Part shown: positions 1 to 64,000 of the stretch, piece by piece
How the letters are laid out: each line of letters starts with the position of its first letter
How positions within the stretch are numbered: the first letter of the stretch is position 1
Origin: Paeniglutamicibacter terrestris
GTDB lineage: Bacteria > Actinomycetota > Actinomycetes > Actinomycetales > Micrococcaceae
DNA: 64,000 nucleotides
Assembly (NCBI RefSeq): GCF_012271785.1
Contig: NZ_JAAWVT010000003.1
Coordinates: forward strand, 248,001 to 312,000
Reading direction: 5' to 3'
Position numbers and translations under genes: made by a program
The notes under the pieces: model-generated
What the model was told of the DNA's origin: nothing
Database searches by the model: none
Seen by the model: the letters and a program-made list of their open reading frames with translations, nothing else

Positions 1-1
1 T

Positions 2-568
2 GGTACCACCTCACCAGATGTTCCAGTGGGTAAGATCAGCGAGCAGAATCCAGCACCTAGCGAGCCGCTGGGGCAAAGTCTGACCGTTGGTGTTGTGGGT
101 GAAGATCAGGAACCGCCGAGTGAGGGAGCGCAGAGTGATGAACCGGAGCTCCCGTCTCCCGAAGCGATAGGCTCACCACTACCCGCCGAAGGCTCGCTGC
201 TGTCCATTGATGGGGCCACAATGAAGGGCGTTGTTCACGCCACGGCACTCGGCGCCAGTGTCTGCACCACCGGGCAACCAAAAAGCGGGAGTGTCGTTTA
301 TGACCTCTCCGGAGACTACGACAAGCTCACCATGATCGTGGCCCTGGCCAATGTGGAGCAGGAAAGTGTTACCGCGGTACACGTCGAGGCACTCATCGAC
401 GGGGTTGTTTTCGACTCCGCCACCATTTCAGATGTCTCTTACCGCGATTGGGATATTGATCTGGCCGGTGTTGAAAAGCTGGAAATCAACTGGCAGGAAG
501 AAACGTGCGGGTCAGAGTCAGCAATGCTCGGGTTTGGTAGCCCCGTCTTCACCCCAACCGCCGACTGA
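2..568 (+). CDS. C-terminal part of a protein with an NPCBM-like domain (5' partial)
   Basis: The frame is open to the window edge, so the GTG at 26 is probably internal and the true start lies upstream. What remains is a Pro/Ser/Glu-rich linker (about 60 residues) followed by a compact beta-rich domain with the pattern GSVVYDLSGDYDKLT, then VEALIDGVVFDS and VEKLEINW. That pattern resembles the NPCBM/NEW2 carbohydrate-binding fold. Two cysteines (CTTGQ and ETCGSES) flank the domain and could form a disulfide, which would suit an exported protein. The upstream part is not visible, so the function of the whole protein cannot be given. The domain call comes from pattern only. Confidence 0.6.
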   Translation, partial: GTTSPDVPVGKISEQNPAPSEPLGQSLTVGVVGEDQEPPSEGAQSDEPELPSPEAIGSPLPAEGSLLSIDGATMKGVVHATALGASVCTTGQPKSGSVVYDLSGDYDKLTMIVALANVEQESVTAVHVEALIDGVVFDSATISDVSYRDWDIDLAGVEKLEINWQEETCGSESAMLGFGSPVFTPTAD

Positions 569-630
569 GCACCGTTGGCATCGCGCTGCTTCAGGCAACG
601 CCATGCCCCGGCGGCTGGACCGCTTTGGTA

Positions 631-1290
631 TCAGTCAATGTCCGCAAGCTCTGCGCTCATGAGCTTGGTGATGGCGAGCAATGCTCGGCGGCGACCCGGC
701 CTCCGCGCTTGCTGAGCGATGGTGATGAACATTTGTCCGTAGTCGCAGCGTAGGTGTGCGCTCGCGTTGATGGCGGCAAGAATCGGCAGCGACTCACGTA
801 GTTCGGAATTAAACGCGACGTCCATCGCGGTGCGCAGCGGCGAGGTGACGGGCACGTTGCCGTAGAGACAGATCTGCTCGTCATCCAGCGGTCCCTCGGA
901 GAGACGAAGCACCATTCCCGCGGTGGGCGCGCAGGGCCGATGATAGCGCGGCACCATGATATCTATTTCGCGTGGCATCGGTGCACAGCCGAGGATCCAC
1001 GCTGCGGTTCCCTTACAGAGCGCACGTGAGGGCACTAGCTGCTTTCCAGCCACGCACGCCGCCACCTGAGCGCGCGTGAGCGGCACATCGGGGTACACCG
1101 TTGACACATAGGCACCTGGCAACACTTCACGCAAGGCACCGCGTAGGCGCAGAGCCTGCAGCTCGTTGAGCGTAAAGGTTCCCCCTACGAGGATTACTGG
1201 GGGAGCGCCCGCTGTCGTTGGGGTAGCGGTAGGAAGATCGGTGAGATGTTTGCCACCGGGTGTGCGCTGCGTTGTGGCCATGTTTTGCAT
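631..1290 (-). CDS. AbiEi-like (type IV antitoxin-family) domain protein
   Basis: A 219-residue protein. Its middle reads LRGALREVLPGAYVST followed by GTAAWILGC and PREIDIMVPRYHRP. This matches the pattern of actinobacterial proteins annotated as AbiEi antitoxin-like or related DNA-binding proteins: a short HTH region, then a nuclease-like fold with a conserved A(A)W(I/L)xG. No AbiEii nucleotidyltransferase toxin lies beside it, so a working toxin-antitoxin pair is not supported. The start at 1290 has only a weak GAGAG upstream; a second ATG three codons in is possible. It stands alone, convergent with the partial gene at the window start. The family is moderately likely and the role unknown. 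Confidence 0.55.
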   Translation of the reverse strand: MQNMATTQRTPGGKHLTDLPTATPTTAGAPPVILVGGTFTLNELQALRLRGALREVLPGAYVSTVYPDVPLTRAQVAACVAGKQLVPSRALCKGTAAWILGCAPMPREIDIMVPRYHRPCAPTAGMVLRLSEGPLDDEQICLYGNVPVTSPLRTAMDVAFNSELRESLPILAAINASAHLRCDYGQMFITIAQQARRPGRRRALLAITKLMSAELADID

Positions 1291-1395
1291 GGTCTAACTC
1301 TCACAGCTCCCGACGTCCAGCGTCAGGGCAGTGCCCCAAATTGTGGATAACCAACAGGGCTCTTGGGCGGGCGCGGCGTGAAACGGCGTTAAACA

Positions 1396-1437
1396 CTTCG
1401 GGTGGGCACGGTTCACAAGAACCGTGCCCACCCGAAG
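1396..1437 (-). terminator. Rho-independent terminator of the DUF349 gene
   Basis: A perfect 18-bp inverted repeat (arms 1396-1413 and 1420-1437) with a 6-nt loop. It lies 18 bp past the stop codon of the minus-strand DUF349 gene and is followed on that strand by a T-rich tail (TGTTTAACG). Confidence 0.85.
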
Positions 1438-1454
1438 GCGCTGCTAATTAATAA

Positions 1455-3023
1455 CTACGCGAGGTCTGCGGAAGACTTCTGCAGCGTCTCGAGCCACAAA
1501 CGACGAGCGTCAAGTGCCTCCTGAGCCGCCTTGATCTTGGACTCGACGCCCTTGGCCTGTGCCTTGGCCAGATCGGCTTCCAGTCCGGCGATGGCATCTT
1601 CGAGCTGGGTCAGCATCGAGTTTGAGCGTGCCTTGGTCTCCGGGTTGGACCGGCGCCACTGCTCGTCCTCGGCCGAACGAACTGCCTCTTCAACCTGACG
1701 CAGCGAGGATTCAACGCGCTGCATGTCGGCGCGCGGCACCTTGCCCGCTGCTTCCCAACGATCGCGGATCGAATCCAGCAACTTCTTGGTGGAGTTCAGA
1801 TCCTTGATCGGCAACAGGGCCTTGGCCTCAACAAGCAGGGCCTCCTTGACGATGAGGTTCGCACCGAACTCTTCGTCAATGGCGGCGTTCGCGTTCAGGC
1901 GGGCCTCGAAGAAGACGTCCTGGGCGGCGCGGAAGCGAGCCCAGAGAGCGTCGTCATCCTTGCGCGAAGCGCGCTTGGAGGACTTCCACTCATCCATCAG
2001 ACGGCGGTACTCCCCGGCGGTGACTCCCCAGTCCGTGGAGCTGGAGAGCTCTTCGGCACGGGCAATCAATGCTTCCTTGGCGCCCTTGGCCTCGGAGTTG
2101 GTGGCATCAAGCTGCGAGAAGTAAGCACGACGGTGACGATCAAAGGTCGTGCGAGCCCCGCGGAATCGCTTCCACAAGGAATCCTCGGTGGAACGTCCCA
2201 GACGCACGCCCGACTTCTGTGCGGTCTTCCACGCATCAAAGAGATCGTTCATACGGTTTGAACCCTGCTTCCACTGAACAGTGGAGGGATCCAGGGCGGC
2301 CAGAGCCTCGGCCTCGGCAACGATGGCCTCGCGGGCGGCCAGCTCGGTGGCTCGCAGCTCGTCGGTGGCCTTGCGTTCGGCAGCAACCAGCGTGGCTACG
2401 GCACCGCGTGCGGTTTCGATGCGAGCTTCCAGGGCCGGGATATCGCCAACCATATTCCGCTCGGCAACCGTGGCGGCCAAGTGATCAAGAGTCTTATTCA
2501 TGTCCGAGCTCGGTGCCTTAGCCGCTACACGCTGCTCCAGGAGCATCAGTGCGGAGACGACCTCGTCGTGCTTACGCACGAAGTATGCCAGTGCCTCTTC
2601 GGCCGTGGCATCGGGGTACTGACCCACCGGGTGTTCGGTGCCATCAATGATGACAAAAACATGGCCGTCTTCGGAAACGCGGCTGATCTTAGCGGCGTCT
2701 TCCAACGGGGTGGAGAAGGTTGGGGGAGTTGCTACCGGGGCAGGGGCCTTGGCTGCGTGCTTTCCGGCCGGACGCGGGGCCCGGGGGGAAGGGACCATGG
2801 CTGCGGGGCTCGGTGCTGCTGCGGGGCTCGGTGCTGCTGCGGGGGTCGGCGCCTGTTCGGCTGCCGGGGTTTCTTCCGTCGCCGGTGCTTCTTGGGCGGC
2901 GGGCTCTGTAACCGGAGTTACCTCCGTAGCTGCCTCGGCCTGCGCCGGGGTGCTTTCGGGTTGCTGCTCCTCGGCCATTGCTGCTGGCTGGAGATTGTCG
3001 TCGGATTGCTGACTGGTGGTCAC
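1455..3023 (-). CDS. DUF349 domain-containing protein
   Basis: A cytosolic protein of 522 residues. Residues 1-105 are low-complexity and rich in Ala, Pro and Glu, with short repeats of the type APSPAAAPSP. The rest is helical and charged, with three DUF349-type repeats marked by W(K/R)xxRx(A/R)xD-like segments such as LWKRFRGARTTFDRHR and LWARFRAAQDVFFEAR. The GTG start at 3023 is chosen because GAAAGAG lies 8 nt upstream and the Met-free extension beyond it is not family-like. DUF349 proteins sit next to hisS/relA regions in many actinobacteria, but their function is not established. It is divergent from hisS. Confidence 0.85.
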   Translation of the reverse strand: MTTSQQSDDNLQPAAMAEEQQPESTPAQAEAATEVTPVTEPAAQEAPATEETPAAEQAPTPAAAPSPAAAPSPAAMVPSPRAPRPAGKHAAKAPAPVATPPTFSTPLEDAAKISRVSEDGHVFVIIDGTEHPVGQYPDATAEEALAYFVRKHDEVVSALMLLEQRVAAKAPSSDMNKTLDHLAATVAERNMVGDIPALEARIETARGAVATLVAAERKATDELRATELAAREAIVAEAEALAALDPSTVQWKQGSNRMNDLFDAWKTAQKSGVRLGRSTEDSLWKRFRGARTTFDRHRRAYFSQLDATNSEAKGAKEALIARAEELSSSTDWGVTAGEYRRLMDEWKSSKRASRKDDDALWARFRAAQDVFFEARLNANAAIDEEFGANLIVKEALLVEAKALLPIKDLNSTKKLLDSIRDRWEAAGKVPRADMQRVESSLRQVEEAVRSAEDEQWRRSNPETKARSNSMLTQLEDAIAGLEADLAKAQAKGVESKIKAAQEALDARRLWLETLQKSSADLA

Positions 3024-3181
3024 CGCTGAAACTCTTTCGCTTAGGTTCGGCCCCGGTAATATGCACTGGGGCACAACTGTCTCCGCCACTTTACCCGTCC
3101 GCTTGTGCCATTTGGTACTCTGCCGCGGTAAATCGATGCGCGAATAGCGTGGTTTCGCGCTCGGCGCAGTCACACCCCCAG

Positions 3182-3187
3182 TAGACT
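3182..3187 (+). promoter_or_regulatory. Candidate -10 element for hisS
   Basis: TAGACT matches the actinobacterial TANNNT -10 pattern and would give a leader of roughly 100 nt before hisS. No convincing -35 box and no T-box motif are seen. Confidence 0.35.
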
Positions 3188-3291
3188 TGTGAGCGCCGTG
3201 GGCCCATAAAGCACCAGCATTCAGTACTGCTCGTCGCATCGGGCCAACATCACGGCATCAGCTTTCCCTCTTCTATAGGAGTACAGACTTC

Positions 3292-4629
3292 ATGGCACGC
3301 AAGGCCTCACTATCCGGCTTCCCCGAATGGCTTCCACAGGAGCGCGCGGTGGAACAGCATGTATTGGACACGCTGCGTCGGATCTTCGAGCTGCATGGTT
3401 TTGGCAATATTGAGACCCGTGCCGTGGAAACCGTTGGCCAGCTCCTGCGTAAGGGCGAGATCGACAAGGAGGTCTACGGGCTTTCCCGTCTGGCCGCCGA
3501 GGAGTCGGCTAAAAACGACCCGAATGCCCTGGCCCTGCACTTTGACCTCACCGTCCCCTTCGCCCGCTACGTGGTGGAGAACGCCGGGCACTTAGCCTTC
3601 CCGTTCCGTCGCTACCAGATGCAGAAGGTCTGGCGTGGTGAACGCCCGCAGGACGGCCGCTTCCGCGAATTCACCCAGGCCGACATCGACGTGGTCGGTG
3701 ACGGTGAGCTGCCCTTCCGTTACGACGTGGAGCTGGCCCTGGTGATCGCCGAGGCACTGTCGGCCCTGCCCATCGGTGACTTTAGGCTGCGCGTGAATAA
3801 CCGCAAATTGGCTGAAGGCTTCTACCTCGGACTGGGTCTGAGCGACACCGCCGGGGTTTTGCGTTCGATCGATAAGCTGGAAAAGATCGGTGCCGCCAAG
3901 GTTGCCGAGGCGCTAAAAACCGAATTGGGTGCCACCGACGAACAGGCTGCCGCCGCGTTGTCGTTGGCCCAGATTTGCACCGACGATATTTCCTTCGTGG
4001 AGCAGGTGCGGGCCCTGGGCGTGAGCCACCCGCTACTCGAAGAAGGACTTGACGAGCTCTCGCAGGTCATCGAGGCAGCGGTGCGCCGGGCACCAGGCAA
4101 GGTAGTGGCCGATCTGTCGATTGCCCGCGGTCTGGATTATTACACCGGCACCGTCTACGAGACGGTCCTGGTTGGCCACGAATCACTGGGCTCAATTTGC
4201 TCGGGCGGTCGTTATGAGTCATTGGCCTCCACCGGTAAGAAAAACTACCCGGGTGTGGGGCTGTCCATCGGCGTGACCCGCTTGGTCTCTCGCATGCTGG
4301 CCGAGGAAACCGCCACCGCAGCACGCACGGTACCCTCCGCGGTGCTGGTGACGCTGGCCAACGACGATTCCTGGAACGAGGCGCAGGATGTTGCAGCGGA
4401 ACTTCGCGGTCGCGGAATCGCCTGCGAAGTTGCTGCCAAGGCAGATAAATTCGGCAAGCAGATCAAGTACGCCGATAAGCGCGGCATCCCGTTCGTGTGG
4501 TTCACCTCTCCCGAGGGCACCCATGAGGTCAAGGACATCCGCACCGGCGAACAGATCTCGGCTAACCCAACCACCTGGATCCCCGCCGCCGAGGACCTGC
4601 TCAATACGATCACGGCGAACCGCGACTAA
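3292..4629 (+). CDS. hisS: Histidyl-tRNA synthetase
   Basis: A class II aminoacyl-tRNA synthetase of 445 residues that charges tRNA-His. Motif 2 is seen in WRGERPQDGRFREFTQADID. The histidine-binding signature GLDYYTGTVYE lies near residue 280, followed by SGGRYE, and there is a C-terminal anticodon-binding domain (AVLVTLANDD onward). AGGAG lies 10 nt before the ATG. The N-terminus ARKASLSGFPEWLPQERAVEQ is the form typical of Micrococcaceae. The gene is divergent from the DUF349 gene and is followed by a long hairpin, then aspS. Confidence 0.97.
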   Translation: MARKASLSGFPEWLPQERAVEQHVLDTLRRIFELHGFGNIETRAVETVGQLLRKGEIDKEVYGLSRLAAEESAKNDPNALALHFDLTVPFARYVVENAGHLAFPFRRYQMQKVWRGERPQDGRFREFTQADIDVVGDGELPFRYDVELALVIAEALSALPIGDFRLRVNNRKLAEGFYLGLGLSDTAGVLRSIDKLEKIGAAKVAEALKTELGATDEQAAAALSLAQICTDDISFVEQVRALGVSHPLLEEGLDELSQVIEAAVRRAPGKVVADLSIARGLDYYTGTVYETVLVGHESLGSICSGGRYESLASTGKKNYPGVGLSIGVTRLVSRMLAEETATAARTVPSAVLVTLANDDSWNEAQDVAAELRGRGIACEVAAKADKFGKQIKYADKRGIPFVWFTSPEGTHEVKDIRTGEQISANPTTWIPAAEDLLNTITANRD

Positions 4630-4641
4630 TCCCAACACAGC

Positions 4642-4706
4642 GTCCCAATGCCCACCGTTTGAGGCCGACTCGTGGTGAGTCAGCCCACAACGATGGGCAT
4701 TGGGAC
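4642..4706 (+). terminator. Long branched hairpin between hisS and aspS
   Basis: An 18-bp outer stem (4642-4659 with 4689-4706, one mismatch) encloses a second small stem (GACTC/GAGTC at 4667-4671 and 4677-4681, extended by GGC/GCC). It begins 12 nt past the hisS stop. It lacks a strong T-run (AACTTGGG follows), so it may be a terminator or an RNA-processing element ahead of aspS. Confidence 0.6.
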
Positions 4707-4849
4707 AACTTGGGTCTGCCGCTAACGGTAAACTCGCACATAGATTCTTCCCAATTCCGCACCCCGCGGGCGCTCCGCTGAAAATAGTGGCGGCAGCCCG
4801 AACCCGGGAACCCCACGCGGAAATTTGCACCTTTGTAGAAAGGAATGCA

Positions 4850-6652
4850 GTGCTACGCACTCATCAGCTCGGCACCTTGAGCGCCGAGAACATCGGAGAA
4901 ACAGTCACTCTTACCGGTTGGGTGGCCCGCCGCCGCGACCACGGCGGGGTTGCCTTCCTAGATTTGCGTGACGCCTCGGGCTTCGCCCAGGTAGTGGTGC
5001 GCGATGAGGAAGATTTCCACCCGCTGCGCAACGAATTCGTCCTGCAGATCACCGGCAAGGTCGAGCGTCGTCCCGAGGGCAACGAGAACCCCGCACTGGC
5101 CACCGGTCAGATCGAGGTCATCGCCGATTCCGTGGTGGTGCTGAACACCTCCGCTCCGCTGCCCTTCCAGATTGATGAGCACGTAGAGGTTGGTGAGGAG
5201 GCGCGCCTGCGCCACCGTTACCTGGACCTTCGCCGTCCCACCCCGAGCCGCAACATTCGTTTGCGCTCCGAGGCCAACCGCATCGCCCGCAACCTGTTGC
5301 ATGACGACGGTTTTGTGGAGATTGAAACCCCAACGCTGACCCGTTCCACCCCCGAGGGTGCCCGCGACTTCTTGGTCCCGGCACGTCTGGCTCCGGGCTC
5401 CTGGTACGCACTGCCGCAGTCCCCGCAGCTGTTCAAGCAGCTACTGCAGGTTGGTGGCTTTGAGAAGTACTACCAGATTGCTCGCTGCTACCGCGATGAG
5501 GACTTCCGCGCCGATCGCCAGCCGGAATTCACCCAGCTGGACATCGAGGCATCGTTCGTCGAGCAGGATGACATCATCGCCCTCGGTGAGTCCCTGGTAC
5601 AGGCCATCTGGAAGCTGATCGACGTCGAGATCCCGACCCCGATCGCCCGCATCACCTACCACGAGGCCATGGCCAAGTACGGTTCTGATAAGCCGGATCT
5701 GCGCTTCGGCCTTGAGCTGAGTGACATGACCGACTTCTTCAAGGACACCGAATTCGGCGTCTTCAAGGCCCCGCACGTCGGTGCCGTGGTCATGCCCGGC
5801 GGCGCCTCACAGCCCCGCCGCACCCTGGACGGCTGGCAGGAATTTGCCAAGCAGCGTGGGCACAAGGGTCTGGCCTACGTCCTCTACAAGGAGGACGGCG
5901 AGCTCGCCGGCCCGGTCGCTAAGAACCTGACCGACGTTGAGCGCGCCGGATTGGCCGAGGCCACCGGAGCCACGCCCGGTGACTGCATCTTCTTCGCCGC
6001 TGGCGAAAAGAGCGAGGCACGTGCCCTGTTGGGTGCCGCCCGCGTGGAAATCGGTCACCGCACCGGCTTGATCAAGGAAGGCGACTGGGCCTTCGTTTGG
6101 GTTGTGGACGCTCCCATGTTCGAGCCCGCAGCGGCAGCGGTCGCCTCCGGAGACGTGGCAGTGGGAACCGGCGCTTGGACGGCCGTACACCACGCCTTCA
6201 CCTCACCGAAGCCCGAATTCATGGATACGTTCGACACGGATCCGGAAAACGCCTTGGCCTACGCCTACGACATCGTGTGCAACGGCAACGAAATTGGTGG
6301 CGGCTCGATCCGTATCCACCAGGCCGATGTGCAGCAGCGCGTCTTCAAGATGATGGGTATCGACGAGGAAGCCGCGCAGGAGAAGTTCGGCTTCCTGCTC
6401 GAGGGCTTCAAGTTTGGTGCCCCTCCGCACGGAGGAATCGCCCTGGGTTGGGACCGTGTGTTGCAATTGCTCACCGGTTCGGACTCGATCCGCGACGTTA
6501 TCGCCTTCCCGAAGACCGGAGGCGGCTTCGATCCGCTGACCAGTGCTCCGGCGCCGATTACGGCTCAGCAGCGCAAGGAAGCCGGCGTTGATACGAAGCC
6601 GGAGGCCAAGAAGGCCGAAACTAACGAATCGGCCAAGGCCGAAGCAAAGTAG
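4850..6652 (+). CDS. aspS: Aspartyl-tRNA synthetase
   Basis: A class II synthetase of 600 residues. It has an N-terminal OB-fold anticodon domain ([23 protein letters not shown]), motif 2 [20 protein letters not shown], the bacterial GAD insertion, and motif 3 near the C-terminus ([10 protein letters not shown]). The GTG at 4850 is the start: AGAAAGGA sits 5 nt before it and the protein then begins VLRTHQLG, as in homologues. A longer frame from 4700 adds 50 residues that cross the hisS hairpin and is rejected. The last 20 residues are a Lys/Glu/Ala-rich tail. A strong terminator follows. Confidence 0.97.
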
Positions 6653-6679
6653 TCTCACTCCCGCCAACCGCGGGATCTT

Positions 6680-6716
6680 AAGAGGGCGCCCACCGCACAC
6701 GGTGGGCGCCCTCTTT
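6680..6716 (+). terminator. Rho-independent terminator of aspS
   Basis: A perfect 16-bp stem (6680-6695 and 6700-6715) with a 4-nt loop, whose distal arm ends in CTCTTT. It lies 28 bp after the aspS stop codon. Confidence 0.9.
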
Positions 6717-7114
6717 CACGTTCTCGCTGAGACCGGGGGAGTGGCACGCTCGCTGCCTTCGCGTATCTGTTTGCCGGTTCAGGTTTCCTGCTCTCCTGCC
6801 CGTTTGCTGTGCTTCCGCGACGCGGCAAGTACGGTCCAGAGGCTAGCGCTGCCGGCGAGCCGTGTGACCAGTGCCGGATTTGCTCAAGTCCTTGGCACGT
6901 GGGTGGGGAAAAGTCACTCACAATGGGGATAACGCTGGTACTATTTTATATCTAGATAAATTTTTGACTTAGTACGTATTTTGGCGGCGTGCGTACCGAA
7001 CGTACCGCACCAACCAGAGAAAGGCCACGACATGACCGCCTCATTCTCGAGTGCACCCAGTGCTCCTGGCGCCACAACATCCGGGAACAACCGCACAACT
7101 TCGGGGGAGTTCTC
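6717..7114 (+). other. Intergenic region before the PadR gene
   Basis: About 400 bases without a supportable gene. The first 220 bases show nothing recognisable. The second half becomes AT-rich near 6935-6980 and holds the candidate promoter and operator described separately, then a leader of about 160 nt containing the direct repeat CGTACC (two copies, near 6991-7006). Confidence 0.5.
6939..6958 (+). promoter_or_regulatory. Candidate promoter and palindromic operator for padR
   Basis: TACTAT at 6939-6944 fits a TANNNT -10 box. The perfect palindrome TATCTAGATA (6949-6958) would lie over the transcription start. Its AT-richness stands out against the surrounding GC-rich DNA. Binding by the downstream PadR protein (autorepression) is an inference. 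Confidence 0.4.
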
Positions 7115-7441
7115 ATGCTGAGCGGCGGCAAAGAATTCCCCAGTAGTTGGCAACGAGCACTGCTGCCGATGAGTTTGCTTGATGCCCTGGAGCAGACTCC
7201 CAACCACGGTTATGCGCTGGCTCAAATGCTTGAAGCCCGGGGCTTCTCACCCATCAAGGGTTCCACGCTGTACCCGGCGTTGGTGAAGCTCGAAGCGGCG
7301 GGATACATGGAGAGCACCTGGGAAGACGGCGATGGAGCACCGGGGCGCAAGGTATACACACTCACCGGCACCGGCAGAGGACATCTCGCCGCGCAACGCG
7401 AACTCTGGTCGTTCTTCCGTGAGGCCGTGACACGACCATGA
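7115..7441 (+). CDS. PadR-family transcriptional regulator
   Basis: A 108-residue winged-helix repressor. The core reads SLLDALEQTPNHGYALAQMLEARGF, then GSTLYPALVKLEAAGYMESTWEDGDGAPGRKVYTLTGTGR, which is the standard PadR N-terminal domain with recognition helix and wing. The ATG at 7115 is preferred over an upstream GTG at 6989 because GGGGGAG lies 5 nt before it and the extra 42 residues are not family-like. The gene lies 76 bp upstream of a membrane protein with HAAS-like domains. PadR-HAAS pairs are common, and the PadR usually controls the pair. The signal sensed is unknown. Confidence 0.9.
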   Translation: MLSGGKEFPSSWQRALLPMSLLDALEQTPNHGYALAQMLEARGFSPIKGSTLYPALVKLEAAGYMESTWEDGDGAPGRKVYTLTGTGRGHLAAQRELWSFFREAVTRP

Positions 7442-7517
7442 CACAACAGATTTCTTCTCCTGACCAGCAGCCGCGGCAAGGACCATCCAGCCATTTAGCA
7501 ACACCCGGAGGAGCATC

Positions 7518-8636
7518 ATGAGCCACGAAACGCACAAAAAAACCGCGTGGAGCGATGAACTTGAATTGTGGACGCCCCAGGAACGTGAGTGGGCTGAACT
7601 CGCAGCGGCATCCATGGTTTTTGCCGATGCATCGGCTGATGCCATTGGTCCTGCGCTGGCTGAGGTCCGTAAGTCGGTGGCCGGCAGCGGCCAGACACCT
7701 ACCGAGCTCTTCGGCGAGCCAGTACTCTTCGGGAGAACTCAAGGCAAGACGCTTCGTGCTCCCGTTACTGTCCTGGAGTCCGGCTTGCCCTTCCCCGGCG
7801 TCTCCAGCACGATCGCAGGAATGCTGATGGGACTCGGTTTCCTGATATTTGTCCTCGGCATCTGGCTGGGATTCGACGAGGGATGGACGATAGCCAGTTT
7901 CACTGTTTCGGTCATGATCCTCTTCCCCGCCGTCTTCGTCCTGGTCGGCATCGGCCTGTGGGGATGGGTTCTGCGCACGCGCGGCCGGCTCCGCACCGCC
8001 ATAGTCATATGGGCAAGCACGGTGCTCGCAACCGGTGGTCTGATAGCGACAGTGGCCAGTCAGGAAACCTGGAACGTCCCTGGACCACCGAACTGGGTCA
8101 TGGCGCCAGTCGGTGCCGGACTGCTGATTCTTGGCCTTTTGAGCCCACATTCCAAGGACCGGGCATTGGAAGATGATGCCCAGTGGGACGACGAACGGTG
8201 GTTCACCCATGCACAGGACCTGCTGCGTGGACGCTACCTCTTTTCCAAGGCTCAGGCGGTCGCGGCACTGCGAGAACCGCGCGAACATCGGAGACTTGCC
8301 GGGACACACCATACTGCTGCGCAGGAATTCGGTAACGTGGAACTTTTTGCCGCCCAGCTTGCTCCGGGTGTTCGTACACCACTGCTGCGCGGAGTTGTGC
8401 TCCGTCGGGCCGGATTCAGTCTGGTGATCCTCTGCTTTGGAATTTCGATCGTCTCAGAGTTCATCAACGAACCAGTCGGCGCGTGGCTGATCACTAGGGC
8501 AGTTATCTGGACTTTGCTCGCAGTGGGAATCATCGCCTCATGGTTACCCAAGCGCATCCGCGAAGACATTAAGGAAGCCGGCGACCTACGCAAAGCCGAT
8601 GCCCATACCCTTTCGGGCGACGAGTCGAGAGACTGA
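7518..8636 (+). CDS. Membrane protein with two HAAS-like domains
   Basis: A 372-residue protein with a GGAGGAG site before its ATG. Residues 20-75 (DAIGPALAEVRKSVAGSGQ then TELFGEP) match the HAAS signalling-domain pattern found next to PadR regulators. Four membrane segments follow (about 96-118, 127-150, 159-181, 192-209). A second, more divergent cytosolic copy lies at about 220-285 (DERWFTHAQDLLRG to QEFGNVELFAAQLA), then two more membrane segments (about 298-316 and 323-343). It probably works with the adjacent PadR in a membrane or envelope response, which is inferred from context only. Confidence 0.75.
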   Translation: MSHETHKKTAWSDELELWTPQEREWAELAAASMVFADASADAIGPALAEVRKSVAGSGQTPTELFGEPVLFGRTQGKTLRAPVTVLESGLPFPGVSSTIAGMLMGLGFLIFVLGIWLGFDEGWTIASFTVSVMILFPAVFVLVGIGLWGWVLRTRGRLRTAIVIWASTVLATGGLIATVASQETWNVPGPPNWVMAPVGAGLLILGLLSPHSKDRALEDDAQWDDERWFTHAQDLLRGRYLFSKAQAVAALREPREHRRLAGTHHTAAQEFGNVELFAAQLAPGVRTPLLRGVVLRRAGFSLVILCFGISIVSEFINEPVGAWLITRAVIWTLLAVGIIASWLPKRIREDIKEAGDLRKADAHTLSGDESRD

Positions 8637-8668
8637 GGAACTTAACCCCGGGTAACGTTCTTAGTGTC

Positions 8669-9109
8669 CTAGCCCGGCAGGTCGTCGGTATCAACAATCA
8701 GCGTGTAGGGTCCCGAATTCACCAGAGAAACTTCCATCATCGCGCCAAATTGGCCGCATTCAACGCGCGCACCCAGGGCACGAAGTTCGGCCATGAATTG
8801 CTCATACAATGGTTCACTCACCGCTCCGGGAGCCGCGGCACTCCAGCCGGGACGTCGCCCCTTGCGAACATCGCCATAAAGCGTGAACTGACTGATGACC
8901 AGAAGCGGAGCGTCTAGGTCCTCGCAGGATTTCTCTCCGGGAAGCATGCGTAACCGCCAGACCTTCGCTGCCAGCTTCGCGGCCAACGCGGGAGTATCGG
9001 CGTGAGTGACGCCCAGTAGAACTACGAGTCCGGGCCCGTCAATCTTTCCGACGACAACTCCCTCGACCTCAACCGAGGCCCGGGACGCCACCTGCAACAC
9101 TGCGCGCAT
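8669..9109 (-). CDS. dtd: D-aminoacyl-tRNA deacylase
   Basis: A 146-residue cytosolic enzyme that hydrolyses D-amino acids (and Gly) wrongly attached to tRNA. Both family signatures are present: SQFTLYGD at 73-80 (the SQxxL motif with the catalytic Thr) and NSGPYT at 131-136 (the NxGPxT motif that reads chirality). Length is normal for the family. AAGGTGG lies just upstream of the ATG, and a TAGGCT -10-like box lies further upstream on the minus strand. It is a single gene, convergent with the HAAS membrane protein. Confidence 0.95.
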   Translation of the reverse strand: MRAVLQVASRASVEVEGVVVGKIDGPGLVVLLGVTHADTPALAAKLAAKVWRLRMLPGEKSCEDLDAPLLVISQFTLYGDVRKGRRPGWSAAAPGAVSEPLYEQFMAELRALGARVECGQFGAMMEVSLVNSGPYTLIVDTDDLPG

Positions 9110-9347
9110 TATTCCACCTTCACATCGTGTGCCCGAGGTCGGAGCCTAACGGCTGCCTAGACTCCTTCGAGCATGACGACTCTATCGATTAAACGGCATT
9201 GTCCGCATCTTGCTCCGCGCGATAGTACTGCCCGAACCACGTACTGCCCCAGCGAAGGTGTCCGCTGGTGGAATAACTCGGGAAGCGTTCACTTTCCCGC
9301 ACATTGGGCTTCTGCTCCGATCGCTGAAGCGCGGACGCGGCAGACTT

Positions 9348-11073
9348 ATGGACATGGGCACACCAGTATCCTCGCCCCGTTTGGGGCTTGAACCGATTGC
9401 GGAAATCGGCCAAAAAATGGCTGCCTTGGTAGCGGGCTTTGCTGCGGCTTCCGAGCTACTACCGATGGCCCTCTTGGATGCTGCGGGGTGCGCGACGTTT
9501 CTGGGCCTGCTAGAACGACTCCAACGCAAGATCGCCTACACCCAGCTGGTCATCACCGCGCGAGCAGACGCCACGCAAATCCACCGTCTAGATCCGTTGC
9601 TGGCACATGAGATCGACCTCATGGTCGCCGACCCACAATGCTTGGCCAATGGTGAGAAGCAAATTCCCAGCGAAGTTCTGCGCGAAGGGATGGCGCCACA
9701 GCGCAACACTCAGGCCTTTATGCAAGCGCATCTGCATATCTCCGCGCCCGAAGCCCGGCGGCGTCTCACCGGAGCGAAGCTATTGGTGGCCCCAGATCCC
9801 CACGACATGGCAGTCGATGTACTTCCAGCTGCATCCAGATATCCGATCCTCGCGCAGGCTGCTGCCGATGGCAGTGCGGATGTTGGCAACCTCATCACTG
9901 TTGCTGGCCAATTGGATTCAATGCAGCCTCGCATCGAACCGCGTGCCGACGCAGCCACTCTCAATACTGCTATCGAAGAAACGCTGGTTCACGAAGCCAG
10001 AACCGGGGAGCCCAAGTCGTGCGGTAAGGCTTTGCGTGATTGGGGGAAGCTATCTTGCTGAACATGGCACGCCCCTGAGTGATGAGGAAATACGCTCCAA
10101 GAGGGGCTTGTTCTTCCGCGGGTTACGCGACGGCAATGACGAGTACTTACTGCGTTGCGATCCGCTAGACAGTGAGGTCATCAGATCTTTCTGCGAGGCC
10201 TGGACCAACCCACGTTCGCATAAATCCGCACCATTCTCCGCGTCAACATCGCCAAGTACTGCGTCTCCCCAGAATGTGCGGGATTCCGGTTGGGATGAAC
10301 CTCGCCAACCGGATGCCGGCTCGGTTTCTGGGACCCCGACATTTTCACCCGCTGGTGCGCCAATTCCCCAATGGGCAAGGGCCACCGATGCCAAGTCAGT
10401 GCCGTTGAGCCAGCTGGATTGTGGGCTTCCGCCAGACGGCTCAGGCTTTGAGTCATTCGCGGATAAAGATCCTCGTAATACCCCTCAATTGTGGCTCGAT
10501 GCCATCATCGCGGCGTGTTCGGGCGCCCTGAGCGGCAGTGACATGAGCCAGACGGGTGGAACCAAGGTAAAAATCAGTGTGCTGATCGGTTATCGCAGCC
10601 TGTTGGGACAAGCCGAAGATGCAGGACTGACAGCCGGTGGACGAGCGATTTCGGCAGAGAACATCAGAAGGCTTGCCTGCAATGCCGATATCCTCCCCGC
10701 CGTGTTGGGAACGGAAGGAGAAATTCTCAATCTTGGGCGTGAATCTCGTGGATTCTCTAAGGCACAACGAAAATCCATGGCGATCAGGGACAGGGGATGC
10801 ATCTATCCTGGCTGCACCCGAACGGCCGCAACGTCAGAAGCCCATCACGTAAAGTCGTGGCTCTCAGGTGGCGAAACTAGCGTCGCAAATAGTTCGACCC
10901 TGTGCCTTTACCACCACCTTCAAGTGCACGCAGGACTGATCACGCTGCAATCCATCGGAGGAATTCCCTACGTAATTGCCATAGCGGGCCAGGCACGCGG
11001 GGATCCGCAACGCAATTTGTATTGGCACCCCGAACTGCGCACCGCGGGCTACACCCAGCCGATGTTTGACTGA
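9348..11073 (+). pseudogene. DUF222/13E12-family HNH endonuclease, frameshifted
   Basis: The DUF222 part runs in one frame from about 9348 (LGLEPIAEIGQKMAAL) to a stop at 10059-10061. The rest, including the HNH domain (RDRGCIYPGCTR, SEAHHVKSWL, NSSTLCLYHH), continues in the +1 frame to 11073. Removing one G from the G5 run at 10042-10046 joins them as RDWGSYLAEHGTPLSDEE, the expected family junction, giving about 574 residues. It is therefore either a recent single-base frameshift or a sequencing error in a homopolymer. These genes occur in many copies in Micrococcaceae and their role is unclear. No strong ribosome-binding site precedes 9348. Confidence 0.85.
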
Positions 11074-11131
11074 CCCCGGCGTTCACGTGTCATCTCTTGC
11101 TTTCAAACTCCCGGGCGCTCTCATTTCCTGC

Positions 11132-11164
11132 ATCTGAGAAGGACAACCCCCAAGTCCTTCAGAT
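11132..11164 (+). terminator. Hairpin after the HNH gene
   Basis: ATCTGA and AGGAC (11132-11137, 11140-11144; 2-nt bulge between them) pair with GTCCTTCAGAT (11154-11164) across a 9-nt loop. It lies 58 bp past the HNH stop and is followed by CGTTTGG, so the T-run is weak. Confidence 0.5.
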
Positions 11165-11341
11165 CGTTTGGACATGGCAGCACCCGGGCCCTTGTTACTG
11201 TCAGATCGACAGGCGCGTCGATAAGGAATCCGCGATTCACCAACCCTGTGACCGTAGAAATTCCCGTTACAGATGACACATTCGGGCCCCACAACCACTG
11301 GAAGCTCGGCGTCCCTGAATTATGGGTGGTCGCCCCTGAAC

Positions 11342-11347
11342 TAGGCT
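11342..11347 (+). promoter_or_regulatory. -10 element for a leaderless rarA transcript
   Basis: TAGGCT ends six bases before the GTG start of rarA. That spacing puts the expected transcription start on the start codon itself. The GGGGGA between them abuts the GTG and is too close to act as a Shine-Dalgarno site. Confidence 0.5.
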
Positions 11348-11353
11348 GGGGGA

Positions 11354-12985
11354 GTGAATGATCTGCTCAGTGCCTTGGGTGACGACGAGGAAAACGACGA
11401 AGAACATGTGCGCCCGCGCGCACCCCTGGCCGTGCGAATGCGCCCTCGTTCGGTAGAGGAGCTCGTTGGCCAACAACACCTGCTGAGGGCCGGCTCACCG
11501 CTCCTTCAGCTGGCGGGGATCGATGGCCCCGGTCCATCGGGTCCATCGAGTATCATCCTCTGGGGCCCGCCGGGGACCGGAAAAACCACGATCGCTCACG
11601 TTATTGCGCGCGCTCCGGGTCGCCGTTTCGTCGAACTCAGTGCCATTACTGCCGGCGTCAAGGATGTCAGGCGGGTCATGGACCAAGCGCTGGAAGATCG
11701 AGATCTGCGCGGACTCACCACCGTCCTTTTTCTTGATGAGATCCACCGCTTCAACAAGGCGCAACAGGACGCATTGCTCCCTGGAGTGGAAAACCGCTGG
11801 GTGGTCTTGGTAGCGGCAACGACAGAAAACCCGTCGTTTTCCGTCGTGTCCCCGCTGCTTTCACGCTCCCTATTGCTGACTTTGCGGCCGCTGACCGAGG
11901 ATGACATTGCAGGGCTGATCACTCGAGCGCTCAGTGATGAACGCGGTTTCAATGATGAACTTGTGCTCGAAGCTGCCGCCGCGGATCACTTGGTACGCAT
12001 GGCCGGTGGCGATGCTCGGCGTGCATTGACGGCACTCGAGGCCGCCGCGGCGGTTGCCTGGAGCGCCGCTTCTTCCCAGGGGCTTTTGCATCGTGGCCCG
12101 CGCCAAAGCACTGTCGTTCACGAAGCGGATGTCGAGACTGAGACGACGGACCCCGAGCAGACCAGGGATTCCGAGGTCGAGGCAACCGAACCCGGTACGG
12201 ACCCGGCTCAAGAAGAAGACGCCGAATCACGCGATGACTCTCACGCCGATGAGGCATCCCCAGACGCACGGAATGATGCAGACACTGAGAAAGAAGCGCA
12301 CGCTGACAATGATGCGTTAAATGCTGCGGGCCAGATCATCATCACCATCGATCACACCGAACGCGCGATGGATGCGGCCGTTCAACGCTATGACAAGGCT
12401 GGAGACCAGCACTACGACATCATCAGCGCGTTCATTAAGTCTGTACGCGGCTCGGATGTTGATGCGGCATTGCACTACCTTGCCAAAATGCTCGAGGCGG
12501 GTGAAGATCCCCGGTTTATTGGCCGCCGCATCATGATCAGCGCCTCCGAAGACATCGGAATGGCTGACCCCACCGCTCTGCAAACGGCAGTCGCCGCGGC
12601 CCAAGCGGTTCAGCTCATTGGTATGCCCGAGGCCCGCATTATCCTGGGCCACGCGGTGGTGCACCTGGCCACGGCCCCCAAATCCAACGCCGCTTACAAC
12701 GCCATCAACGCCGCGGTTGCTGATGTGCGGGCGGGGCGTGGACTCGGCGTCCCGATGCATCTGCGTGATGCTCACTATGCCGGAGCCGGTCGCCTCGGCC
12801 ATGGCAAGGGCTACAAATATTCACATGACGCACCTCATTCAATCGCCACGCAGCAATATGCACCGGATGATTTGTTGGGCGTGGACTACTACCAGCCCAC
12901 GGCCAACGGTGCCGAACGCTCAATCGGGGAACGAGTTACGCGCATTCGTGGCATCATCCGGGCCAAGGACCGCAGGGGCAAATAG
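11354..12985 (+). CDS. rarA: Replication-associated recombination protein A (AAA+ ATPase)
   Basis: A clamp-loader-like AAA+ ATPase (MgsA/RarA/WRNIP1 family) acting at stalled replication forks. Walker [10 protein letters not shown] lies near residue 71, Walker [10 protein letters not shown] near 126 and sensor 1 (ATTENPSF) after that. The C-terminal tetramerisation region contains [19 protein letters not shown] and [16 protein letters not shown]. At 543 residues it is longer than the usual 440-470. The excess is an acidic, Asp/Glu/Ala-rich stretch at about 243-322, placed between the AAA lid and the C-terminal domain. The start is GTG with no usable ribosome-binding site and a -10 box six bases upstream. 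Confidence 0.95.
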
Positions 12986-13230
12986 GAAGGGGGATCTCGT
13001 CCGCTGATGAACGTCACAGGTGGGCGCATCACCTGCAGTGCACTTCGACTTTGGTCCCGGTGGTAGGATTGATCCTTGGCTGGCAAGCTGTCTAACCGCT
13101 AACCATCTGGAACTTCGGTCCCGGAAGGTTAACACCGTGACAGTTGCAGTGACTAGGGATGCGGTTTCCCACAACTCTCCATCATGGAGGCCAGGCCCAA
13201 TGATAACCGCTCAAGAAGATAAGGACACTC
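12986..13230 (+). other. Leader region of rpsD
   Basis: These 245 bases between rarA and rpsD hold a small hairpin (CAGGTG at 13017-13022 with CACCTG at 13030-13035) and otherwise no recognised element. Ribosomal protein S4 often represses its own mRNA, but no S4-type pseudoknot could be identified by eye. Confidence 0.3.
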
Positions 13231-13857
13231 GTGGCTAATAACACTCGTGCCCGCCGTAAGGTTCGCCTTTCGCGAGCCCTCGGCCTTGCTCTGACTCCTA
13301 AAGCTGAAAAGTACATGGAGCGTCGTCCCTACGGTCCGGGCCAGCACGGCCGTGCCCGCAAGAAGCAGGACAGCGATTACGCAGTACGTCTGCGCGAAAA
13401 GCAGCGTCTGCGCGCCCAGTACGGCATCCGCGAAGCACAGATGACTCGTGCCTTCGAAGAAGCCAAGCGCACCGCAGGCCAGACCGGTGAAAACCTGGTC
13501 GCCCTGTTGGAAATGCGTCTGGACGCCTTGGTTCTGCGTGCAGGCTTCGCCCGCACCATCGCCCAGGCTCGCCAGCTGGTTGTACACCGCCACATCCTGG
13601 TCAACGGCCAGCGCGTGGACCGTCCGTCGTACCGCGTGGCCGAGGGTCAGCTGATCCACGTTCACGAGCGTAGCGAAAAGATGGGCCCGTTCCAGATCGC
13701 CGCTGCCGGCGCTCACCGCGACGTGCTCCCCGCCGTTCCGGCTTACCTGGACGTCAAGCTTGAAGCCCTTCAGGCCAAGCTCGTTCGCAAGCCGAAGCGC
13801 TCCGAGGTTCCCGTAACCTGCGAAGAGAACCTCGTCGTCGAGTACTACGCACGCTAA
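13231..13857 (+). CDS. rpsD: 30S ribosomal protein S4
   Basis: A 208-residue primary 16S rRNA-binding protein that nucleates 30S assembly. RRPYGPGQHGRARKK near residues 30-45 and the S4 RNA-binding domain (MRLDALVLRAGFARTIAQARQLVVHRHILVNG) are diagnostic, and the chain ends in LVVEYYAR. There are no N-terminal Cys pairs, so this is the zinc-free form. The GTG start follows AAGGA by 5 nt. It stands as a single-gene unit between rarA and a terminator. Confidence 0.97.
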   Translation: MANNTRARRKVRLSRALGLALTPKAEKYMERRPYGPGQHGRARKKQDSDYAVRLREKQRLRAQYGIREAQMTRAFEEAKRTAGQTGENLVALLEMRLDALVLRAGFARTIAQARQLVVHRHILVNGQRVDRPSYRVAEGQLIHVHERSEKMGPFQIAAAGAHRDVLPAVPAYLDVKLEALQAKLVRKPKRSEVPVTCEENLVVEYYAR

Positions 13858-13894
13858 ATCCGTCGGGTTCACGCCCAACGAATCAAGTTTGCAA

Positions 13895-13930
13895 CACGAA
13901 GCCCGTGGCACCTGTGCCGCGGGCTTCGTG
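13895..13930 (+). terminator. Terminator of rpsD
   Basis: A 16-bp stem with one mismatch (13895-13910 and 13915-13930) and loop CCTG, 37 bp after the rpsD stop. The T-run is poor, as is common in actinobacteria. Confidence 0.75.
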
Positions 13931-14016
13931 CTACCCGGCGAGTCTCGTTTCCGTACCGCCGCTCCTGATTCGGTAAGGTGGAAAAGCACACGTCCCCAAC
14001 CGAAGAGGAAAAGCAC

Positions 14017-14388
14017 ATGACAGGGTCGGATATCGCCGGACTCATCGCAGCGGGCGTCTTCGCCGTATTGGTGGCATTGCTCGCCATCCCCATCTGGAAG
14101 CTCGGCAAGGTATTTGACGAGTTGCGTGCAGCAGTTCGGGAAGTTTCCGACGGAACCACACCGCTGCTCACCGAGGTCACCAGCACCGTGGCGACCACCA
14201 ACGATCAGCTCCGCAAGGTTGATGGCATCACCACACACGTCAGCGACGCATCGGCCAACATCAGCGCGCTGTCCTCACTGACCGCGGCCACCGTGGGCCG
14301 TCCGCTGATCAAGGTAGCGGCCTTCACCGCCGGAGTCCGCTCCGTCTTGGAAGCCCGGCCGAGCGGCAAGGGACGTCGATCGCGCTAA
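14017..14388 (+). CDS. DUF948-like membrane-anchored protein
   Basis: A 123-residue protein with one N-terminal membrane helix (about residues 6-27, IAGLIAAGVFAVLVALLAIP). A helical region follows (KVFDELRAAVREVSDGTTPLLTEV, then ATTNDQLRKVDGITTHVSDASANISALSSL), typical of DUF948, with a basic C-terminus. The ATG at 14017 is preferred over 13978 because GAAGAGGAAAAG precedes it. It heads a short run of small genes leading into alaS, an order common in Micrococcales. Function unknown. Confidence 0.8.
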   Translation: MTGSDIAGLIAAGVFAVLVALLAIPIWKLGKVFDELRAAVREVSDGTTPLLTEVTSTVATTNDQLRKVDGITTHVSDASANISALSSLTAATVGRPLIKVAAFTAGVRSVLEARPSGKGRRSR

Positions 14389-14436
14389 TTCAGCGCAACG
14401 CACGTTGAGAATATCCACCACATGAGGAATCCGCAG

Positions 14437-14670
14437 ATGAAGAAACTATTCTGGGTCGGTATCGGCATTGGCGTCGGAGTACTGGCCGCCCGAAAGCTCG
14501 GCCAAGCCAAAGACCTAGCCAGCGCCGACGGACTGAACCGCACCGTGGGCCGCATGAGCGACTCATTGCACGAACTTGCCGAGGCTTTTCGCACCGGTAT
14601 GAATGAACGTGAAACAGAATTACGGCAGGCTCTGGGCCTCGATGAGACGTCCGGCCCCGGCCACCACTAA
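14437..14670 (+). CDS. Small membrane-associated protein (DUF6167-like)
   Basis: A 77-residue protein beginning MKKLFWVGIGIGVGVLAARK (one short hydrophobic segment). A conserved-looking helical tail follows, with LNRTVGRMSDSLHELAEAFRTGMNERE and then LRQALGLDE. This layout matches the small DUF6167-type proteins found just upstream of alaS in Micrococcaceae; the family name is from memory. GAGGA lies 7 nt before 14437. An ATG at 14422 would add five residues but has no ribosome-binding site. Confidence 0.7.
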   Translation: MKKLFWVGIGIGVGVLAARKLGQAKDLASADGLNRTVGRMSDSLHELAEAFRTGMNERETELRQALGLDETSGPGHH

Positions 14671-14687
14671 ACTAATTGACGTGGCAG

Positions 14688-14825
14688 ATGATTTTGGGTG
14701 CAGCGTTTCGACGCAAAGCCCGCAACACGCGGCCTCCTAGCCCAGAGGGCACGGAGGATCTGTACCGCACAGCCACAGCTAAGCAAAGCGCCCGTAAGCT
14801 TGAAGGGATCGAAGAGGAACGATGA
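14688..14825 (+). CDS. Small basic protein overlapping the alaS start
   Basis: A 45-codon frame beginning ATGATTTTGGG. Its stop TGA (14823-14825) overlaps the alaS ATG in an ATGA arrangement, as expected for translational coupling. The product starts MILGAAFRRKARN and ends KLEGIEEER: a basic N-terminal half and an acidic end. The alaS ribosome-binding site lies inside its last codons. No clear ribosome-binding site precedes it; an in-frame TTG at 14676 is an alternative start. The overlap and the filled gap argue for a real gene, but I do not recognise a family. Confidence 0.5.
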   Translation: MILGAAFRRKARNTRPPSPEGTEDLYRTATAKQSARKLEGIEEER

Positions 14826-17503
14826 AATCGCAGGAAATTGCACGCCGGTGGGTCGACTACTTTGAGTCGAAGGGCCACACCGCTGTACCCAGCGCCTCGC
14901 TGGTCTCCTCCGACCCGTCGCTGCTGTTCACCGTCGCCGGTATGGTGCCGTTCATTCCGTACCTGACCGCCCGCGAAGAACCACCGTTCAACCGCGCCAC
15001 CTCCGTCCAGAAGTGCATCCGCACCGGTGATATTGAAGAGGTTGGCAAGACGGTTCGCCACGGCACCTTCTTCCAAATGTGCGGCAACTTCTCTTTTGGT
15101 GACTACTTCAAGGAAGGCGCGATTTCTTACGCATGGGAACTGCTGACCAGCTCCCTCGAAGAGGGCGGATTCGGGCTGCCGGCCGAGAAGCTATGGATCA
15201 CCGTTTACCACGAAGATACCGAAGCCCTGGAAATCTGGCGCGACAAGATCGGCGTTCCCGCTGACCGCATCCAGAAGCTCGGCAAGGCCGATAACTACTG
15301 GTCCACGGGCCAGCCCGGTCCGGCAGGCCCGTGCTCGGAAATTTTCTATGACCGCGGACCCCAGTACGGTATCGAGGGCGGCCCGGAGGCCGATGACACT
15401 CGCTACATTGAGATCTGGAACCTCGTGTTCATGCAGTACCAGCGTGGCGAAGGAACCGGCAAGGACAGCTTCGAAATTCTTGGCGAACTGCCCAAGAAGA
15501 ACATCGATACCGGTCTTGGCCTCGAACGTCTAGCCATGATCCTGCAGGGCGTCGAGAACATGTACGAGACCGACCAGGTCCGTCCGGTGCTCGACAAGGC
15601 CGCCGAGCTTTCCGGCAAGGCCTACAGCTCCACCGAGGACCCCGCAGATCCGAACCACGCCAACGACGTGCGTATGCGCATGGTTGCTGACCACATTCGT
15701 TCCTCGTTGATGCTCATTTCCGATGGGGTTTCACCGGGTAACGAGGGCCGCGGCTACGTACTGCGCCGTCTGATCCGCCGTGCCGTGCGCGCCATGCGCC
15801 TGATGGGCGTCGAAAACGCAGTACTTCCGGATCTTCTGCCGGTCTCCCGCGACGCCATGAAAGGCGTCTACCCGATCGTTGATACCGATTTTGAGCGCAT
15901 CGCTCGCATCGCGTACGCCGAAGAGCGCGCCTTCCTGCGCACCATCGCCTCGGGCACCACCCGGCTGGAAGAAGCCCTCGAGGTTTCCAAGGCCGCCGGT
16001 GGCTCGCTCTCGGGCGAAGACGCCTTTGCCCTGCATGACACCTTCGGTTTCCCGATCGACCTCACGCTGGAAATTGCCGCCGAGGCCGGTTTGGCCGTTG
16101 ACGAGTCCAAGTTCCGTGAACTGATGACCGAACAGCGCACCCGTGCGCAGAAGGACGCCAAGTCCAAGAAGGCCGGCCACGCCGACCTGACGGTCTTCAC
16201 TCAGCTGCATGACGCCGGCGATGTCATTTTCACCGGCTATGAGGAACTTTCCAGCGAATCCACCGTGCGCGGCATCGTGCACAACGGATCGTTGGTTGAC
16301 GTTGCCGAGCAGGGACAGCAGATTGAACTCGTGCTCAACGAAACTCCCTTCTACGCCGAGGCGGGTGGACAGGCCGGCGACGTCGGACTGATCACCGGTG
16401 ACGGTTTTGTGCTGGAAGTCTTGGATGTTCAGGCTCCGATCCGCGGGCTCAACGTTCACCAGGTCATTGTTCGCGAAGGCGAACTTCCCGCCGGCGCCGC
16501 AGTACTGGCCGAGGTTGATAAGGTTCGTCGTCACTCGGGGGAGCAGGCGCACTCCGCCACTCACCTGGTGCACGCCGCGCTGCACGAGATTCTGGGCCCG
16601 GACGCATTGCAGTCCGGTTCGTTCAACAAGGCCGGATACCTGCGCTTCGACTTCTCTTGGTCCGAAGCACTTTCCAATGCTGCCCGTAACGAGATCGAAG
16701 AGGTGGTGAACCTGGCTATCCGCAACAACCACCAGGTCACTACCAACGTCATGCCGCTGGCCGAGGCTCGCGCCATGGGCGCCATGAGCCTCTTCGGTGA
16801 AAAGTACGGCAAGTCCGTACGCATGGTGGAAATCAACGATGCCTGGAGCCGCGAGCTCTGCGGTGGTACTCACGTATCTGCCACCGCCCAGGTTGGCTCG
16901 CTGACCCTGCTGGGTGAAGCTTCGGTCGGTTCGGGAAACCGTCGCATCGAGGCCCTGGTGGGGATGGAAGCCTTCCGCCACGGTGCAGCCGAGCGCGCGC
17001 TGGTCTCCGAGCTGTCTTCAATGTTCAAGGTCCCCGCGGCTCAGTTGAACGAACGAATCACCGACACCGTTGCGAAGCTACGTCACGCCGAGCGCGAGAT
17101 CGACAAGCTCCGCAGTGCGCAGCTTGCAGCTCAGGCCGGCACGCTGGTGGCCTCGGCCCGCGAGGTCAATGGGATCAAGGTACTGGCCCACGATGTTGGC
17201 GAAGTTCCTTCGGCCGAAGCCTTGCGGACCCTGGCTCTGGACCTGCGTGATCGTTTGGGTTCAACTGCCTCGACCGTCGCCTTGACCGGTGCTTCAAATG
17301 GTCGCCCATTGGTGCTTGTTGCCACCAATGATGAGGCCCGCACCAAGGGAGCCAAGGCCGGCGCCTTGGTTCGCACCGCCGCCAAGATTCTTGGCGGCGG
17401 CGGCGGCGGTAAAGATGATGTGGCTCAGGGCGGCGGTCAGGATGTTTCCAAGACCGCCGAAGCCCTTGAAGCCATGGTCCGTTCGATCCAGGAGCTGTCA
17501 TAG
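14822..17503 (+). CDS. alaS: Alanyl-tRNA synthetase
   Basis: An 893-residue class II synthetase with a complete domain set. The catalytic core starts MKSQEIARRWVDYFESKGHT. The editing domain carries the zinc/catalytic motifs HSATHLVH (near 580) and CGGTH (Cys near 680), and the C-Ala domain ends with a Gly-rich LGGGGGGKDDVAQGGG. GAAGAGGAACG precedes the ATG. The start overlaps the preceding 45-codon frame, and ruvX follows after 17 bp. No T-box or other leader motif is evident upstream. Confidence 0.98.
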   Translation: MKSQEIARRWVDYFESKGHTAVPSASLVSSDPSLLFTVAGMVPFIPYLTAREEPPFNRATSVQKCIRTGDIEEVGKTVRHGTFFQMCGNFSFGDYFKEGAISYAWELLTSSLEEGGFGLPAEKLWITVYHEDTEALEIWRDKIGVPADRIQKLGKADNYWSTGQPGPAGPCSEIFYDRGPQYGIEGGPEADDTRYIEIWNLVFMQYQRGEGTGKDSFEILGELPKKNIDTGLGLERLAMILQGVENMYETDQVRPVLDKAAELSGKAYSSTEDPADPNHANDVRMRMVADHIRSSLMLISDGVSPGNEGRGYVLRRLIRRAVRAMRLMGVENAVLPDLLPVSRDAMKGVYPIVDTDFERIARIAYAEERAFLRTIASGTTRLEEALEVSKAAGGSLSGEDAFALHDTFGFPIDLTLEIAAEAGLAVDESKFRELMTEQRTRAQKDAKSKKAGHADLTVFTQLHDAGDVIFTGYEELSSESTVRGIVHNGSLVDVAEQGQQIELVLNETPFYAEAGGQAGDVGLITGDGFVLEVLDVQAPIRGLNVHQVIVREGELPAGAAVLAEVDKVRRHSGEQAHSATHLVHAALHEILGPDALQSGSFNKAGYLRFDFSWSEALSNAARNEIEEVVNLAIRNNHQVTTNVMPLAEARAMGAMSLFGEKYGKSVRMVEINDAWSRELCGGTHVSATAQVGSLTLLGEASVGSGNRRIEALVGMEAFRHGAAERALVSELSSMFKVPAAQLNERITDTVAKLRHAEREIDKLRSAQLAAQAGTLVASAREVNGIKVLAHDVGEVPSAEALRTLALDLRDRLGSTASTVALTGASNGRPLVLVATNDEARTKGAKAGALVRTAAKILGGGGGGKDDVAQGGGQDVSKTAEALEAMVRSIQELS

Positions 17504-17520
17504 CCTCGGGGATTGGGTCA

Positions 17521-18039
17521 TTGACACCGAGCAGCATTCCGCGTCCCGGAGTGCTGCTCGGTGTTGACGTGGGTATGGCCCGCGTCGGTGTTGCATCCAG
17601 TGACCCCAGCGGGGTGCTTGCCACCCCGGTTAAGACGCTGAAACGCGACGCTAAAAAGGCCAGCGACATCTCCGTACTGGTGAAGCTGGCCGCCGAGCTA
17701 GAAGTGTCACAAATTTTTGTGGGACTACCTCGTTCCATGTCGGGCGGGGAAACCGCTTCAACCACCATGGCCCGTGATTATGCCCGCGACTTGGCAAAAT
17801 CGCTGGCCCGCGGCGGAGTTGAGACCGAAGTGCGCTTGGTTGATGAACGACTGACCACCGTCAGCGCTCACCGATCGCTCCACGCGGCCGGTCTTGATGG
17901 GCGCAAACACCGGGCAGTTGTTGATCAAGTAGCTGCGGTGGAGATTCTCCAGCAGGTGCTCGAAATGATTCGCCATGGTCAGTCCTCGCCCGGTCAATTG
18001 GCCACCGCAGACGACGCCGGAATGAACGATGAAGGCTGA
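17521..18039 (+). CDS. ruvX: Holliday junction resolvase RuvX/YqgF
   Basis: A 172-residue RNase H-fold protein. GVDVGMARVGVA supplies the first catalytic Asp, VDERLTTVSAHRSL the Glu region and HRAVVDQVAAVEILQ the final Asp. In E. coli the homologue is needed for pre-16S rRNA 5' processing. The start is TTG at 17521, with GGGGATTGGG just upstream; a GTG at 17551 is possible but would trim conserved sequence close to the first strand. The last 11 bases overlap a possible upstream start of mltG. Confidence 0.92.
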   Translation: MTPSSIPRPGVLLGVDVGMARVGVASSDPSGVLATPVKTLKRDAKKASDISVLVKLAAELEVSQIFVGLPRSMSGGETASTTMARDYARDLAKSLARGGVETEVRLVDERLTTVSAHRSLHAAGLDGRKHRAVVDQVAAVEILQQVLEMIRHGQSSPGQLATADDAGMNDEG

Positions 18040-18211
18040 GCCCGGCCGTTTTGCCGATTCCAGCATGGCGGACGCGCCACTTCACGACGCAGATGTCCCG
18101 CGCGATAGTTCGCCTGTGAGCTACGATCGCAAGACATCTCATTCGGCTGAAGAAGTGGGCACTCATCGCCCCTCGGCTACTACGTTGCCTGCGGGCAAGG
18201 GAGAAAACCGC

Positions 18212-20938
18212 ATGACAAACGAGTCGTCCATCGATTCACCACGCCGCGATTCTGCGCCTTCACCTCGGCGCGCCGCGCGTGCGGCACGAGAAAAGGCCGA
18301 AAGCGAACGTTCTGCTGCTCAAGCTGAACAGCCAACGGCCCGCCCAGAAGACTCTGCGGTGCAGGACCATTCGGCTCCTGCACGCCATGGATCAGCAACT
18401 CACCACGCTCCGAATCCAGGCGACTCCGCAAAGGTTGACGATGCACAGTCTGTTGCCGCTGCCAAAGCGGCCGCCGAGGAAGCCAAGGCTGCAGAAGCGA
18501 CCGAGGCTGCCGAGAAGCTTCGCCTCGAGGCAGCTGCCGGTGCGCGCGCCGATGCGTTGGATGCGGCTCAGCGAGCCCGAACCCAAAGTGCTCAGAGGGC
18601 GCGCACCGAAGCCATTGAGGCCCAGCGCGCTGCTGCCGAACGAGTTCGCCAGACCTTGCGAGCCAATGCTGCTCCACTGCGCGATAGGTCACGAGCTGCT
18701 CGTAGTGCGGTCAGCCCTGATTCTTCCCTAGAAACCACATCGGGTTCCTTGAACGGTGGTGAATCGCGTCGCAGTGCAGCGAATCCGGCAGCGCGGCGCT
18801 CCCAGCCTCGTAGAGCCTCCGACGCACCGTTTGATCAGAATGCTGATCAGCACCAGTCACGCTACGTGGTTGAACCCCAGACTCCACAGCGAGCAGCACC
18901 AGTCGCGCCCGCTCCCATTGAGTCTCAACCGACAGCCGCTGAACAGGCGCCCGTTGAGGCTCCGGCGAAGGTAACGCCGCCGGACGCAAAGGCTACTGTA
19001 GCTCCGGCGCCGAAGGCAGTCCCAGCGCAGAAGGTAGTTCCTGCCCCAAAGGCTGCAGAAGCACCGGCCAAGGCAACTTCGCCCGCCCCGAAGGCAGAAC
19101 CAGTGGCCAAGCCGGCCACAGAAGCTCCCACGAAGGCAACCCCGCCAGCGCCCAAAGCCGCGCCGGCACCCACGGCGCCCGTTGATGCCCCAGCGAAGGC
19201 AACTCCGCCGGCACCCGAACCCAAAGCCGCTGCAGAAGCTCCGGCAAAGGCGACACCGCCGGTGCCCAAGGCCCAACCGGCGCCCCAAGCGGCCGCAGTA
19301 GCTCCCACGAAGGCAACCGAAGCTGCGCCGAAGGCAACTGAGGCACCCAAGTCAACCGAAGCAGCCCCGGCTAAGGCGACACCGCCAGCGGCGAAGGCAG
19401 CACCGGCTCCCAAGCCCGCAGCCAAGCCCGCTGCAAAAGCTCAGGCTAAGCCGAGCCAGGCTGCTCCCCAGGAAGCACCCGCAGTCAAGACGGCAGCAGA
19501 AGCTCCCGCGAAGGCTACGCCGCAGGCGCCAAAGACTGCTACAACTACTGCCAAGACTCCACCACCGGCTGCCACCCCAGCGATGCCATCGACTCCGCCA
19601 GTTCCCCAGAAGCCGCAGTCCACGCCGGCCACTGAGTCTGAGGTTGCACCCGAGGGCGGCCGCGATCTAACGCAAGATCATGTGGACGCCGAGCTGGCTT
19701 ATGTTGGTGCCGGTTCCGGCGACTCGCAGGATTCCGCCGGGTTCACCGTGCCCGCAGCAACCGAATCGCAAATAGATTACGTCCCCCATGTGAATTGGGA
19801 ACCGACCGGCGATCAGAGCCAGGGTCGCGAAAACCTCTTCTTGATGACCTCCGGCATCGACCGCAAGGCCCGCAAGGAGAGACTGCGCCGACGGAACTGG
19901 ATCATCTCCGTGGTGGTGCTGGCCTTCTGTGCCGTGATCTTTGGTGTCGTGCTCTTCTTGGGCGGAATCGTTGAACGGTTGAACCCCTCGGACTTCGAGG
20001 GTCCCGGAGGCACGGCTGTTTCCTTTGAGGTCAAACCCGGCCAGGGTCCGGCAGCCATCGCCAATGAACTGGTAGACAAGAAGATCGTCGCCAGCGACAA
20101 GCTTTTCTTGGAGTCAATTCAGCTGGTGGATGCCCCGAGCCGTGAGATCCATCCGGGCACCTACGAACTTCGCGAGGAAATGCCTGCGCTTGATGCAGCA
20201 ACGATTCTTATCGGCGAAGCCGCGGCCAAGGTTTCCTATGTGGCCATCAAGGAAAACACCCGCATGGGCACGGTCATCACGGATGTTGCCACGGCCACCG
20301 GGCTCTCCGAGACCGAACTCGGTGTCCTGGTAGAGGATCCGAGCGCCTTTGGACTCCCCAAATCCGTGGCCGACCTTGAAGGTTACCTGCACCCGGGGGA
20401 GTACCGCTTCCCGGTGGACGCCGATGCCAAGACGGTCCTGAAGACCATGGTTGATACAACCCTCAAGACCTTGACCGATGCCGGGATCACCGACCCCGAG
20501 CAGCAATATCACGTGCTCAAGGTCGCTTCCATCCTGCAGGCGGAGGCCCGTCCCAACGATTACGCCACCGTGGCCGGGGCGCTGGAAAACCGCTTGCGGG
20601 AGGGCAATACCGAGACCGCGGGGCTGCTCCAGGTTGACTCCTCCGTCATCTATGGCCTGGACCGTTACACCTTGCACTTCACGCCGAAGGAAAAGGCCGA
20701 CGCGGGCAACGCCTACAACACCTATGTGCATCCGGGCCTGCCCCCAACGCCCATCGGCTCTCCCGGCAGTGGTGCCATCACGGCTGCGGCTCATCCGGAG
20801 GCCAATGACTTCTACTACTGGGTCACGGTGAACGCCAATACCGGTGAAACGAAGTTCGCCAAGACCTATGCCGAGCACCGGGTGAACCAGAACGAGTTCC
20901 GCACCTGGTGTGCAGCGAACACGGACGTGTGTAAGTGA
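18212..20938 (+). CDS. mltG: Endolytic murein transglycosylase with long Pro/Ala/Lys repeat region
   Basis: An inner-membrane lytic transglycosylase of the YceG/MltG family that cuts nascent glycan strands. From the ATG at 18212 (AAGGGAG 7 nt upstream) the protein has 908 residues. About 560 cytosolic residues come first, with one membrane helix at about 562-582, then the LysM-like and catalytic domain. The catalytic Glu is E778 in ASILQAEA, followed by GLLQVDSSVIYGL and NTYVHPGLPPTPIGSPG. The cytosolic part has a basic, coiled, Ala/Arg/Glu-rich start and then about a dozen imperfect repeats of the type APAKATPPAPKA. Family members usually have a much shorter N-terminus. A frame from 18029 would add 61 residues without a ribosome-binding site. 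aroE overlaps its stop. Confidence 0.93.
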   Translation: MTNESSIDSPRRDSAPSPRRAARAAREKAESERSAAQAEQPTARPEDSAVQDHSAPARHGSATHHAPNPGDSAKVDDAQSVAAAKAAAEEAKAAEATEAAEKLRLEAAAGARADALDAAQRARTQSAQRARTEAIEAQRAAAERVRQTLRANAAPLRDRSRAARSAVSPDSSLETTSGSLNGGESRRSAANPAARRSQPRRASDAPFDQNADQHQSRYVVEPQTPQRAAPVAPAPIESQPTAAEQAPVEAPAKVTPPDAKATVAPAPKAVPAQKVVPAPKAAEAPAKATSPAPKAEPVAKPATEAPTKATPPAPKAAPAPTAPVDAPAKATPPAPEPKAAAEAPAKATPPVPKAQPAPQAAAVAPTKATEAAPKATEAPKSTEAAPAKATPPAAKAAPAPKPAAKPAAKAQAKPSQAAPQEAPAVKTAAEAPAKATPQAPKTATTTAKTPPPAATPAMPSTPPVPQKPQSTPATESEVAPEGGRDLTQDHVDAELAYVGAGSGDSQDSAGFTVPAATESQIDYVPHVNWEPTGDQSQGRENLFLMTSGIDRKARKERLRRRNWIISVVVLAFCAVIFGVVLFLGGIVERLNPSDFEGPGGTAVSFEVKPGQGPAAIANELVDKKIVASDKLFLESIQLVDAPSREIHPGTYELREEMPALDAATILIGEAAAKVSYVAIKENTRMGTVITDVATATGLSETELGVLVEDPSAFGLPKSVADLEGYLHPGEYRFPVDADAKTVLKTMVDTTLKTLTDAGITDPEQQYHVLKVASILQAEARPNDYATVAGALENRLREGNTETAGLLQVDSSVIYGLDRYTLHFTPKEKADAGNAYNTYVHPGLPPTPIGSPGSGAITAAAHPEANDFYYWVTVNANTGETKFAKTYAEHRVNQNEFRTWCAANTDVCK

Positions 20939-21864
20939 TCGCAGCCGCGGCGCAGCCAACGGCAAACGCCACTAGAGGTGCCCGGGCAGCTGTGCTTGGC
21001 CACCCGATCGGGCACTCCCGGTCCCCGTTGCTGCATTCGACGGCCTACCGGGCCATGGGCGTGAGCATCGACTACACGGCGATCGACATCGAGCCCGACG
21101 AGGCCGCAGCCTTCGCCGCACGGTTACGCACCGAACCCGAATGGGTGGGTGTATCGGTGACCATGCCGATGAAGGACGCGCTGATTCCGTACATGGACGA
21201 GCTCTCGGAGCGGGTCCAGCGACTCGGCGCGTTGAACACCGTGCTGGTGCGCCGCACCGCCGACGGTGTGCGCCTGATGGGGCACAATACCGATGTGGAT
21301 GGCATTGTGCGCTCCCTGACTCCGGCTCTGCGCGCGCAGGACGACGTCATGGTGACCGGTACTGCGCGTCGCGCCGCGATTTTGGGTGCGGGGAATACCG
21401 CCTTGGCGGCTCTCGAAGCGTGCGCAGACCTTGGCTTCACCCATGTGGATCTCATCGTCCGTAACCCGGAGCGGGCGACAGCAGCTCAGGGGCTGGCGAC
21501 TGAGCTGGGACTGAGCTGCGAAACCATTTCCGCGAAAGCAGCGGGGGCGCGATTGCGCGATTATGCGGCAGTTATTTCTACTCTCCCCGCACGTGCCGCA
21601 GATGGTCTCATGGCCCAGCTCGGGCTCACCGGCTCAGCCGGGATCTTGGCCCCGGGTGCGGTGCTGTTGGATGTCGCCTATGACCCCTGGCCCTCGGCGA
21701 TCGCGAGTGCTTGGCACGACGCGGGCGGCACCGTGGTCTCCGGGATGCTGATGCTGGTGCACCAGGGTGTGGAACAAGTCAAAATGTTTAGCGGTGTCAA
21801 AGTCGCCGATTGGAAGCACGTCACAAATGTGATGTGCGACGCAGTGGGGCTATCTCGACCCTAA
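20935..21864 (+). CDS. aroE: Shikimate dehydrogenase
   Basis: Reduces 3-dehydroshikimate to shikimate with NADPH. The 309-residue protein has the substrate-binding [20 protein letters not shown], the catalytic VTMPMKD (Lys), [12 protein letters not shown] and the nucleotide loop [10 protein letters not shown]. The GTG start overlaps the mltG stop (GTGA), implying coupling. It has a slightly long N-terminus (about 17 residues before the first strand). It is first of the contiguous set aroE-aroC-aroK-aroB. Confidence 0.96.
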
Positions 21865-21896
21865 TCGGGACACTGGTACATGGCAGGATGGAGTGC

Positions 21897-23099
21897 ATGT
21901 TGCGTTGGTTGACGGCGGGCGAATCACACGGCCCCGCATTGGTTGGAATTATCGAGGGACTGCCCGCGGGCATCTCTATCTCTTCTCAGGACGTCCGCGA
22001 TGCTCTCGCGCGCCGGCGTCTGGGGTATGGCCGCGGTGCCCGGATGAAGTTTGAGCAGGATGCTGTCTCCTTCATCGGTGGAGTTCGCCACGGATTGACC
22101 CAGGGTGGCCCGGTGGCCGTTGAGGTGGGTAACACCGAGTGGCCGAAGTGGGACAAGGTCATGAACCCCGATGCCGTAGATCCCGAGGAGCTGGCCTCGA
22201 TGGCGCGCAATGCGCCGCTGACCCGCCCGCGTCCAGGACACGCAGACTTCACCGGCATGCAGAAGTACGGGTTCGACGATGCTCGCCCCGTGCTGGAGCG
22301 TGCCTCCGCCCGCGAGACCGCCGCCCGCGTGGCGCTGGGCTCGGTGGCCTCAAACTTCCTGGCCCAGCTGGGCGTCCAGCTGGTCTCCCACACCGTTGCC
22401 GTGGGTACGGTCTCCGCTCCGGAAAACGGTGCCCTGCCCACAGCCGCTGATGTTTTGGCCCTGGATGCCGACCCGCTGCGCTGCTTCGACAATGAGACCT
22501 CTGCTGCCATGGTGGCCGAGGTGGACGCCGCCCACAAGGAGGGTGAAACTCTCGGCGGCATCGTTGAGGTGCTGGCCTACAACCTTCCCCCCGGTCTTGG
22601 CTCCTACGTCCACTGGGACCGTCGTTTGGACGCCCGGCTGGCCGGTGCCCTCATGGGAATTCAGGCCATCAAGGGCGTGGAGGTCGGCGACGGCTTCCTC
22701 ACCGCCGCGCGCCGAGGATCGGCGGCACACGATGAAATCGTGCGCGGCGACGACGGCGTGATCGACCGCTCGGGCAATAAGGCCGGCGGCATCGAAGGCG
22801 GCATGAGCATCGGAGATGTGTTGCGCGTCCGCGCAGCCATGAAGCCGATCGCTACCGTGCCCCGCGCACTGCGCACCATCGATACCTCCACGGGTGAAGA
22901 AACCACCGCCCACCACCAGCGCTCGGACGTCTGTGCCGTTCCGGCAGCGGGTGTGGTCGCCGAGGCCATGGTCGCCCTAGTGCTGGCGCAGGCCATGTTG
23001 GAGAAGTTCGGCGGCGATTCACTGAGCGAGGTCAAGCGCAACATCGCCTCCTACCTCGACGCCATTCCGGCAAATTTGGACTCGGTCCGCCGTTCATGA
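21897..23099 (+). CDS. aroC: Chorismate synthase
   Basis: Makes chorismate from EPSP with reduced FMN. The 400-residue protein starts [17 protein letters not shown], the family N-terminus. Further signatures are [30 protein letters not shown] and a C-terminal [20 protein letters not shown]. The ATG at 21897 is chosen (AGGA 8 nt upstream); a longer frame from 21810 runs into aroE and is rejected. The stop overlaps the aroK start in ATGA. The EPSP synthase gene aroA is not in the window. Confidence 0.97.
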
Positions 23100-23620
23100 G
23101 CGCTCCGATCTTCCTGATCGGACCGATGGCCAGCGGCAAAAGTGCCGTCGGAGCCCTAGTGGCTGCCCTTTTGGGCACGGAACTGATCGATACCGACGCG
23201 CGGGTGGTGGCCGCCCACGGGGATATCCCCAGCATCTTTGCCGCCGGCGGTGAGCCGCGTTTTCGCGCCCTTGAGGCGCAGGTCTTGAGTGACGCAGTCA
23301 AAGAATGGCCCACATCCGGACCCCCGGCGGTCATTGCCACCGGGGGAGGGGCGGTACTAGCGGCGGCCAACCGCGAGATTATCGCCCGCGGCTTCTGCGT
23401 CTACCTGTTCACCGACGCGCTTACCGTGGCGCCACGCATCGGGGCCGACACGACCCGTCCGCTGCTGGGAGGCACACCGCTGGAATCGTGGAAGCAAATC
23501 TTTGCCACCCGCAGCGAAACCTACGAGTCCATGGCCACCCTACGCATCGACACTCGCGCGAAGACCCCGGCGCAAATCGCCGAGTTGATACTCACTGCAT
23601 ACAGTGATGCCGAACACTGA
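23096..23620 (+). CDS. aroK: Shikimate kinase
   Basis: Phosphorylates shikimate. The 174-residue P-loop kinase has Walker [12 protein letters not shown], the substrate residues DTD (IDTDARV), the GGG motif ATGGGAVL and the lid Arg in TTRPLLGG. It overlaps aroC by 4 bp. The gap of about 190 bp to aroB is the only sizeable gap in the aro cluster. Confidence 0.95.
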
Positions 23621-23747
23621 AACCCCCTCTAGCGTGCCGCAACACGTACGATTGAGGACAGCGACGGAAGCAATGAAGCGTCCAACGCCAGGCTTGTAGT
23701 CAATCCGGACAACATGGTTGACGCGTTTTCACCCCCGCACCCCTAGC

Positions 23748-23780
23748 CCGCAGCCACACCCGAACATCGGTGTGCTGCGG
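23748..23780 (+). promoter_or_regulatory. Hairpin ahead of the aroB ribosome-binding site
   Basis: CCGCAGCCACACC (23748-23760) pairs with GGTGTGCTGCGG (23769-23780), leaving one bulged C. It ends 20 nt before the GGAGGA of aroB. There is no T-run, so a role in mRNA stability or translation is more likely than termination. Function unproven. Confidence 0.35.
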
Positions 23781-23813
23781 TGGTGCGCTACGCAGCATTT
23801 GGAGGATCCAACG

Positions 23814-24905
23814 ATGAACCCCGCACCCACGACGATCTCCGTCACCGGCTCGGCCCCCGCCGAGAACTATGACGTCATCGTCGGCAATGGCCTGTTGGGC
23901 CGCCTGCCCGCGCTCTTGGGCGAGCGCGTGCGGAAGGTACTAATCATCCTTCCCCGCGCCCTGCGTGCCACCGGCGACATCGTTAAGGAAGAACTTGATG
24001 CCGCCGGATACGGCGCGATGATCGCCGAGATCCCCGATGCCGAAGAGGGCAAGCACATCGAGGTGGCGTCCTTCTGCTGGCAGGTGCTGGGCAAAAATGA
24101 CTTCACCCGTTCGGACGCCATCGTGGCCGTTGGCGGCGGCGCCGTCACCGACCTCGCCGGCTTTGTTGCAGCCACCTGGCTGCGCGGCGTGAAGATCGTG
24201 CACCTGCCCACCTCATTGCTGGGCATGGTTGATGCCTCCGTGGGCGGTAAAACGGGCATCAACACCGCTGAAGGCAAAAACCTTGTTGGTGCCTTCTTCC
24301 CACCGGCCGGTGTCCTGGTTGACCTGGACACCCTGGCCACGCTGCCCAAGCATGAACTGGTCACCGGCATGGCAGAAATCATCAAGTGCGGCTTTATTGC
24401 CGATGAGCGCATCCTGGAACTGATCGAAGAAGATCCGGCCGATGCCACCGACGCAACCTCCCCACGCCTGCGTGAACTGATCGAACGCGCCATCGCCGTC
24501 AAGGCGAAGGTGGTCTCCAATGATCTGCGCGAGTCTGGCGAACGCGAATTCTTGAACTACGGGCACACCCTGGCTCACGCCATCGAGCTGGCCGAACGCT
24601 ACTCGATTCGCCACGGTGCTGCCGTTTCCATCGGCATGGCCTTCGCCGCAGAACTTGGCCGCACCGTCGGTCGCACCCCCGACGCAGTGGCCGAACGTCA
24701 CCTGGCCATCCTCAAGTCCCTGGGCTTGCCCACGACCTACCGTGGAGATCGCTGGCAGACCCTGCTAGACGGGATGCGCCGGGATAAGAAGTCCCGTGGT
24801 GACCTCTTGCGCTTTGTGGTGCTTGACGGCATCGGCCGCCCCAGCATCCTTGATGTTCCGGATACTTCCCTCTTGTTCGCCGCTTACCAGGAGATCGCAG
24901 AATGA
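23814..24905 (+). CDS. aroB: 3-Dehydroquinate synthase
   Basis: Cyclises DAHP to 3-dehydroquinate, using NAD and a divalent metal. The 363-residue protein carries the NAD-binding VAVGGGAVTDLAGFVAATW, the active-site DASVGGKTGIN and metal ligands in AEIIKCG and NYGHTLAHAIE plus RHGAAVSIGM. The ATG at 23814 has GGAGGA 8 nt before it; a frame from 23718 crosses the hairpin and is rejected. The stop overlaps the next gene in ATGA. Confidence 0.97.
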   Translation: MNPAPTTISVTGSAPAENYDVIVGNGLLGRLPALLGERVRKVLIILPRALRATGDIVKEELDAAGYGAMIAEIPDAEEGKHIEVASFCWQVLGKNDFTRSDAIVAVGGGAVTDLAGFVAATWLRGVKIVHLPTSLLGMVDASVGGKTGINTAEGKNLVGAFFPPAGVLVDLDTLATLPKHELVTGMAEIIKCGFIADERILELIEEDPADATDATSPRLRELIERAIAVKAKVVSNDLRESGEREFLNYGHTLAHAIELAERYSIRHGAAVSIGMAFAAELGRTVGRTPDAVAERHLAILKSLGLPTTYRGDRWQTLLDGMRRDKKSRGDLLRFVVLDGIGRPSILDVPDTSLLFAAYQEIAE

Positions 24906-25570
24906 GCACCGCTACCGATCTGGACCTGACCCACACCCAGGCACTGCTGCAGATTCCTGCTGGCGGACTGGCCAGCGAGCGTCACAACATTGAAACCGGC
25001 ATCCCCGGTGTGCGGCTGAACCCCACCCTGATGCGCCACGAGATTTCCGATCCCGAACTGGCCGAGGCCGCACTGCGCAGCGGTGAACCCAGCTCCCAGG
25101 TGGTCATTCTCTTGGCCAAGGGTGAGCTGCGCGCCGCCAGCGAACTGGTCGCCGAGACCCGCTTCCTGCAGCCACAGAACTTTGCCATGCGGGTGCTTGA
25201 TACCTCGCTGACTCGTGCCGCAGGAGATGCGCCGCGTGCCATCAACCGCCTGCGCGCGCTGATCACCGAGTTCAAGGGCACCGCCCACGAGGCGGTACTG
25301 CAGCAGCACCTGGGCTTCGCCTACGCGGAAAGCAGCGACCTGCTGGCCGCAGCCAACCGTTTCCGCGCCGCTCTTGATCTGCGCATCGCCTCCAACGCGG
25401 ATCAGCACCTCATCGAGATGTCCCGCGCTTGCCTGGAATCCGTGCTTGATCACACCGCGAGTGTGGCCGCCGGCGCGGATACCCAGCACCCGGCGGCGGT
25501 TAATGCAGCCTCTTTGCACCCGGCACCGGCCACCAGCCAGTTGCCGGTTCAAGCACCGGCGGCGCACTGA
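24902..25570 (+). CDS. Helical-repeat (TPR-like) protein, unknown function
   Basis: A 222-residue soluble protein whose start overlaps the aroB stop, so it is probably translationally coupled to aroB. Its middle (about 85-175) consists of paired helices with TPR-like spacing (HEAVLQQHLGFAYAESSDLL, then AANRFRAALDLRIASNADQ). The C-terminal 40 residues are Ala/Pro-rich and look disordered. The position between aroB and efp suggests a conserved neighbour, but nothing shows what it does; a scaffold role is a guess. Confidence 0.75.
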   Translation: MSTATDLDLTHTQALLQIPAGGLASERHNIETGIPGVRLNPTLMRHEISDPELAEAALRSGEPSSQVVILLAKGELRAASELVAETRFLQPQNFAMRVLDTSLTRAAGDAPRAINRLRALITEFKGTAHEAVLQQHLGFAYAESSDLLAAANRFRAALDLRIASNADQHLIEMSRACLESVLDHTASVAAGADTQHPAAVNAASLHPAPATSQLPVQAPAAH

Positions 25571-25630
25571 TTTACCCCGACGTCTGGCAAATCACCATGG
25601 CCGGGCACCGGAGCGCGCTCACGGGTGCGC

Positions 25631-25655
25631 TAAACTTAATCTTGGATTTTTGACA
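25631..25655 (+). promoter_or_regulatory. Candidate promoter elements for efp-nusB
   Basis: TAAACT at 25631-25636 fits a -10 box, and a separate TTGACA at 25650-25655 fits a -35 box. They do not pair with each other at normal spacing, so which is used is unknown. The leader to efp is about 100 nt and GC-rich with several short inverted repeats. Confidence 0.3.
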
Positions 25656-25745
25656 ACAGCCTCAGGGAGGCCGCCTAGCGGTGGCTTTCGTCCGCCGGCG
25701 CTTCGTGCGCAACGCGGGCCGGCGCATACGGAAGAAGAGTAGATC

Positions 25746-26306
25746 GTGGCATCAACCACTGACATCAAGAACGGCCAGGTTCTCAAGATCGAGAACCAGC
25801 TCTGGACCATCATCGATTTCCAGCACGTCAAGCCGGGCAAGGGCGGCGCCTTCGTGCGCACCAAGATGCGTAACGTGCTCACCGGCAAGGTCGTCGATAA
25901 GACCTACAACGCCGGCGCCAAGATCGAGACCGCCACCGTTGATCGTCGCGATTACCAGTACCTGTACAAGGATGGTGAAGACTTCGTCTTCATGGATCTG
26001 AGCGATTACGACCAGATCACCGTTCCGGGCACCGTTGTTGGCGACCAGGCTGGCTACATGCTGGAAAACCAGAACGCCACCATCGCGATGCACGAGGGTT
26101 CCCCGCTGTACATCGAGCTGCCTTCTTCCGTGGTTCTGGAAATCACCTACACCGAGCCGGGCCTGCAGGGCGACCGTTCCTCGGCCGGCACCAAGCCAGC
26201 CACGCTGGAAACCGGTGTTGAGATTCAGGTGCCGCTCTTCGTTGAGCAGAACACCAAGGTCAAGGTTGACACCCGCACCGGCGATTACCTGGGGCGTGTC
26301 TCCTAG
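25746..26306 (+). CDS. efp: Elongation factor P
   Basis: A 186-residue, three-domain tRNA-mimic that rescues ribosomes stalled at polyproline. The tip loop in domain I reads [12 protein letters not shown], with the Lys near residue 32 that is modified in some bacteria. The C-terminal signature is [11 protein letters not shown]. The start is GTG at 25746 after GAAGAAGAG. It overlaps nusB by one base. Its role fits the unusually Pro-rich MltG encoded nearby, although that link is only suggestive. Confidence 0.97.
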
Positions 26307-26716
26307 TGAGTGCCCGCGCCAAGGCCCGTCGCCGGGCACTTGACATCCTTTTTGAAGCAGAACAGCGCGATGTCTCGCCCCTGGCAGCCATGCGCCTACG
26401 CCGTGAAGCCACGGATATCACCATCAACGAATACACCGTGACCCTCATCGAAGGTGTCATGAGTGAGCTGGATCGGATCGATGAGATCCTTTCCTCCTAC
26501 TCCAAGGGCTGGACCTTGGAGCGCATGCCGGCGGTCGACCGCACGGCACTGCGTATCGGTTCCTGGGAACTGCTTTATAACGACGATGTCCCCGATGGGG
26601 TAGCAGTTGCCGAGGCGGTTGCCCTGGTACGTGAGCTCTCCACCGACGAATCCCCGGAATTCGTTAATGGTTTGCTGGGACGTATCCAGCAAATGAAGCC
26701 GACGCTGCTGGCCTAG
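26306..26716 (+). CDS. nusB: Transcription antitermination protein NusB
   Basis: A 136-residue all-helical factor that binds boxA RNA with S10 in rRNA antitermination. It has an Arg-rich start (SARAKARRRALDILFEAEQRD) and the typical LERMPAVDRTALRIGSWELLY and SPEFVNGLLGRI. The GTG start shares a base with the efp stop codon. A strong terminator follows, so the efp-nusB unit ends here. Confidence 0.96.
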   Translation: MSARAKARRRALDILFEAEQRDVSPLAAMRLRREATDITINEYTVTLIEGVMSELDRIDEILSSYSKGWTLERMPAVDRTALRIGSWELLYNDDVPDGVAVAEAVALVRELSTDESPEFVNGLLGRIQQMKPTLLA

Positions 26717-26734
26717 CCAGAACGTTTTGTTCTT

Positions 26735-26786
26735 GGGAGGTGTTGGTACCTGCGCATTGCGCACGTACCAACACCTCCCTTTTGTT
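26735..26786 (+). terminator. Rho-independent terminator of efp-nusB
   Basis: A perfect 15-bp stem (26735-26749 and 26765-26779) is topped by a second 5-bp stem (TGCGC/GCGCA) across a C-C mismatch, and is followed by TTTTGTTT. It is one of the strongest terminators in the window. Confidence 0.93.
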
Positions 26787-26958
26787 TGCCCTAGAGTTTC
26801 CCGACGCGCCGAACGTACCAAAGGCACAGGGGAGACCCCGGCCCGTCTGTGAATTGTGGCACACTGGCAATCGTGGGTTGAAGTGCTATCAGCTAACGGT
26901 TCTTGAGCTCAGATCATTGCCACCCTTATGCGGATTCGATCCGGAGGAGACACGCTTT

Positions 26959-28356
26959 ATGAAATGGCTCGAACGTTCACGATCCATCGCGGCACCGGGA
27001 TTCAACCGGTGGCTCATCCCACCGGCAGCCCTGGCCGTGCACCTGTGCATCGGCCAGGCCTATGCCACCAGCGTCTACAAATCCTCACTCATCGGTCACT
27101 TCGAGGTCTCACAAACCGCCATCGGGATCATCTTCTCCATCGCCATTGTGATGCTGGGACTTTCTGCGGCCATCATGGGCACCTGGGTGGAACGCAGCGG
27201 GCCGCGCAAATCGATGTTTGTTGCCGCCTCCTTCTGGGGTGCTGGCTTCTTGGTGGGCGCCGCCGGCATCTTCACCGAACAGCTCTGGCTGCTCTACCTG
27301 GGCTACGGCGTCATCGGTGGCATCGGGCTCGGCATCGGCTACATTTCCCCGGTCTCCACGCTGATGAAGTGGTTCCCGGACCGCCCCGGAATGGCCACCG
27401 GTATGGCGATCATGGGTTTTGGTGGCGGCGCCCTGATCGCCTCACCGCTGTCCACCGCACTGCTGAAGAGATTTGATGGTTTTGACCCGCTGAGCGATGG
27501 CTCCGACTGGATTGCCAGCGGATCCTCGGTGGGCAAGTTGTTTATCACCCTGGGCGTGCTCTACTTCGCCGTGATGATGTACGGGGTGCTGAACATTCGG
27601 GTTCCGGCGCCCGGGTGGAAGCCACGGGGCTGGGATAGCACCAAGGTTAAGTCCTCCGCGATGGTCACCACCGGACAGGTTTCGGCGGCCAACGCCATCA
27701 AGACCAAGAGTTTCTGGTTGGTCTGGACAGCATTGTTCCTCAACGTCACTGCCGGCATCGGCATCCTAGAACAGGCCTCCCCGATGATCCAGGACTTCTT
27801 CCGCGGTGCGGACGGAAACTCTGCCGTGAATGCCGCCGTAGCAGCGGGCTTTGTCGGGTTGCTGTCCATCGGCAACATGGCCGGGCGCTTCATCTGGTCA
27901 AGCACCTCGGACGTGATCGGTCGCAAGCGCATCTACATGCTCTACCTCGGTGGTGGCGCGGTCTTCTACGTTGTGCTGGCCCTCTTCGGCGGCAGCTCGA
28001 TGCTGCTGTTTGTCATGATGGCAGTGGTCATCATCAGCTTCTACGGTGGCTCCTTTGCCACCGCCCCGGCCTACCTCAAGGACCTCTTCGGCACCTTCCA
28101 GGTGGGCGCCATCCACGGCCGCCTGCTCACCGCGTGGTCAGCCGCAGGCATCGCCGGACCACTGATCGTTAACGGGTTACTTGATGCGCAGGGCAAACCC
28201 GGGACGATGGTGGCCCACAACTACCTTCCGGTCTTGCTGACCATGGTCGTGCTGCTGGTGATTGGCTTCTTGGCCACCACCCAGATACGAGCAGTGGATA
28301 CCAAATTCCACGAACCCGAGGCCGATCTGGCCGATTCAACCTCGAAGGGAGCCTAG
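26959..28356 (+). CDS. OFA-family MFS transporter (oxalate/formate antiporter-like)
   Basis: A 465-residue, 12-helix transporter. The start region NRWLIPPAALAVHLCIGQAYATSVYK, then VERSGPRKSMFVAASFWG and STLMKWFPDRPGMATGMAIMGFG, fits the OFA branch of the major facilitator superfamily. The ATG at 26959 follows GGAGGAG by 9 nt; an upstream frame from 26740 crosses the nusB terminator and is rejected. Substrates in this branch are small monocarboxylates or dicarboxylates, and the actual one here is not determinable. A 55-residue membrane protein follows directly and is probably its partner. Confidence 0.88.
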   Translation: MKWLERSRSIAAPGFNRWLIPPAALAVHLCIGQAYATSVYKSSLIGHFEVSQTAIGIIFSIAIVMLGLSAAIMGTWVERSGPRKSMFVAASFWGAGFLVGAAGIFTEQLWLLYLGYGVIGGIGLGIGYISPVSTLMKWFPDRPGMATGMAIMGFGGGALIASPLSTALLKRFDGFDPLSDGSDWIASGSSVGKLFITLGVLYFAVMMYGVLNIRVPAPGWKPRGWDSTKVKSSAMVTTGQVSAANAIKTKSFWLVWTALFLNVTAGIGILEQASPMIQDFFRGADGNSAVNAAVAAGFVGLLSIGNMAGRFIWSSTSDVIGRKRIYMLYLGGGAVFYVVLALFGGSSMLLFVMMAVVIISFYGGSFATAPAYLKDLFGTFQVGAIHGRLLTAWSAAGIAGPLIVNGLLDAQGKPGTMVAHNYLPVLLTMVVLLVIGFLATTQIRAVDTKFHEPEADLADSTSKGA

Positions 28357-28524
28357 ATGTCTCAGAACAGTGGAAATCTTGAACCCATCGATGCGGCAGG
28401 GGCTCACGACGTACAGGTAGACAGGGCCGTACTACGGCTGGTCTTCGGCTGGGCGCTGGTGGGAGTGCCGCTGGGCTATGGTGTGATCACCACGCTCTCG
28501 CGGGTAGCGCAGCTCTTCAATTAG
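28357..28524 (+). CDS. Small subunit associated with the MFS transporter
   Basis: A 55-residue frame whose ATG touches the stop of the transporter gene (TAG then ATG). After about 25 polar residues it has one membrane helix, LRLVFGWALVGVPLGYGVITTL, ending AQLFN. This layout matches the short proteins annotated as MFS transporter small subunit next to OFA transporters. The adjacency means it is co-translated. Its role (stability or gating of the transporter) is inferred. Confidence 0.8.
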   Translation: MSQNSGNLEPIDAAGAHDVQVDRAVLRLVFGWALVGVPLGYGVITTLSRVAQLFN

Positions 28525-28544
28525 CCCGACTTAGCGAGAACACA

Positions 28545-28581
28545 ACAAGAGCGCGACACCACAGCGGTGCCACGCTCTTGT
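28545..28581. terminator. Shared hairpin between convergent genes
   Basis: ACAAGAGCG (28545-28553) pairs with CGCTCTTGT (28573-28581), with a smaller CACC/GGTG stem inside. It lies between the convergent small subunit gene and the PrsW-like gene. T-runs are weak on both strands. Confidence 0.5.
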
Positions 28582-28595
28582 GTTGCTGCGAACTT

Positions 28596-29828
28596 TTAGC
28601 CGCGCGGTGATACCCCGCCGAGCAATTGCGCCCGCTGTTGGTGGGAATGATGCAACAAGGCCGTCTCTCGGGCCAGATCCGTGCCCGTTCCGTGGCCGGC
28701 AACAATGCGCTGGCGGACCGCGGCCAGATGCATCGCGGTGGAAGTGAAGGCCTTCATCTGCCGTTTTCGCCCAATTCCGGCGGCCCAGTGGCGGGCATGA
28801 CGGCGGCCCGGGGCGGTGGCGAACATTTTCACCTCGGCGGCGGTGAACCAACCACTGTTCTGGTAGTCGGCCAGTCGTTGCTCGGTCAGTCGGCGTTCGG
28901 CGCGCTGAAGCAGCACCACGGCCACGATAAACGCGATAAACAGGGGCACCTGCAGCAGGAAGTAGAAGCTGAGGAAGTCGGTGAAGAAAATCCCGATGCC
29001 GCCATTCCAGAGGAAGTGACCGGCCATCGCCGGGATCAGTCCGAGCAATAGATACAGTGGCCAGCGCCCGCGTTGACCACGGCCGGCACATAGCCCTAAG
29101 GCAAATCCCGTCCATGCGGTGAACATGACATGCGCGAAGGGGGAGAAGAGCCCGCGGAGCACAAAGACGGTGGCCAGTTCCCCCGGCGCACTCGGGGAGA
29201 GGTAGCTGGAACCGAAGTACAGGATGTTCTCGGTGAAGGCGAAACCAGCCCCGACCATGCCACCATAAACAATGCCGTCGATGGGTCCATCAAAGTGGGC
29301 TCGATTGATCCAGAAGATCAGCAGTACCCCGGCACCCTTCACCAGTTCCTCCACGATGGGCGCCTGAACAACCGCCCCAAAGGTATCCATCTTCAAGGCA
29401 CCCGCGGGGTCAAAAAATAGTTCGGTAAACACATCGCCAATCAATAGCGCTCCCGCCACCGATGTGCCAGCGCCCCAAAGCAGACCCAAGACCAGCAGGA
29501 CACGTGGTTCCGGATCCCACCGATCCACCCAGCGCAGGCCGATCAGGCACAGGGCCAACGGGACCATGGCCAGAATGCCGAGCCAGAGCAGGGTCCCGGA
29601 CCCGAAGGCGTCCGAGAGGAACCAGGTCACACCCAGCAGCACCACGGTACAGCCCAGCAGGGCAAGAATCACGCCTAGTCCGGCGCGCTGCTTAGCCCCC
29701 GCGGAGGCGGGCGCGAGATGCGGTACGGACAGGGCGCCGGGAGTGGCTCCGCGACCGGGAGCTAGAGTCCAGGGATCATTCGGTGGGGCGGAATCGGAGG
29801 GCTGAGGTGGGTGTGAGGTAACGCGCAT
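28596..29828 (-). CDS. PrsW-family intramembrane metalloprotease
   Basis: A 410-residue polytopic membrane protein. The PrsW motifs are all present: EE at 160-161 (IVEELVKG), EN at 200-201 (FTENILYF), H233 ([11 protein letters not shown]) and H271 (GHFLWN), the presumed metal ligands and catalytic residues. There is a Pro/Ala-rich N-terminal cytosolic stretch of about 50 residues and a C-terminal cytosolic region of about 80 residues. In Bacillus, PrsW cleaves an anti-sigma factor; no anti-sigma or sigma gene is adjacent here, so the substrate is unknown. Confidence 0.85.
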
Positions 29829-29891
29829 GACTCAAATCTTACGTCGATGAGCCATTGTGATAATTTTGATGGTGCAAGTGCAACCTTTAAA

Positions 29892-29911
29892 TTCCGTCCA
29901 GTGAGGCGGGG
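29892..29911 (+). promoter_or_regulatory. PyrR-type RNA-binding hairpin over the pyrR ribosome-binding site
   Basis: The loop TCCAGTGAGG (29897-29906) matches the core of the PyrR recognition sequence (UCCNGNGAGG), and CCG/CGG plus G-U pairs close the stem. It ends at the AAGGAGG of pyrR. The arrangement fits translational repression by PyrR-UMP, as known for mycobacterial pyrR leaders, rather than transcription attenuation. The match was made by eye. Confidence 0.75.
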
Positions 29912-29924
29912 AAGGAGGCCGCAG

Positions 29925-30515
29925 ATGAGCAACGAGCCAGAAAATGCCCGTGCCCTAGCGCCCGTCAGTGCCCGGATTGTCCTCTCTAGTGACGACATTG
30001 ACCGGGTTATTACCCGCATCGCCCACGAAATCATCGAGGCAAACAAGGGGACAGCTGACCTCGTGCTGTTGGGGATTCCCTCCCGCGGCTTCCCGTTGGC
30101 CCAACGTCTGGCCCAGCGCATCGCAGCCACAGATCCGACGCTGGACCCGTCCGCCATCATCGGCCAGCTCGATGTCACCATGTACCGTGATGACCTTCGT
30201 CACTCCACCACCCGCACCCCGGTGCCCACCCGACTTCCGGCCACCGGCATCGACGGCAAGGTCGTTGTGCTGGTAGATGACGTGCTGTACTCCGGGCGCA
30301 CCATCCGCGCCGCGCTTGACGCCATCGCCGATTTGGGCCGCCCGCGCATCGTTCGCCTGGCCGTCCTGGTAGACCGCGGCCACCGTGAACTTCCCATCCG
30401 CGCCGACCACGTGGGCAAGAACCTGCCGACCGCCACCACTGAGAAGGTTCGTGTGCACCTGAGTGAGGTTGATGGGGAAAATAACAACGAAGTCATCATC
30501 GAGGCCACCGCATGA
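29925..30515 (+). CDS. pyrR: Bifunctional pyr operon regulator / uracil phosphoribosyltransferase
   Basis: A 196-residue protein with the PRPP-binding loop [14 protein letters not shown] (about 112-125), which is the PyrR signature, and [14 protein letters not shown] earlier. It binds its own mRNA when UMP is high. The ATG at 29925 follows AAGGAGG by 6 nt; a frame from 29847 would run through the RNA hairpin. It heads the operon and its stop overlaps the pyrB ATG. Confidence 0.96.
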
Positions 30516-31492
30516 AACACCTGCTCTCCACCCTTGACCTCTCGCGCGAAGACGCCATCCGGATCCTTGACATCGCCGAGGAAATGGCCGCTGTAGGCAC
30601 CCGTGAGGTCAAAAAGCTTCCGGCCCTGCGCGGGCGCACGGTGGTGAACCTCTTTTTTGAGGACTCCACCCGCACCCGTATCTCCTTCGAGGCAGCGGCC
30701 AAGCGCCTGAGCGCCGATGTGATCAACTTTTCCGCGAAGGGCTCCTCGGTGTCCAAGGGCGAGTCGCTGAAGGACACCGCGCAGACTCTGCAGGCGATCG
30801 GCGCCGACGCCGTGGTCATCCGTCACGGCGCCTCCGGTGCCCCGGCCCGCCTGGCGGCCACCGACTGGATCGACGCCCCGGTGGTCAACGCCGGTGATGG
30901 CACCCATGAACACCCCACGCAAGCACTGCTTGACGCCTACACGCTGCGCACTCACTGGGCCGCAACGCATGGGAATTCCGCATTGGGCAGCGACCTGGCC
31001 GGGATGCGGGTCGCCATCGTGGGCGATATTCTGCACTCCCGCGTGGCCCGCTCCAACCTCTGGCTGCTGCGCACCCTAGGTGCCGAGGTCATCATGGTGG
31101 CGCCTCCCACGCTGCTGCCGCACGGTTCACACGCGTGGCCGTGCACCATCAGCTATGACCTCGACGCCACGCTGGCCGGTGGGGTTGATGCGGTGATGAT
31201 GCTGCGTGTCCAAGGCGAACGCATGCACGACTCCTTCTTCCCCAACACCCGCGAGTACTCCCGGCTCTGGGGCTTTGATGACGCTCGACTGGCGGCACTT
31301 GATGCGCAGCCGGGATCCGAAACCATCATCATGCACCCGGGCCCGATGAACCGTGGATTAGAAATTTCCTCCGCCGCCGCCGACTCACCGCGCTCCACCG
31401 TGCTGGCCCAGGTGGCTAACGGTGTCGCGGTGCGCATGGCCGTGCTGTACCTGTTGCTATCGGGGGACCAGCAGCGTCCCGCCGGCCTCTAA
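30512..31492 (+). CDS. pyrB: Aspartate carbamoyltransferase catalytic subunit
   Basis: Condenses carbamoyl phosphate and aspartate. The 326-residue chain has the carbamoyl-phosphate loop DSTRTR at 51-56, [21 protein letters not shown] and the closing [12 protein letters not shown]. There is no pyrI regulatory subunit next to it. It overlaps pyrR by 4 bp, and pyrC follows after 31 bp. Confidence 0.97.
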
Positions 31493-31523
31493 AAAACTTG
31501 TCAAGAAATTGGAGTCACCCTTC

Positions 31524-32858
31524 ATGAGCACTTCCACTACCGCTTATCTCATCCGCGGCGCCAAGCCACTGGGCGAAGAGCCCAGCGACATCCTGATTCA
31601 GGACGGATTGATCGTTGCCCTCGGCGCCGATGCAATCGCCCACGCCAGTGCCGCCACCGCCACTCTCATCGAGGCCGCCGGCCAGATTGCCTTGCCGGGC
31701 ATGGTTGACCTGCACACCCACCTGCGTGAACCGGGCCGCGAAGACGCCGAAACCGTGGAAACCGGTACCCGCGCCGCGGCCATGGGCGGCTTCACCGCCG
31801 TGCACGCCATGGCCAACTCCAACCCGGTGGCAGATACCGCCGGCGTTGTGGAGCAGGTCTGGTCCCTCGGAAAGCGCTCCGGCTGGGTGGATGTGCGCCC
31901 GGTGGGTGCCGTCACCGTGGGTTTGGCCGGAAAGCAGCTCAGCGAGATTGGCGCGATGGCCGACTCCCGTGCCGGCGTGCGGGTGTTTTCCGATGACGGA
32001 ATCTGCGTTCATGACCCGCTGATCATGCGCCGCGCACTGGAATACGTGAAGGCGTTTGACGGTGTGGTGGCTCAGCACGCTCAGGAACCACGGCTCACCG
32101 AGGGCGCCCAGATGAACGAGGGCGAAGTATCGGCGGTGCTCGGCTTGGCCGGATGGCCGGCCGTCGCCGAGGAATCGATCATCGCCCGCGATGTGCTCTT
32201 GGCCGAACACGTCGGATCCCGCCTGCACATCTGCCACGTTTCCACCGCCGGTTCGGTGGAGATCATCCGCTGGGCCAAGTCCCGCGGCGTGAATGTCACC
32301 GCCGAGGTCACCCCGCACCACCTGCTGCTCACCGATGAACTGGTCAAGAGCTACGACCCGGTCTTCAAGGTCAACCCGCCGCTACGCGCCGAATCCGATG
32401 TTTTGGCGCTGCGCGCCGGACTGGCCGATGGCACCATCGACATCATCGGCACCGACCACGCACCGCACCCCTCTGAAGCCAAGGAATGCGAGTGGGCGGC
32501 GGCAGCCATGGGCATGACCGGGTTGGAAACCGCACTCTCGGTGGTGCAGCACGCGATGATCGAGACCGGGCTGATTTCCTGGGCCGACTTCGCCCGCATT
32601 ACCTCCACCACCCCGGCCGCCATCGGCCGCGTGAGCGATCAGGGCCGGGCACTGGCGGTCGGCGAACCGGCGAACATCACCCTGGTCGATGCCGATGCGC
32701 GCTGGATTGTTGACCCGTTTGCCATGGCCACCAAGGGCCGCAACTCCCCGTTTAAGGGACTCGAACTGCCGGGCAAGGTGCGCACCGTGTTCTTCCACGG
32801 TCACCCGACGGTGCTCGATGGGGCGCTGAACACCCCACGGATCACCGAGGGCGCATAA
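31524..32858 (+). CDS. pyrC: Dihydroorotase
   Basis: Closes carbamoyl-aspartate to dihydroorotate. The 444-residue amidohydrolase is of the class I type, with the metal motif DLHTHLREPG, ICHVST and GTDHAPH. The ATG at 31524 has GGAG 9 nt before it; the longer frame from 31422 is inside pyrB. The next gene starts on the base after its stop. Confidence 0.97.
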   Translation: MSTSTTAYLIRGAKPLGEEPSDILIQDGLIVALGADAIAHASAATATLIEAAGQIALPGMVDLHTHLREPGREDAETVETGTRAAAMGGFTAVHAMANSNPVADTAGVVEQVWSLGKRSGWVDVRPVGAVTVGLAGKQLSEIGAMADSRAGVRVFSDDGICVHDPLIMRRALEYVKAFDGVVAQHAQEPRLTEGAQMNEGEVSAVLGLAGWPAVAEESIIARDVLLAEHVGSRLHICHVSTAGSVEIIRWAKSRGVNVTAEVTPHHLLLTDELVKSYDPVFKVNPPLRAESDVLALRAGLADGTIDIIGTDHAPHPSEAKECEWAAAAMGMTGLETALSVVQHAMIETGLISWADFARITSTTPAAIGRVSDQGRALAVGEPANITLVDADARWIVDPFAMATKGRNSPFKGLELPGKVRTVFFHGHPTVLDGALNTPRITEGA

Positions 32859-33413
32859 ATGGGTGAATACACCGGGGCAGTGCTCATTACCCTCGCGGTG
32901 ATCGTGGTGCTGATCGTCTTGATTGCGGTGGGCTGGCGTAATCGCCTGCGCCGCCAATCCGACGTGAGCGCGCCGCCGGAAATTCCCCTTGACGCCCACG
33001 GCGAGCCGGCACTCGGGGCAACGATCGGTGAACCCAGTGAGGGTCTCTACGTGTGCACCACCACCGCCGAAGACTGGCTGGACCGGATCGCCGCACACGC
33101 CCTGGGCATCCGCACCAATGCTCAGCTGTCCATTCACGAGGAGGGAGTGCTGCTGCTGCGCCGCGGCGCCCCGGATCTCTTCATTCCGCGTTCTGTGCTG
33201 AGCGGAGCATCACGCTCCGCGGGCATGGCCGGAAAATTTGTGGAGAAGGACGGACTGCTGATCCTGCACTGGATGCTGGGCAGCCAGGCCGTGGATACTG
33301 GCTTCCGCCCGCGCTACCACCAAGAACTCCCGGATCTGCTCACGCGCATTCTTGCGCTGAGCACCGGACACAACGAAACATCATCACCAGCCGAGAAAAA
33401 GGAAAACCAGTGA
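32859..33413 (+). CDS. Membrane-anchored PH-like domain protein of the pyr operon
   Basis: A 184-residue protein with one N-terminal membrane helix (about 7-25, VLITLAVIVVLIVLIAVGW). A compact beta-rich domain follows (EGLYVCTTTAEDWLDRI, then LSIHEEGVLLLRRGAPDLFIPRSVL). Actinobacterial pyr operons often carry such a PH-like protein between pyrC and carA. It abuts pyrC and overlaps carA by 4 bp, so it is made with the enzymes. Its role is not known; membrane tethering of the pathway is a speculation. Confidence 0.8.
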   Translation: MGEYTGAVLITLAVIVVLIVLIAVGWRNRLRRQSDVSAPPEIPLDAHGEPALGATIGEPSEGLYVCTTTAEDWLDRIAAHALGIRTNAQLSIHEEGVLLLRRGAPDLFIPRSVLSGASRSAGMAGKFVEKDGLLILHWMLGSQAVDTGFRPRYHQELPDLLTRILALSTGHNETSSPAEKKENQ

Positions 33414-34609
33414 CAGCAGTACAGGGAACCGAGCAAGCCCTCTTGGTGCTCGAAGATGGACGCGTTTTCCGTGGCCGTAGTTACGGCGCCATCGGCACCG
33501 CCTTGGGTGAAGCGGTCTTCTCCACCGGCATGTCCGGCTACCAGGAGACCCTCACCGATCCTTCCTACGCGGCGCAGATCATCGTGCAGACCTTCCCGCA
33601 CATCGGTAATACCGGTGTGAACGACGAAGATGCCGAGTCCAAGCGCATCTGGGCCGCCGGTTATGTGGTCCGCGAGGCCGCCCGACGCCCCTCCAACTGG
33701 CGTTCACAGCGCACCCTGGATGAGGAATTGGTGACCTACGATGTTGTGGGCATCTCCCGCATCGACACCCGCGCACTGACCCGTCACCTGCGTGAGGCTG
33801 GGGCCATGAAGTCGGGCATCTTCTCCGGTACCGCCGCCGAGGCACCACTGGAAACGCTCATCAAGATCGTCAACGAGCAGCCCTCGATGGCCGGTGCGAA
33901 TCTCTCCGAGCGCGTCTCGACCAAGGAAGCCTACGTGGTGGAGCCCAAGGATCACGGCTTCACCGGCGAGGTGGAATTCTCCATCGCCGCCATCGACCTG
34001 GGCATCAAGGCCATGACCCCGCAGCGTTTCGCCGAGCGCGGTGTGCGCGTGCACGTCTTGCCGTACAACGCCACACTCGAAACCATCACCGCCACCGGCG
34101 CCGACGGCGTATTTGTCTCCAACGGCCCCGGTGACCCGGCCACCGCCGCCACCCAGGTGGAGCTCGTGCGCTCGGTGCTGGATGCGAAGATCCCCTACTT
34201 CGGCATCTGCTTCGGCAACCAGATCCTGGGCCGCGCCCTGGGCTATGACACGTACAAGTTGGCCTTCGGTCACCGCGGCATTAACCAGCCGGTGCTGGAC
34301 AAGGCCACCGGCACGGTGGAAATCACCAGCCAGAACCACGGTTTTGCCGTCGACGCACCCCGTGAGGGTGCCTCCATGGCGCCGCTGGATCGCTTTGGTC
34401 GCGTGGAGGTATCCCACCTCTCGCTGAACGATAACGTGGTTGAGGGCCTAGCCTGCCTGGACATCCCCGCCTTCTCCGTGCAGTACCACCCGGAGGCAGC
34501 GGCCGGACCGCACGACGCGTCCCACCTGTTCGACAGGTTCATCACCACCATGCGCGCGGCCAAGAACGCCCCCGCCACCACCGCAGATTCCACCCAGGGA
34601 GAGAAGTAA
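33410..34609 (+). CDS. carA: Carbamoyl-phosphate synthase small subunit
   Basis: The glutaminase subunit that feeds ammonia to CarB. The 399-residue protein has the class I amidotransferase nucleophile C267 in FGICFGNQILG and the His/Glu pair in VQYHPEA. The N-terminal CPSase domain begins LVLEDGRVFRGRSYG. The start is GTG at 33410, after AAAAAGGAAAAC and overlapping the previous stop by 4 bp. A longer frame from 33053 is a shadow of the upstream gene. Confidence 0.97.
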   Translation: MTAVQGTEQALLVLEDGRVFRGRSYGAIGTALGEAVFSTGMSGYQETLTDPSYAAQIIVQTFPHIGNTGVNDEDAESKRIWAAGYVVREAARRPSNWRSQRTLDEELVTYDVVGISRIDTRALTRHLREAGAMKSGIFSGTAAEAPLETLIKIVNEQPSMAGANLSERVSTKEAYVVEPKDHGFTGEVEFSIAAIDLGIKAMTPQRFAERGVRVHVLPYNATLETITATGADGVFVSNGPGDPATAATQVELVRSVLDAKIPYFGICFGNQILGRALGYDTYKLAFGHRGINQPVLDKATGTVEITSQNHGFAVDAPREGASMAPLDRFGRVEVSHLSLNDNVVEGLACLDIPAFSVQYHPEAAAGPHDASHLFDRFITTMRAAKNAPATTADSTQGEK

Positions 34610-37943
<3,334 letters not shown>

Positions 37944-37951
<8 letters not shown>

Positions 37952-38807
37952 CTCGGCGGTGCGAGCAGCAGCCGCCGCGTCCCGCGTGCCCTTCGGGGAG
38001 CGCCTGGCAGCGGCCATGAACAAGCACGGCCAGTTGTGTGTGGGCATCGACCCGCACCCCGCACTGCTGAGCTCCTGGGGCCTGAATGATGACGTGACGG
38101 GGCTGCGCAGCTTCTCCCTGACCGTGGTTGAGGCACTGGCGGGGCATGTTGCGGCCTTGAAGCCTCAGGTGGCGCTCTATGAGCGGCACGGTTCGCGTGG
38201 TCTGGCGGTGCTGGAGGAGACTTTGGCGCTGTGCGCCCAGGGACATGTGCTCTCGATTGCCGATGCCAAGCGCGGGGACATTGGCTCCACCATGGCCGCC
38301 TACGCGGATGCCTGGTTGGGCGAGGGCAGCCCGCTGGCTGCCGACGCCGTGACACTGAGCCCGTACCTGGGCTACGAGTCGCTGCGCCCGGCGCTGGATC
38401 TGGCTGCTGCCACCGGCCGTGGTGTGTTTGTGCTGGGGCTGACCTCCAACCCCGAGGGTGCCTCGGTCCAACACGTGGGCGGAAGCGCCTCGGTAGCCAA
38501 GGGTGTTATTCAGTCCGTGGGTGCCGAGAATGCCGGTGCACTACCGTTCGGTTCCACCGGACTGGTCATTGGTGCCACGGTGGGTTCGGCTCTGGAGAAG
38601 CTTGGTATTAACCTCGCCGCTTCCCACGCCCCGATCCTGGCTCCGGGACTCGGCGCACAGGGTGCCACGGGTGCGGACATGAAGGCCTCCTTTGGGGCGT
38701 TCTGGCCGCAGGTGCTGGGTACCTCGAGTCGCGATATCCTCAAGGCCGGGCCAACCGCCGCCGCCCTGTGTGATGCAGCGGCAGCCACTCGGGATTCATT
38801 GCTCTAA
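37944..38807 (+). CDS. pyrF: Orotidine 5'-phosphate decarboxylase (type 2)
   Basis: Makes UMP from OMP. The 287-residue protein has the type 2 (mycobacterial) active site [11 protein letters not shown] near residue 107, and [13 protein letters not shown] and [10 protein letters not shown] elsewhere. GTG at 37944 overlaps the carB stop, with AGGCAGG upstream; a second GTG five codons on is possible. It closes the operon. pyrD, needed between PyrC and PyrF steps, is not in this window. Confidence 0.95.
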
Positions 38808-39370
38808 CGAGTACCTCCGGGGCAACACCCCCGACATTTAGTGGTGGTCTCACGGCCCTCTTCCTCCCAAACTGGGGGATTGGGGCACGTGGGGCCACCA
38901 TTTGTCTGTTTGGGGGTAAAGGTTTTGCTTCGGGGTGAAAACGTGCAATATCCAACACGAAGGTTCTGCCGAGCGTTGCCACGTAAGCCTCTGCAAGGGG
39001 GACCACTAATCGCGGTGAAATATCGAGGTGCTGGCTCGGTGGCCGTCAGGAACGTGCTGGTACTCATGCGAATTTCTCAGCCACCGCATCGCCGTCGGGT
39101 GGGGATCGCGGGCAAATTCCATCCATGTCGACCGAAAATGGGTTTGCGCAGGTGGGAGCACTTTCGCGTTTCAGGATCCCGGGTTCGGATGATCTTCCTT
39201 ACACTCTCCAGCGCACCGGGCAAGACCTGAGCGTGTTTTCTACCTGGATGACACGTTTGTGGTAGCCACAGCACGATTACCCATTGCATCGGGGGCCATG
39301 ATTGGTTATCTTCAGTTCAGGGCTTGTTGCCCTGATGCTTGACCCAATAGATGGAATGGCGGCAAAAGGC
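38808..39370 (+). other. Long intergenic region between pyrF and mihF
   Basis: About 560 bases with no gene I can support. A small stem (CGGGG/CCCCG, 38818-38833) follows pyrF. A frame at 38841-39230 has no ribosome-binding site and no family pattern. The DNA is less codon-structured than its surroundings. A mihF promoter is expected near the 3' end (TATCTT near 39308). Confidence 0.5.
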
Positions 39371-39706
39371 ATGGTACTGCGAGAACTCTCAGACGAGGAC
39401 CGTATTCGGGCCCGAGCAAAAGCGCTGGCTGCACGAACACGACGGGCCGAAATCAAGAACGAATTTGGTGCTGGAAAGCTGGGCATTAACCAGTTGTTGG
39501 ACCTCGTTCCGAACGACGAGGCCATCGGTCGACTGCGTGTTATGGACCTGCTGGAATCGGTTCCCGGTGTCGGCGAGATCCGAGCACACACGCTTATAGA
39601 TAGACTAGGTATCTCACCCAGCCGACGCCTGCGCGGGCTGGGGCGCAAACAGCGCATCGCATTGGTGGATCATTTCCAGCAATCGCCTCCCAAAACGAAA
39701 GAGTAA
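39371..39706 (+). CDS. mihF: Actinobacterial integration host factor (mIHF)
   Basis: A nucleoid-associated DNA-binding protein. LRELSDEDR followed by ARTRRAEIKN, then LRVMDLLESVPGVGEIRAHTLIDRLGI and RRLRGLGRKQR, is the mIHF pattern, including the helix-two-turn-helix. The ATG at 39371 is set by homology (111 residues). Upstream in-frame ATGs at 39356 and 39335 exist, and none has a good ribosome-binding site. It lies 11 bp ahead of gmk, its usual neighbour in actinobacteria. Confidence 0.92.
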   Translation: MVLRELSDEDRIRARAKALAARTRRAEIKNEFGAGKLGINQLLDLVPNDEAIGRLRVMDLLESVPGVGEIRAHTLIDRLGISPSRRLRGLGRKQRIALVDHFQQSPPKTKE

Positions 39707-39717
39707 CGAAGCACACC

Positions 39718-40296
39718 ATGACGGTAAGCCCTCACCCAACGGTCACAGTCCTCGCCGGTCCCACGGCCGTAGGGAAGGGAACGATTTCCACCTTCATCAG
39801 GGACAACTACCCCGATGTTTGGCTCTCGGTTTCCGCGACGACGCGGGCTCCGCGCCCCGGAGAAATCGACGGTGTGCACTACTTCTTCGTGGGGCCGGAG
39901 AAGTTCGGTGAACTGGTCAACGACGGCCAGATGCTTGAATGGGCGGTGGTGCACGGGCAGAACAGCTACGGCACCATCCGCACCAAGGTCCAGGAGGCCG
40001 TCGACGCCGGCAAACGTGTGTTGCTGGAGATCGATTTGCAGGGCGCGCGTCAGGTGAAAGAGAATCTTCCCGACGCAAAATTCGTCTTCCTAGCGCCGCC
40101 CAGCTGGGACGAATTGGTGCGCCGACTTGTGGGCCGCGGCACTGAAACGCCCGAGGAGCAGCAACGTCGGCTGGAAACCGCTAAACTGGAACTTGCCGCT
40201 GAATCGGAATTTGACGTGACCATCGTTAACGACGAGATTTCGCGAGCGGCCGACGAGCTGGTCACCCTCATGGGATTGACCCCGCACGCACGCTAA
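39718..40296 (+). CDS. gmk: Guanylate kinase
   Basis: Phosphorylates GMP to GDP. The 192-residue P-loop kinase has Walker A GPTAVGKGT at 14-22, the GMP-binding SVSATTRAPRPGEIDGVHYFF and EIDLQGARQVK. It lies in the conserved order mihF-gmk-rpoZ. A T-rich stretch without a stem follows its stop. Confidence 0.96.
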   Translation: MTVSPHPTVTVLAGPTAVGKGTISTFIRDNYPDVWLSVSATTRAPRPGEIDGVHYFFVGPEKFGELVNDGQMLEWAVVHGQNSYGTIRTKVQEAVDAGKRVLLEIDLQGARQVKENLPDAKFVFLAPPSWDELVRRLVGRGTETPEEQQRRLETAKLELAAESEFDVTIVNDEISRAADELVTLMGLTPHAR

Positions 40297-40409
40297 AAAC
40301 TTTTTTGTGTAAGGCCCGCAGTTGCCCCGGCGCCGCTTGGTTTCGGGGAAATACATGTGGGTGCAGTACTTATACGTCTTGATCCACCAACTAGTTATTT
40401 GGAGGCTTC

Positions 40410-40673
40410 GTGAACACGAACCTTGAAGGCATCATCAGCCCGTCCATCGACTCGCTGTTGACCACTACCGATTCGAAGTACGCTCTGGTGATCAACTCCG
40501 CCAAGCGCGCACGTCAGATCAACGCGTACTACGCACAGCTGCACGAGGGCCTCTTCGAGTATGTTGGCCCGTTGGTTGACACTCGCCTGAACGAGAAGCC
40601 GCTGTCGATCGCCCTGCGCGAAATCAACGAGGGCATGCTCAACGTCTCGAAGATTGAGGAAGTGGCCGAGTAA
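40410..40673 (+). CDS. rpoZ: RNA polymerase omega subunit
   Basis: An 87-residue subunit that chaperones beta-prime. It contains the conserved [23 protein letters not shown] and [16 protein letters not shown] start with GGAGG 5 nt upstream. It sits between gmk and coaBC, the standard actinobacterial order. Confidence 0.95.
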
Positions 40674-40675
40674 TC

Positions 40676-40708
40676 ACTCGGTAACTTTTGATTCCCTGAC
40701 TCGGTAAC
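40676..40708. repeat. Direct repeat before coaBC
   Basis: ACTCGGTAAC occurs exactly at 40676-40685 and 40699-40708, two turns of the helix apart (23 bp). It lies between rpoZ and coaBC and could be a regulator site. No known motif was recognised. Confidence 0.35.
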
Positions 40709-40776
40709 GGCGTTTACACCCCGGCCTCCTTGGAGGGGCCATGATGTGAACATCAGCACCGGGCATCAACGTATCG

Positions 40777-42042
40777 GTGGTAGCAGTGAAGCGCATTGTC
40801 TTAGGTGTATCCGCAGGGATCGCCGCCTACAAGGCAGCTTTGCTGCTACGGCTGTTTAAAGAGGCGGGGCATCAGGTGGATGTCATCCCCACTGCCGCCT
40901 CGCTCGAGTTTGTTGGTCTGGCGACCTGGGAAGCGCTGAGCGGGCGTCCGGTACGCACCTCCGTCTTTGAGGCGGTGGATACCGTGAACCATGTTCGGCT
41001 CGGTCAGGAAGCCGATCTGGTGGTGATTGCCCCGGCCACCGCCGACGTCCTGGCACGGGCCGCCGCCGGAATGGCGAACGACCTGCTGACCGGTACCTTG
41101 CTGGCAACTCACGCTCCGGTGGCGATGGTCCCGGCCATGCACACCGAAATGTGGGAGCACCCCGCGACGCAGGCCAACGTGGCCACGCTGCGTAGCCGCG
41201 GTGTGCGCGTGATCGAGCCGGCCATCGGCCGACTGACGGGTAAGGATTCCGGTGCCGGGCGATTCCCGGAACCTTCGGACATTTATACCGAACTGTTGCC
41301 CTACCTTGCTGCGGATTCCGCGGTGGAGGCCCAGGGGCCCTTGGCCGGAAAGATCATTGCCATTTCCGCCGGTGGAACCCGAGAGCCGCTGGATCCTGTG
41401 CGTTTCTTGGGCAATCGATCCTCTGGACGTCAGGGCGTTGCTCTCGCGAACGCCGCGCTGGCCGCCGGTGCCTCCGTCAGGTTCATCGCAGCCCACATGG
41501 ATGTTCCAGCTCCTGCGGGTGTGGAATTGAGTACCGCCTCCACCGCCCGGCAGCTACAGGGCGCCGTCACCGAGGCGGCTCGGGGCGCCGATGTTTTGAT
41601 CATGAGCGCAGCCGTCGCCGACTTCCGCCCCGGTGAATACCAAGACTCAAAGATCAAGAAGAGTGATGATCATGCCGATCCTGTCATCACCTTGATCCGC
41701 AACCCCGACATCCTGGCCACCTTGGTCAAGCAGCGCGCCAGTGAGGGTGAAGCTGGCACCTTGGCCCCGCTGATCGTTGGATTTGCCGCCGAAACCGGCG
41801 ATGCCGAGTCCAGCGTGCTCGAATATGGGGCCAGCAAATTGGCCCGTAAGGGCTGCGAAATGCTGGTTGTTAATGAGGTGGGGGAGAACCTCACGTTCGG
41901 GACCACGCAGAACTCCGTGACGATCCTGTTCGCCGATGGTGCCCAGCCGGTGGCGGCTGCCGGTTCCAAGGACGAGGTTGCGGTGGCGGTTCTCACTGCG
42001 GTGGCCCAGGCGCTGAGCACCACTGGCACTCCCGCGCACTAA
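40777..42042 (+). CDS. coaBC: Bifunctional phosphopantothenoylcysteine decarboxylase / synthetase
   Basis: Two steps of coenzyme A synthesis. The N-terminal flavin decarboxylase half has LGVSAGIAAYKAALLLR and PAMHTEMW (PAMxxxMW). The C-terminal synthetase half starts at about residue 188 (KIIAISAGGTREPLDPVRFLGNRSSG) and ends with LVVNEVGENLTFG. The start is uncertain: GTG at 40777 or 40786, with only a weak GGTGG nearby. A terminator follows. Confidence 0.95.
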   Translation: MVAVKRIVLGVSAGIAAYKAALLLRLFKEAGHQVDVIPTAASLEFVGLATWEALSGRPVRTSVFEAVDTVNHVRLGQEADLVVIAPATADVLARAAAGMANDLLTGTLLATHAPVAMVPAMHTEMWEHPATQANVATLRSRGVRVIEPAIGRLTGKDSGAGRFPEPSDIYTELLPYLAADSAVEAQGPLAGKIIAISAGGTREPLDPVRFLGNRSSGRQGVALANAALAAGASVRFIAAHMDVPAPAGVELSTASTARQLQGAVTEAARGADVLIMSAAVADFRPGEYQDSKIKKSDDHADPVITLIRNPDILATLVKQRASEGEAGTLAPLIVGFAAETGDAESSVLEYGASKLARKGCEMLVVNEVGENLTFGTTQNSVTILFADGAQPVAAAGSKDEVAVAVLTAVAQALSTTGTPAH

Positions 42043-42091
42043 AGACTCGAGCGCTACAGACAGCTCAATTGATGGGCACCGTGGTGGAAAG

Positions 42092-42129
42092 ATCCGGGCA
42101 GCGAAGCAAATCGCTGCCCGGATTTTCGT
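42092..42129 (+). terminator. Rho-independent terminator of coaBC
   Basis: A perfect 13-bp stem (42092-42104 and 42111-42123) with a 6-nt loop and TTTCGTC after it, 50 bp past the coaBC stop. Confidence 0.88.
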
Positions 42130-42144
42130 CATCTGGTCGAATGT

Positions 42145-42204
42145 TGCGACATCAAACGCCACATTCGGATCATTGAGTGACTGTGTTCACTTCCACATGT
42201 CGCA
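42145..42204 (+). promoter_or_regulatory. Nested inverted repeats upstream of metK
   Basis: TGCGACAT (42145-42152) pairs with ATGTCGCA (42197-42204). Inside, AGTGA (42176-42180) pairs with TCACT (42187-42191). The elements lie upstream of the metK -10 box, so they would act as DNA (operator) rather than as leader RNA. No SAM riboswitch is recognised. Confidence 0.35.
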
Positions 42205-42241
42205 CCAATTCTTGGGATCTGCCTCGCGGCACACTTACCGG

Positions 42242-42247
42242 TAGAGT
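42242..42247 (+). promoter_or_regulatory. -10 element for a leaderless metK transcript
   Basis: TAGAGT ends six bases before the GTG start of metK, which places the likely transcription start on the start codon. No convincing Shine-Dalgarno site is present. Confidence 0.5.
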
Positions 42248-42253
42248 GGCACA

Positions 42254-43459
42254 GTGACTTTAGAATCCCCGCAGCTACGCCTCTTCACCTCCGAATCGGT
42301 TACGGAGGGCCACCCGGACAAGATCTGTGACCAGATCTCCGACGCCATCCTTGACGCCATGTTGGCGCAGGACCCGAACTCCCGGGTTGCCGTGGAGACC
42401 CTCACCACCACCGGTCTGGTGCATGTTGCCGGCGAAGTGACCACCGACGGGTACGTGGAAATTCCGGAGATTGTGCGTCGCACCATCCTGGACATTGGTT
42501 ATGACTCCTCGGCCAACGGCTTTGACGGAGCGCGCTGCGGCGTCTCGGTATCCATAGGGCAGCAGTCCCAGGAAATTTCCGATGGCGTCTTCAACTCCCT
42601 GGAGGTCCGCGAGGGCACTGCCGTTGACCCGCGTGATGCGCAGGGCGCCGGCGACCAAGGTCTGATGTTCGGCTACGCCTCGGATGAGACCGCCACGCTG
42701 ATGCCTACCCCCATCCACTTGGCCCACCGTCTCTCCGAACGGATGACCCAGGTCCGCAAGGACGGCACGCTCGCATTGCTGCGCCCGGACGGCAAGACTC
42801 AGGTGACCGTCGGCTATGACGGGGATACCCCGGTGTCGGTTGAAACCATCGTGGTCTCCTCACAGCACGCCGCCGAGTACTCACTCGAAGATCTCAAGGC
42901 AGGCCTGCTCGAAGAGGTCGTGAAGCCGGTTCTCGCCGGCACGGAACTTGATACCACCAATACCCGCATTATCCTGAACCCCTCGGGCCCCTTCATCATC
43001 GGTGGCCCGGTCGGCGATGCCGGTCTGACCGGACGCAAGATCATTGTTGATACCTACGGTGGTTTTGCCCGTCACGGTGGCGGAGCGTTCTCCGGCAAGG
43101 ATCCCTCGAAGGTTGACCGTTCGGCCGCCTACGCCATGCGCTGGGTCGCCAAAAACGTGGTGGCTGCCGGTTTGGCCCGCCGCGTTGAGGTCCAGATCGC
43201 CTACGCCATCGGCGTGGCACGCCCGGTGGGCCTCTACGTCGAGACCTTCGGCACCGAAACCGTTGACCCGGTGCGGATCACCGCTGCCATCAACGAGGTC
43301 TTTGACCTGCGCCCGCTGGGTATTATCGAAGATCTGGACCTGAAGCGTCCGATCTACCAGAAGACCGCGGCGCACGGCCACTTTGGCCGCGAAGATCCCG
43401 ATTTCACCTGGGAAAAGCTTGACCGTGTTGACGCACTGAAGGCCTTCTTCGGCGCTTAG
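42254..43459 (+). CDS. metK: S-adenosylmethionine synthetase
   Basis: Makes S-adenosylmethionine from Met and ATP. The 401-residue protein starts with [20 protein letters not shown] (substrate-binding loop) and has [13 protein letters not shown] and [18 protein letters not shown] further on. The GTG start at 42254 appears to be leaderless. It is separated from coaBC by a terminator and from priA by another, so it is likely transcribed alone. Confidence 0.98.
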
Positions 43460-43501
43460 TCACATGGGTTTTGACCGTCCTAACAGGGGTGGTTAAACCG
43501 G

Positions 43502-43550
43502 GAGATCGGGAGTCGTGCCGCAAGGGCGTGCGGCGCCCGATCTCTTGCTT
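43502..43550 (+). terminator. Rho-independent terminator of metK
   Basis: GAGATCGGG (43502-43510) pairs with CCCGATCTC (43536-43544), with an inner GCCGCA/TGCGGC stem, and is followed by TTGCTT. Confidence 0.85.
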
Positions 43551-43587
43551 AAAACTGGGCACTTAAAACACAGGGGAGCTGATGATC

Positions 43588-45654
43588 ATGTCGGAGTCAC
43601 TTCAGCCATCGTTGCTGGCTGGCTTCGACCTGTCCGCGCCGCTGCCCGGGATCCCGCACATGGCGGCGGTGCTGCCCATCGCCCGGGTCATCATCGATTC
43701 ACCGGTCCCGCATCTTGACCGCCCGTTTGACTACCTGGTGCCGGTTGAACTTGATGCCACGGCGCAGCCCGGGGTCAGGGTTAAGGTTCGATTCGGTGGT
43801 CAGGAGCTGGCCGGTTTTATTGCCGAACGTCTGGAGCATTCCGAACCCGGGATCAAGCTTCAGCCGTTGCGCGCCGTGGTTTCCCCCGAGGTGGTGCTGC
43901 GCGCCGAGGTATTGGCGGTGGCTCGGGGTGTGGCGGAACGATATGCCGGAGGCGTGTGGGACGTATTGCGAGCGGCCGTTCCGGCCCGCATGGCACGGGT
44001 AGAAACGCAGAAGAGCCAGGACGCGAAGCGGACTGAGGAAGCCCAAAAAGCGGAGGCCGACGAAGCTGTGGTTTCTGAGCGGTCCACCGCGGGCAGCTTG
44101 TTGGGTGAATACGACGGCGGGGCGGATTTTGCCGAGGCCCTACGCGCCGGAAGCGGACCACGGGCGGTATTATCGGCGGTGCCCAACCGCCCGGGGGACT
44201 GGCCAGCGCTGCTGCTCGAGGCAGCCGAGCTCAGCCTCAGTGCCGGTCGCGGCGCACTGATCGTTGTCCCCGACGCGCGGGACCTCAACCGGCTGTGCAC
44301 CTACGTTGATGGCGCCATCGGGCCGAACTCCTATGCGAGGCTCAGTGCCGAGGATGGGGCGACCCCGCGCTATAAAAACTTCTTACGCATCACTCGTGGT
44401 GAGACACAATTGGTGATTGGCACCCGCAACGCCGCCTTCGCTCCGGTGCACAATCTGGGCCTGGCCATCATCTGGGACGATGCGGATCATTCGCACGCCG
44501 AACCACGCGCCCCGTATCACCACGCCCGTGAGGTGTTATTGCTGCGCTGCGGAATTGAAAACGCCGGATTATTGGTGGCGGCCCCCGGGCGTAGTGCCGA
44601 AGCCCAACGCCTCATTCGCAGCGGCTGGGCCCAAGAACTTGGGGCCAATCGTGCGCTGCTGCGCGCCAATGCCCCGCGCGTGATCGCCGCATCGGACGAA
44701 TTTGAATCCGAACGCGACCCGGTGCTGCATGCCGCTCGGTTGCCCGCCGCGGCCTGGCGTGAGGCGAAGGCCGCCCTTGAGCACGGGCCGGTGCTGGTGC
44801 AGGTGGCACGCACCGGATTTATGCCTGCCCTGCGCTGCGAACGCTGCCGTACCTCCGCCCGCTGCAGCGCGTGTAGCGGCCCGCTGGCTCTTGACGATGC
44901 CCGCGGTGCACCCTCCTGCGGTTGGTGCGGGCTGGTGGCAGCCGGCTGGTCATGCGGTGAATGCGGCTCTATGCGCCTGCGTGCCGCCTCCATTGGAGCG
45001 GATCGCACGGCCGAGGAATTGGGTAGGGCCTTCCCCAACTTGACAGTGCTCTCGGCCACCGGGGCCAAACCGATCTTTACCGTGCCGGCGAAACCAGCGC
45101 TCGTGGTTGCCACCCCCGGCGCCGAGCCGGTGGCCGAGCAGGGCTACGCCGCGGTGCTATTGCTTGATGGCGATCGCATGTTAGCCCGGGAGGGGCTGCG
45201 CACCGGTGAGGAAGTACTCAACCGGTGGATGGGAGCTGCCGCCCTGGCTCGTGGACGTGATAAATCCGGCGAGCGTCCGGGCGGCGGCACCGTGGTCGTC
45301 GCCGGAGATCCCACCGAGCCCATGCGAGCCCTGGTTCGCTTTGATGCTGCAGCCTATGCCGATGCGGAGCTGACAGAACGCCGCGAGGTGGGGTTGCCCC
45401 CGGCCGTGCGTACCGCGTTGATCCAAGGTCCGGCCACCACCGTGGAAAAATTCATGGCCGCCCTTGAGCTCCCGGACTCGGTACGTCGTAATGGTCCGGT
45501 GCTGCAGGGGGAGGGCGAACATCGCTGGTTGTTGTTCTTCTCCTACGCGCAGGGACCGAGCGTCACCGCGCACCTGCGCGCCATGCGGGCACGTTTCAGT
45601 GCCGCGAAGGAGCCGGTCGTTTCCATCCGCATCGACGCCGACGGAATTCTCTAG
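43588..45654 (+). CDS. priA: Primosomal protein N' (PriA), helicase-defective actinobacterial form
   Basis: A replication-restart protein of 688 residues. The N-terminal DNA-binding domain (ARVIIDSPVPHLDRPFDYLVP) and the Cys-rich zinc region (CERCRTSARCSACSG, then CGWCG and CGECG) are typical. The helicase motifs are degenerate: no GxGKT is found where Walker A should be, and DDADH replaces DEEH. Loss of these motifs is known in actinobacterial PriA, so it probably binds forks without unwinding them. A linker at about 135-165 is rich in Lys, Glu and Ala. GGGGAG favours ATG 43588 (9 nt) over 43582. Confidence 0.92.
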   Translation: MSESLQPSLLAGFDLSAPLPGIPHMAAVLPIARVIIDSPVPHLDRPFDYLVPVELDATAQPGVRVKVRFGGQELAGFIAERLEHSEPGIKLQPLRAVVSPEVVLRAEVLAVARGVAERYAGGVWDVLRAAVPARMARVETQKSQDAKRTEEAQKAEADEAVVSERSTAGSLLGEYDGGADFAEALRAGSGPRAVLSAVPNRPGDWPALLLEAAELSLSAGRGALIVVPDARDLNRLCTYVDGAIGPNSYARLSAEDGATPRYKNFLRITRGETQLVIGTRNAAFAPVHNLGLAIIWDDADHSHAEPRAPYHHAREVLLLRCGIENAGLLVAAPGRSAEAQRLIRSGWAQELGANRALLRANAPRVIAASDEFESERDPVLHAARLPAAAWREAKAALEHGPVLVQVARTGFMPALRCERCRTSARCSACSGPLALDDARGAPSCGWCGLVAAGWSCGECGSMRLRAASIGADRTAEELGRAFPNLTVLSATGAKPIFTVPAKPALVVATPGAEPVAEQGYAAVLLLDGDRMLAREGLRTGEEVLNRWMGAAALARGRDKSGERPGGGTVVVAGDPTEPMRALVRFDAAAYADAELTERREVGLPPAVRTALIQGPATTVEKFMAALELPDSVRRNGPVLQGEGEHRWLLFFSYAQGPSVTAHLRAMRARFSAAKEPVVSIRIDADGIL

Positions 45655-46682
45655 CCGTTGCTGCCACCAGCTGCTGGCTCGTGCGCGGCGCTGGTGTAGG
45701 TGCTGCGCGGCATCCCGCTTCGTGCCCATGGCATGGGAGCGCGTAAAAAGTCCTGGATCAGCGCCGCGGCCTCCGGTGCCTTCTCATAGTGGATCAGATG
45801 TCCCACGTTGTTGATGACCCGCAGTCTGGCACGCGGGAAGCGCCGGGCCAGTGCCCGCTGCGCTTCCACGGAGCCCAATTCATCAAGTTCCCCCACCACC
45901 AGGAGGGTCGGTTCATTGATGCGCGCAGCAACATCACGCACCGTGGCGGTGATGGAGGCACCATAGGCCTCGCGCAGGGTCGCACGTGAGGTGAACCCGG
46001 AGAAATAGCGGCGGTGTTGGTCAAAAACGTAGGCCCGCATGGCCGGGTCCTTGGACTTCAGCATGGCCAGTGAGGTGGCGTCGGTGATCAGCCGCGAACG
46101 CAGGAGAGCATCACCCAGCGGTGCGGGCAGCCAGGAGCCGACCGCGTAGTAGCTGCCGGCGGCCCGGGAGAGCAACGCCGAACTGCCCTCGAGCGCCGGT
46201 TCGCAGATCGGGTTCAGCAGCAGCAACCGGGCGAAGCTGCCCGGATGCCGAGCCAGATACGTGGCGGCGACGATGGTGCCGAAGGAATGACCCAACAAGA
46301 TGGTCTCCGGGCCCAACTCCAGCTCGTGGCGAAGCGCGGATATGACCTCACCGTAACCAGCAACATCGTGGGCTGGAACCGTGGGCGCCGAATTCGACGT
46401 TTGTGATTCCTCGTCCTTGACTGAGTCCTCGTCGTTGACGGGGGCGCCGAACGGGGTGGAGATCCCAAAGCCGGGCAGATCCGGAACGATAATCGTGTAA
46501 TCGCCGAGCTCTTGGATGATCCGAGTGAGTCCGTGATGATCTCCCCGGAAGCCGTGCACGGCCAGGATCACGCCGCGGGCGCTACCGAGGGCCGGGTAGG
46601 TCCAAGTGCGCACCCGTGCGCCGTGGATGTGGTGAGTGCTTTTCAGGGCGCGGCGAGTGCGCGGCTGCGAATGATCGGGCAT
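45651..46682 (-). CDS. Alpha/beta-hydrolase
   Basis: A 343-residue hydrolase. The oxyanion HG lies in VHGFRGDHHG, the nucleophile S133 in GHSFG (131-135), the acid in VVGELDELGS and the His in NVGHLIHYE. An acidic insert (about 82-103) follows the GFG strand. It is tail-to-tail with priA, overlapping by 4 bp, and is 10 bp downstream of the SorC-type regulator on the same strand, so the two are probably co-transcribed. Substrate unknown. Confidence 0.85.
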   Translation of the reverse strand: MPDHSQPRTRRALKSTHHIHGARVRTWTYPALGSARGVILAVHGFRGDHHGLTRIIQELGDYTIIVPDLPGFGISTPFGAPVNDEDSVKDEESQTSNSAPTVPAHDVAGYGEVISALRHELELGPETILLGHSFGTIVAATYLARHPGSFARLLLLNPICEPALEGSSALLSRAAGSYYAVGSWLPAPLGDALLRSRLITDATSLAMLKSKDPAMRAYVFDQHRRYFSGFTSRATLREAYGASITATVRDVAARINEPTLLVVGELDELGSVEAQRALARRFPRARLRVINNVGHLIHYEKAPEAAALIQDFLRAPMPWARSGMPRSTYTSAAHEPAAGGSNG

Positions 46683-46692
46683 GAGATCAAGC

Positions 46693-47769
46693 CTAATGGC
46701 TGGAGCTGGGAGGGGCGTTGAGCAGGCGCAGTGCGGTTCCCTCGTCGAGCACCAGGTCGGTGATCAGCCCCCCGGCCAGCGCACCGTGCAGGGCGCGTAG
46801 TTTGCCCGCTCCGGAGAGTACACACAGTCGCCGTGGAACTTTGCGTAGGGCGCGCAGGGTGGGACCGGTGGCCCGAGAATTGATTTCGATTCCCTCGTCG
46901 CTTCCGCTGCCGTCAAAAAACACGGTGGCCACATCTCCCACCACGCCGTGTTCGTGAAGTGCCGCCGATTCCGCGGCGCTGAGGTAACCGCCGCGGTAGA
47001 CCTGGCTGGGAACCGCGGCCTCGGTTGCGCCGAGTGAGAAGACCGCCAGTCCCATGCCCTGCTGAACACCCAAGACCCGGCGCACCGAGCCCTCCCGCCA
47101 CATGGCCTCGCGGGTACTGGCCTGATCGAAAAACGCCGGGACCGGGAACTGCTCAACCCGGGCCGTGTAGGCGGCACCAAAACGCTGCAAGATTTCCGAG
47201 GCGTAGGTGAGACCGGTGGTCTGCGGGTTGGCCGCACCGTTGAGTTGAACGATCAGCGTGTCGTGTGTTGGCTTGCGGGTCAGCGCGAGGGAGAGCGCCT
47301 GCATCGTGGAGCCCCACGCCACCCCGACCGTCATCCCGGAGGACACCAGGGTATTGAGCACGTGGGCCGCGTGGGTGGCCACGCGTTCGAGGATTTCGGC
47401 GTCGGCGAGCGCCCCGTCGGTGGGCACCACGTGGACCTTGATGCCGAACTTGTGTTCCAGTTCGCGCACCAGCATCGGGCTGCGGTCACCACCTGCGTTG
47501 ATTTCGATGTTCACCAATCCGGTGCGGCGGGCCATGGAAAGTAGCCTCGAGACGGTGGAACGCGAGACGGCCAGTTCCTTGGCGATCGACTCCATGGTGA
47601 GGTCCTGGAGGTAGTACAGCTGGGCGGCGCGCAGGGCATCACGCTCCCTGGGCTGGCCATGTCCGGGTGTCCCGCGGGTGCCGCGCGGGGGAGTAGATGA
47701 TGTGACGTGTTGAACAAAAGCACCAGTCCCGGGTGAGGTCGGCGCCGTGTTCAGGGGCATGTTGGGCAT
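46693..47769 (-). CDS. SorC-type sugar-binding transcriptional regulator
   Basis: A 358-residue regulator: a flexible N-terminus, then an HTH at about 48-85 (QLYYLQDLTMESIAKELAVSR, then STVSRLLSMARRTGLV). The C-terminal sugar-phosphate-binding domain has VGVAWGSTMQALS, VQLNGA, GVVGDV and DEGTALRLL. The ATG at 47769 has AAAAGGA 8 nt upstream; 30 more upstream residues would cover the operator. It is divergent from glpD, so control of the glycerol genes, itself and the downstream hydrolase is the likely role (inferred). Candidate ligands are phosphorylated C3 compounds or sugars. Confidence 0.88.
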   Translation of the reverse strand: MPNMPLNTAPTSPGTGAFVQHVTSSTPPRGTRGTPGHGQPRERDALRAAQLYYLQDLTMESIAKELAVSRSTVSRLLSMARRTGLVNIEINAGGDRSPMLVRELEHKFGIKVHVVPTDGALADAEILERVATHAAHVLNTLVSSGMTVGVAWGSTMQALSLALTRKPTHDTLIVQLNGAANPQTTGLTYASEILQRFGAAYTARVEQFPVPAFFDQASTREAMWREGSVRRVLGVQQGMGLAVFSLGATEAAVPSQVYRGGYLSAAESAALHEHGVVGDVATVFFDGSGSDEGIEINSRATGPTLRALRKVPRRLCVLSGAGKLRALHGALAGGLITDLVLDEGTALRLLNAPPSSSH

Positions 47770-47785
47770 GGGTTCGGTCCTTTTG

Positions 47786-47799
47786 TGCACATATGTGCA
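47786..47799. promoter_or_regulatory. Palindromic operator between the regulator and glpD
   Basis: TGCACATATGTGCA is a perfect 14-bp palindrome starting 17 bp before the regulator's start codon. On the minus strand it follows TTGTCA-17-CAATTC, a plausible promoter, so it would cover the transcription start. Similar TGCAC-centred palindromes are typical for SorC/DeoR-type repressors. No second copy was seen near glpF or glpK. Confidence 0.6.
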
Positions 47800-47949
47800 A
47801 ATGAATTGACGAGTTTGTTCTCCAGTGACAAGACTAACTACTACATGGTTTTGACCCAAAGTCCCGTAGAGGGTGGTGGGAAGTTTTCCAAAGGGTTATC
47901 GGAACGCTCCGCATTGGCGGTGTTGAGCCGGTAATCTGGAGAAGACCAT

Positions 47950-49704
47950 GTGAAGCACTCTTATTCGCCGCAGCATAGTTCTAAGGATGGCCCCATCGTG
48001 GCAGCCGCAGCCTCCCACCGTTCCCATTTAGCCGCGCTCCGGTCCCGGCCGGGCGCCAAGGTACTCATCGTCGGTGGTGGAATCAACGGAGTGGCGACCT
48101 TCCGGCAACTCGCCCTGCAGGGTGTTGACGTGGCCTTGATCGAGCGCGGTGACTACTGCCAAGGGGCATCGGGTGCCTCCTCGCACATGATCCACGGTGG
48201 TATCCGTTACCTGGAAAACGGTGAATTCCGACTGGTCCATGAATCGGTGCAGGAACGCAACTCATTGCTGGAGATCGCTCCGCACTACGTCAAGCCGCTG
48301 CGCACCACCATCCCCATCTTCTCCACCTTCTCCGGCATCCTCTCCGCGCCGGTGCGGTTCTTGACCCACCGTAGCGGCAAGGCCACCGAACGCGGAGCCG
48401 TACTGATCAAAGCCGGCCTGGTGATCTACGATCTCTTCGCCGGCGCCGGTGGACGTAACACGCCATGGCACAAGTTCCGTGGCACCAAGGGCTCGCTGGC
48501 CGAGCTTCCGATGCTCCGCACGGACGTAAAGTACACCGCCACCTACTTCGACGCCTCCGTCCACAACCCCGAGCGCCTGACCCTAGATGTTTTGCGTGAC
48601 GGGCTGGAAGCCAACCGCCAGGCGCGAGCGGCCAATTACGTTTCGCTCATCGGCCACAACGAGTCCGGTGCACGCTTGCGAGATGAACTCACGGGCGAAG
48701 AATTCGACTTCGACGCCGAGATCATCGTGAACGCCACCGGCGCCTGGGTGGATCTGACCAACGGATCCATCGGTGCCCCGAGTCAGTTCATGGGCGGGAC
48801 CAAGGGCAGCCACATCGTGCTGGACCACCCAGCCCTGCTGGCCGCCTGTGGCGGACGCGAGATCTTCTTTGAGCACTCCGACGGGCGCATCGTGCTGATC
48901 TACCCCATGGGCGATCGTGTCCTGGTGGGTACCACCGATATTGACGCCGACATGAGCGAGCCGGCGCGCTGTACCGATGCGGAAGTCGAGTACTTCTTTG
49001 AACTCATCCGCCACGTTTTCCCCACCATCGAGGTGGGCCACGAGCAGATTGTTTACAAGTTCTCCGGCGTTCGCCCGCTTCCGCGCCACGACGACACGGC
49101 CCCGGGCTTTGTCTCCCGCGATTACCGGATCGAGCGTAGCGAGCTGGCCGGGGAGTCCATCATGTTCTCGCTGGTCGGTGGCAAATGGACCACCTTCCGC
49201 GCGCTCGGGGAAACCCTGGGCGGCAAGGTGCTTGATGAACTCGGTGTGAGTTCCACGGTGAGCACCCGCGGGCTGCCCATTGGTGGTGGCAAAAACTTCC
49301 CGGATTCCTCCGCAGCCCTGCAGTCCTGGTTTGGTGCGCGTTCACTGCTCGCCTCCCGGGCCCGCCTCGAGGTGCTGCTCACGCGTTATGGCACCCGGGC
49401 CGATGCAGTGCTTGATGCCATCGGCCCCAACGATCCCACCTTGCCCGGCTGTGCCGAGCTGTCGGTGGCCGAGCTGCGTTACCTCGCAGAACACGAGCAG
49501 CTGGGCATGCTCAGCGACGTGTTCATCCGGCGGACCTCGCTGGCCTTCCGCGGGCTCGTGACCAATGAACTGTTGGTACAAGTGGCCGACGCCATCGCGC
49601 CGGTGCTCGGCTGGGACGCCGCCGAACAAGCACGCCAAGTCAGCGAATGCGCGCGCGTGCTCACCGAAGACCACGGATCGAACCTGGCCCTGACTAACGC
49701 CTGA
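47950..49704 (+). CDS. glpD: Glycerol-3-phosphate dehydrogenase (FAD)
   Basis: Membrane-associated flavoenzyme oxidising glycerol 3-phosphate to DHAP. The 584-residue chain has the FAD fold KVLIVGGGINGVATF near residue 38, HMIHGGIRYLENGEFRLVHES, and SLVGGKWTTFR in the middle, plus the C-terminal GlpD domain (LRYLAEHEQLGMLSDVFIRRT). GTG start with GGAGAAG 5 nt upstream. It is the first gene of glpD-glpF-glpK, opposite the SorC-type regulator. Confidence 0.97.
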   Translation: MKHSYSPQHSSKDGPIVAAAASHRSHLAALRSRPGAKVLIVGGGINGVATFRQLALQGVDVALIERGDYCQGASGASSHMIHGGIRYLENGEFRLVHESVQERNSLLEIAPHYVKPLRTTIPIFSTFSGILSAPVRFLTHRSGKATERGAVLIKAGLVIYDLFAGAGGRNTPWHKFRGTKGSLAELPMLRTDVKYTATYFDASVHNPERLTLDVLRDGLEANRQARAANYVSLIGHNESGARLRDELTGEEFDFDAEIIVNATGAWVDLTNGSIGAPSQFMGGTKGSHIVLDHPALLAACGGREIFFEHSDGRIVLIYPMGDRVLVGTTDIDADMSEPARCTDAEVEYFFELIRHVFPTIEVGHEQIVYKFSGVRPLPRHDDTAPGFVSRDYRIERSELAGESIMFSLVGGKWTTFRALGETLGGKVLDELGVSSTVSTRGLPIGGGKNFPDSSAALQSWFGARSLLASRARLEVLLTRYGTRADAVLDAIGPNDPTLPGCAELSVAELRYLAEHEQLGMLSDVFIRRTSLAFRGLVTNELLVQVADAIAPVLGWDAAEQARQVSECARVLTEDHGSNLALTNA

Positions 49705-49716
49705 TTCTCTTGCTCC

Positions 49717-49748
49717 CCTTCGCGCCTGCCCACTTACCGGCGCGAAGG
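49717..49748 (+). terminator. Hairpin after glpD
   Basis: CCTTCGCGCC (49717-49726) pairs with GGCGCGAAGG (49739-49748) 13 bp after the glpD stop. There is no T-run. The 190-bp gap that follows suggests glpF-glpK may have its own promoter. Confidence 0.55.
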
Positions 49749-49936
49749 CGGTAGCCCGGCACTGCCAGCGCGTGTTTCACCGTCATCCCCTCGCGCGGGG
49801 GATCACTTCCTAAATGTTCCGTCTCACCGCATCGGTGGGTGCGGTCTTTGTCATGCCGAAAAACGGCCTGGCCGCGTGAAAAGTGGCCCACAAAAGCCCA
49901 CCGCGAATCAACACTATAAACACTGAAGGAACAACG

Positions 49937-50665
49937 ATGTCTCTTACGGTCTTTACCGCCGAGTTCTTCGGCACCATGCTGCTAGTGCTCTTAGGTGGTG
50001 GTGTGGTGGCCAACGTGCTGCTGGACAAAACCAACGGGCGCGGCGGCGGCCCGCTGATGATCAACTTCGGTTGGGGTCTGGCCGTGTTTGCCGGAGTCTG
50101 GGTCTCCGCGGCCTCCGGGGCGCACCTGAATCCGGCCGTGACGGTGGGTTTGTGGGTCAACCCCGACGTGAGTGAATTTGCCCCGGGAGTCGCCAAGACC
50201 CTCGGATTTGCACTGATCTACTTTGCCGCACAGCTACTCGGGGCCATGGTGGGTGCAGCCCTGTGCTTCCTGTCCTACAAAAAGCACTTTGATGCCGAAG
50301 AGGATCCGGGCACCAAGCTGGCGGTCTTTTCCACGGCACCGGCCATTAAAGCCCCGGGCTGGAACCTGCTCACCGAGGTCATCGCCACCTTCGTCTTGGT
50401 ATTTGTGATCTCCGGATTCGGAACCACACCGCACGGCTTGGGCCCACTGGCCGTGGCACTGTTGGTGGTGGGCATCGGAGCCTCGCTGGGCGGACCCACC
50501 GGTTACGCCATCAACCCCGCACGAGACCTTGGTCCGCGCATCGCCCACGCCCTGCTACCGATCCGCGGTAAGGGTGGCAGTAATTGGTCCTACGCATGGA
50601 TTCCGGTGGTGGGCCCGCTCCTCGGCGGTGTCGCTGGTGGTCTGGGCGCGGGAGCCTTGTTCTAA
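49937..50665 (+). CDS. glpF: Glycerol uptake facilitator (aquaglyceroporin)
   Basis: A six-helix channel of 242 residues for passive glycerol entry. Both NPA boxes are present: HLNPAVT at 65-67 and [10 protein letters not shown] at 193-197. The Asp after the second NPAR is the mark of glycerol channels rather than water channels. The ATG at 49937 follows AAGGA by 6 nt; 18 extra residues upstream are not likely. glpK follows after 110 bp. Confidence 0.95.
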
Positions 50666-50775
50666 TGGGAGAACCGATCCAGACGCCAGCTCGCACTCAG
50701 AGCGGAAGCACCACCACCGACAAGAGCATTACCCAGAGCAACACAACACAGCACCTCGTTGAAAGGTCAAACACC

Positions 50776-52290
50776 GTGTCCACATACGTCATCGCCATTG
50801 ATCAGGGAACCACCAGCTCCCGCGCCATCGTTTTTGACCACGACGGGAAACCCGTCTCCACCGGTCAGATGGAGCACCAACAGATCTTCCCGCATGCGGG
50901 CTGGGTGGAACACGACGCTGTGGAGATCTGGAACAACGTCCGTGAGGTCATCGCCGTCGCGCTGGCCAGTGGCAACCTCACCCGCCACGACATCGCCGCC
51001 GTCGGGATCACCAACCAACGCGAAACGGCAGTGGTTTGGGACAAGCACACCGGTGTGCCCGTCTACAACGCGATTGTCTGGCAGGACACCCGTACCCAGG
51101 GCATCGTGGAGGAATTGGCGGCAGATGGGGGAGTTGACCGCTACAAGGAGCGTGTAGGCCTGCCGCTGGCACCCTACTTCTCCGGTACGAAGATCAAGTG
51201 GATCCTTGACAATGTCGACGGTGCCCGTGAGCGCGCCGAGGCCGGGGACCTGCTCTTTGGCAACACCGACACCTGGGTCACCTGGAACCTCACCGGCGGA
51301 ACCGATGGCGGAGTGCACATCACCGACGTCACCAACGCCTCACGCACCCTCTTTATGGACCTGGAAAAGTTGGAATGGGATGCCCAGATCCTTGCCGACT
51401 TCGCGGTGCCCGCGTCCATGATGCCGGCGATCAAATCCTCCTCCGAGGTCTACGGACACGTGCACTCCTCGCAACTATTGCGCGAGGTCCCGATCGCGGG
51501 GATCCTCGGTGACCAGCAGGCGGCAACCTTCGGCCAGGCGGCGTTTGACGCCGGCGAGGCGAAAAACACCTATGGCACCGGCTGCTTCTTGATCTTCAAC
51601 ACCGGCAAAGAGATCGTACGTTCGGGCAACGGGCTGCTCACCACCCTGGGTTACAAGCTCGGTGATGCGGACCCGGTGTACGCCCTGGAAGGCTCGATCG
51701 CCGTGGCAGGCTCCCTGGTGCAGTGGCTGCGCGATAACATCGGGATGATTTCCACCGCCGCGGAGGTGGAGGTGCTGGCCTCTAAGGTCCAGGACAATGG
51801 TGGGGTGTACATCGTTCCTGCCTTCTCCGGGCTTTTTGCCCCGTACTGGCGTGCCGATGCTCGTGGGGCCATCGTGGGGTTGACCCGCTATGCCAACAAG
51901 AACCACATCGCCCGCGCCGCCCTGGAATCTACCGCCTTCCAGACCCGTGAAGTGCTTGATGCTGTTAACGCCGATTCGGGGGTTCCGCTCACCGAGCTCA
52001 AGGTTGATGGTGGGATGGTGGCCAACGATGCACTGATGCAGTTCCAGGCCGATCTGCTCGGTGTCCCGGTGATCCGCCCCCAGGTCACCGAGACCACGGC
52101 CCTGGGCGCCGCCTATGCCGCGGGCCTGGCAGTGGGGTTCTGGAAGGATCTGGGAGAACTTCGCTCCAATTGGGCCGAGGACAAGCGCTGGGAACCGACC
52201 ATGGAGGATGCCGAGCGCGATCGCCAGATGCGCCTGTGGAAGAAGGCCGTGACGCGCACCTTCGACTGGGTTGATCAGGACGTGCGCTAG
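50776..52290 (+). CDS. glpK: Glycerol kinase
   Basis: Traps glycerol as glycerol 3-phosphate with ATP. The 504-residue FGGY kinase begins [19 protein letters not shown] and has [24 protein letters not shown] and [15 protein letters not shown]. Start GTG at 50776 with AAAGG 9 nt upstream; a frame from 50584 overlaps glpF and is rejected. It completes the pathway with GlpF (entry) and GlpD (oxidation). Confidence 0.97.
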
Positions 52291-52310
52291 GGCGCACTAG
52301 TGTTTCAGAT

Positions 52311-52341
52311 CCCGCGGGCGCGTCGGTGGCGCGCCCGCGGG
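52311..52341 (+). terminator. Terminator of the glp genes
   Basis: A perfect 12-bp GC-rich stem (52311-52322 and 52330-52341) with a 7-nt loop, 20 bp after the glpK stop. There is no T-run. It ends 17 bp before the leuS leader -10 box. Confidence 0.75.
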
Positions 52342-52358
52342 GCCCACCCTCGGTAAGG

Positions 52359-52364
52359 TAGAAT
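52359..52364 (+). promoter_or_regulatory. -10 element of the leuS leader transcript
   Basis: TAGAAT, a perfect TANNNT box, ends six bases before the ATG of the leader peptide, so the transcript should begin at that ATG. No clear -35 is visible; that region lies in the glpK terminator stem. Confidence 0.6.
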
Positions 52365-52370
52365 GTGGGC

Positions 52371-52397
52371 ATGAACGCAGTGCTCTTGCTAACTTAG
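52371..52397 (+). CDS. Leader peptide of leuS, MNAVLLLT
   Basis: An eight-codon frame with three consecutive leucine codons, each different (CTC, TTG, CTA), followed by ACT and TAG. It sits between a -10 box six bases upstream and a stem that starts on the last base of its stop codon, with a terminator after that. This is the layout of an amino-acid leader peptide: a ribosome slowed at Leu codons when charged tRNA-Leu is scarce would change folding downstream. It is leaderless and has no Shine-Dalgarno site. The short length limits certainty, but the Leu run ahead of leuS is unlikely to be chance. Confidence 0.7.
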   Translation: MNAVLLLT

Positions 52398-52450
52398 CCG
52401 CATGGAATGAACCCCATGCGGCCGCCCCTTGTTTGCCAAGGGGCTTTTGT
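52397..52450 (+). promoter_or_regulatory. leuS attenuator: pause stem and terminator
   Basis: Stem A pairs 52397-52405 with 52414-52422 (9 bp, GCCGCATGG). Stem B pairs 52424-52431 (GCCCCTTG) with 52437-52444 and is followed by TTTTGTGTG, so it is a rho-independent terminator inside the leuS leader, 110 nt before the gene. A stalled ribosome would mask the left arm of stem A. The alternative antiterminator pairing was not obvious by eye. Confidence 0.7.
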
Positions 52451-52553
52451 GTGTCAGGGGGTCTTTGCCGCCGATGCACTCCATGAACCCAGTCATGCAG
52501 CCACGTTCCACCACTCCATCAGGCGCAGCAACAAAAGAAGGCGAAACACGATA

Positions 52554-55070
52554 GTGAGCACCCAGCCGACCGGCACCGATACCGCTGACAACGAGTCCAC
52601 AGCAGCGGCCTACGACTTCCACACCATGGAAGCCAAGTGGGCCCCGGTGTGGGAAAAACTCGGCGTCTTCACGCCCAAGGACGATTCCAGCGCCGAACGC
52701 CGCTACGTGCTTGATATGTTCCCCTACCCCTCCGGCGACCTGCACATGGGTCACGCCGAGGCCTTCGCCATGGGGGATGTTGTAGCGCGCTACTGGCGCC
52801 AAAAGGGCTACAACGTGATGCACCCGATCGGCTGGGACTCCTTCGGTCTGCCGGCCGAAAACGCCGCCATCAAGCGCAATGCCCACCCCGCCGAGTGGAC
52901 GTACGCGAACATCGACACCCAGGCCGCCAGCTTTAAGCGCTACGCGATCTCCGCCGACTGGGAACGCCGCATCCACACCTCGGACCCCGAGTACTACCGC
53001 TGGACCCAGTGGCTGTTCACCCGCTTCTACGACAAGGGCTTGGCCTACCGCAAGAACCACCCCGTGAACTGGTGCCCGACCGACCAGACCGTGTTGGCCA
53101 ACGAGCAGGTTGTTAACGGCGCCTGCGAACGGTGCGGCACCATCGTGACCAAGAAGTCGCTGAACCAGTGGTACTTCAAGATCACCGATTACGCGGACCG
53201 CCTGCTTGATGACATGGACGAGCTGAAGGGCCACTGGCCCGAGCGCGTGCTGGCCATGCAGAAGAACTGGATCGGCCGCTCCGAAGGCGCCCACGTGGAC
53301 TTCGTCATCGAAGCCACGGACACCTTGGAAGCACACAAGACCACGGTCTTCACCACCCGCCCGGACACGCTGCACGGCGCCACCTTCTTTGTGGTGGCAG
53401 CCGATGCCGAGCTGGCCAATCAGCTGGTCACGCAGGAACACCGCGAAGCCCTCGAGGCCTACCAGGAACAGGTCAAGGCGCTTTCCGAGATCGAACGCCA
53501 GGCCACCGAACGCGAAAAGACCGGTGTCTTCACCGGCCGCTACGCCATCAACCCGCTTAACGGCGAAAAGCTGCCCGTCTGGGCCGCGGACTACGTCCTG
53601 GCCGACTACGGCACCGGAGCGATCATGGCCGTGCCCGCGCACGATCAGCGCGACCTGGACTTCGCTCGCACCTTTGACCTGCCGGTACGCGTGGTTGTTG
53701 ATACCGGCGCCGAGGATCCGGCAGAGACCGGCATTGCCACCACCGGTGAAGGTGTTTTGGTGAACTCCGGTGAGCTGAACGGCCTGCCCAAGGCCGATGG
53801 CATTTCCCGCGCCATCGACATCGTCACCGAAGCCGGCACCGGTGAGAAGTTTGTGAACTTCCGCCTGCGTGACTGGCTGCTTTCCCGCCAGCGCTTCTGG
53901 GGCACCCCGATCCCGATCATTCACTGCGCTGACTGCGGTGAGGTCCCGGTTCCCGATGACCAGCTGCCGGTGCGCCTGCCGGAGAACCTGCGCGGTGAGC
54001 AGCTGGCACCCAAGGGCACCTCCCCGCTGGCAGCCGTCGAGGAATGGGTCAACGTACCCTGCCCCAAGTGTGGTGCCCCTGCCAAGCGCGACACCGACAC
54101 CATGGACACCTTTGTCGACTCCTCCTGGTACTTCCTGCGCTTCGTTTCCCCGAACTACACCGAGGGTCCCTTTGACCCGCAGGCGGTTCGTGACTGGATG
54201 CCGGTGGGCCAGTACGTGGGCGGTGTTGAGCACGCGATTCTGCACCTGCTCTACTCGCGCTTCTTCACCAAGGTGATCTTCGATCTGGGTCTGATCGATG
54301 TGAAGGAACCCTTCAGCGCACTGCTGAACCAGGGACAGGTGCTCAACGGCGGCAAGGCCATGAGCAAGTCGCTGGGCAATGGTGTGGATCTGGGTCAGCA
54401 GCTGGATAAGTTCGGTGTTGACGCCGTGCGCCTGACTATGATCTTCGCCTCCCCGCCGGAGGACGACGTGGACTGGGCAGATGTGTCTCCGGGCGGTTCC
54501 TCCAAGTTCTTGGCCCGCGCCTGGCGCCTGGCTCAGGACGTGGCCAGCGAGGTGGGAGCGGACGTCACCACAGGGGATAAGGCACTGCGCCAGGTCACCC
54601 ACAAGGCCGTGCACGAGGCGACCGGGATGCTTGACGGTGGCAAGTTCAACGTGGTCATCGCCAAGATGATGGAGCTGGTCAACGCGACCCGCAAGAGCAT
54701 CGACTCCGGTGCAGGTGCGGCAGATCCCGCCGTACGCGAGGCCACCGAGGCCGTTGCCATCGTGCTCTCGCTCTTCGCCCCGTACACGGCCGAGGACATG
54801 TGGGCGGCACTGGGCCACGAACCGGCCGTTGCCAACGCTGGATGGCCGGCCGTTGATGAGGCCCTGTTGGTACAGGACACCGTCACCGCCGTGGTGCAGA
54901 TCAAGGGCAAGGTCCGGGCACGTCTGGAAGTTTCGGCCGACATCAGTGCCGAGGACCTAGAGGCCCTGGCACTGCAAGATGAGGCAGTGGTGCGTTACCT
55001 TGATGGTGCAGCCATCAACAAGGTGATTGTTCGTGCACCGAAACTCGTCAACGTGGTGCCGGCTTCCTAG
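52554..55070 (+). CDS. leuS: Leucyl-tRNA synthetase
   Basis: A class I synthetase of 838 residues. The HIGH motif is HMGH at 64-67 ([14 protein letters not shown]) and KMSKS is KAMSKS near 603. Between them lies the CP1 editing domain ([16 protein letters not shown]). The start is GTG at 52554, with GAAGG about 12 nt upstream; the family N-terminus begins shortly after ([14 protein letters not shown]). A longer frame from 52407 would include the attenuator and is rejected. Regulation by Leu supply through the upstream leader is likely. Confidence 0.97.
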
Positions 55071-55080
55071 CCAAAGGCGG

Positions 55081-55086
55081 TAATCT
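55081..55086 (+). promoter_or_regulatory. -10 element for a leaderless degV transcript
   Basis: TAATCT ends seven bases before the ATG of the DegV gene, inside the 23-bp gap after leuS. It would allow transcription separate from leuS. Confidence 0.45.
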
Positions 55087-55093
55087 ACAGGGC

Positions 55094-56221
55094 ATGGAAG
55101 CATCCGAGTCTCACATCCGACCGCCGCGGGCCACCGGCCCCGGCGGCTGGATAGAGCGCTTACGCCCGCGGCGCTCACGCGGCACCACCGAGAGCTCTAC
55201 CGAGCGCAAAACGGTGGTGCCCGTGGGCATCGTGACGGATTCGGCCGCTGCCCTTCCGGACGCTTGGATGGCCGAGCACCAGCGTTTTGTACGCATGGTG
55301 CCGATGCCGGTGATGGTCAACGACCAGATTTTCTCCGAAGGCAGCGACGATGTACCCACCGAGCTGGCCCTGGGCCTGGCCATGGGTCAGGCGGTACGCA
55401 CCTCCCGCCCCGCACCGGGTACGCTGCTGCGCGCCTACCGGGAACTGGCCGAAGCCGGGGTCAGCGAGATTATTTCCATCCATCTCTCCTCGAAACTCTC
55501 CGGAACAGTAGAGGCAGCGCGCTTAGCAGCTGCCTCCGCGCCGGTTCCGGTGCGCGTTGTTGATTCCCTCACCGTTGCCCTGGCCCAGGGCTTCGCTGTG
55601 ATGGCCACAGCAGAGCGTGCCGCGGCCGGAGCTAGCGCCGATGAGCTCGAAGCGCTGGCTCAATCCGCGGCCGATAATCACGTGTACTTCGCCGTGCCGT
55701 CCCTTGAGCAACTTCGTAAGGGCGGGCGGATTGGTACCGTTGCCTCAATGCTTGGCACGTTGCTCAACGTTAAGCCGATTTTGTCGATGCGCGATGGACA
55801 GATCATCGCGTATGAAAAGGTCAGAACCCAATCCCGAACCGTGGCCCGACTGGTGGCCATCGCCCGCGCCGAGGCGCAGGCTCGTGGGCCGGCGGTGCAG
55901 ATGGCTGTACATTATTTCGGCAATCTTGAGGCCGCCGAGGAAATTGTCCAGGAGCTGGCCGGTGCCTCTCAATTTGAGGTCCTGGCCGTCCCGGTGCCAG
56001 CGGTACTCGGCGCGCACACCGGTGTTGGAGTATTGGCAGTGGCCATCGCCGGTGGTCAGGCTCCACCGGTTCCCAAGCCCGTGCGGGCGGAACCCAAGAC
56101 TCGGGCAGAACCACGGCCCAAGCCCGAACCGCGACCTAAAAATGGAGCGCGGCAGCGCGCGGAGGCACGCAAAGATTCACGCCAGCCTGGGCCAGTGCCT
56201 CCGGCGGATCCCACCCCGTAG
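55094..56221 (+). CDS. DegV family fatty-acid-binding protein
   Basis: A 375-residue protein. The DegV/FakB fold is seen in VPVGIVTDSAAALPDAW, SRPAPGTLLRAYRELAEAG, SIHLSSKLSGTVEAARLAA and LEQLRKGGRIG. Family members bind a fatty acid and present it to a FakA kinase; no fakA lies here. It has a basic 40-residue N-terminal extension and a Pro/Arg/Lys-rich tail of about 50 residues. It lies between leuS and comEA, a common actinobacterial order. The start appears leaderless. Confidence 0.92.
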   Translation: MEASESHIRPPRATGPGGWIERLRPRRSRGTTESSTERKTVVPVGIVTDSAAALPDAWMAEHQRFVRMVPMPVMVNDQIFSEGSDDVPTELALGLAMGQAVRTSRPAPGTLLRAYRELAEAGVSEIISIHLSSKLSGTVEAARLAAASAPVPVRVVDSLTVALAQGFAVMATAERAAAGASADELEALAQSAADNHVYFAVPSLEQLRKGGRIGTVASMLGTLLNVKPILSMRDGQIIAYEKVRTQSRTVARLVAIARAEAQARGPAVQMAVHYFGNLEAAEEIVQELAGASQFEVLAVPVPAVLGAHTGVGVLAVAIAGGQAPPVPKPVRAEPKTRAEPRPKPEPRPKNGARQRAEARKDSRQPGPVPPADPTP

Positions 56222-56307
56222 CGGTTGAGCTGAAAGCGTTCGCCGGTTCTCCACATACGGACGGCGCCTCAGTCTTTGGGGATCTGAACGGGCGTGCACT
56301 TGAGAGC

Positions 56308-57027
56308 ATGGGATCTCACGAGTGGGTGGAATATGAGCAGCAAACCAGCCTGGGGCCGGTCCCCGGGCGTTGGCGTGTGCTCGTTGGCCGTTCCGCTGCC
56401 ATCGTCCTGATCCTCGGCGCACTGTCCTGGATCGCTGTCTCCTTGGTCTTCAATCCCCTTCCACGCGCGCCAGATGAGGCGCAGTCGATTCCCATAGCCG
56501 CTGCTGGAACTCCGGAACAAACAGGCAGTTTTGCTAGCGGCTCACCCCCGAGCGCGCAGGAATCGGCCGCGCCGTCCACCGGCGGCGCCACGGTCGTCAT
56601 CCATCTCATCGGGGCCGTGAAGAAGCCGGGAGTCTATTCCCTCCCTTTGGGATCTCGAGTACTTGACGCCGTGAAGCGCGCCGGTGGGCTGGCAGCTGAT
56701 GCTGCTCCGGAAGCCATCAATTTGGCCGCCGAGCTCGGAGACGGACAACAAATCCGCATTCCACACACCGGGGATTCCGCAGCAGCGCCGCCAGCAGGCG
56801 CTTCGCAATCCGCAGTGGAAAGCGCGCCCGGCGGAAAACTCAATATCAACATCGCGAATCAAAGTCAGTTGGAAGAGCTTCCGGGCATCGGCCCGGCACT
56901 GGCGGTGCGCATCCTCGATTTCCGTACTGCCAACGGACCGTTCAAGAGCTTGGCGGAACTTGATGCCGTCAGTGGGATCGGCCCTGCTCTGCTGGGAAAT
57001 TTGCGTGATGCGGTGGTGTTTGAATGA
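56308..57027 (+). CDS. comEA: ComEA-like DNA-binding competence protein
   Basis: A 239-residue membrane-anchored DNA receptor. It has one membrane helix at about 28-50, a Pro/Ser/Ala linker, a SLBB domain at about 95-150 (VVIHLIGAVKKPGVYSLPLGSRVLDAVKRAGG), then a C-terminal double helix-hairpin-helix (LNINIANQSQLEELPGIGPALA). The frame is open further upstream without a start codon of the usual kinds, so the start is uncertain. comEC normally follows; here the next gene is unrelated and reversed. Confidence 0.9.
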   Translation: MGSHEWVEYEQQTSLGPVPGRWRVLVGRSAAIVLILGALSWIAVSLVFNPLPRAPDEAQSIPIAAAGTPEQTGSFASGSPPSAQESAAPSTGGATVVIHLIGAVKKPGVYSLPLGSRVLDAVKRAGGLAADAAPEAINLAAELGDGQQIRIPHTGDSAAAPPAGASQSAVESAPGGKLNINIANQSQLEELPGIGPALAVRILDFRTANGPFKSLAELDAVSGIGPALLGNLRDAVVFE

Positions 57028-57089
57028 ATCGCGAGGTCCCTGCTCGGGATTCAAATCGTAGGTAGGCAGATACCGTGTGCGGGTTCAGA

Positions 57090-57917
57090 CTATCCAAACC
57101 ACGGCTTCTGGGCCTTTGCGTAGGTGCCATCGTTCTCCGTCATGTTCAACCAAGCATCAACGTACTCCTTGAAAGCAACGTCACCGCGGGGAAGCAGGTA
57201 GGCCTTCTGTGAATAGTTGAAGGGTTTATCCGGGTGCACAGCGCATAGTTCAGGATGTGTGTTGGCAACCCAACGAGTCTCCGAAGCGTCGGTTGTCATG
57301 ACATCTGCGCGCCCCTCGATGATCTCATCGAAGATCTCGTTGTTATCTTCAAAGGGAATCACCTCACCCTTGGGGTAGTGCTCGTCAGCGAATTTTTGGT
57401 TGGTTCCGCCAATGGGGGTAACGGAGCGGACACCGGGCTGATTGATTTCTTGGACGGTATCGTATTTCTTGACGTTTGTGCACAGCGTGATGGGCGTTTT
57501 TCCCTCGTCCAAGGTGGCAGTGGAAAAAGCTGCCTGTTCGGCGCGCTCTAATGAAATGGAAACGCCACCAACCCCAATGTCGCAAGAACCCAAGAAATCA
57601 TCCATGAGTCCCTTCCACGTGGTGTCAACATATTTCACCTCCACACCCAGACGTTTCGACAGGTCTTGAACCATGTCGATGTCGATGCCCGAATATTTCC
57701 CGGTCTCGGGGTCTTTGTAGGTGAAGGGTCGATAATCACCGGTGGTGCAGACCTTGATTTCACCTGCTTCGCGAATCGAATCCAAGCGCGAGCCGTCCAT
57801 TGCTGATGCAGCCTTCGGGGAAGAAGGTGCCTCTTTCTCGGGTGCCCCAGCAGCAGTGCATCCGCTGAGGAGAAAACCTATTCCGGCGATGGTGGCTACG
57901 ATCGGTAGGCGTTGCAT
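57090..57917 (-). CDS. PheC-like (cyclohexadienyl dehydratase family) solute-binding lipoprotein
   Basis: A 275-residue lipoprotein: signal peptide with lipobox LLSGC (Cys20), then a type II periplasmic-binding fold. Segments IKVCTTGDYRPFTY, GIDIDMVQDLSKRLGV, GKTPITLCTN, PIGGTNQKFADEHYP, TDASETRW and PELCAVHPDKPFNYSQKAYLLPR resemble the cyclohexadienyl dehydratase PheC far more than ordinary amino-acid-binding proteins. PheC makes phenylpyruvate or phenylalanine from prephenate or arogenate. The Glu in TDASET falls where the enzyme's proposed general acid lies (from memory). AGGA lies 10 nt upstream of the ATG. No permease or ATPase gene is adjacent. It could be a binding protein, an enzyme, or an intermediate. 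Confidence 0.85.
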   Translation of the reverse strand: MQRLPIVATIAGIGFLLSGCTAAGAPEKEAPSSPKAASAMDGSRLDSIREAGEIKVCTTGDYRPFTYKDPETGKYSGIDIDMVQDLSKRLGVEVKYVDTTWKGLMDDFLGSCDIGVGGVSISLERAEQAAFSTATLDEGKTPITLCTNVKKYDTVQEINQPGVRSVTPIGGTNQKFADEHYPKGEVIPFEDNNEIFDEIIEGRADVMTTDASETRWVANTHPELCAVHPDKPFNYSQKAYLLPRGDVAFKEYVDAWLNMTENDGTYAKAQKPWFG

Positions 57918-58051
57918 GCGTTAGTTCCTAACTTTTGGTGTGCTGGCGCGTCGTTGCCACCAGATTCTGCCTAACCTAGCACTGCCTTCATTCTCCACAG
58001 CCCGGCGCCACTGGAACCGCAACTTGAAAGTGATCGTTTGGACTTGAGTAC

Positions 58052-58363
58052 ATGGGTTCTCACCGGTGGGCTGATCTAGTCGCAAGAGGCAGGTCGAATT
58101 CGGTCCCTGGCGCCGGTCTCATCGATCCAACACTGGAGGCGGCGGCTCACAATGGTTCCACCGTACGCATCCAACTGGAACTCGCATCGGCTCCGAGTGC
58201 CAGCACCCTGACTAACAGATTCACCCCGGGCGAGCCGGCCCACACGCAATTTACCGCCGATGCCCGCACCGCGGCCGTGAGCGGTAATGGTCGATGGGTG
58301 CGAGCGGCGGTGCCGGTACGCAGCGGAAATGGGAAAGACGCCTCACTCGGACAGCGAAAATGA
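58052..58363 (+). pseudogene. Probable N-terminal remnant of comEC
   Basis: A 103-codon frame with LEAAAHNGSTVRIQLELASAP, then FTADARTAAVSGNGRWVRAA and VPVRSGNGKDASLGQR. This resembles the N-terminal DUF4131 region of actinobacterial ComEC (a small beta domain ending in an LGxRV strand). It stops abruptly just after LGQRK. All the membrane and nuclease domains of ComEC are missing. It lies where comEC is expected after comEA, except that the PheC-like gene intervenes. The match is by pattern and position, so it is tentative. Confidence 0.4.
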
Positions 58364-58686
58364 TGTCAGAGGTGGCCGATATCGTCGTCCTGTCTACAGC
58401 CATCCAAGATGGGCTCCAGACAATCCACATGCCGGCAGTCGCGTTCAAACTAACCAAAGAGCAGATTGATTCGTTTGCGGCCAAGGCGATGAGCGACTGG
58501 TCTGAAGCTCAGGCTAAGCTCCTACGGCTCGGCCTCACCACAAATAGGCATACTGATTCGGCTGGCAATCAGCTCCTGAATTCACTCAAAGCTGCCACGA
58601 ACTACCTTGACCCACACAGCAGACCCGGCTTAAAAACTGATTTTGAGTACGCCGATCAGAGGCTCTTGAAAGTCGAGTTTGACTAG
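58360..58686 (+). CDS. Unrecognised ORF in the disrupted region
   Basis: A 108-codon frame starting ATGATG, overlapping the previous frame's stop (ATGA). The product starts MMSEVADIVVLSTAIQDG and ends DQRLLKVEFD. It is soluble, with helix-forming stretches (KEQIDSFAAKAMSDWSEAQAKL). No ribosome-binding site and no family is recognised. It may be foreign or decayed. Confidence 0.35.
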   Translation: MMSEVADIVVLSTAIQDGLQTIHMPAVAFKLTKEQIDSFAAKAMSDWSEAQAKLLRLGLTTNRHTDSAGNQLLNSLKAATNYLDPHSRPGLKTDFEYADQRLLKVEFD

Positions 58687-59111
58687 GAGTCACTGATTGC
58701 TGTTTTCAAGGCGCCACTTTTACGAAAGAAACGAACCCCGACAAAGCGGAAAGAAGCCAGACCGGGAGAATGATTGTCGTACCTGCTGAGGCCGTAGTCG
58801 GGGTGTCTAAGGATGATCCGAACGGAAATTCTCGTTACGGGGACCAGCCAGCGCTGAGTGGCCCAGTTAGCACCCGCCACCCGTTCACCGGGTTCTTTCT
58901 CGGGCGGGTCACACGCGAATCTGGCATCTACGGAAACACGCTGTTTATGAAACCGTCCAACGTCCTCTGCACATGCATCGGTGGCCTACCGGCCTATGGG
59001 CCAACCGATCACATCTCTGCGTCAGACCACTTTGCTAGGCTGCCTGGAAATCTGCGGGAGATGTTCTCCCATTCTTCATATATTTTTGCGCAATCTTCGA
59101 ACTTGGAAGGC
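58687..59111. other. Gene-poor stretch before the PucR gene
   Basis: About 425 bases in which frames on both strands are short, lack ribosome-binding sites and match nothing I recognise. It probably represents decayed or junction DNA between the competence locus and the catabolic module. Confidence 0.45.
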
Positions 59112-60710
59112 TCAGTCTTTGACACCCAGTCGATACAGGGTGACCGCCAGATGTAATGAGGTCATGGTATCTGCGTCTGTCAGCTCGCGTCCCAGGACCT
59201 TTTCGATTCTGCGTAGGCGGGCATAGACGCTAGGCCTGCTGAGATGGAGAGCTCGTGACAACTCCGCGATGCTGCCGTTGGTTTGCAGGTAGGTCTCGAT
59301 GAAATCCAGGTACTCCGGTTCGGCCAAGAACGGGGCCAGCTGGTCGCGCACAAATGTGTGGCTTTCTTCCACGTCGAGTAGCTGTTGCATGAGCCATCGG
59401 AAGCCGAGATCGCTGGCGCGATGATACGAGGCCTCGGAATGGTCCATGGACGAAGCGGAATGGGCCACGCGACAAGCGTCGTCGAGGCCCTTCAAGGCGG
59501 CGGTGCCCCATTTGGAACTCCCGGTTCCCACACCCATCGTCCAGGCCAAGGCATTGCCATGGGCGCGAAGGGTCGAAACAACTCGTTCGTGGACATCGGA
59601 CACGGCTGCTTCAATTTCCGCAGCCGGGGGCAGGCAAAGCATGATGCCCACTCCGTTCTTGCCGAGACCGCACGCGAATGCCCTGTATCGGCCATCAGCC
59701 AGCGTGTGCTGAAGGGATGCCGCAATGACGTCGGGATCGGGGCTTCCCTGTGATTGTGTGAAACCGTCTTGGTGCTTGATGTTTATGGCGATGGGAATGA
59801 ACAGGTCGATCGCTTCGACGCCCAGCACCGCCGCCTGCAGGATCAATTCAATTTCGTTTCGGTTTTCGCCCGAGCGCACGTTTCTGACAATCATGGCCAA
59901 GGACTCCTGCCTGGCCAACGCCAGATCAGCCGGGCCATTGCGCAGCATTCCGCCCAGGAACGTCGCGACTTGCTCCATGGCGAGGGATGCCCGGAGGTTT
60001 CCGGCACCCACTGGGGTCACCAGCTGACCCAGCTTCCTGCCGTGGGCGATCACCGGGTAAGTCAGCCAGTTTGCCTCGCCAAGGACCCGACCGCCGGTGC
60101 CCAACGCTTCGGGAGGGGCCGGGGTCCTCGAGTAATGGGTCATTTGCAGCAGATCCAAGCCCTGGTGGATAACGGCACCTGAACGTGATTCCTCTAGGAC
60201 AAGCGGCGCGTCGAGCATCTCTGCGATGCTCGATAACACCTCCCGCAGGTCCAAATGCGCTGCAGCAGCTGAGGAGAGAAGACTTGAAACCGCATCAACT
60301 CCGCTGAGACCCCGGGCTGCGGAGTAGATAAGCCCGTGCACCGTTTCGGTGATGTCGATGAAGCGTGCTCGATCGTCAAGCAGAACCACTGGAAGCGGAG
60401 CCATTGAAGCCGCCAATTCAAGACACTTCTTGATTTCGGGCGCATCGGAAAGGAACGAGAAAATCACGCCCGCTGCGCCCGCCTCGGCCAAGCCGTTCAG
60501 GAAGGCGCTGGTTGCCTCAAGGGAGGTCGTCAGGGATAAACCGGAACTGAGAATCAGTTCCCCGCCTTCCAATAGCCCAGTCAGATCTGCCGACTCTGTC
60601 ACGTGGATCCCGAGTACAGGAGAATCCAGAAGCGGCGCTCGGCCCAGAACCCGAGGATGTACGTTGCTGACCGCCGACACCCCAAGAACACGGCGAATCG
60701 TTAAAGTCAT
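59112..60710 (-). CDS. PucR-family transcriptional regulator
   Basis: A 532-residue regulator. The N-terminal PucR sensory domain (about 1-125) includes LLEGGELILSSGLSL. A middle GAF/GGDEF-like region (about 290-440) follows, and then the C-terminal HTH_30 domain (YLQTNGSIAELSRALHLSRPSVYARLRRIEKVLG). PucR regulators usually activate nearby catabolic or transport genes in response to a nitrogen or purine-type compound. It is divergent from the transporter-dehydrogenase cluster and probably controls it. The ATG at 60710 is preceded by TACACT six bases upstream and has no ribosome-binding site. Confidence 0.92.
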   Translation of the reverse strand: MTLTIRRVLGVSAVSNVHPRVLGRAPLLDSPVLGIHVTESADLTGLLEGGELILSSGLSLTTSLEATSAFLNGLAEAGAAGVIFSFLSDAPEIKKCLELAASMAPLPVVLLDDRARFIDITETVHGLIYSAARGLSGVDAVSSLLSSAAAAHLDLREVLSSIAEMLDAPLVLEESRSGAVIHQGLDLLQMTHYSRTPAPPEALGTGGRVLGEANWLTYPVIAHGRKLGQLVTPVGAGNLRASLAMEQVATFLGGMLRNGPADLALARQESLAMIVRNVRSGENRNEIELILQAAVLGVEAIDLFIPIAINIKHQDGFTQSQGSPDPDVIAASLQHTLADGRYRAFACGLGKNGVGIMLCLPPAAEIEAAVSDVHERVVSTLRAHGNALAWTMGVGTGSSKWGTAALKGLDDACRVAHSASSMDHSEASYHRASDLGFRWLMQQLLDVEESHTFVRDQLAPFLAEPEYLDFIETYLQTNGSIAELSRALHLSRPSVYARLRRIEKVLGRELTDADTMTSLHLAVTLYRLGVKD

Positions 60711-60757
60711 TTACAGAGTGTAACAGCGGAAAAATCCAAGTGGTTACAGTATAAATG
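60711..60757. promoter_or_regulatory. Operator-like repeats and promoter next to pucR
   Basis: TTACAGAGTGTAA (60711-60723) is an inverted repeat touching the pucR start. A partial second copy, TTACAGTATAA, begins at 60744. Also, TGTAAC (60719-60724) and GTTACA (60743-60748) form an inverted pair. On the minus strand TACACT (60717-60722) is a -10 box six bases before the ATG. Autoregulation by PucR is inferred. Confidence 0.45.
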
Positions 60758-60965
60758 TTGCGGGCATCACGGGTTCGGACCGAGGATATATGCATAGCTT
60801 GCAGATCTCTGTTACCCGAGGTCGCAGCCTAATACGCTGTCGAATCTGGACCCCACACCCATTTCCCACCGTCTCGCAAATGCAGGACACAGTTAACCCT
60901 AAAATTCGGCAAGTGATCGATCATATCTTCGATTTTTTGATGAAAATACAAAGGAATAACGACAA

Positions 60966-61166
60966 ATGAAGCATTTTAACGAAGAAGTCGAGTTATCTGA
61001 ATCAACCATGGATCTAGCGGCGTTCGAAGCGGAGCGTGACCGGGTGTGTGAAGACTTCGGCAACCGTGAAGTGGCGAAGCAGCCTGGGCAGCTCGGACGC
61101 ATGGAATACCTCTTGGTGGGATTTTTGCTGGCTGTCAGCTTCGCACTGGTGCTGTTGATTCAGTAA
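60966..61166 (+). CDS. Small single-pass membrane protein upstream of the NCS1 transporter
   Basis: A 66-residue protein with an AAGGAATAACG ribosome-binding region. The first 45 residues are charged and helical (LAAFEAERDRVCEDFGNREV), and one C-terminal membrane helix follows (YLLVGFLLAVSFALVLLIQ). It precedes the transporter gene by 54 bp. Like small partners of other secondary transporters, it may stabilise or regulate the permease. This is inferred from position and shape only. Confidence 0.75.
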   Translation: MKHFNEEVELSESTMDLAAFEAERDRVCEDFGNREVAKQPGQLGRMEYLLVGFLLAVSFALVLLIQ

Positions 61167-61220
61167 ACGTCCACCCCCTCACCCCCTCACATTGGCGCAA
61201 AAGATCACATAGGAGTCCAG

Positions 61221-62654
61221 ATGGACTACACCGTTGAAGCAGAACGAGGAAGAGCCCCCTTGCCACCGGCCAAGCGGCTTTGGGGCTTCTGGGAATACAC
61301 ATGGGCAAACGCGGCCCTGGCGATTGCCACTTGGGGTTTCCTCATCGGCGGGTCACTGGCACTCGTCGTGGATGTCAAGCACGGCCTCCTGGCCATTGTC
61401 TTAGGCAACGTACTGGGCGTCTTGCTGGTTGGCCTAGCGGTCTCCATCAGTGCCGGCAAGTACGGCACGGAGCAGTACACCTTCCTGCGCAGCGTGTTCG
61501 GCCACAATGGCAGCCGAATGATCTACACCATCGCCATGATCCTGCTGACTGTCGGCTGGCTCGTTGTCCTGGGCACGATGTTCGGCAGGTCCATCGACTC
61601 GGCGATCAGCGTGGTCACCGACAGCGAACCAGATCCCAACGCCCCGTACATCTACGTCGTGACGATCCTTGCCATCGCGCTGACGGCATTCATCGTGGCG
61701 AAGGGCCCGACCTCGATCAAGGTGTTCAATACAATCGTGGCCCCGGCACTGATCCTGGTCATGGGCTTCATGATCTGGCTCTTCCTCACCGACTCTTCGC
61801 TCTCGGACCTGCTGGCCCTTGAGCCGCTGTCCCGCCCATTCGATTCAAACGCAGTGAACTTCATGATCGCCGTTGAAATCAACATTGCAGCCGGTTTCTC
61901 TTGGTGGCCATACATCGGAAACCTGTCCCGCATCACCAAGAACGAGCGCACAGCCTTCTGGCCCAACATGATCGGCCTTGGATTCGCCGCCAGCTTGGGT
62001 GAGGCCGTGGGACTCGTCGGGGCCATCAAGTACGGAAACGCGGACCCGACACAGTGGATGGCTGAAATCGGGGGAGTCTGGCTCGGCGCCATTGTCTTGG
62101 TCTTCATCGCCTTCGCGAACATCACCTCCATGGCCAACATCCTTTACACGGCAGTCGTCGGGCTCAGACAGATGTTCGGCGCATGGTTCGCAAAAGTTTC
62201 TTGGGAATGGCTGGTCATTGGATTCTGTGTAGTCCCGGTGATCGTCATGTTTGCCATCCCGGGTCTTTACGACGGATTCATGACATTCCTGGTTTGGACG
62301 GCGGCCATCTACGGAGCTTTGACCGGAATCATGATTGTCGACTACTTCTTCCTTCGCCGACAGCACGTGGACCTGAAGAACCTCTTCATCGAAGGCAAGT
62401 CCTCCATCTATTACTTCACCGGCGGCTACAACATCGCGGCATTGGCCGCGACCTTGATCGGCATTGCCATCTTCACCCTCACGTTCAATCCACTGACCTT
62501 TGAGCACACCGGATACTTCCGGTACACCACCGCCTCGCTGCTTGCAGCGTTGGTTGCAGGACTCTGCTACTGGGTTCTGTCCCTACTGATCATCATTCCC
62601 CGGGGACTTGGCGGATACCGCGCCATCCTCGAAAAGCACACCACTAGGAGCTGA
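61221..62654 (+). CDS. NCS1-family permease (cytosine/purine/hydantoin type)
   Basis: A 477-residue, 12-helix sodium- or proton-coupled transporter. LWGFWEYTWANAALAIATWGFL at the N-terminus is the NCS1 signature region, with further conserved segments in AAGFSWWPYIGNLSRITKN and FANITSMANILYTAVVG. GGAG lies 6 nt before the ATG. Substrates in this family are nucleobases, hydantoins, allantoin, pyridoxine or related ring compounds; this one's cannot be named. It is followed by an alcohol and an aldehyde dehydrogenase. Confidence 0.9.
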   Translation: MDYTVEAERGRAPLPPAKRLWGFWEYTWANAALAIATWGFLIGGSLALVVDVKHGLLAIVLGNVLGVLLVGLAVSISAGKYGTEQYTFLRSVFGHNGSRMIYTIAMILLTVGWLVVLGTMFGRSIDSAISVVTDSEPDPNAPYIYVVTILAIALTAFIVAKGPTSIKVFNTIVAPALILVMGFMIWLFLTDSSLSDLLALEPLSRPFDSNAVNFMIAVEINIAAGFSWWPYIGNLSRITKNERTAFWPNMIGLGFAASLGEAVGLVGAIKYGNADPTQWMAEIGGVWLGAIVLVFIAFANITSMANILYTAVVGLRQMFGAWFAKVSWEWLVIGFCVVPVIVMFAIPGLYDGFMTFLVWTAAIYGALTGIMIVDYFFLRRQHVDLKNLFIEGKSSIYYFTGGYNIAALAATLIGIAIFTLTFNPLTFEHTGYFRYTTASLLAALVAGLCYWVLSLLIIIPRGLGGYRAILEKHTTRS

Positions 62655-62660
62655 ATTACT

Positions 62661-63674
62661 ATGACCGAAACAATGTTGGCCGCTTACTTCATCGAAGACA
62701 ACAGCCCGCTGGAAATCCGTGAAACCGCCATCCCGAAGCCAGGCAAGGGAGAGGTCCTCGTCAAGATGGAAAGCTGCGGCGTCTGCCACACCGACGTGCA
62801 CTTCTGGAAGGGCGAAGACGAACTTCCCCGCCCGAAGCCGGCCATCCTGGGCCACGAGGGCGTCGGTTCCATCGTTGCCGTTGGCGAAGACGTCTCCCTG
62901 ACTACCGGTGAGCGCGTTGGCGTGGGCTTCGTCTACTCTGCCTGCGGCAACTGCCGCGAATGCCGCAAGGGCCTGGAAACCTACTGCCAGAACTCCCAGG
63001 CCACCGGCGTCCACGTTGATGGTTGCTTCGCCCAGTACATTGTTGCCCCGGCCGAGTGGGTCACCCACGTCCCGGGTGAACTTTCCTCCGAGGAAGCCTG
63101 CCCGCTGCTCTGCGCCGGCGTCACCGCCTACAGCGCAGTGCGCAAGGCCAACATCGAACCGGGTTCCGTGGTGGTGGTCTTCGGCCTCGGCGGCTTGGGC
63201 CAGTACGCGATCCAGTTCGCACGCCTCTTCGGTGCCAAAGTCATTGGCATTGATCTGGACCCGAAGAAGCTGGAAATCGCTAAGGGCCTCGGTGCCCACG
63301 CAGCCTACGCACCGGGTGAGGAAGCCGAAAAAGCAATCCACGAGCTCGGCGGCGCAGACGCACTGCTCAGCTTTGCACCCTCACCGCAGGTCTTCCGCAA
63401 CATGTTCACCCTAGCGGCGCCGACCGCACGCTTCATCCAGGTGGCGCTTCCAAACAACCCGTTCACCTTCAAGGCAGCGGAACTGATCGACCTAGGCATC
63501 ACCATCATCGGCAGCGCCGACGGTACCCGCCTGGAACGCGACCAAGTCATGGCCCTTGCCAAGGACGGGCTGGTGAAGTCCAACGTCGAAACCATGGACT
63601 TCGACGACATCAACGTGGCGTTCAAGCGGCTGGAAGCAGGCGACGCCGAAGGCCGCCTGGTGGTCCAGTTCTAA
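62661..63674 (+). CDS. adhP: Zinc-dependent alcohol dehydrogenase
   Basis: A 337-residue medium-chain dehydrogenase, probably NAD-linked. Catalytic zinc ligands are C39, H65 and C151 (SCGVCHTD, GHEGVG). Structural zinc ligands are C95, C98, C101 and C109. The nucleotide loop GLGGLG lies at 175-180, and IDLD after it favours NAD over NADP. It starts 6 bp after the transporter stop, so it is in the same operon. The symbol reflects the family of ethanol-active enzymes; the true alcohol here may be the product of the imported compound. Confidence 0.9.
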   Translation: MTETMLAAYFIEDNSPLEIRETAIPKPGKGEVLVKMESCGVCHTDVHFWKGEDELPRPKPAILGHEGVGSIVAVGEDVSLTTGERVGVGFVYSACGNCRECRKGLETYCQNSQATGVHVDGCFAQYIVAPAEWVTHVPGELSSEEACPLLCAGVTAYSAVRKANIEPGSVVVVFGLGGLGQYAIQFARLFGAKVIGIDLDPKKLEIAKGLGAHAAYAPGEEAEKAIHELGGADALLSFAPSPQVFRNMFTLAAPTARFIQVALPNNPFTFKAAELIDLGITIIGSADGTRLERDQVMALAKDGLVKSNVETMDFDDINVAFKRLEAGDAEGRLVVQF

Positions 63675-63759
63675 CAGCGCCGATTCCGGCAACACCAGCA
63701 GTACACGTTCCACCAGTTTTGCAGTACAAGTTCAAACACGATTGTGAGAGGAGATTCAG

Positions 63760-64000
63760 TTGAGCATCGTCAGCACTGAATCCAACTTTAAGACCTACCA
63801 GATCCCCGCGACCGTCAGCGCCTTCCTGGCCCGGACGCACCAGCTGTTCATCGACGGGCAGTTCATCGACGCCTCCGACGGAGGCACGGTTGCAGTTATC
63901 GAGCCTTCGACCACCGAACAAGTCTCGACGATCGCCAGCGCCACAGTTGCCGACCTCGACAAGGCTGTTGCGGCAGCCCGTCGTGAATTCGACGGGGGCA
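63760..64000 (+). CDS. Aldehyde dehydrogenase, N-terminal part (3' partial)
   Basis: Eighty codons to the window edge. TTG start with GAGAGGAGA 5 nt upstream. HQLFIDGQFIDASDGGTVAVIEPSTTE and then ADLDKAVAAARREFDGG are the standard N-terminus of NAD(P)-dependent aldehyde dehydrogenases. It follows the alcohol dehydrogenase by 85 bp, so an alcohol would be taken to the acid in two steps. The catalytic Cys lies beyond the window. Confidence 0.9.
   Translation, partial: MSIVSTESNFKTYQIPATVSAFLARTHQLFIDGQFIDASDGGTVAVIEPSTTEQVSTIASATVADLDKAVAAARREFDGG

Follow-up and report, generated by a model that had tools for sequence, protein, structure and literature searches.

A putative leucine-responsive attenuator upstream of leuS in Paeniglutamicibacter terrestris and other Actinomycetes

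The trp attenuator of Escherichia coli combines leader codons for the sensed amino acid with a U-tailed terminator and a mutually exclusive antiterminator. The pyrBI leader of the same organism needs no antiterminator: a nearby ribosome directly prevents the terminator from folding. What pyrBI senses is UTP, by way of polymerase pausing, and not a charged tRNA, and it has no spacing hairpin. The pyrBI case is mentioned in PMC4824070, according to which E. coli ribosomes repress a terminator almost completely when it lies a few bp downstream of a stop codon, with relief beyond ~27–30 nt.

For leuS, the gene of leucyl-tRNA synthetase, classical attenuators were predicted in Streptomyces avermitilis and S. 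coelicolor in 2005 (PMC1262725). In 2021, the LeuL2 peptide of S. lividans TK24 (MRAVRLLLSEPR), encoded before leuS, was described as leaderless, with a hairpin and a U-run (PMC8079986). The original prediction for the locus studied here treated attenuation at leuS through a leaderless peptide as less familiar, a view that has to be given up in light of the Streptomyces predictions (PMC1262725). The ilvL leader of S. lividans and the ilvB-II leader of Corynebacterium are like the present locus in having branched-chain codons, a hairpin, P1, that overlaps the ORF, and an adjacent terminator, P2 (PMC8079986, PMC10272879); they are unlike it in that their control codons differ and that an antiterminator has been proposed there. 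Expression governed by the ilvB leader of C. ulcerans is high in minimal medium and low in rich medium (PMC10272879). Leader-peptide attenuation of leuS is, therefore, already in print, and the geometry described below is the part for which no precedent was found. A full-text search of open-licence papers, taken at the level of titles and abstract openings, returned no literature on a leuS leader of Micrococcaceae; at the same level, the open-licence literature yielded neither an actinomycete citramalate synthase leader nor an antiterminator-free geometry of this kind. The passages of PMC2965389 examined make no mention of leuS.

The window analysed here is a 64,000-nt stretch of the P. terrestris genome (contig NZ_JAAWVT010000003.1). 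All of the parts that the original prediction had placed ahead of leuS, i.e., a -10 box, an eight-codon leader ORF, a stem that starts from the stop codon, and a terminator, are confirmed in its sequence (Table 1). The codons following ATG 52371 read AAC GCA GTG CTC TTG CTA ACT TAG. The terminator arms occupy positions 52424–52431 (C) and 52437–52444 (D), and D is followed by TTTTGTGTGT. The 85-nt leader, 52371–52455, has a folding energy of -38.1 kcal/mol, which corresponds to a z of -4.75 relative to dinucleotide shuffles.

Table 1. Features of the leuS leader locus, in window coordinates
Feature	Position	Strand	Basis and remarks
-10 box TAGAAT	52359–52364	+	direct sequence reading; without a -35 match
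Leader ORF, MNAVLLLT-stop	52371–52397	+	ATG at the putative transcription start; TAG at 52395–52397; predicted leaderless
Three Leu control codons, CTC TTG CTA	52383–52391	+	last one is a rare codon
Stem 1, arm A	52397–52405	+	begins with the G of the TAG stop; folding and covariation
Stem 1, arm B	52414–52422	+	ends 1 nt before the terminator; pairs with arm A
Intrinsic terminator hairpin C:D	52424–52444	+	8 bp, loop of 5
Imperfect U-tract TTTTGTGT	52445–52452	+	sequence reading
Likely leuS ribosome-binding site AGAAGG	52536–52541	+	sequence reading
leuS, leucyl-tRNA synthetase, GTG start 52554	52554–55070	+	NCBIfam TIGR00396 leucine--tRNA ligase, 980 bits

A second candidate start of the leader, the in-frame GTG 52365 (VGMNAVLLLT), lies 5 nt after an overlapping box, TAAGGT at 52354–52359, and it was this GTG that the automatic parse of the locus took. 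ATG 52371 is preferred here because its 6-nt spacing from the box is the rule in relatives. A start of the leuS frame at ATG 52407, inside stem 1, was rejected by judgement, no ribosome-binding site being seen there. A sigma-70 scan of 52250–52600 found no two-hexamer promoter, and 52451–52553 contains no TANNNT box, hence this stretch offers no sign of another leuS promoter of that type. No Rfam match in the window reaches the gathering score; two sub-threshold matches within 52340–52560 are both on the minus strand, and covariance models assign the leuS leader neither to the T-boxes nor to any other Rfam regulatory RNA. The closest named relative found is Paeniglutamicibacter sulfureus, with 94% identity across the N-terminal 249 residues.

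Regions upstream of leuS were obtained from 110 of 120 family genomes, 80 named loci, and 69 loci of a class-wide draw, 259 in total; these collections overlap, some species being in two sets, and relatives are not independent samples. A leader was called wherever a TANNNT box was followed after 4–8 nt by an ATG or GTG ORF of at most 22 codons containing Leu, with a terminator after the last Leu codon. This recipe is matched upstream of leuS in 158 of the 259 loci, namely in 33/69 class loci, 55/80 named loci, and 70/110 family genomes, and the latter two counts bear out the expectation that Leu codons and a T-tailed hairpin would be conserved upstream of leuS in relatives. The background amounts to 2 of 516 shuffled upstream regions and, elsewhere in the window, 6 of 600 tiles; all eight of these matches lack two adjacent Leu codons. 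Leaders were called at named loci of Arthrobacter, Pseudarthrobacter, Paenarthrobacter, Sinomonas, Glutamicibacter, and Zafaria and, farther away, of Actinomadura, Nonomuraea, Streptosporangium, and Microlunatus; the named loci that do not match the recipe include those of Kocuria, Rothia, Auritidibacter, Acaricomes, and Yaniella. The uncalled loci L093 and L099 have the Leu-run ORF but no terminator at the threshold used, and the upstream region of a third (L071) is too short to judge. Judging from these calls, the element is patchy inside the family, as if it had been lost in some lineages.

Of the 158 called leaders, 127 have their start codon 6 nt after the -10 box and 28 have it 7 nt after (4–8 nt being allowed), which matches the spacing that a leaderless start requires. 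TANNNT boxes occur in 20% of the regions that separate the tail from leuS, less often than in shuffles (34%). One genome (G327) contains two leuS genes (L296 and L246), each of which is preceded by a leucine leader of its own.

Once identical leaders and eight odd parses (L165, L166, L172, L069, L175, L125, L087, and L041) are removed from the called set, 145 distinct leaders remain. Their last Leu codon is CTT in 112 cases, CTA in 23, CTC in 9, and CTG in 1. CTT or CTA is thus the last Leu codon in 135/145 leaders, as opposed to 7% of the Leu codons in leuS coding sequences; at 85 loci where a leader was called, the leuS genes use CTG for 72% of their Leu codons, CTT for 5.5%, and CTA for 1.5%, and the corresponding shares in six genes of the window are 49%, 11%, and 3.2%. 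Synonymous Leu codons replace one another at the last three positions, and the bias toward rare codons is at the last one. By these counts, the leuS leader carries control codons for the amino acid under regulation, the last Leu codon being the strongest candidate; an RNA constraint could explain part of the preference for CTT at this position.

The conservation of Leu codons stands, while the run of three that caught attention in the window is not universal: among the 125 leaders called in family genomes and at named loci, 31 have no two adjacent Leu codons (for example, MNPKRNLA, MRAILQLS, and MSALELSQPR). The leader of one relative (L061) reads MKPQ, without any Leu. Glutamicibacter-like leaders (L023, L029, L047, L048, L056, L067, L145, L148, and L149) have a single Leu codon, CTA, located one residue before the stop.

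Counted from the last Leu codon, the stop ends at 3, 6, 12, 15, 21, 24, or 30 nt, with two forms prevailing. In the first, which includes the window and accounts for 99/145 leaders, the stop is complete 6 nt past the last Leu codon; in 96 of these, arm A comes next. In the second (30/145), the stop ends 15 nt after it and the ORF typically closes with Pro-Arg-stop, because the sequence encoding this ending, CCGCGCTGA, is arm A itself; MRAVRLLLSEPR, found in seven Streptomyces-like genomes (L221–L227), is an example. In the remaining leaders, the position of the stop varies. Arm A begins 5 nt after the last Leu codon in 102/141 leaders and 4 nt after it in 19/141, much alike in both forms.

Both helices, A:B and C:D, covary. 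RNAalifold predicts exactly these two helices for alignment A1, whose 35 rows were hand-selected among 62 representatives because their loops could be aligned, a choice that favours the structure. In this alignment, one or more double changes are seen in 9 of the 15 pairs, 95.4% of the cells hold standard pairs, and the covariation score is 0.316 vs a shuffled mean of 0.135, a value as high being reached in 0/500 shuffles. The core that can be aligned shrinks to 13 pairs when all 62 representatives are used; 7 pairs are doubly changed vs 4.9 after shuffling, and there are 75 doubly changed cells vs a shuffled mean of 24, again with 0/500 as high.

A covariance model, R1, was built from the 35 rows, one of which (L002) has the window's own core and none of which comes from f22. 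It matches the window leader at 69 bits, its sole match in that genome at E up to 1, and matches Streptomyces-like genomes (f22 and g58) at 48.5–64.6 bits. At E 0.001, matches are present in 125 of 296 class genomes and in 21 of 246 genomes of a phylum draw, 8 of the 21 being outside the class. The U-tailed terminator after the leader ORF is conserved in relatives, and TTTTGTGTGTC recurs after it. The sequence that follows the terminator (52445–52455 in the window), TTTTGTGTGTC or TTTTYNTGTCC, seems to be conserved to a greater extent than a U-run alone would be.

That one covariance model finds both the window leader and the Streptomyces-like genomes points to an RNA homologous with the leuL2 type. 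Indeed, L221–L227 carry the exact S. lividans peptide, and their family matches this model. The window shares with leuL2 the same gene, a Leu-codon ORF of the leaderless type directly upstream of it (leaderless by prediction in the window), a hairpin, and a U-stretch terminator. The two differ at the end of the ORF: in the window, the TAG stop is the second codon after the Leu run, so arm A comes just after the ORF, whereas in leuL2 arm A lies inside the last ORF codons (PR-stop). Leader, -10 spacing, Leu codons, hairpin, and terminator recur together across Actinomycetes, which supports the leucine-sensing attenuation of leuS put forward in the original prediction; we consider such sensing very probable from the sequence comparisons.

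No antiterminator was evident at the window locus, and this holds beyond it: by folding and comparative tests, no competing antiterminator was found among the 145 distinct leaders, in which respect our results depart from the published classical view of the leuS attenuator. In the comparative test, the duplex energy of segment pairs was evaluated within species vs between species for 70 of the 96 TAG-form leaders and for all 45 others (in this second group, the cells for the stretch after the tail and one value for Leu codons with C were left out). Among the ORF, A, loop 1, B, C, the terminator loop, D, and the tail, strong within-species complementarity is confined to A:B and C:D. For A:B, the within- and between-species energies are -16.5 vs -11.4 kcal/mol in the first form and -19.0 vs -15.4 in the others; for C:D, they are -14.5 vs -12.8 and -14.3 vs -11.2 kcal/mol, respectively. 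Other nominally significant pairs differ by <1 kcal/mol; loop 1 with the tail has a slight excess of 0.4–0.6 kcal/mol (p 0.002 and 0.048), to which no role is assigned. In folding, the mean pairing probability of C:D is 0.93 in ribosome-free leaders and 0.96–0.97 at four ribosome positions (the three Leu codons and the stop). It falls below 0.5 in 6/145 ribosome-free leaders (8/145 with the tail) and in 1/142 with a ribosome at the stop; these few leaders may have alternative folds.

Four specific pairings were considered and rejected. Pairing of B with the terminator loop (GCGCGG with CUGUGC) is weaker within species than between species. Conservation of the pairing of B with the U-tract tail, which appears in the fold of 52406–52455, is not supported. 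Pairing of the Leu codons with D is alike within and between species, and that of loop 1 with D, suggested by analogy with ilvB-II, is not supported by within-species complementarity.

These results bear directly on a classical mechanism of the trp type, in which a stalled ribosome permits a mutually exclusive antiterminator that breaks the terminator. The leuS leader does share control codons and an intrinsic terminator with trp, and in six ribosome-free leaders C:D is not dominant. Moreover, Streptomyces leuS leaders have been described with an antiterminator and a terminator (PMC1262725), and an antiterminator has been modelled for Corynebacterium ilvB-II, in which the P1 loop engages the 3′ side of the terminator (PMC10272879). 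The exclusive antiterminator, however, is what neither folding nor comparison finds here: C:D prevails with or without a ribosome, strong within-species complementarity stops at the two helices, loop 1 has ≤6 nt in 41/140 leaders, and 10/140 have an upstream duplex whose strength equals or exceeds that of C:D. A transient kinetic structure could escape thermodynamic and comparative tests alike; on balance, we consider the classical mechanism unlikely.

The distances between codons, stop, and terminator suggest another route. Figures involving A:B refer to 141 leaders, four without a parsable A:B (L010, L157, L161, and L170) being excluded, and folded and ribosome distances refer to 142, the three shortest leaders being excluded. 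In the unfolded leader, the last Leu codon is 25–60 nt (5–95%) away from C. After folding, 5 exterior nt (4–9) separate the two, vs 7 (2–15) for shuffled spacers, and this folded distance is ≤8 nt in 94% of leaders vs 65% of shuffles. The gap from B to C is 0–2 nt in 142/142 leaders of foldable length. In 141/145 leaders, 18 nt or more separate the stop codon from C, the exceptions being three leaders that encode MAYFLG and L146, in which the stop is just 9 nt before C.

The MAYFLG leaders (L157, L161, and L170) lack A:B, and their terminator follows 4 nt after the last Leu codon. C is there at the same effective spacing as in the folded leaders.

With the ribosome footprint taken as 9 nt, a ribosome positioned at the stop leaves no part of arm A exposed in 132/141 leaders. 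Under the same assumption, the median number of free nt from the ribosome edge to the terminator is 4 with the ribosome at either of the first two Leu codons, 7 at the last one, and 10 at the stop, with overlapping ranges. The free nt at the stop exceed those at the first Leu codon in 128/142 leaders, at the middle one in 130/142, and at the last one in 90/142; a 12-nt footprint shrinks the contrast, so that the stop exceeds the middle Leu codon in 87/142. This contrast in modelled distances agrees in direction with blocking of the terminator by a stalled ribosome, though it is modest. On the E. coli scale, stop-to-terminator spacings of 18–26 nt fall in an intermediate, partly repressing range (PMC4824070); thus, a slowly terminating ribosome might also cause readthrough.

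We propose that the ribosome itself acts as the antiterminator, and that the locus is a leucine-responsive, ribosome-mediated attenuator of leuS of the leaderless leuL type known from Streptomyces. The chances of this overall reading are, in our opinion, slightly better than even. The first nucleotide transcribed would be the A of ATG 52371, and the leaderless ORF would be entered by a 70S ribosome. When charged tRNA-Leu is ample, the ribosome would reach the stop and leave, C:D would fold, and most transcripts would end near 52450. When it is short, the ribosome would stall on the Leu codons, and more leucyl-tRNA synthetase would be made. The last Leu codon, which is CTA in the window and CTT or CTA in most relatives, seems to be the essential one. 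A ribosome stalled in this manner would leave A:B able to fold, wholly or largely. Because B lies directly against the terminator and A starts ~5 nt past the last Leu codon, the fold would take out the intervening 25–60 nt and place the ribosome ~4–7 nt from the base of the terminator, hindering the hairpin. A ribosome at the stop would cover arm A, hold A:B open, and stand at least 18 nt upstream of C, leaving the terminator freer. The likeness to pyrBI lies in this proposed direct block, for which the overlapping ranges around medians of 4–7 free nt (stalled) vs 10 (stop) are to be borne in mind. Taken by itself, the proximity-blocking step is plausible at a little under even chances.

Two other roles for A:B have to be weighed. 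Hairpins of like position pause RNA polymerase in the trp and his leaders, and the tail of the leuS leader, GGNNNNNNNNTG, resembles the elemental RNA polymerase pause consensus. A:B might then be mainly a pause hairpin that synchronises ribosome and polymerase, timing alone setting the outcome; pausing alone leaves unexplained both the 4–5 nt offset from the last Leu codon and the 0–2 nt gap to the terminator, and we regard this alternative as decidedly unlikely. The constant 0–2 nt gap between B and C (142/142) would sit well with the other role, in which A:B, lying against C, keeps the terminator from the RNA polymerase exit channel until a ribosome at the stop opens A:B, as would the full coverage of arm A by a ribosome at the stop in 132/141 leaders (9-nt footprint assumed). 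Such an arrangement should give readthrough in any leader that is not being translated or that its ribosome has left, and three leaders lack A:B altogether; these points make it quite improbable. That the terminator is constitutive and insulates leuS from the preceding ORF (glycerol kinase, glpK, by reading of its sequence), which ends at 52290, just before the leader, with the short ORF arising by chance, is highly improbable, as codons, -10 spacing, and stem are conserved together with the terminator and the S. lividans leader is reported to be leaderless (PMC8079986).

Returning to an attenuator in which the ribosome takes the place of the antiterminator, similar leaders stand before other genes. 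Eighteen further matches of the model were read. Nine of these, in class genomes, precede genes whose products all have the citramalate/isopropylmalate synthase motif DTTLRDGAQ (L292–L295, L299, L300, L304, L307, and L308; L300 is named citramalate synthase by family match). Their leaders consist of Ile-rich codons, one more codon, TAG, and then a hairpin and a terminator; the last Ile codon is ATT in 8/9 and ATC in L308. Four matches are ilvB loci (L297, L298, L305, and L306, the first and last named by family match), L296 is the second leuS of its genome, and L301 and L302 are leuS-like genes from outside the class (L296 and L301 named); for L303 and L309, the sequence ends downstream before a gene. 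A search of 41 family genomes for citramalate synthase, run without a positive control, gave no match at E 1e-60.

Among 30 ilvB loci of the family (L310–L339), 23 match the model at E up to 1 and nine at ≤0.001. By eye, many of them have a run of branched-chain codons followed by (A)AGCGCG and an arm of the CACGCGC type shortly before CCCC. The ilvB locus of the P. terrestris genome itself (L330, about 1213–1315) gives a weak match (E 0.47), with the leader ORF MQIRTEVLLVIKR and a hairpin after it. A scan of ilvB upstream regions that required a TANNNT box called 2/30 loci, and the 14 nt before the ilvB leader starts are mostly without such a box. It should be noted that altering candidate regulatory codons of S. 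coelicolor ilvB had no effect (PMC1262725), which argues against simple codon sensing in that sister system and against generalising. We suggest only tentatively, at rather less than even chances, that Actinomycetota have a class of antiterminator-free attenuators common to leuS, ilvB, and citramalate synthase genes, for which the distance and antiterminator figures come from leuS leaders. In this class, a hairpin that begins ~5 nt after the last control codon and abuts the terminator would bring a stalled ribosome into contact with the terminator, the ribosome and not an alternative fold being the antiterminator.

Should this geometry prove correct, it would account for the impression that amino-acid leaders of actinobacteria are attenuators with missing components, as the abstract of PMC1262725 words it, and it would supply a simple design rule for such leaders. 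The MAYFLG leaders are natural variants useful for the study of the mechanism. For the organisms themselves, it would mean that leuS expression is a readout of tRNA-Leu charging in many soil actinomycetes.
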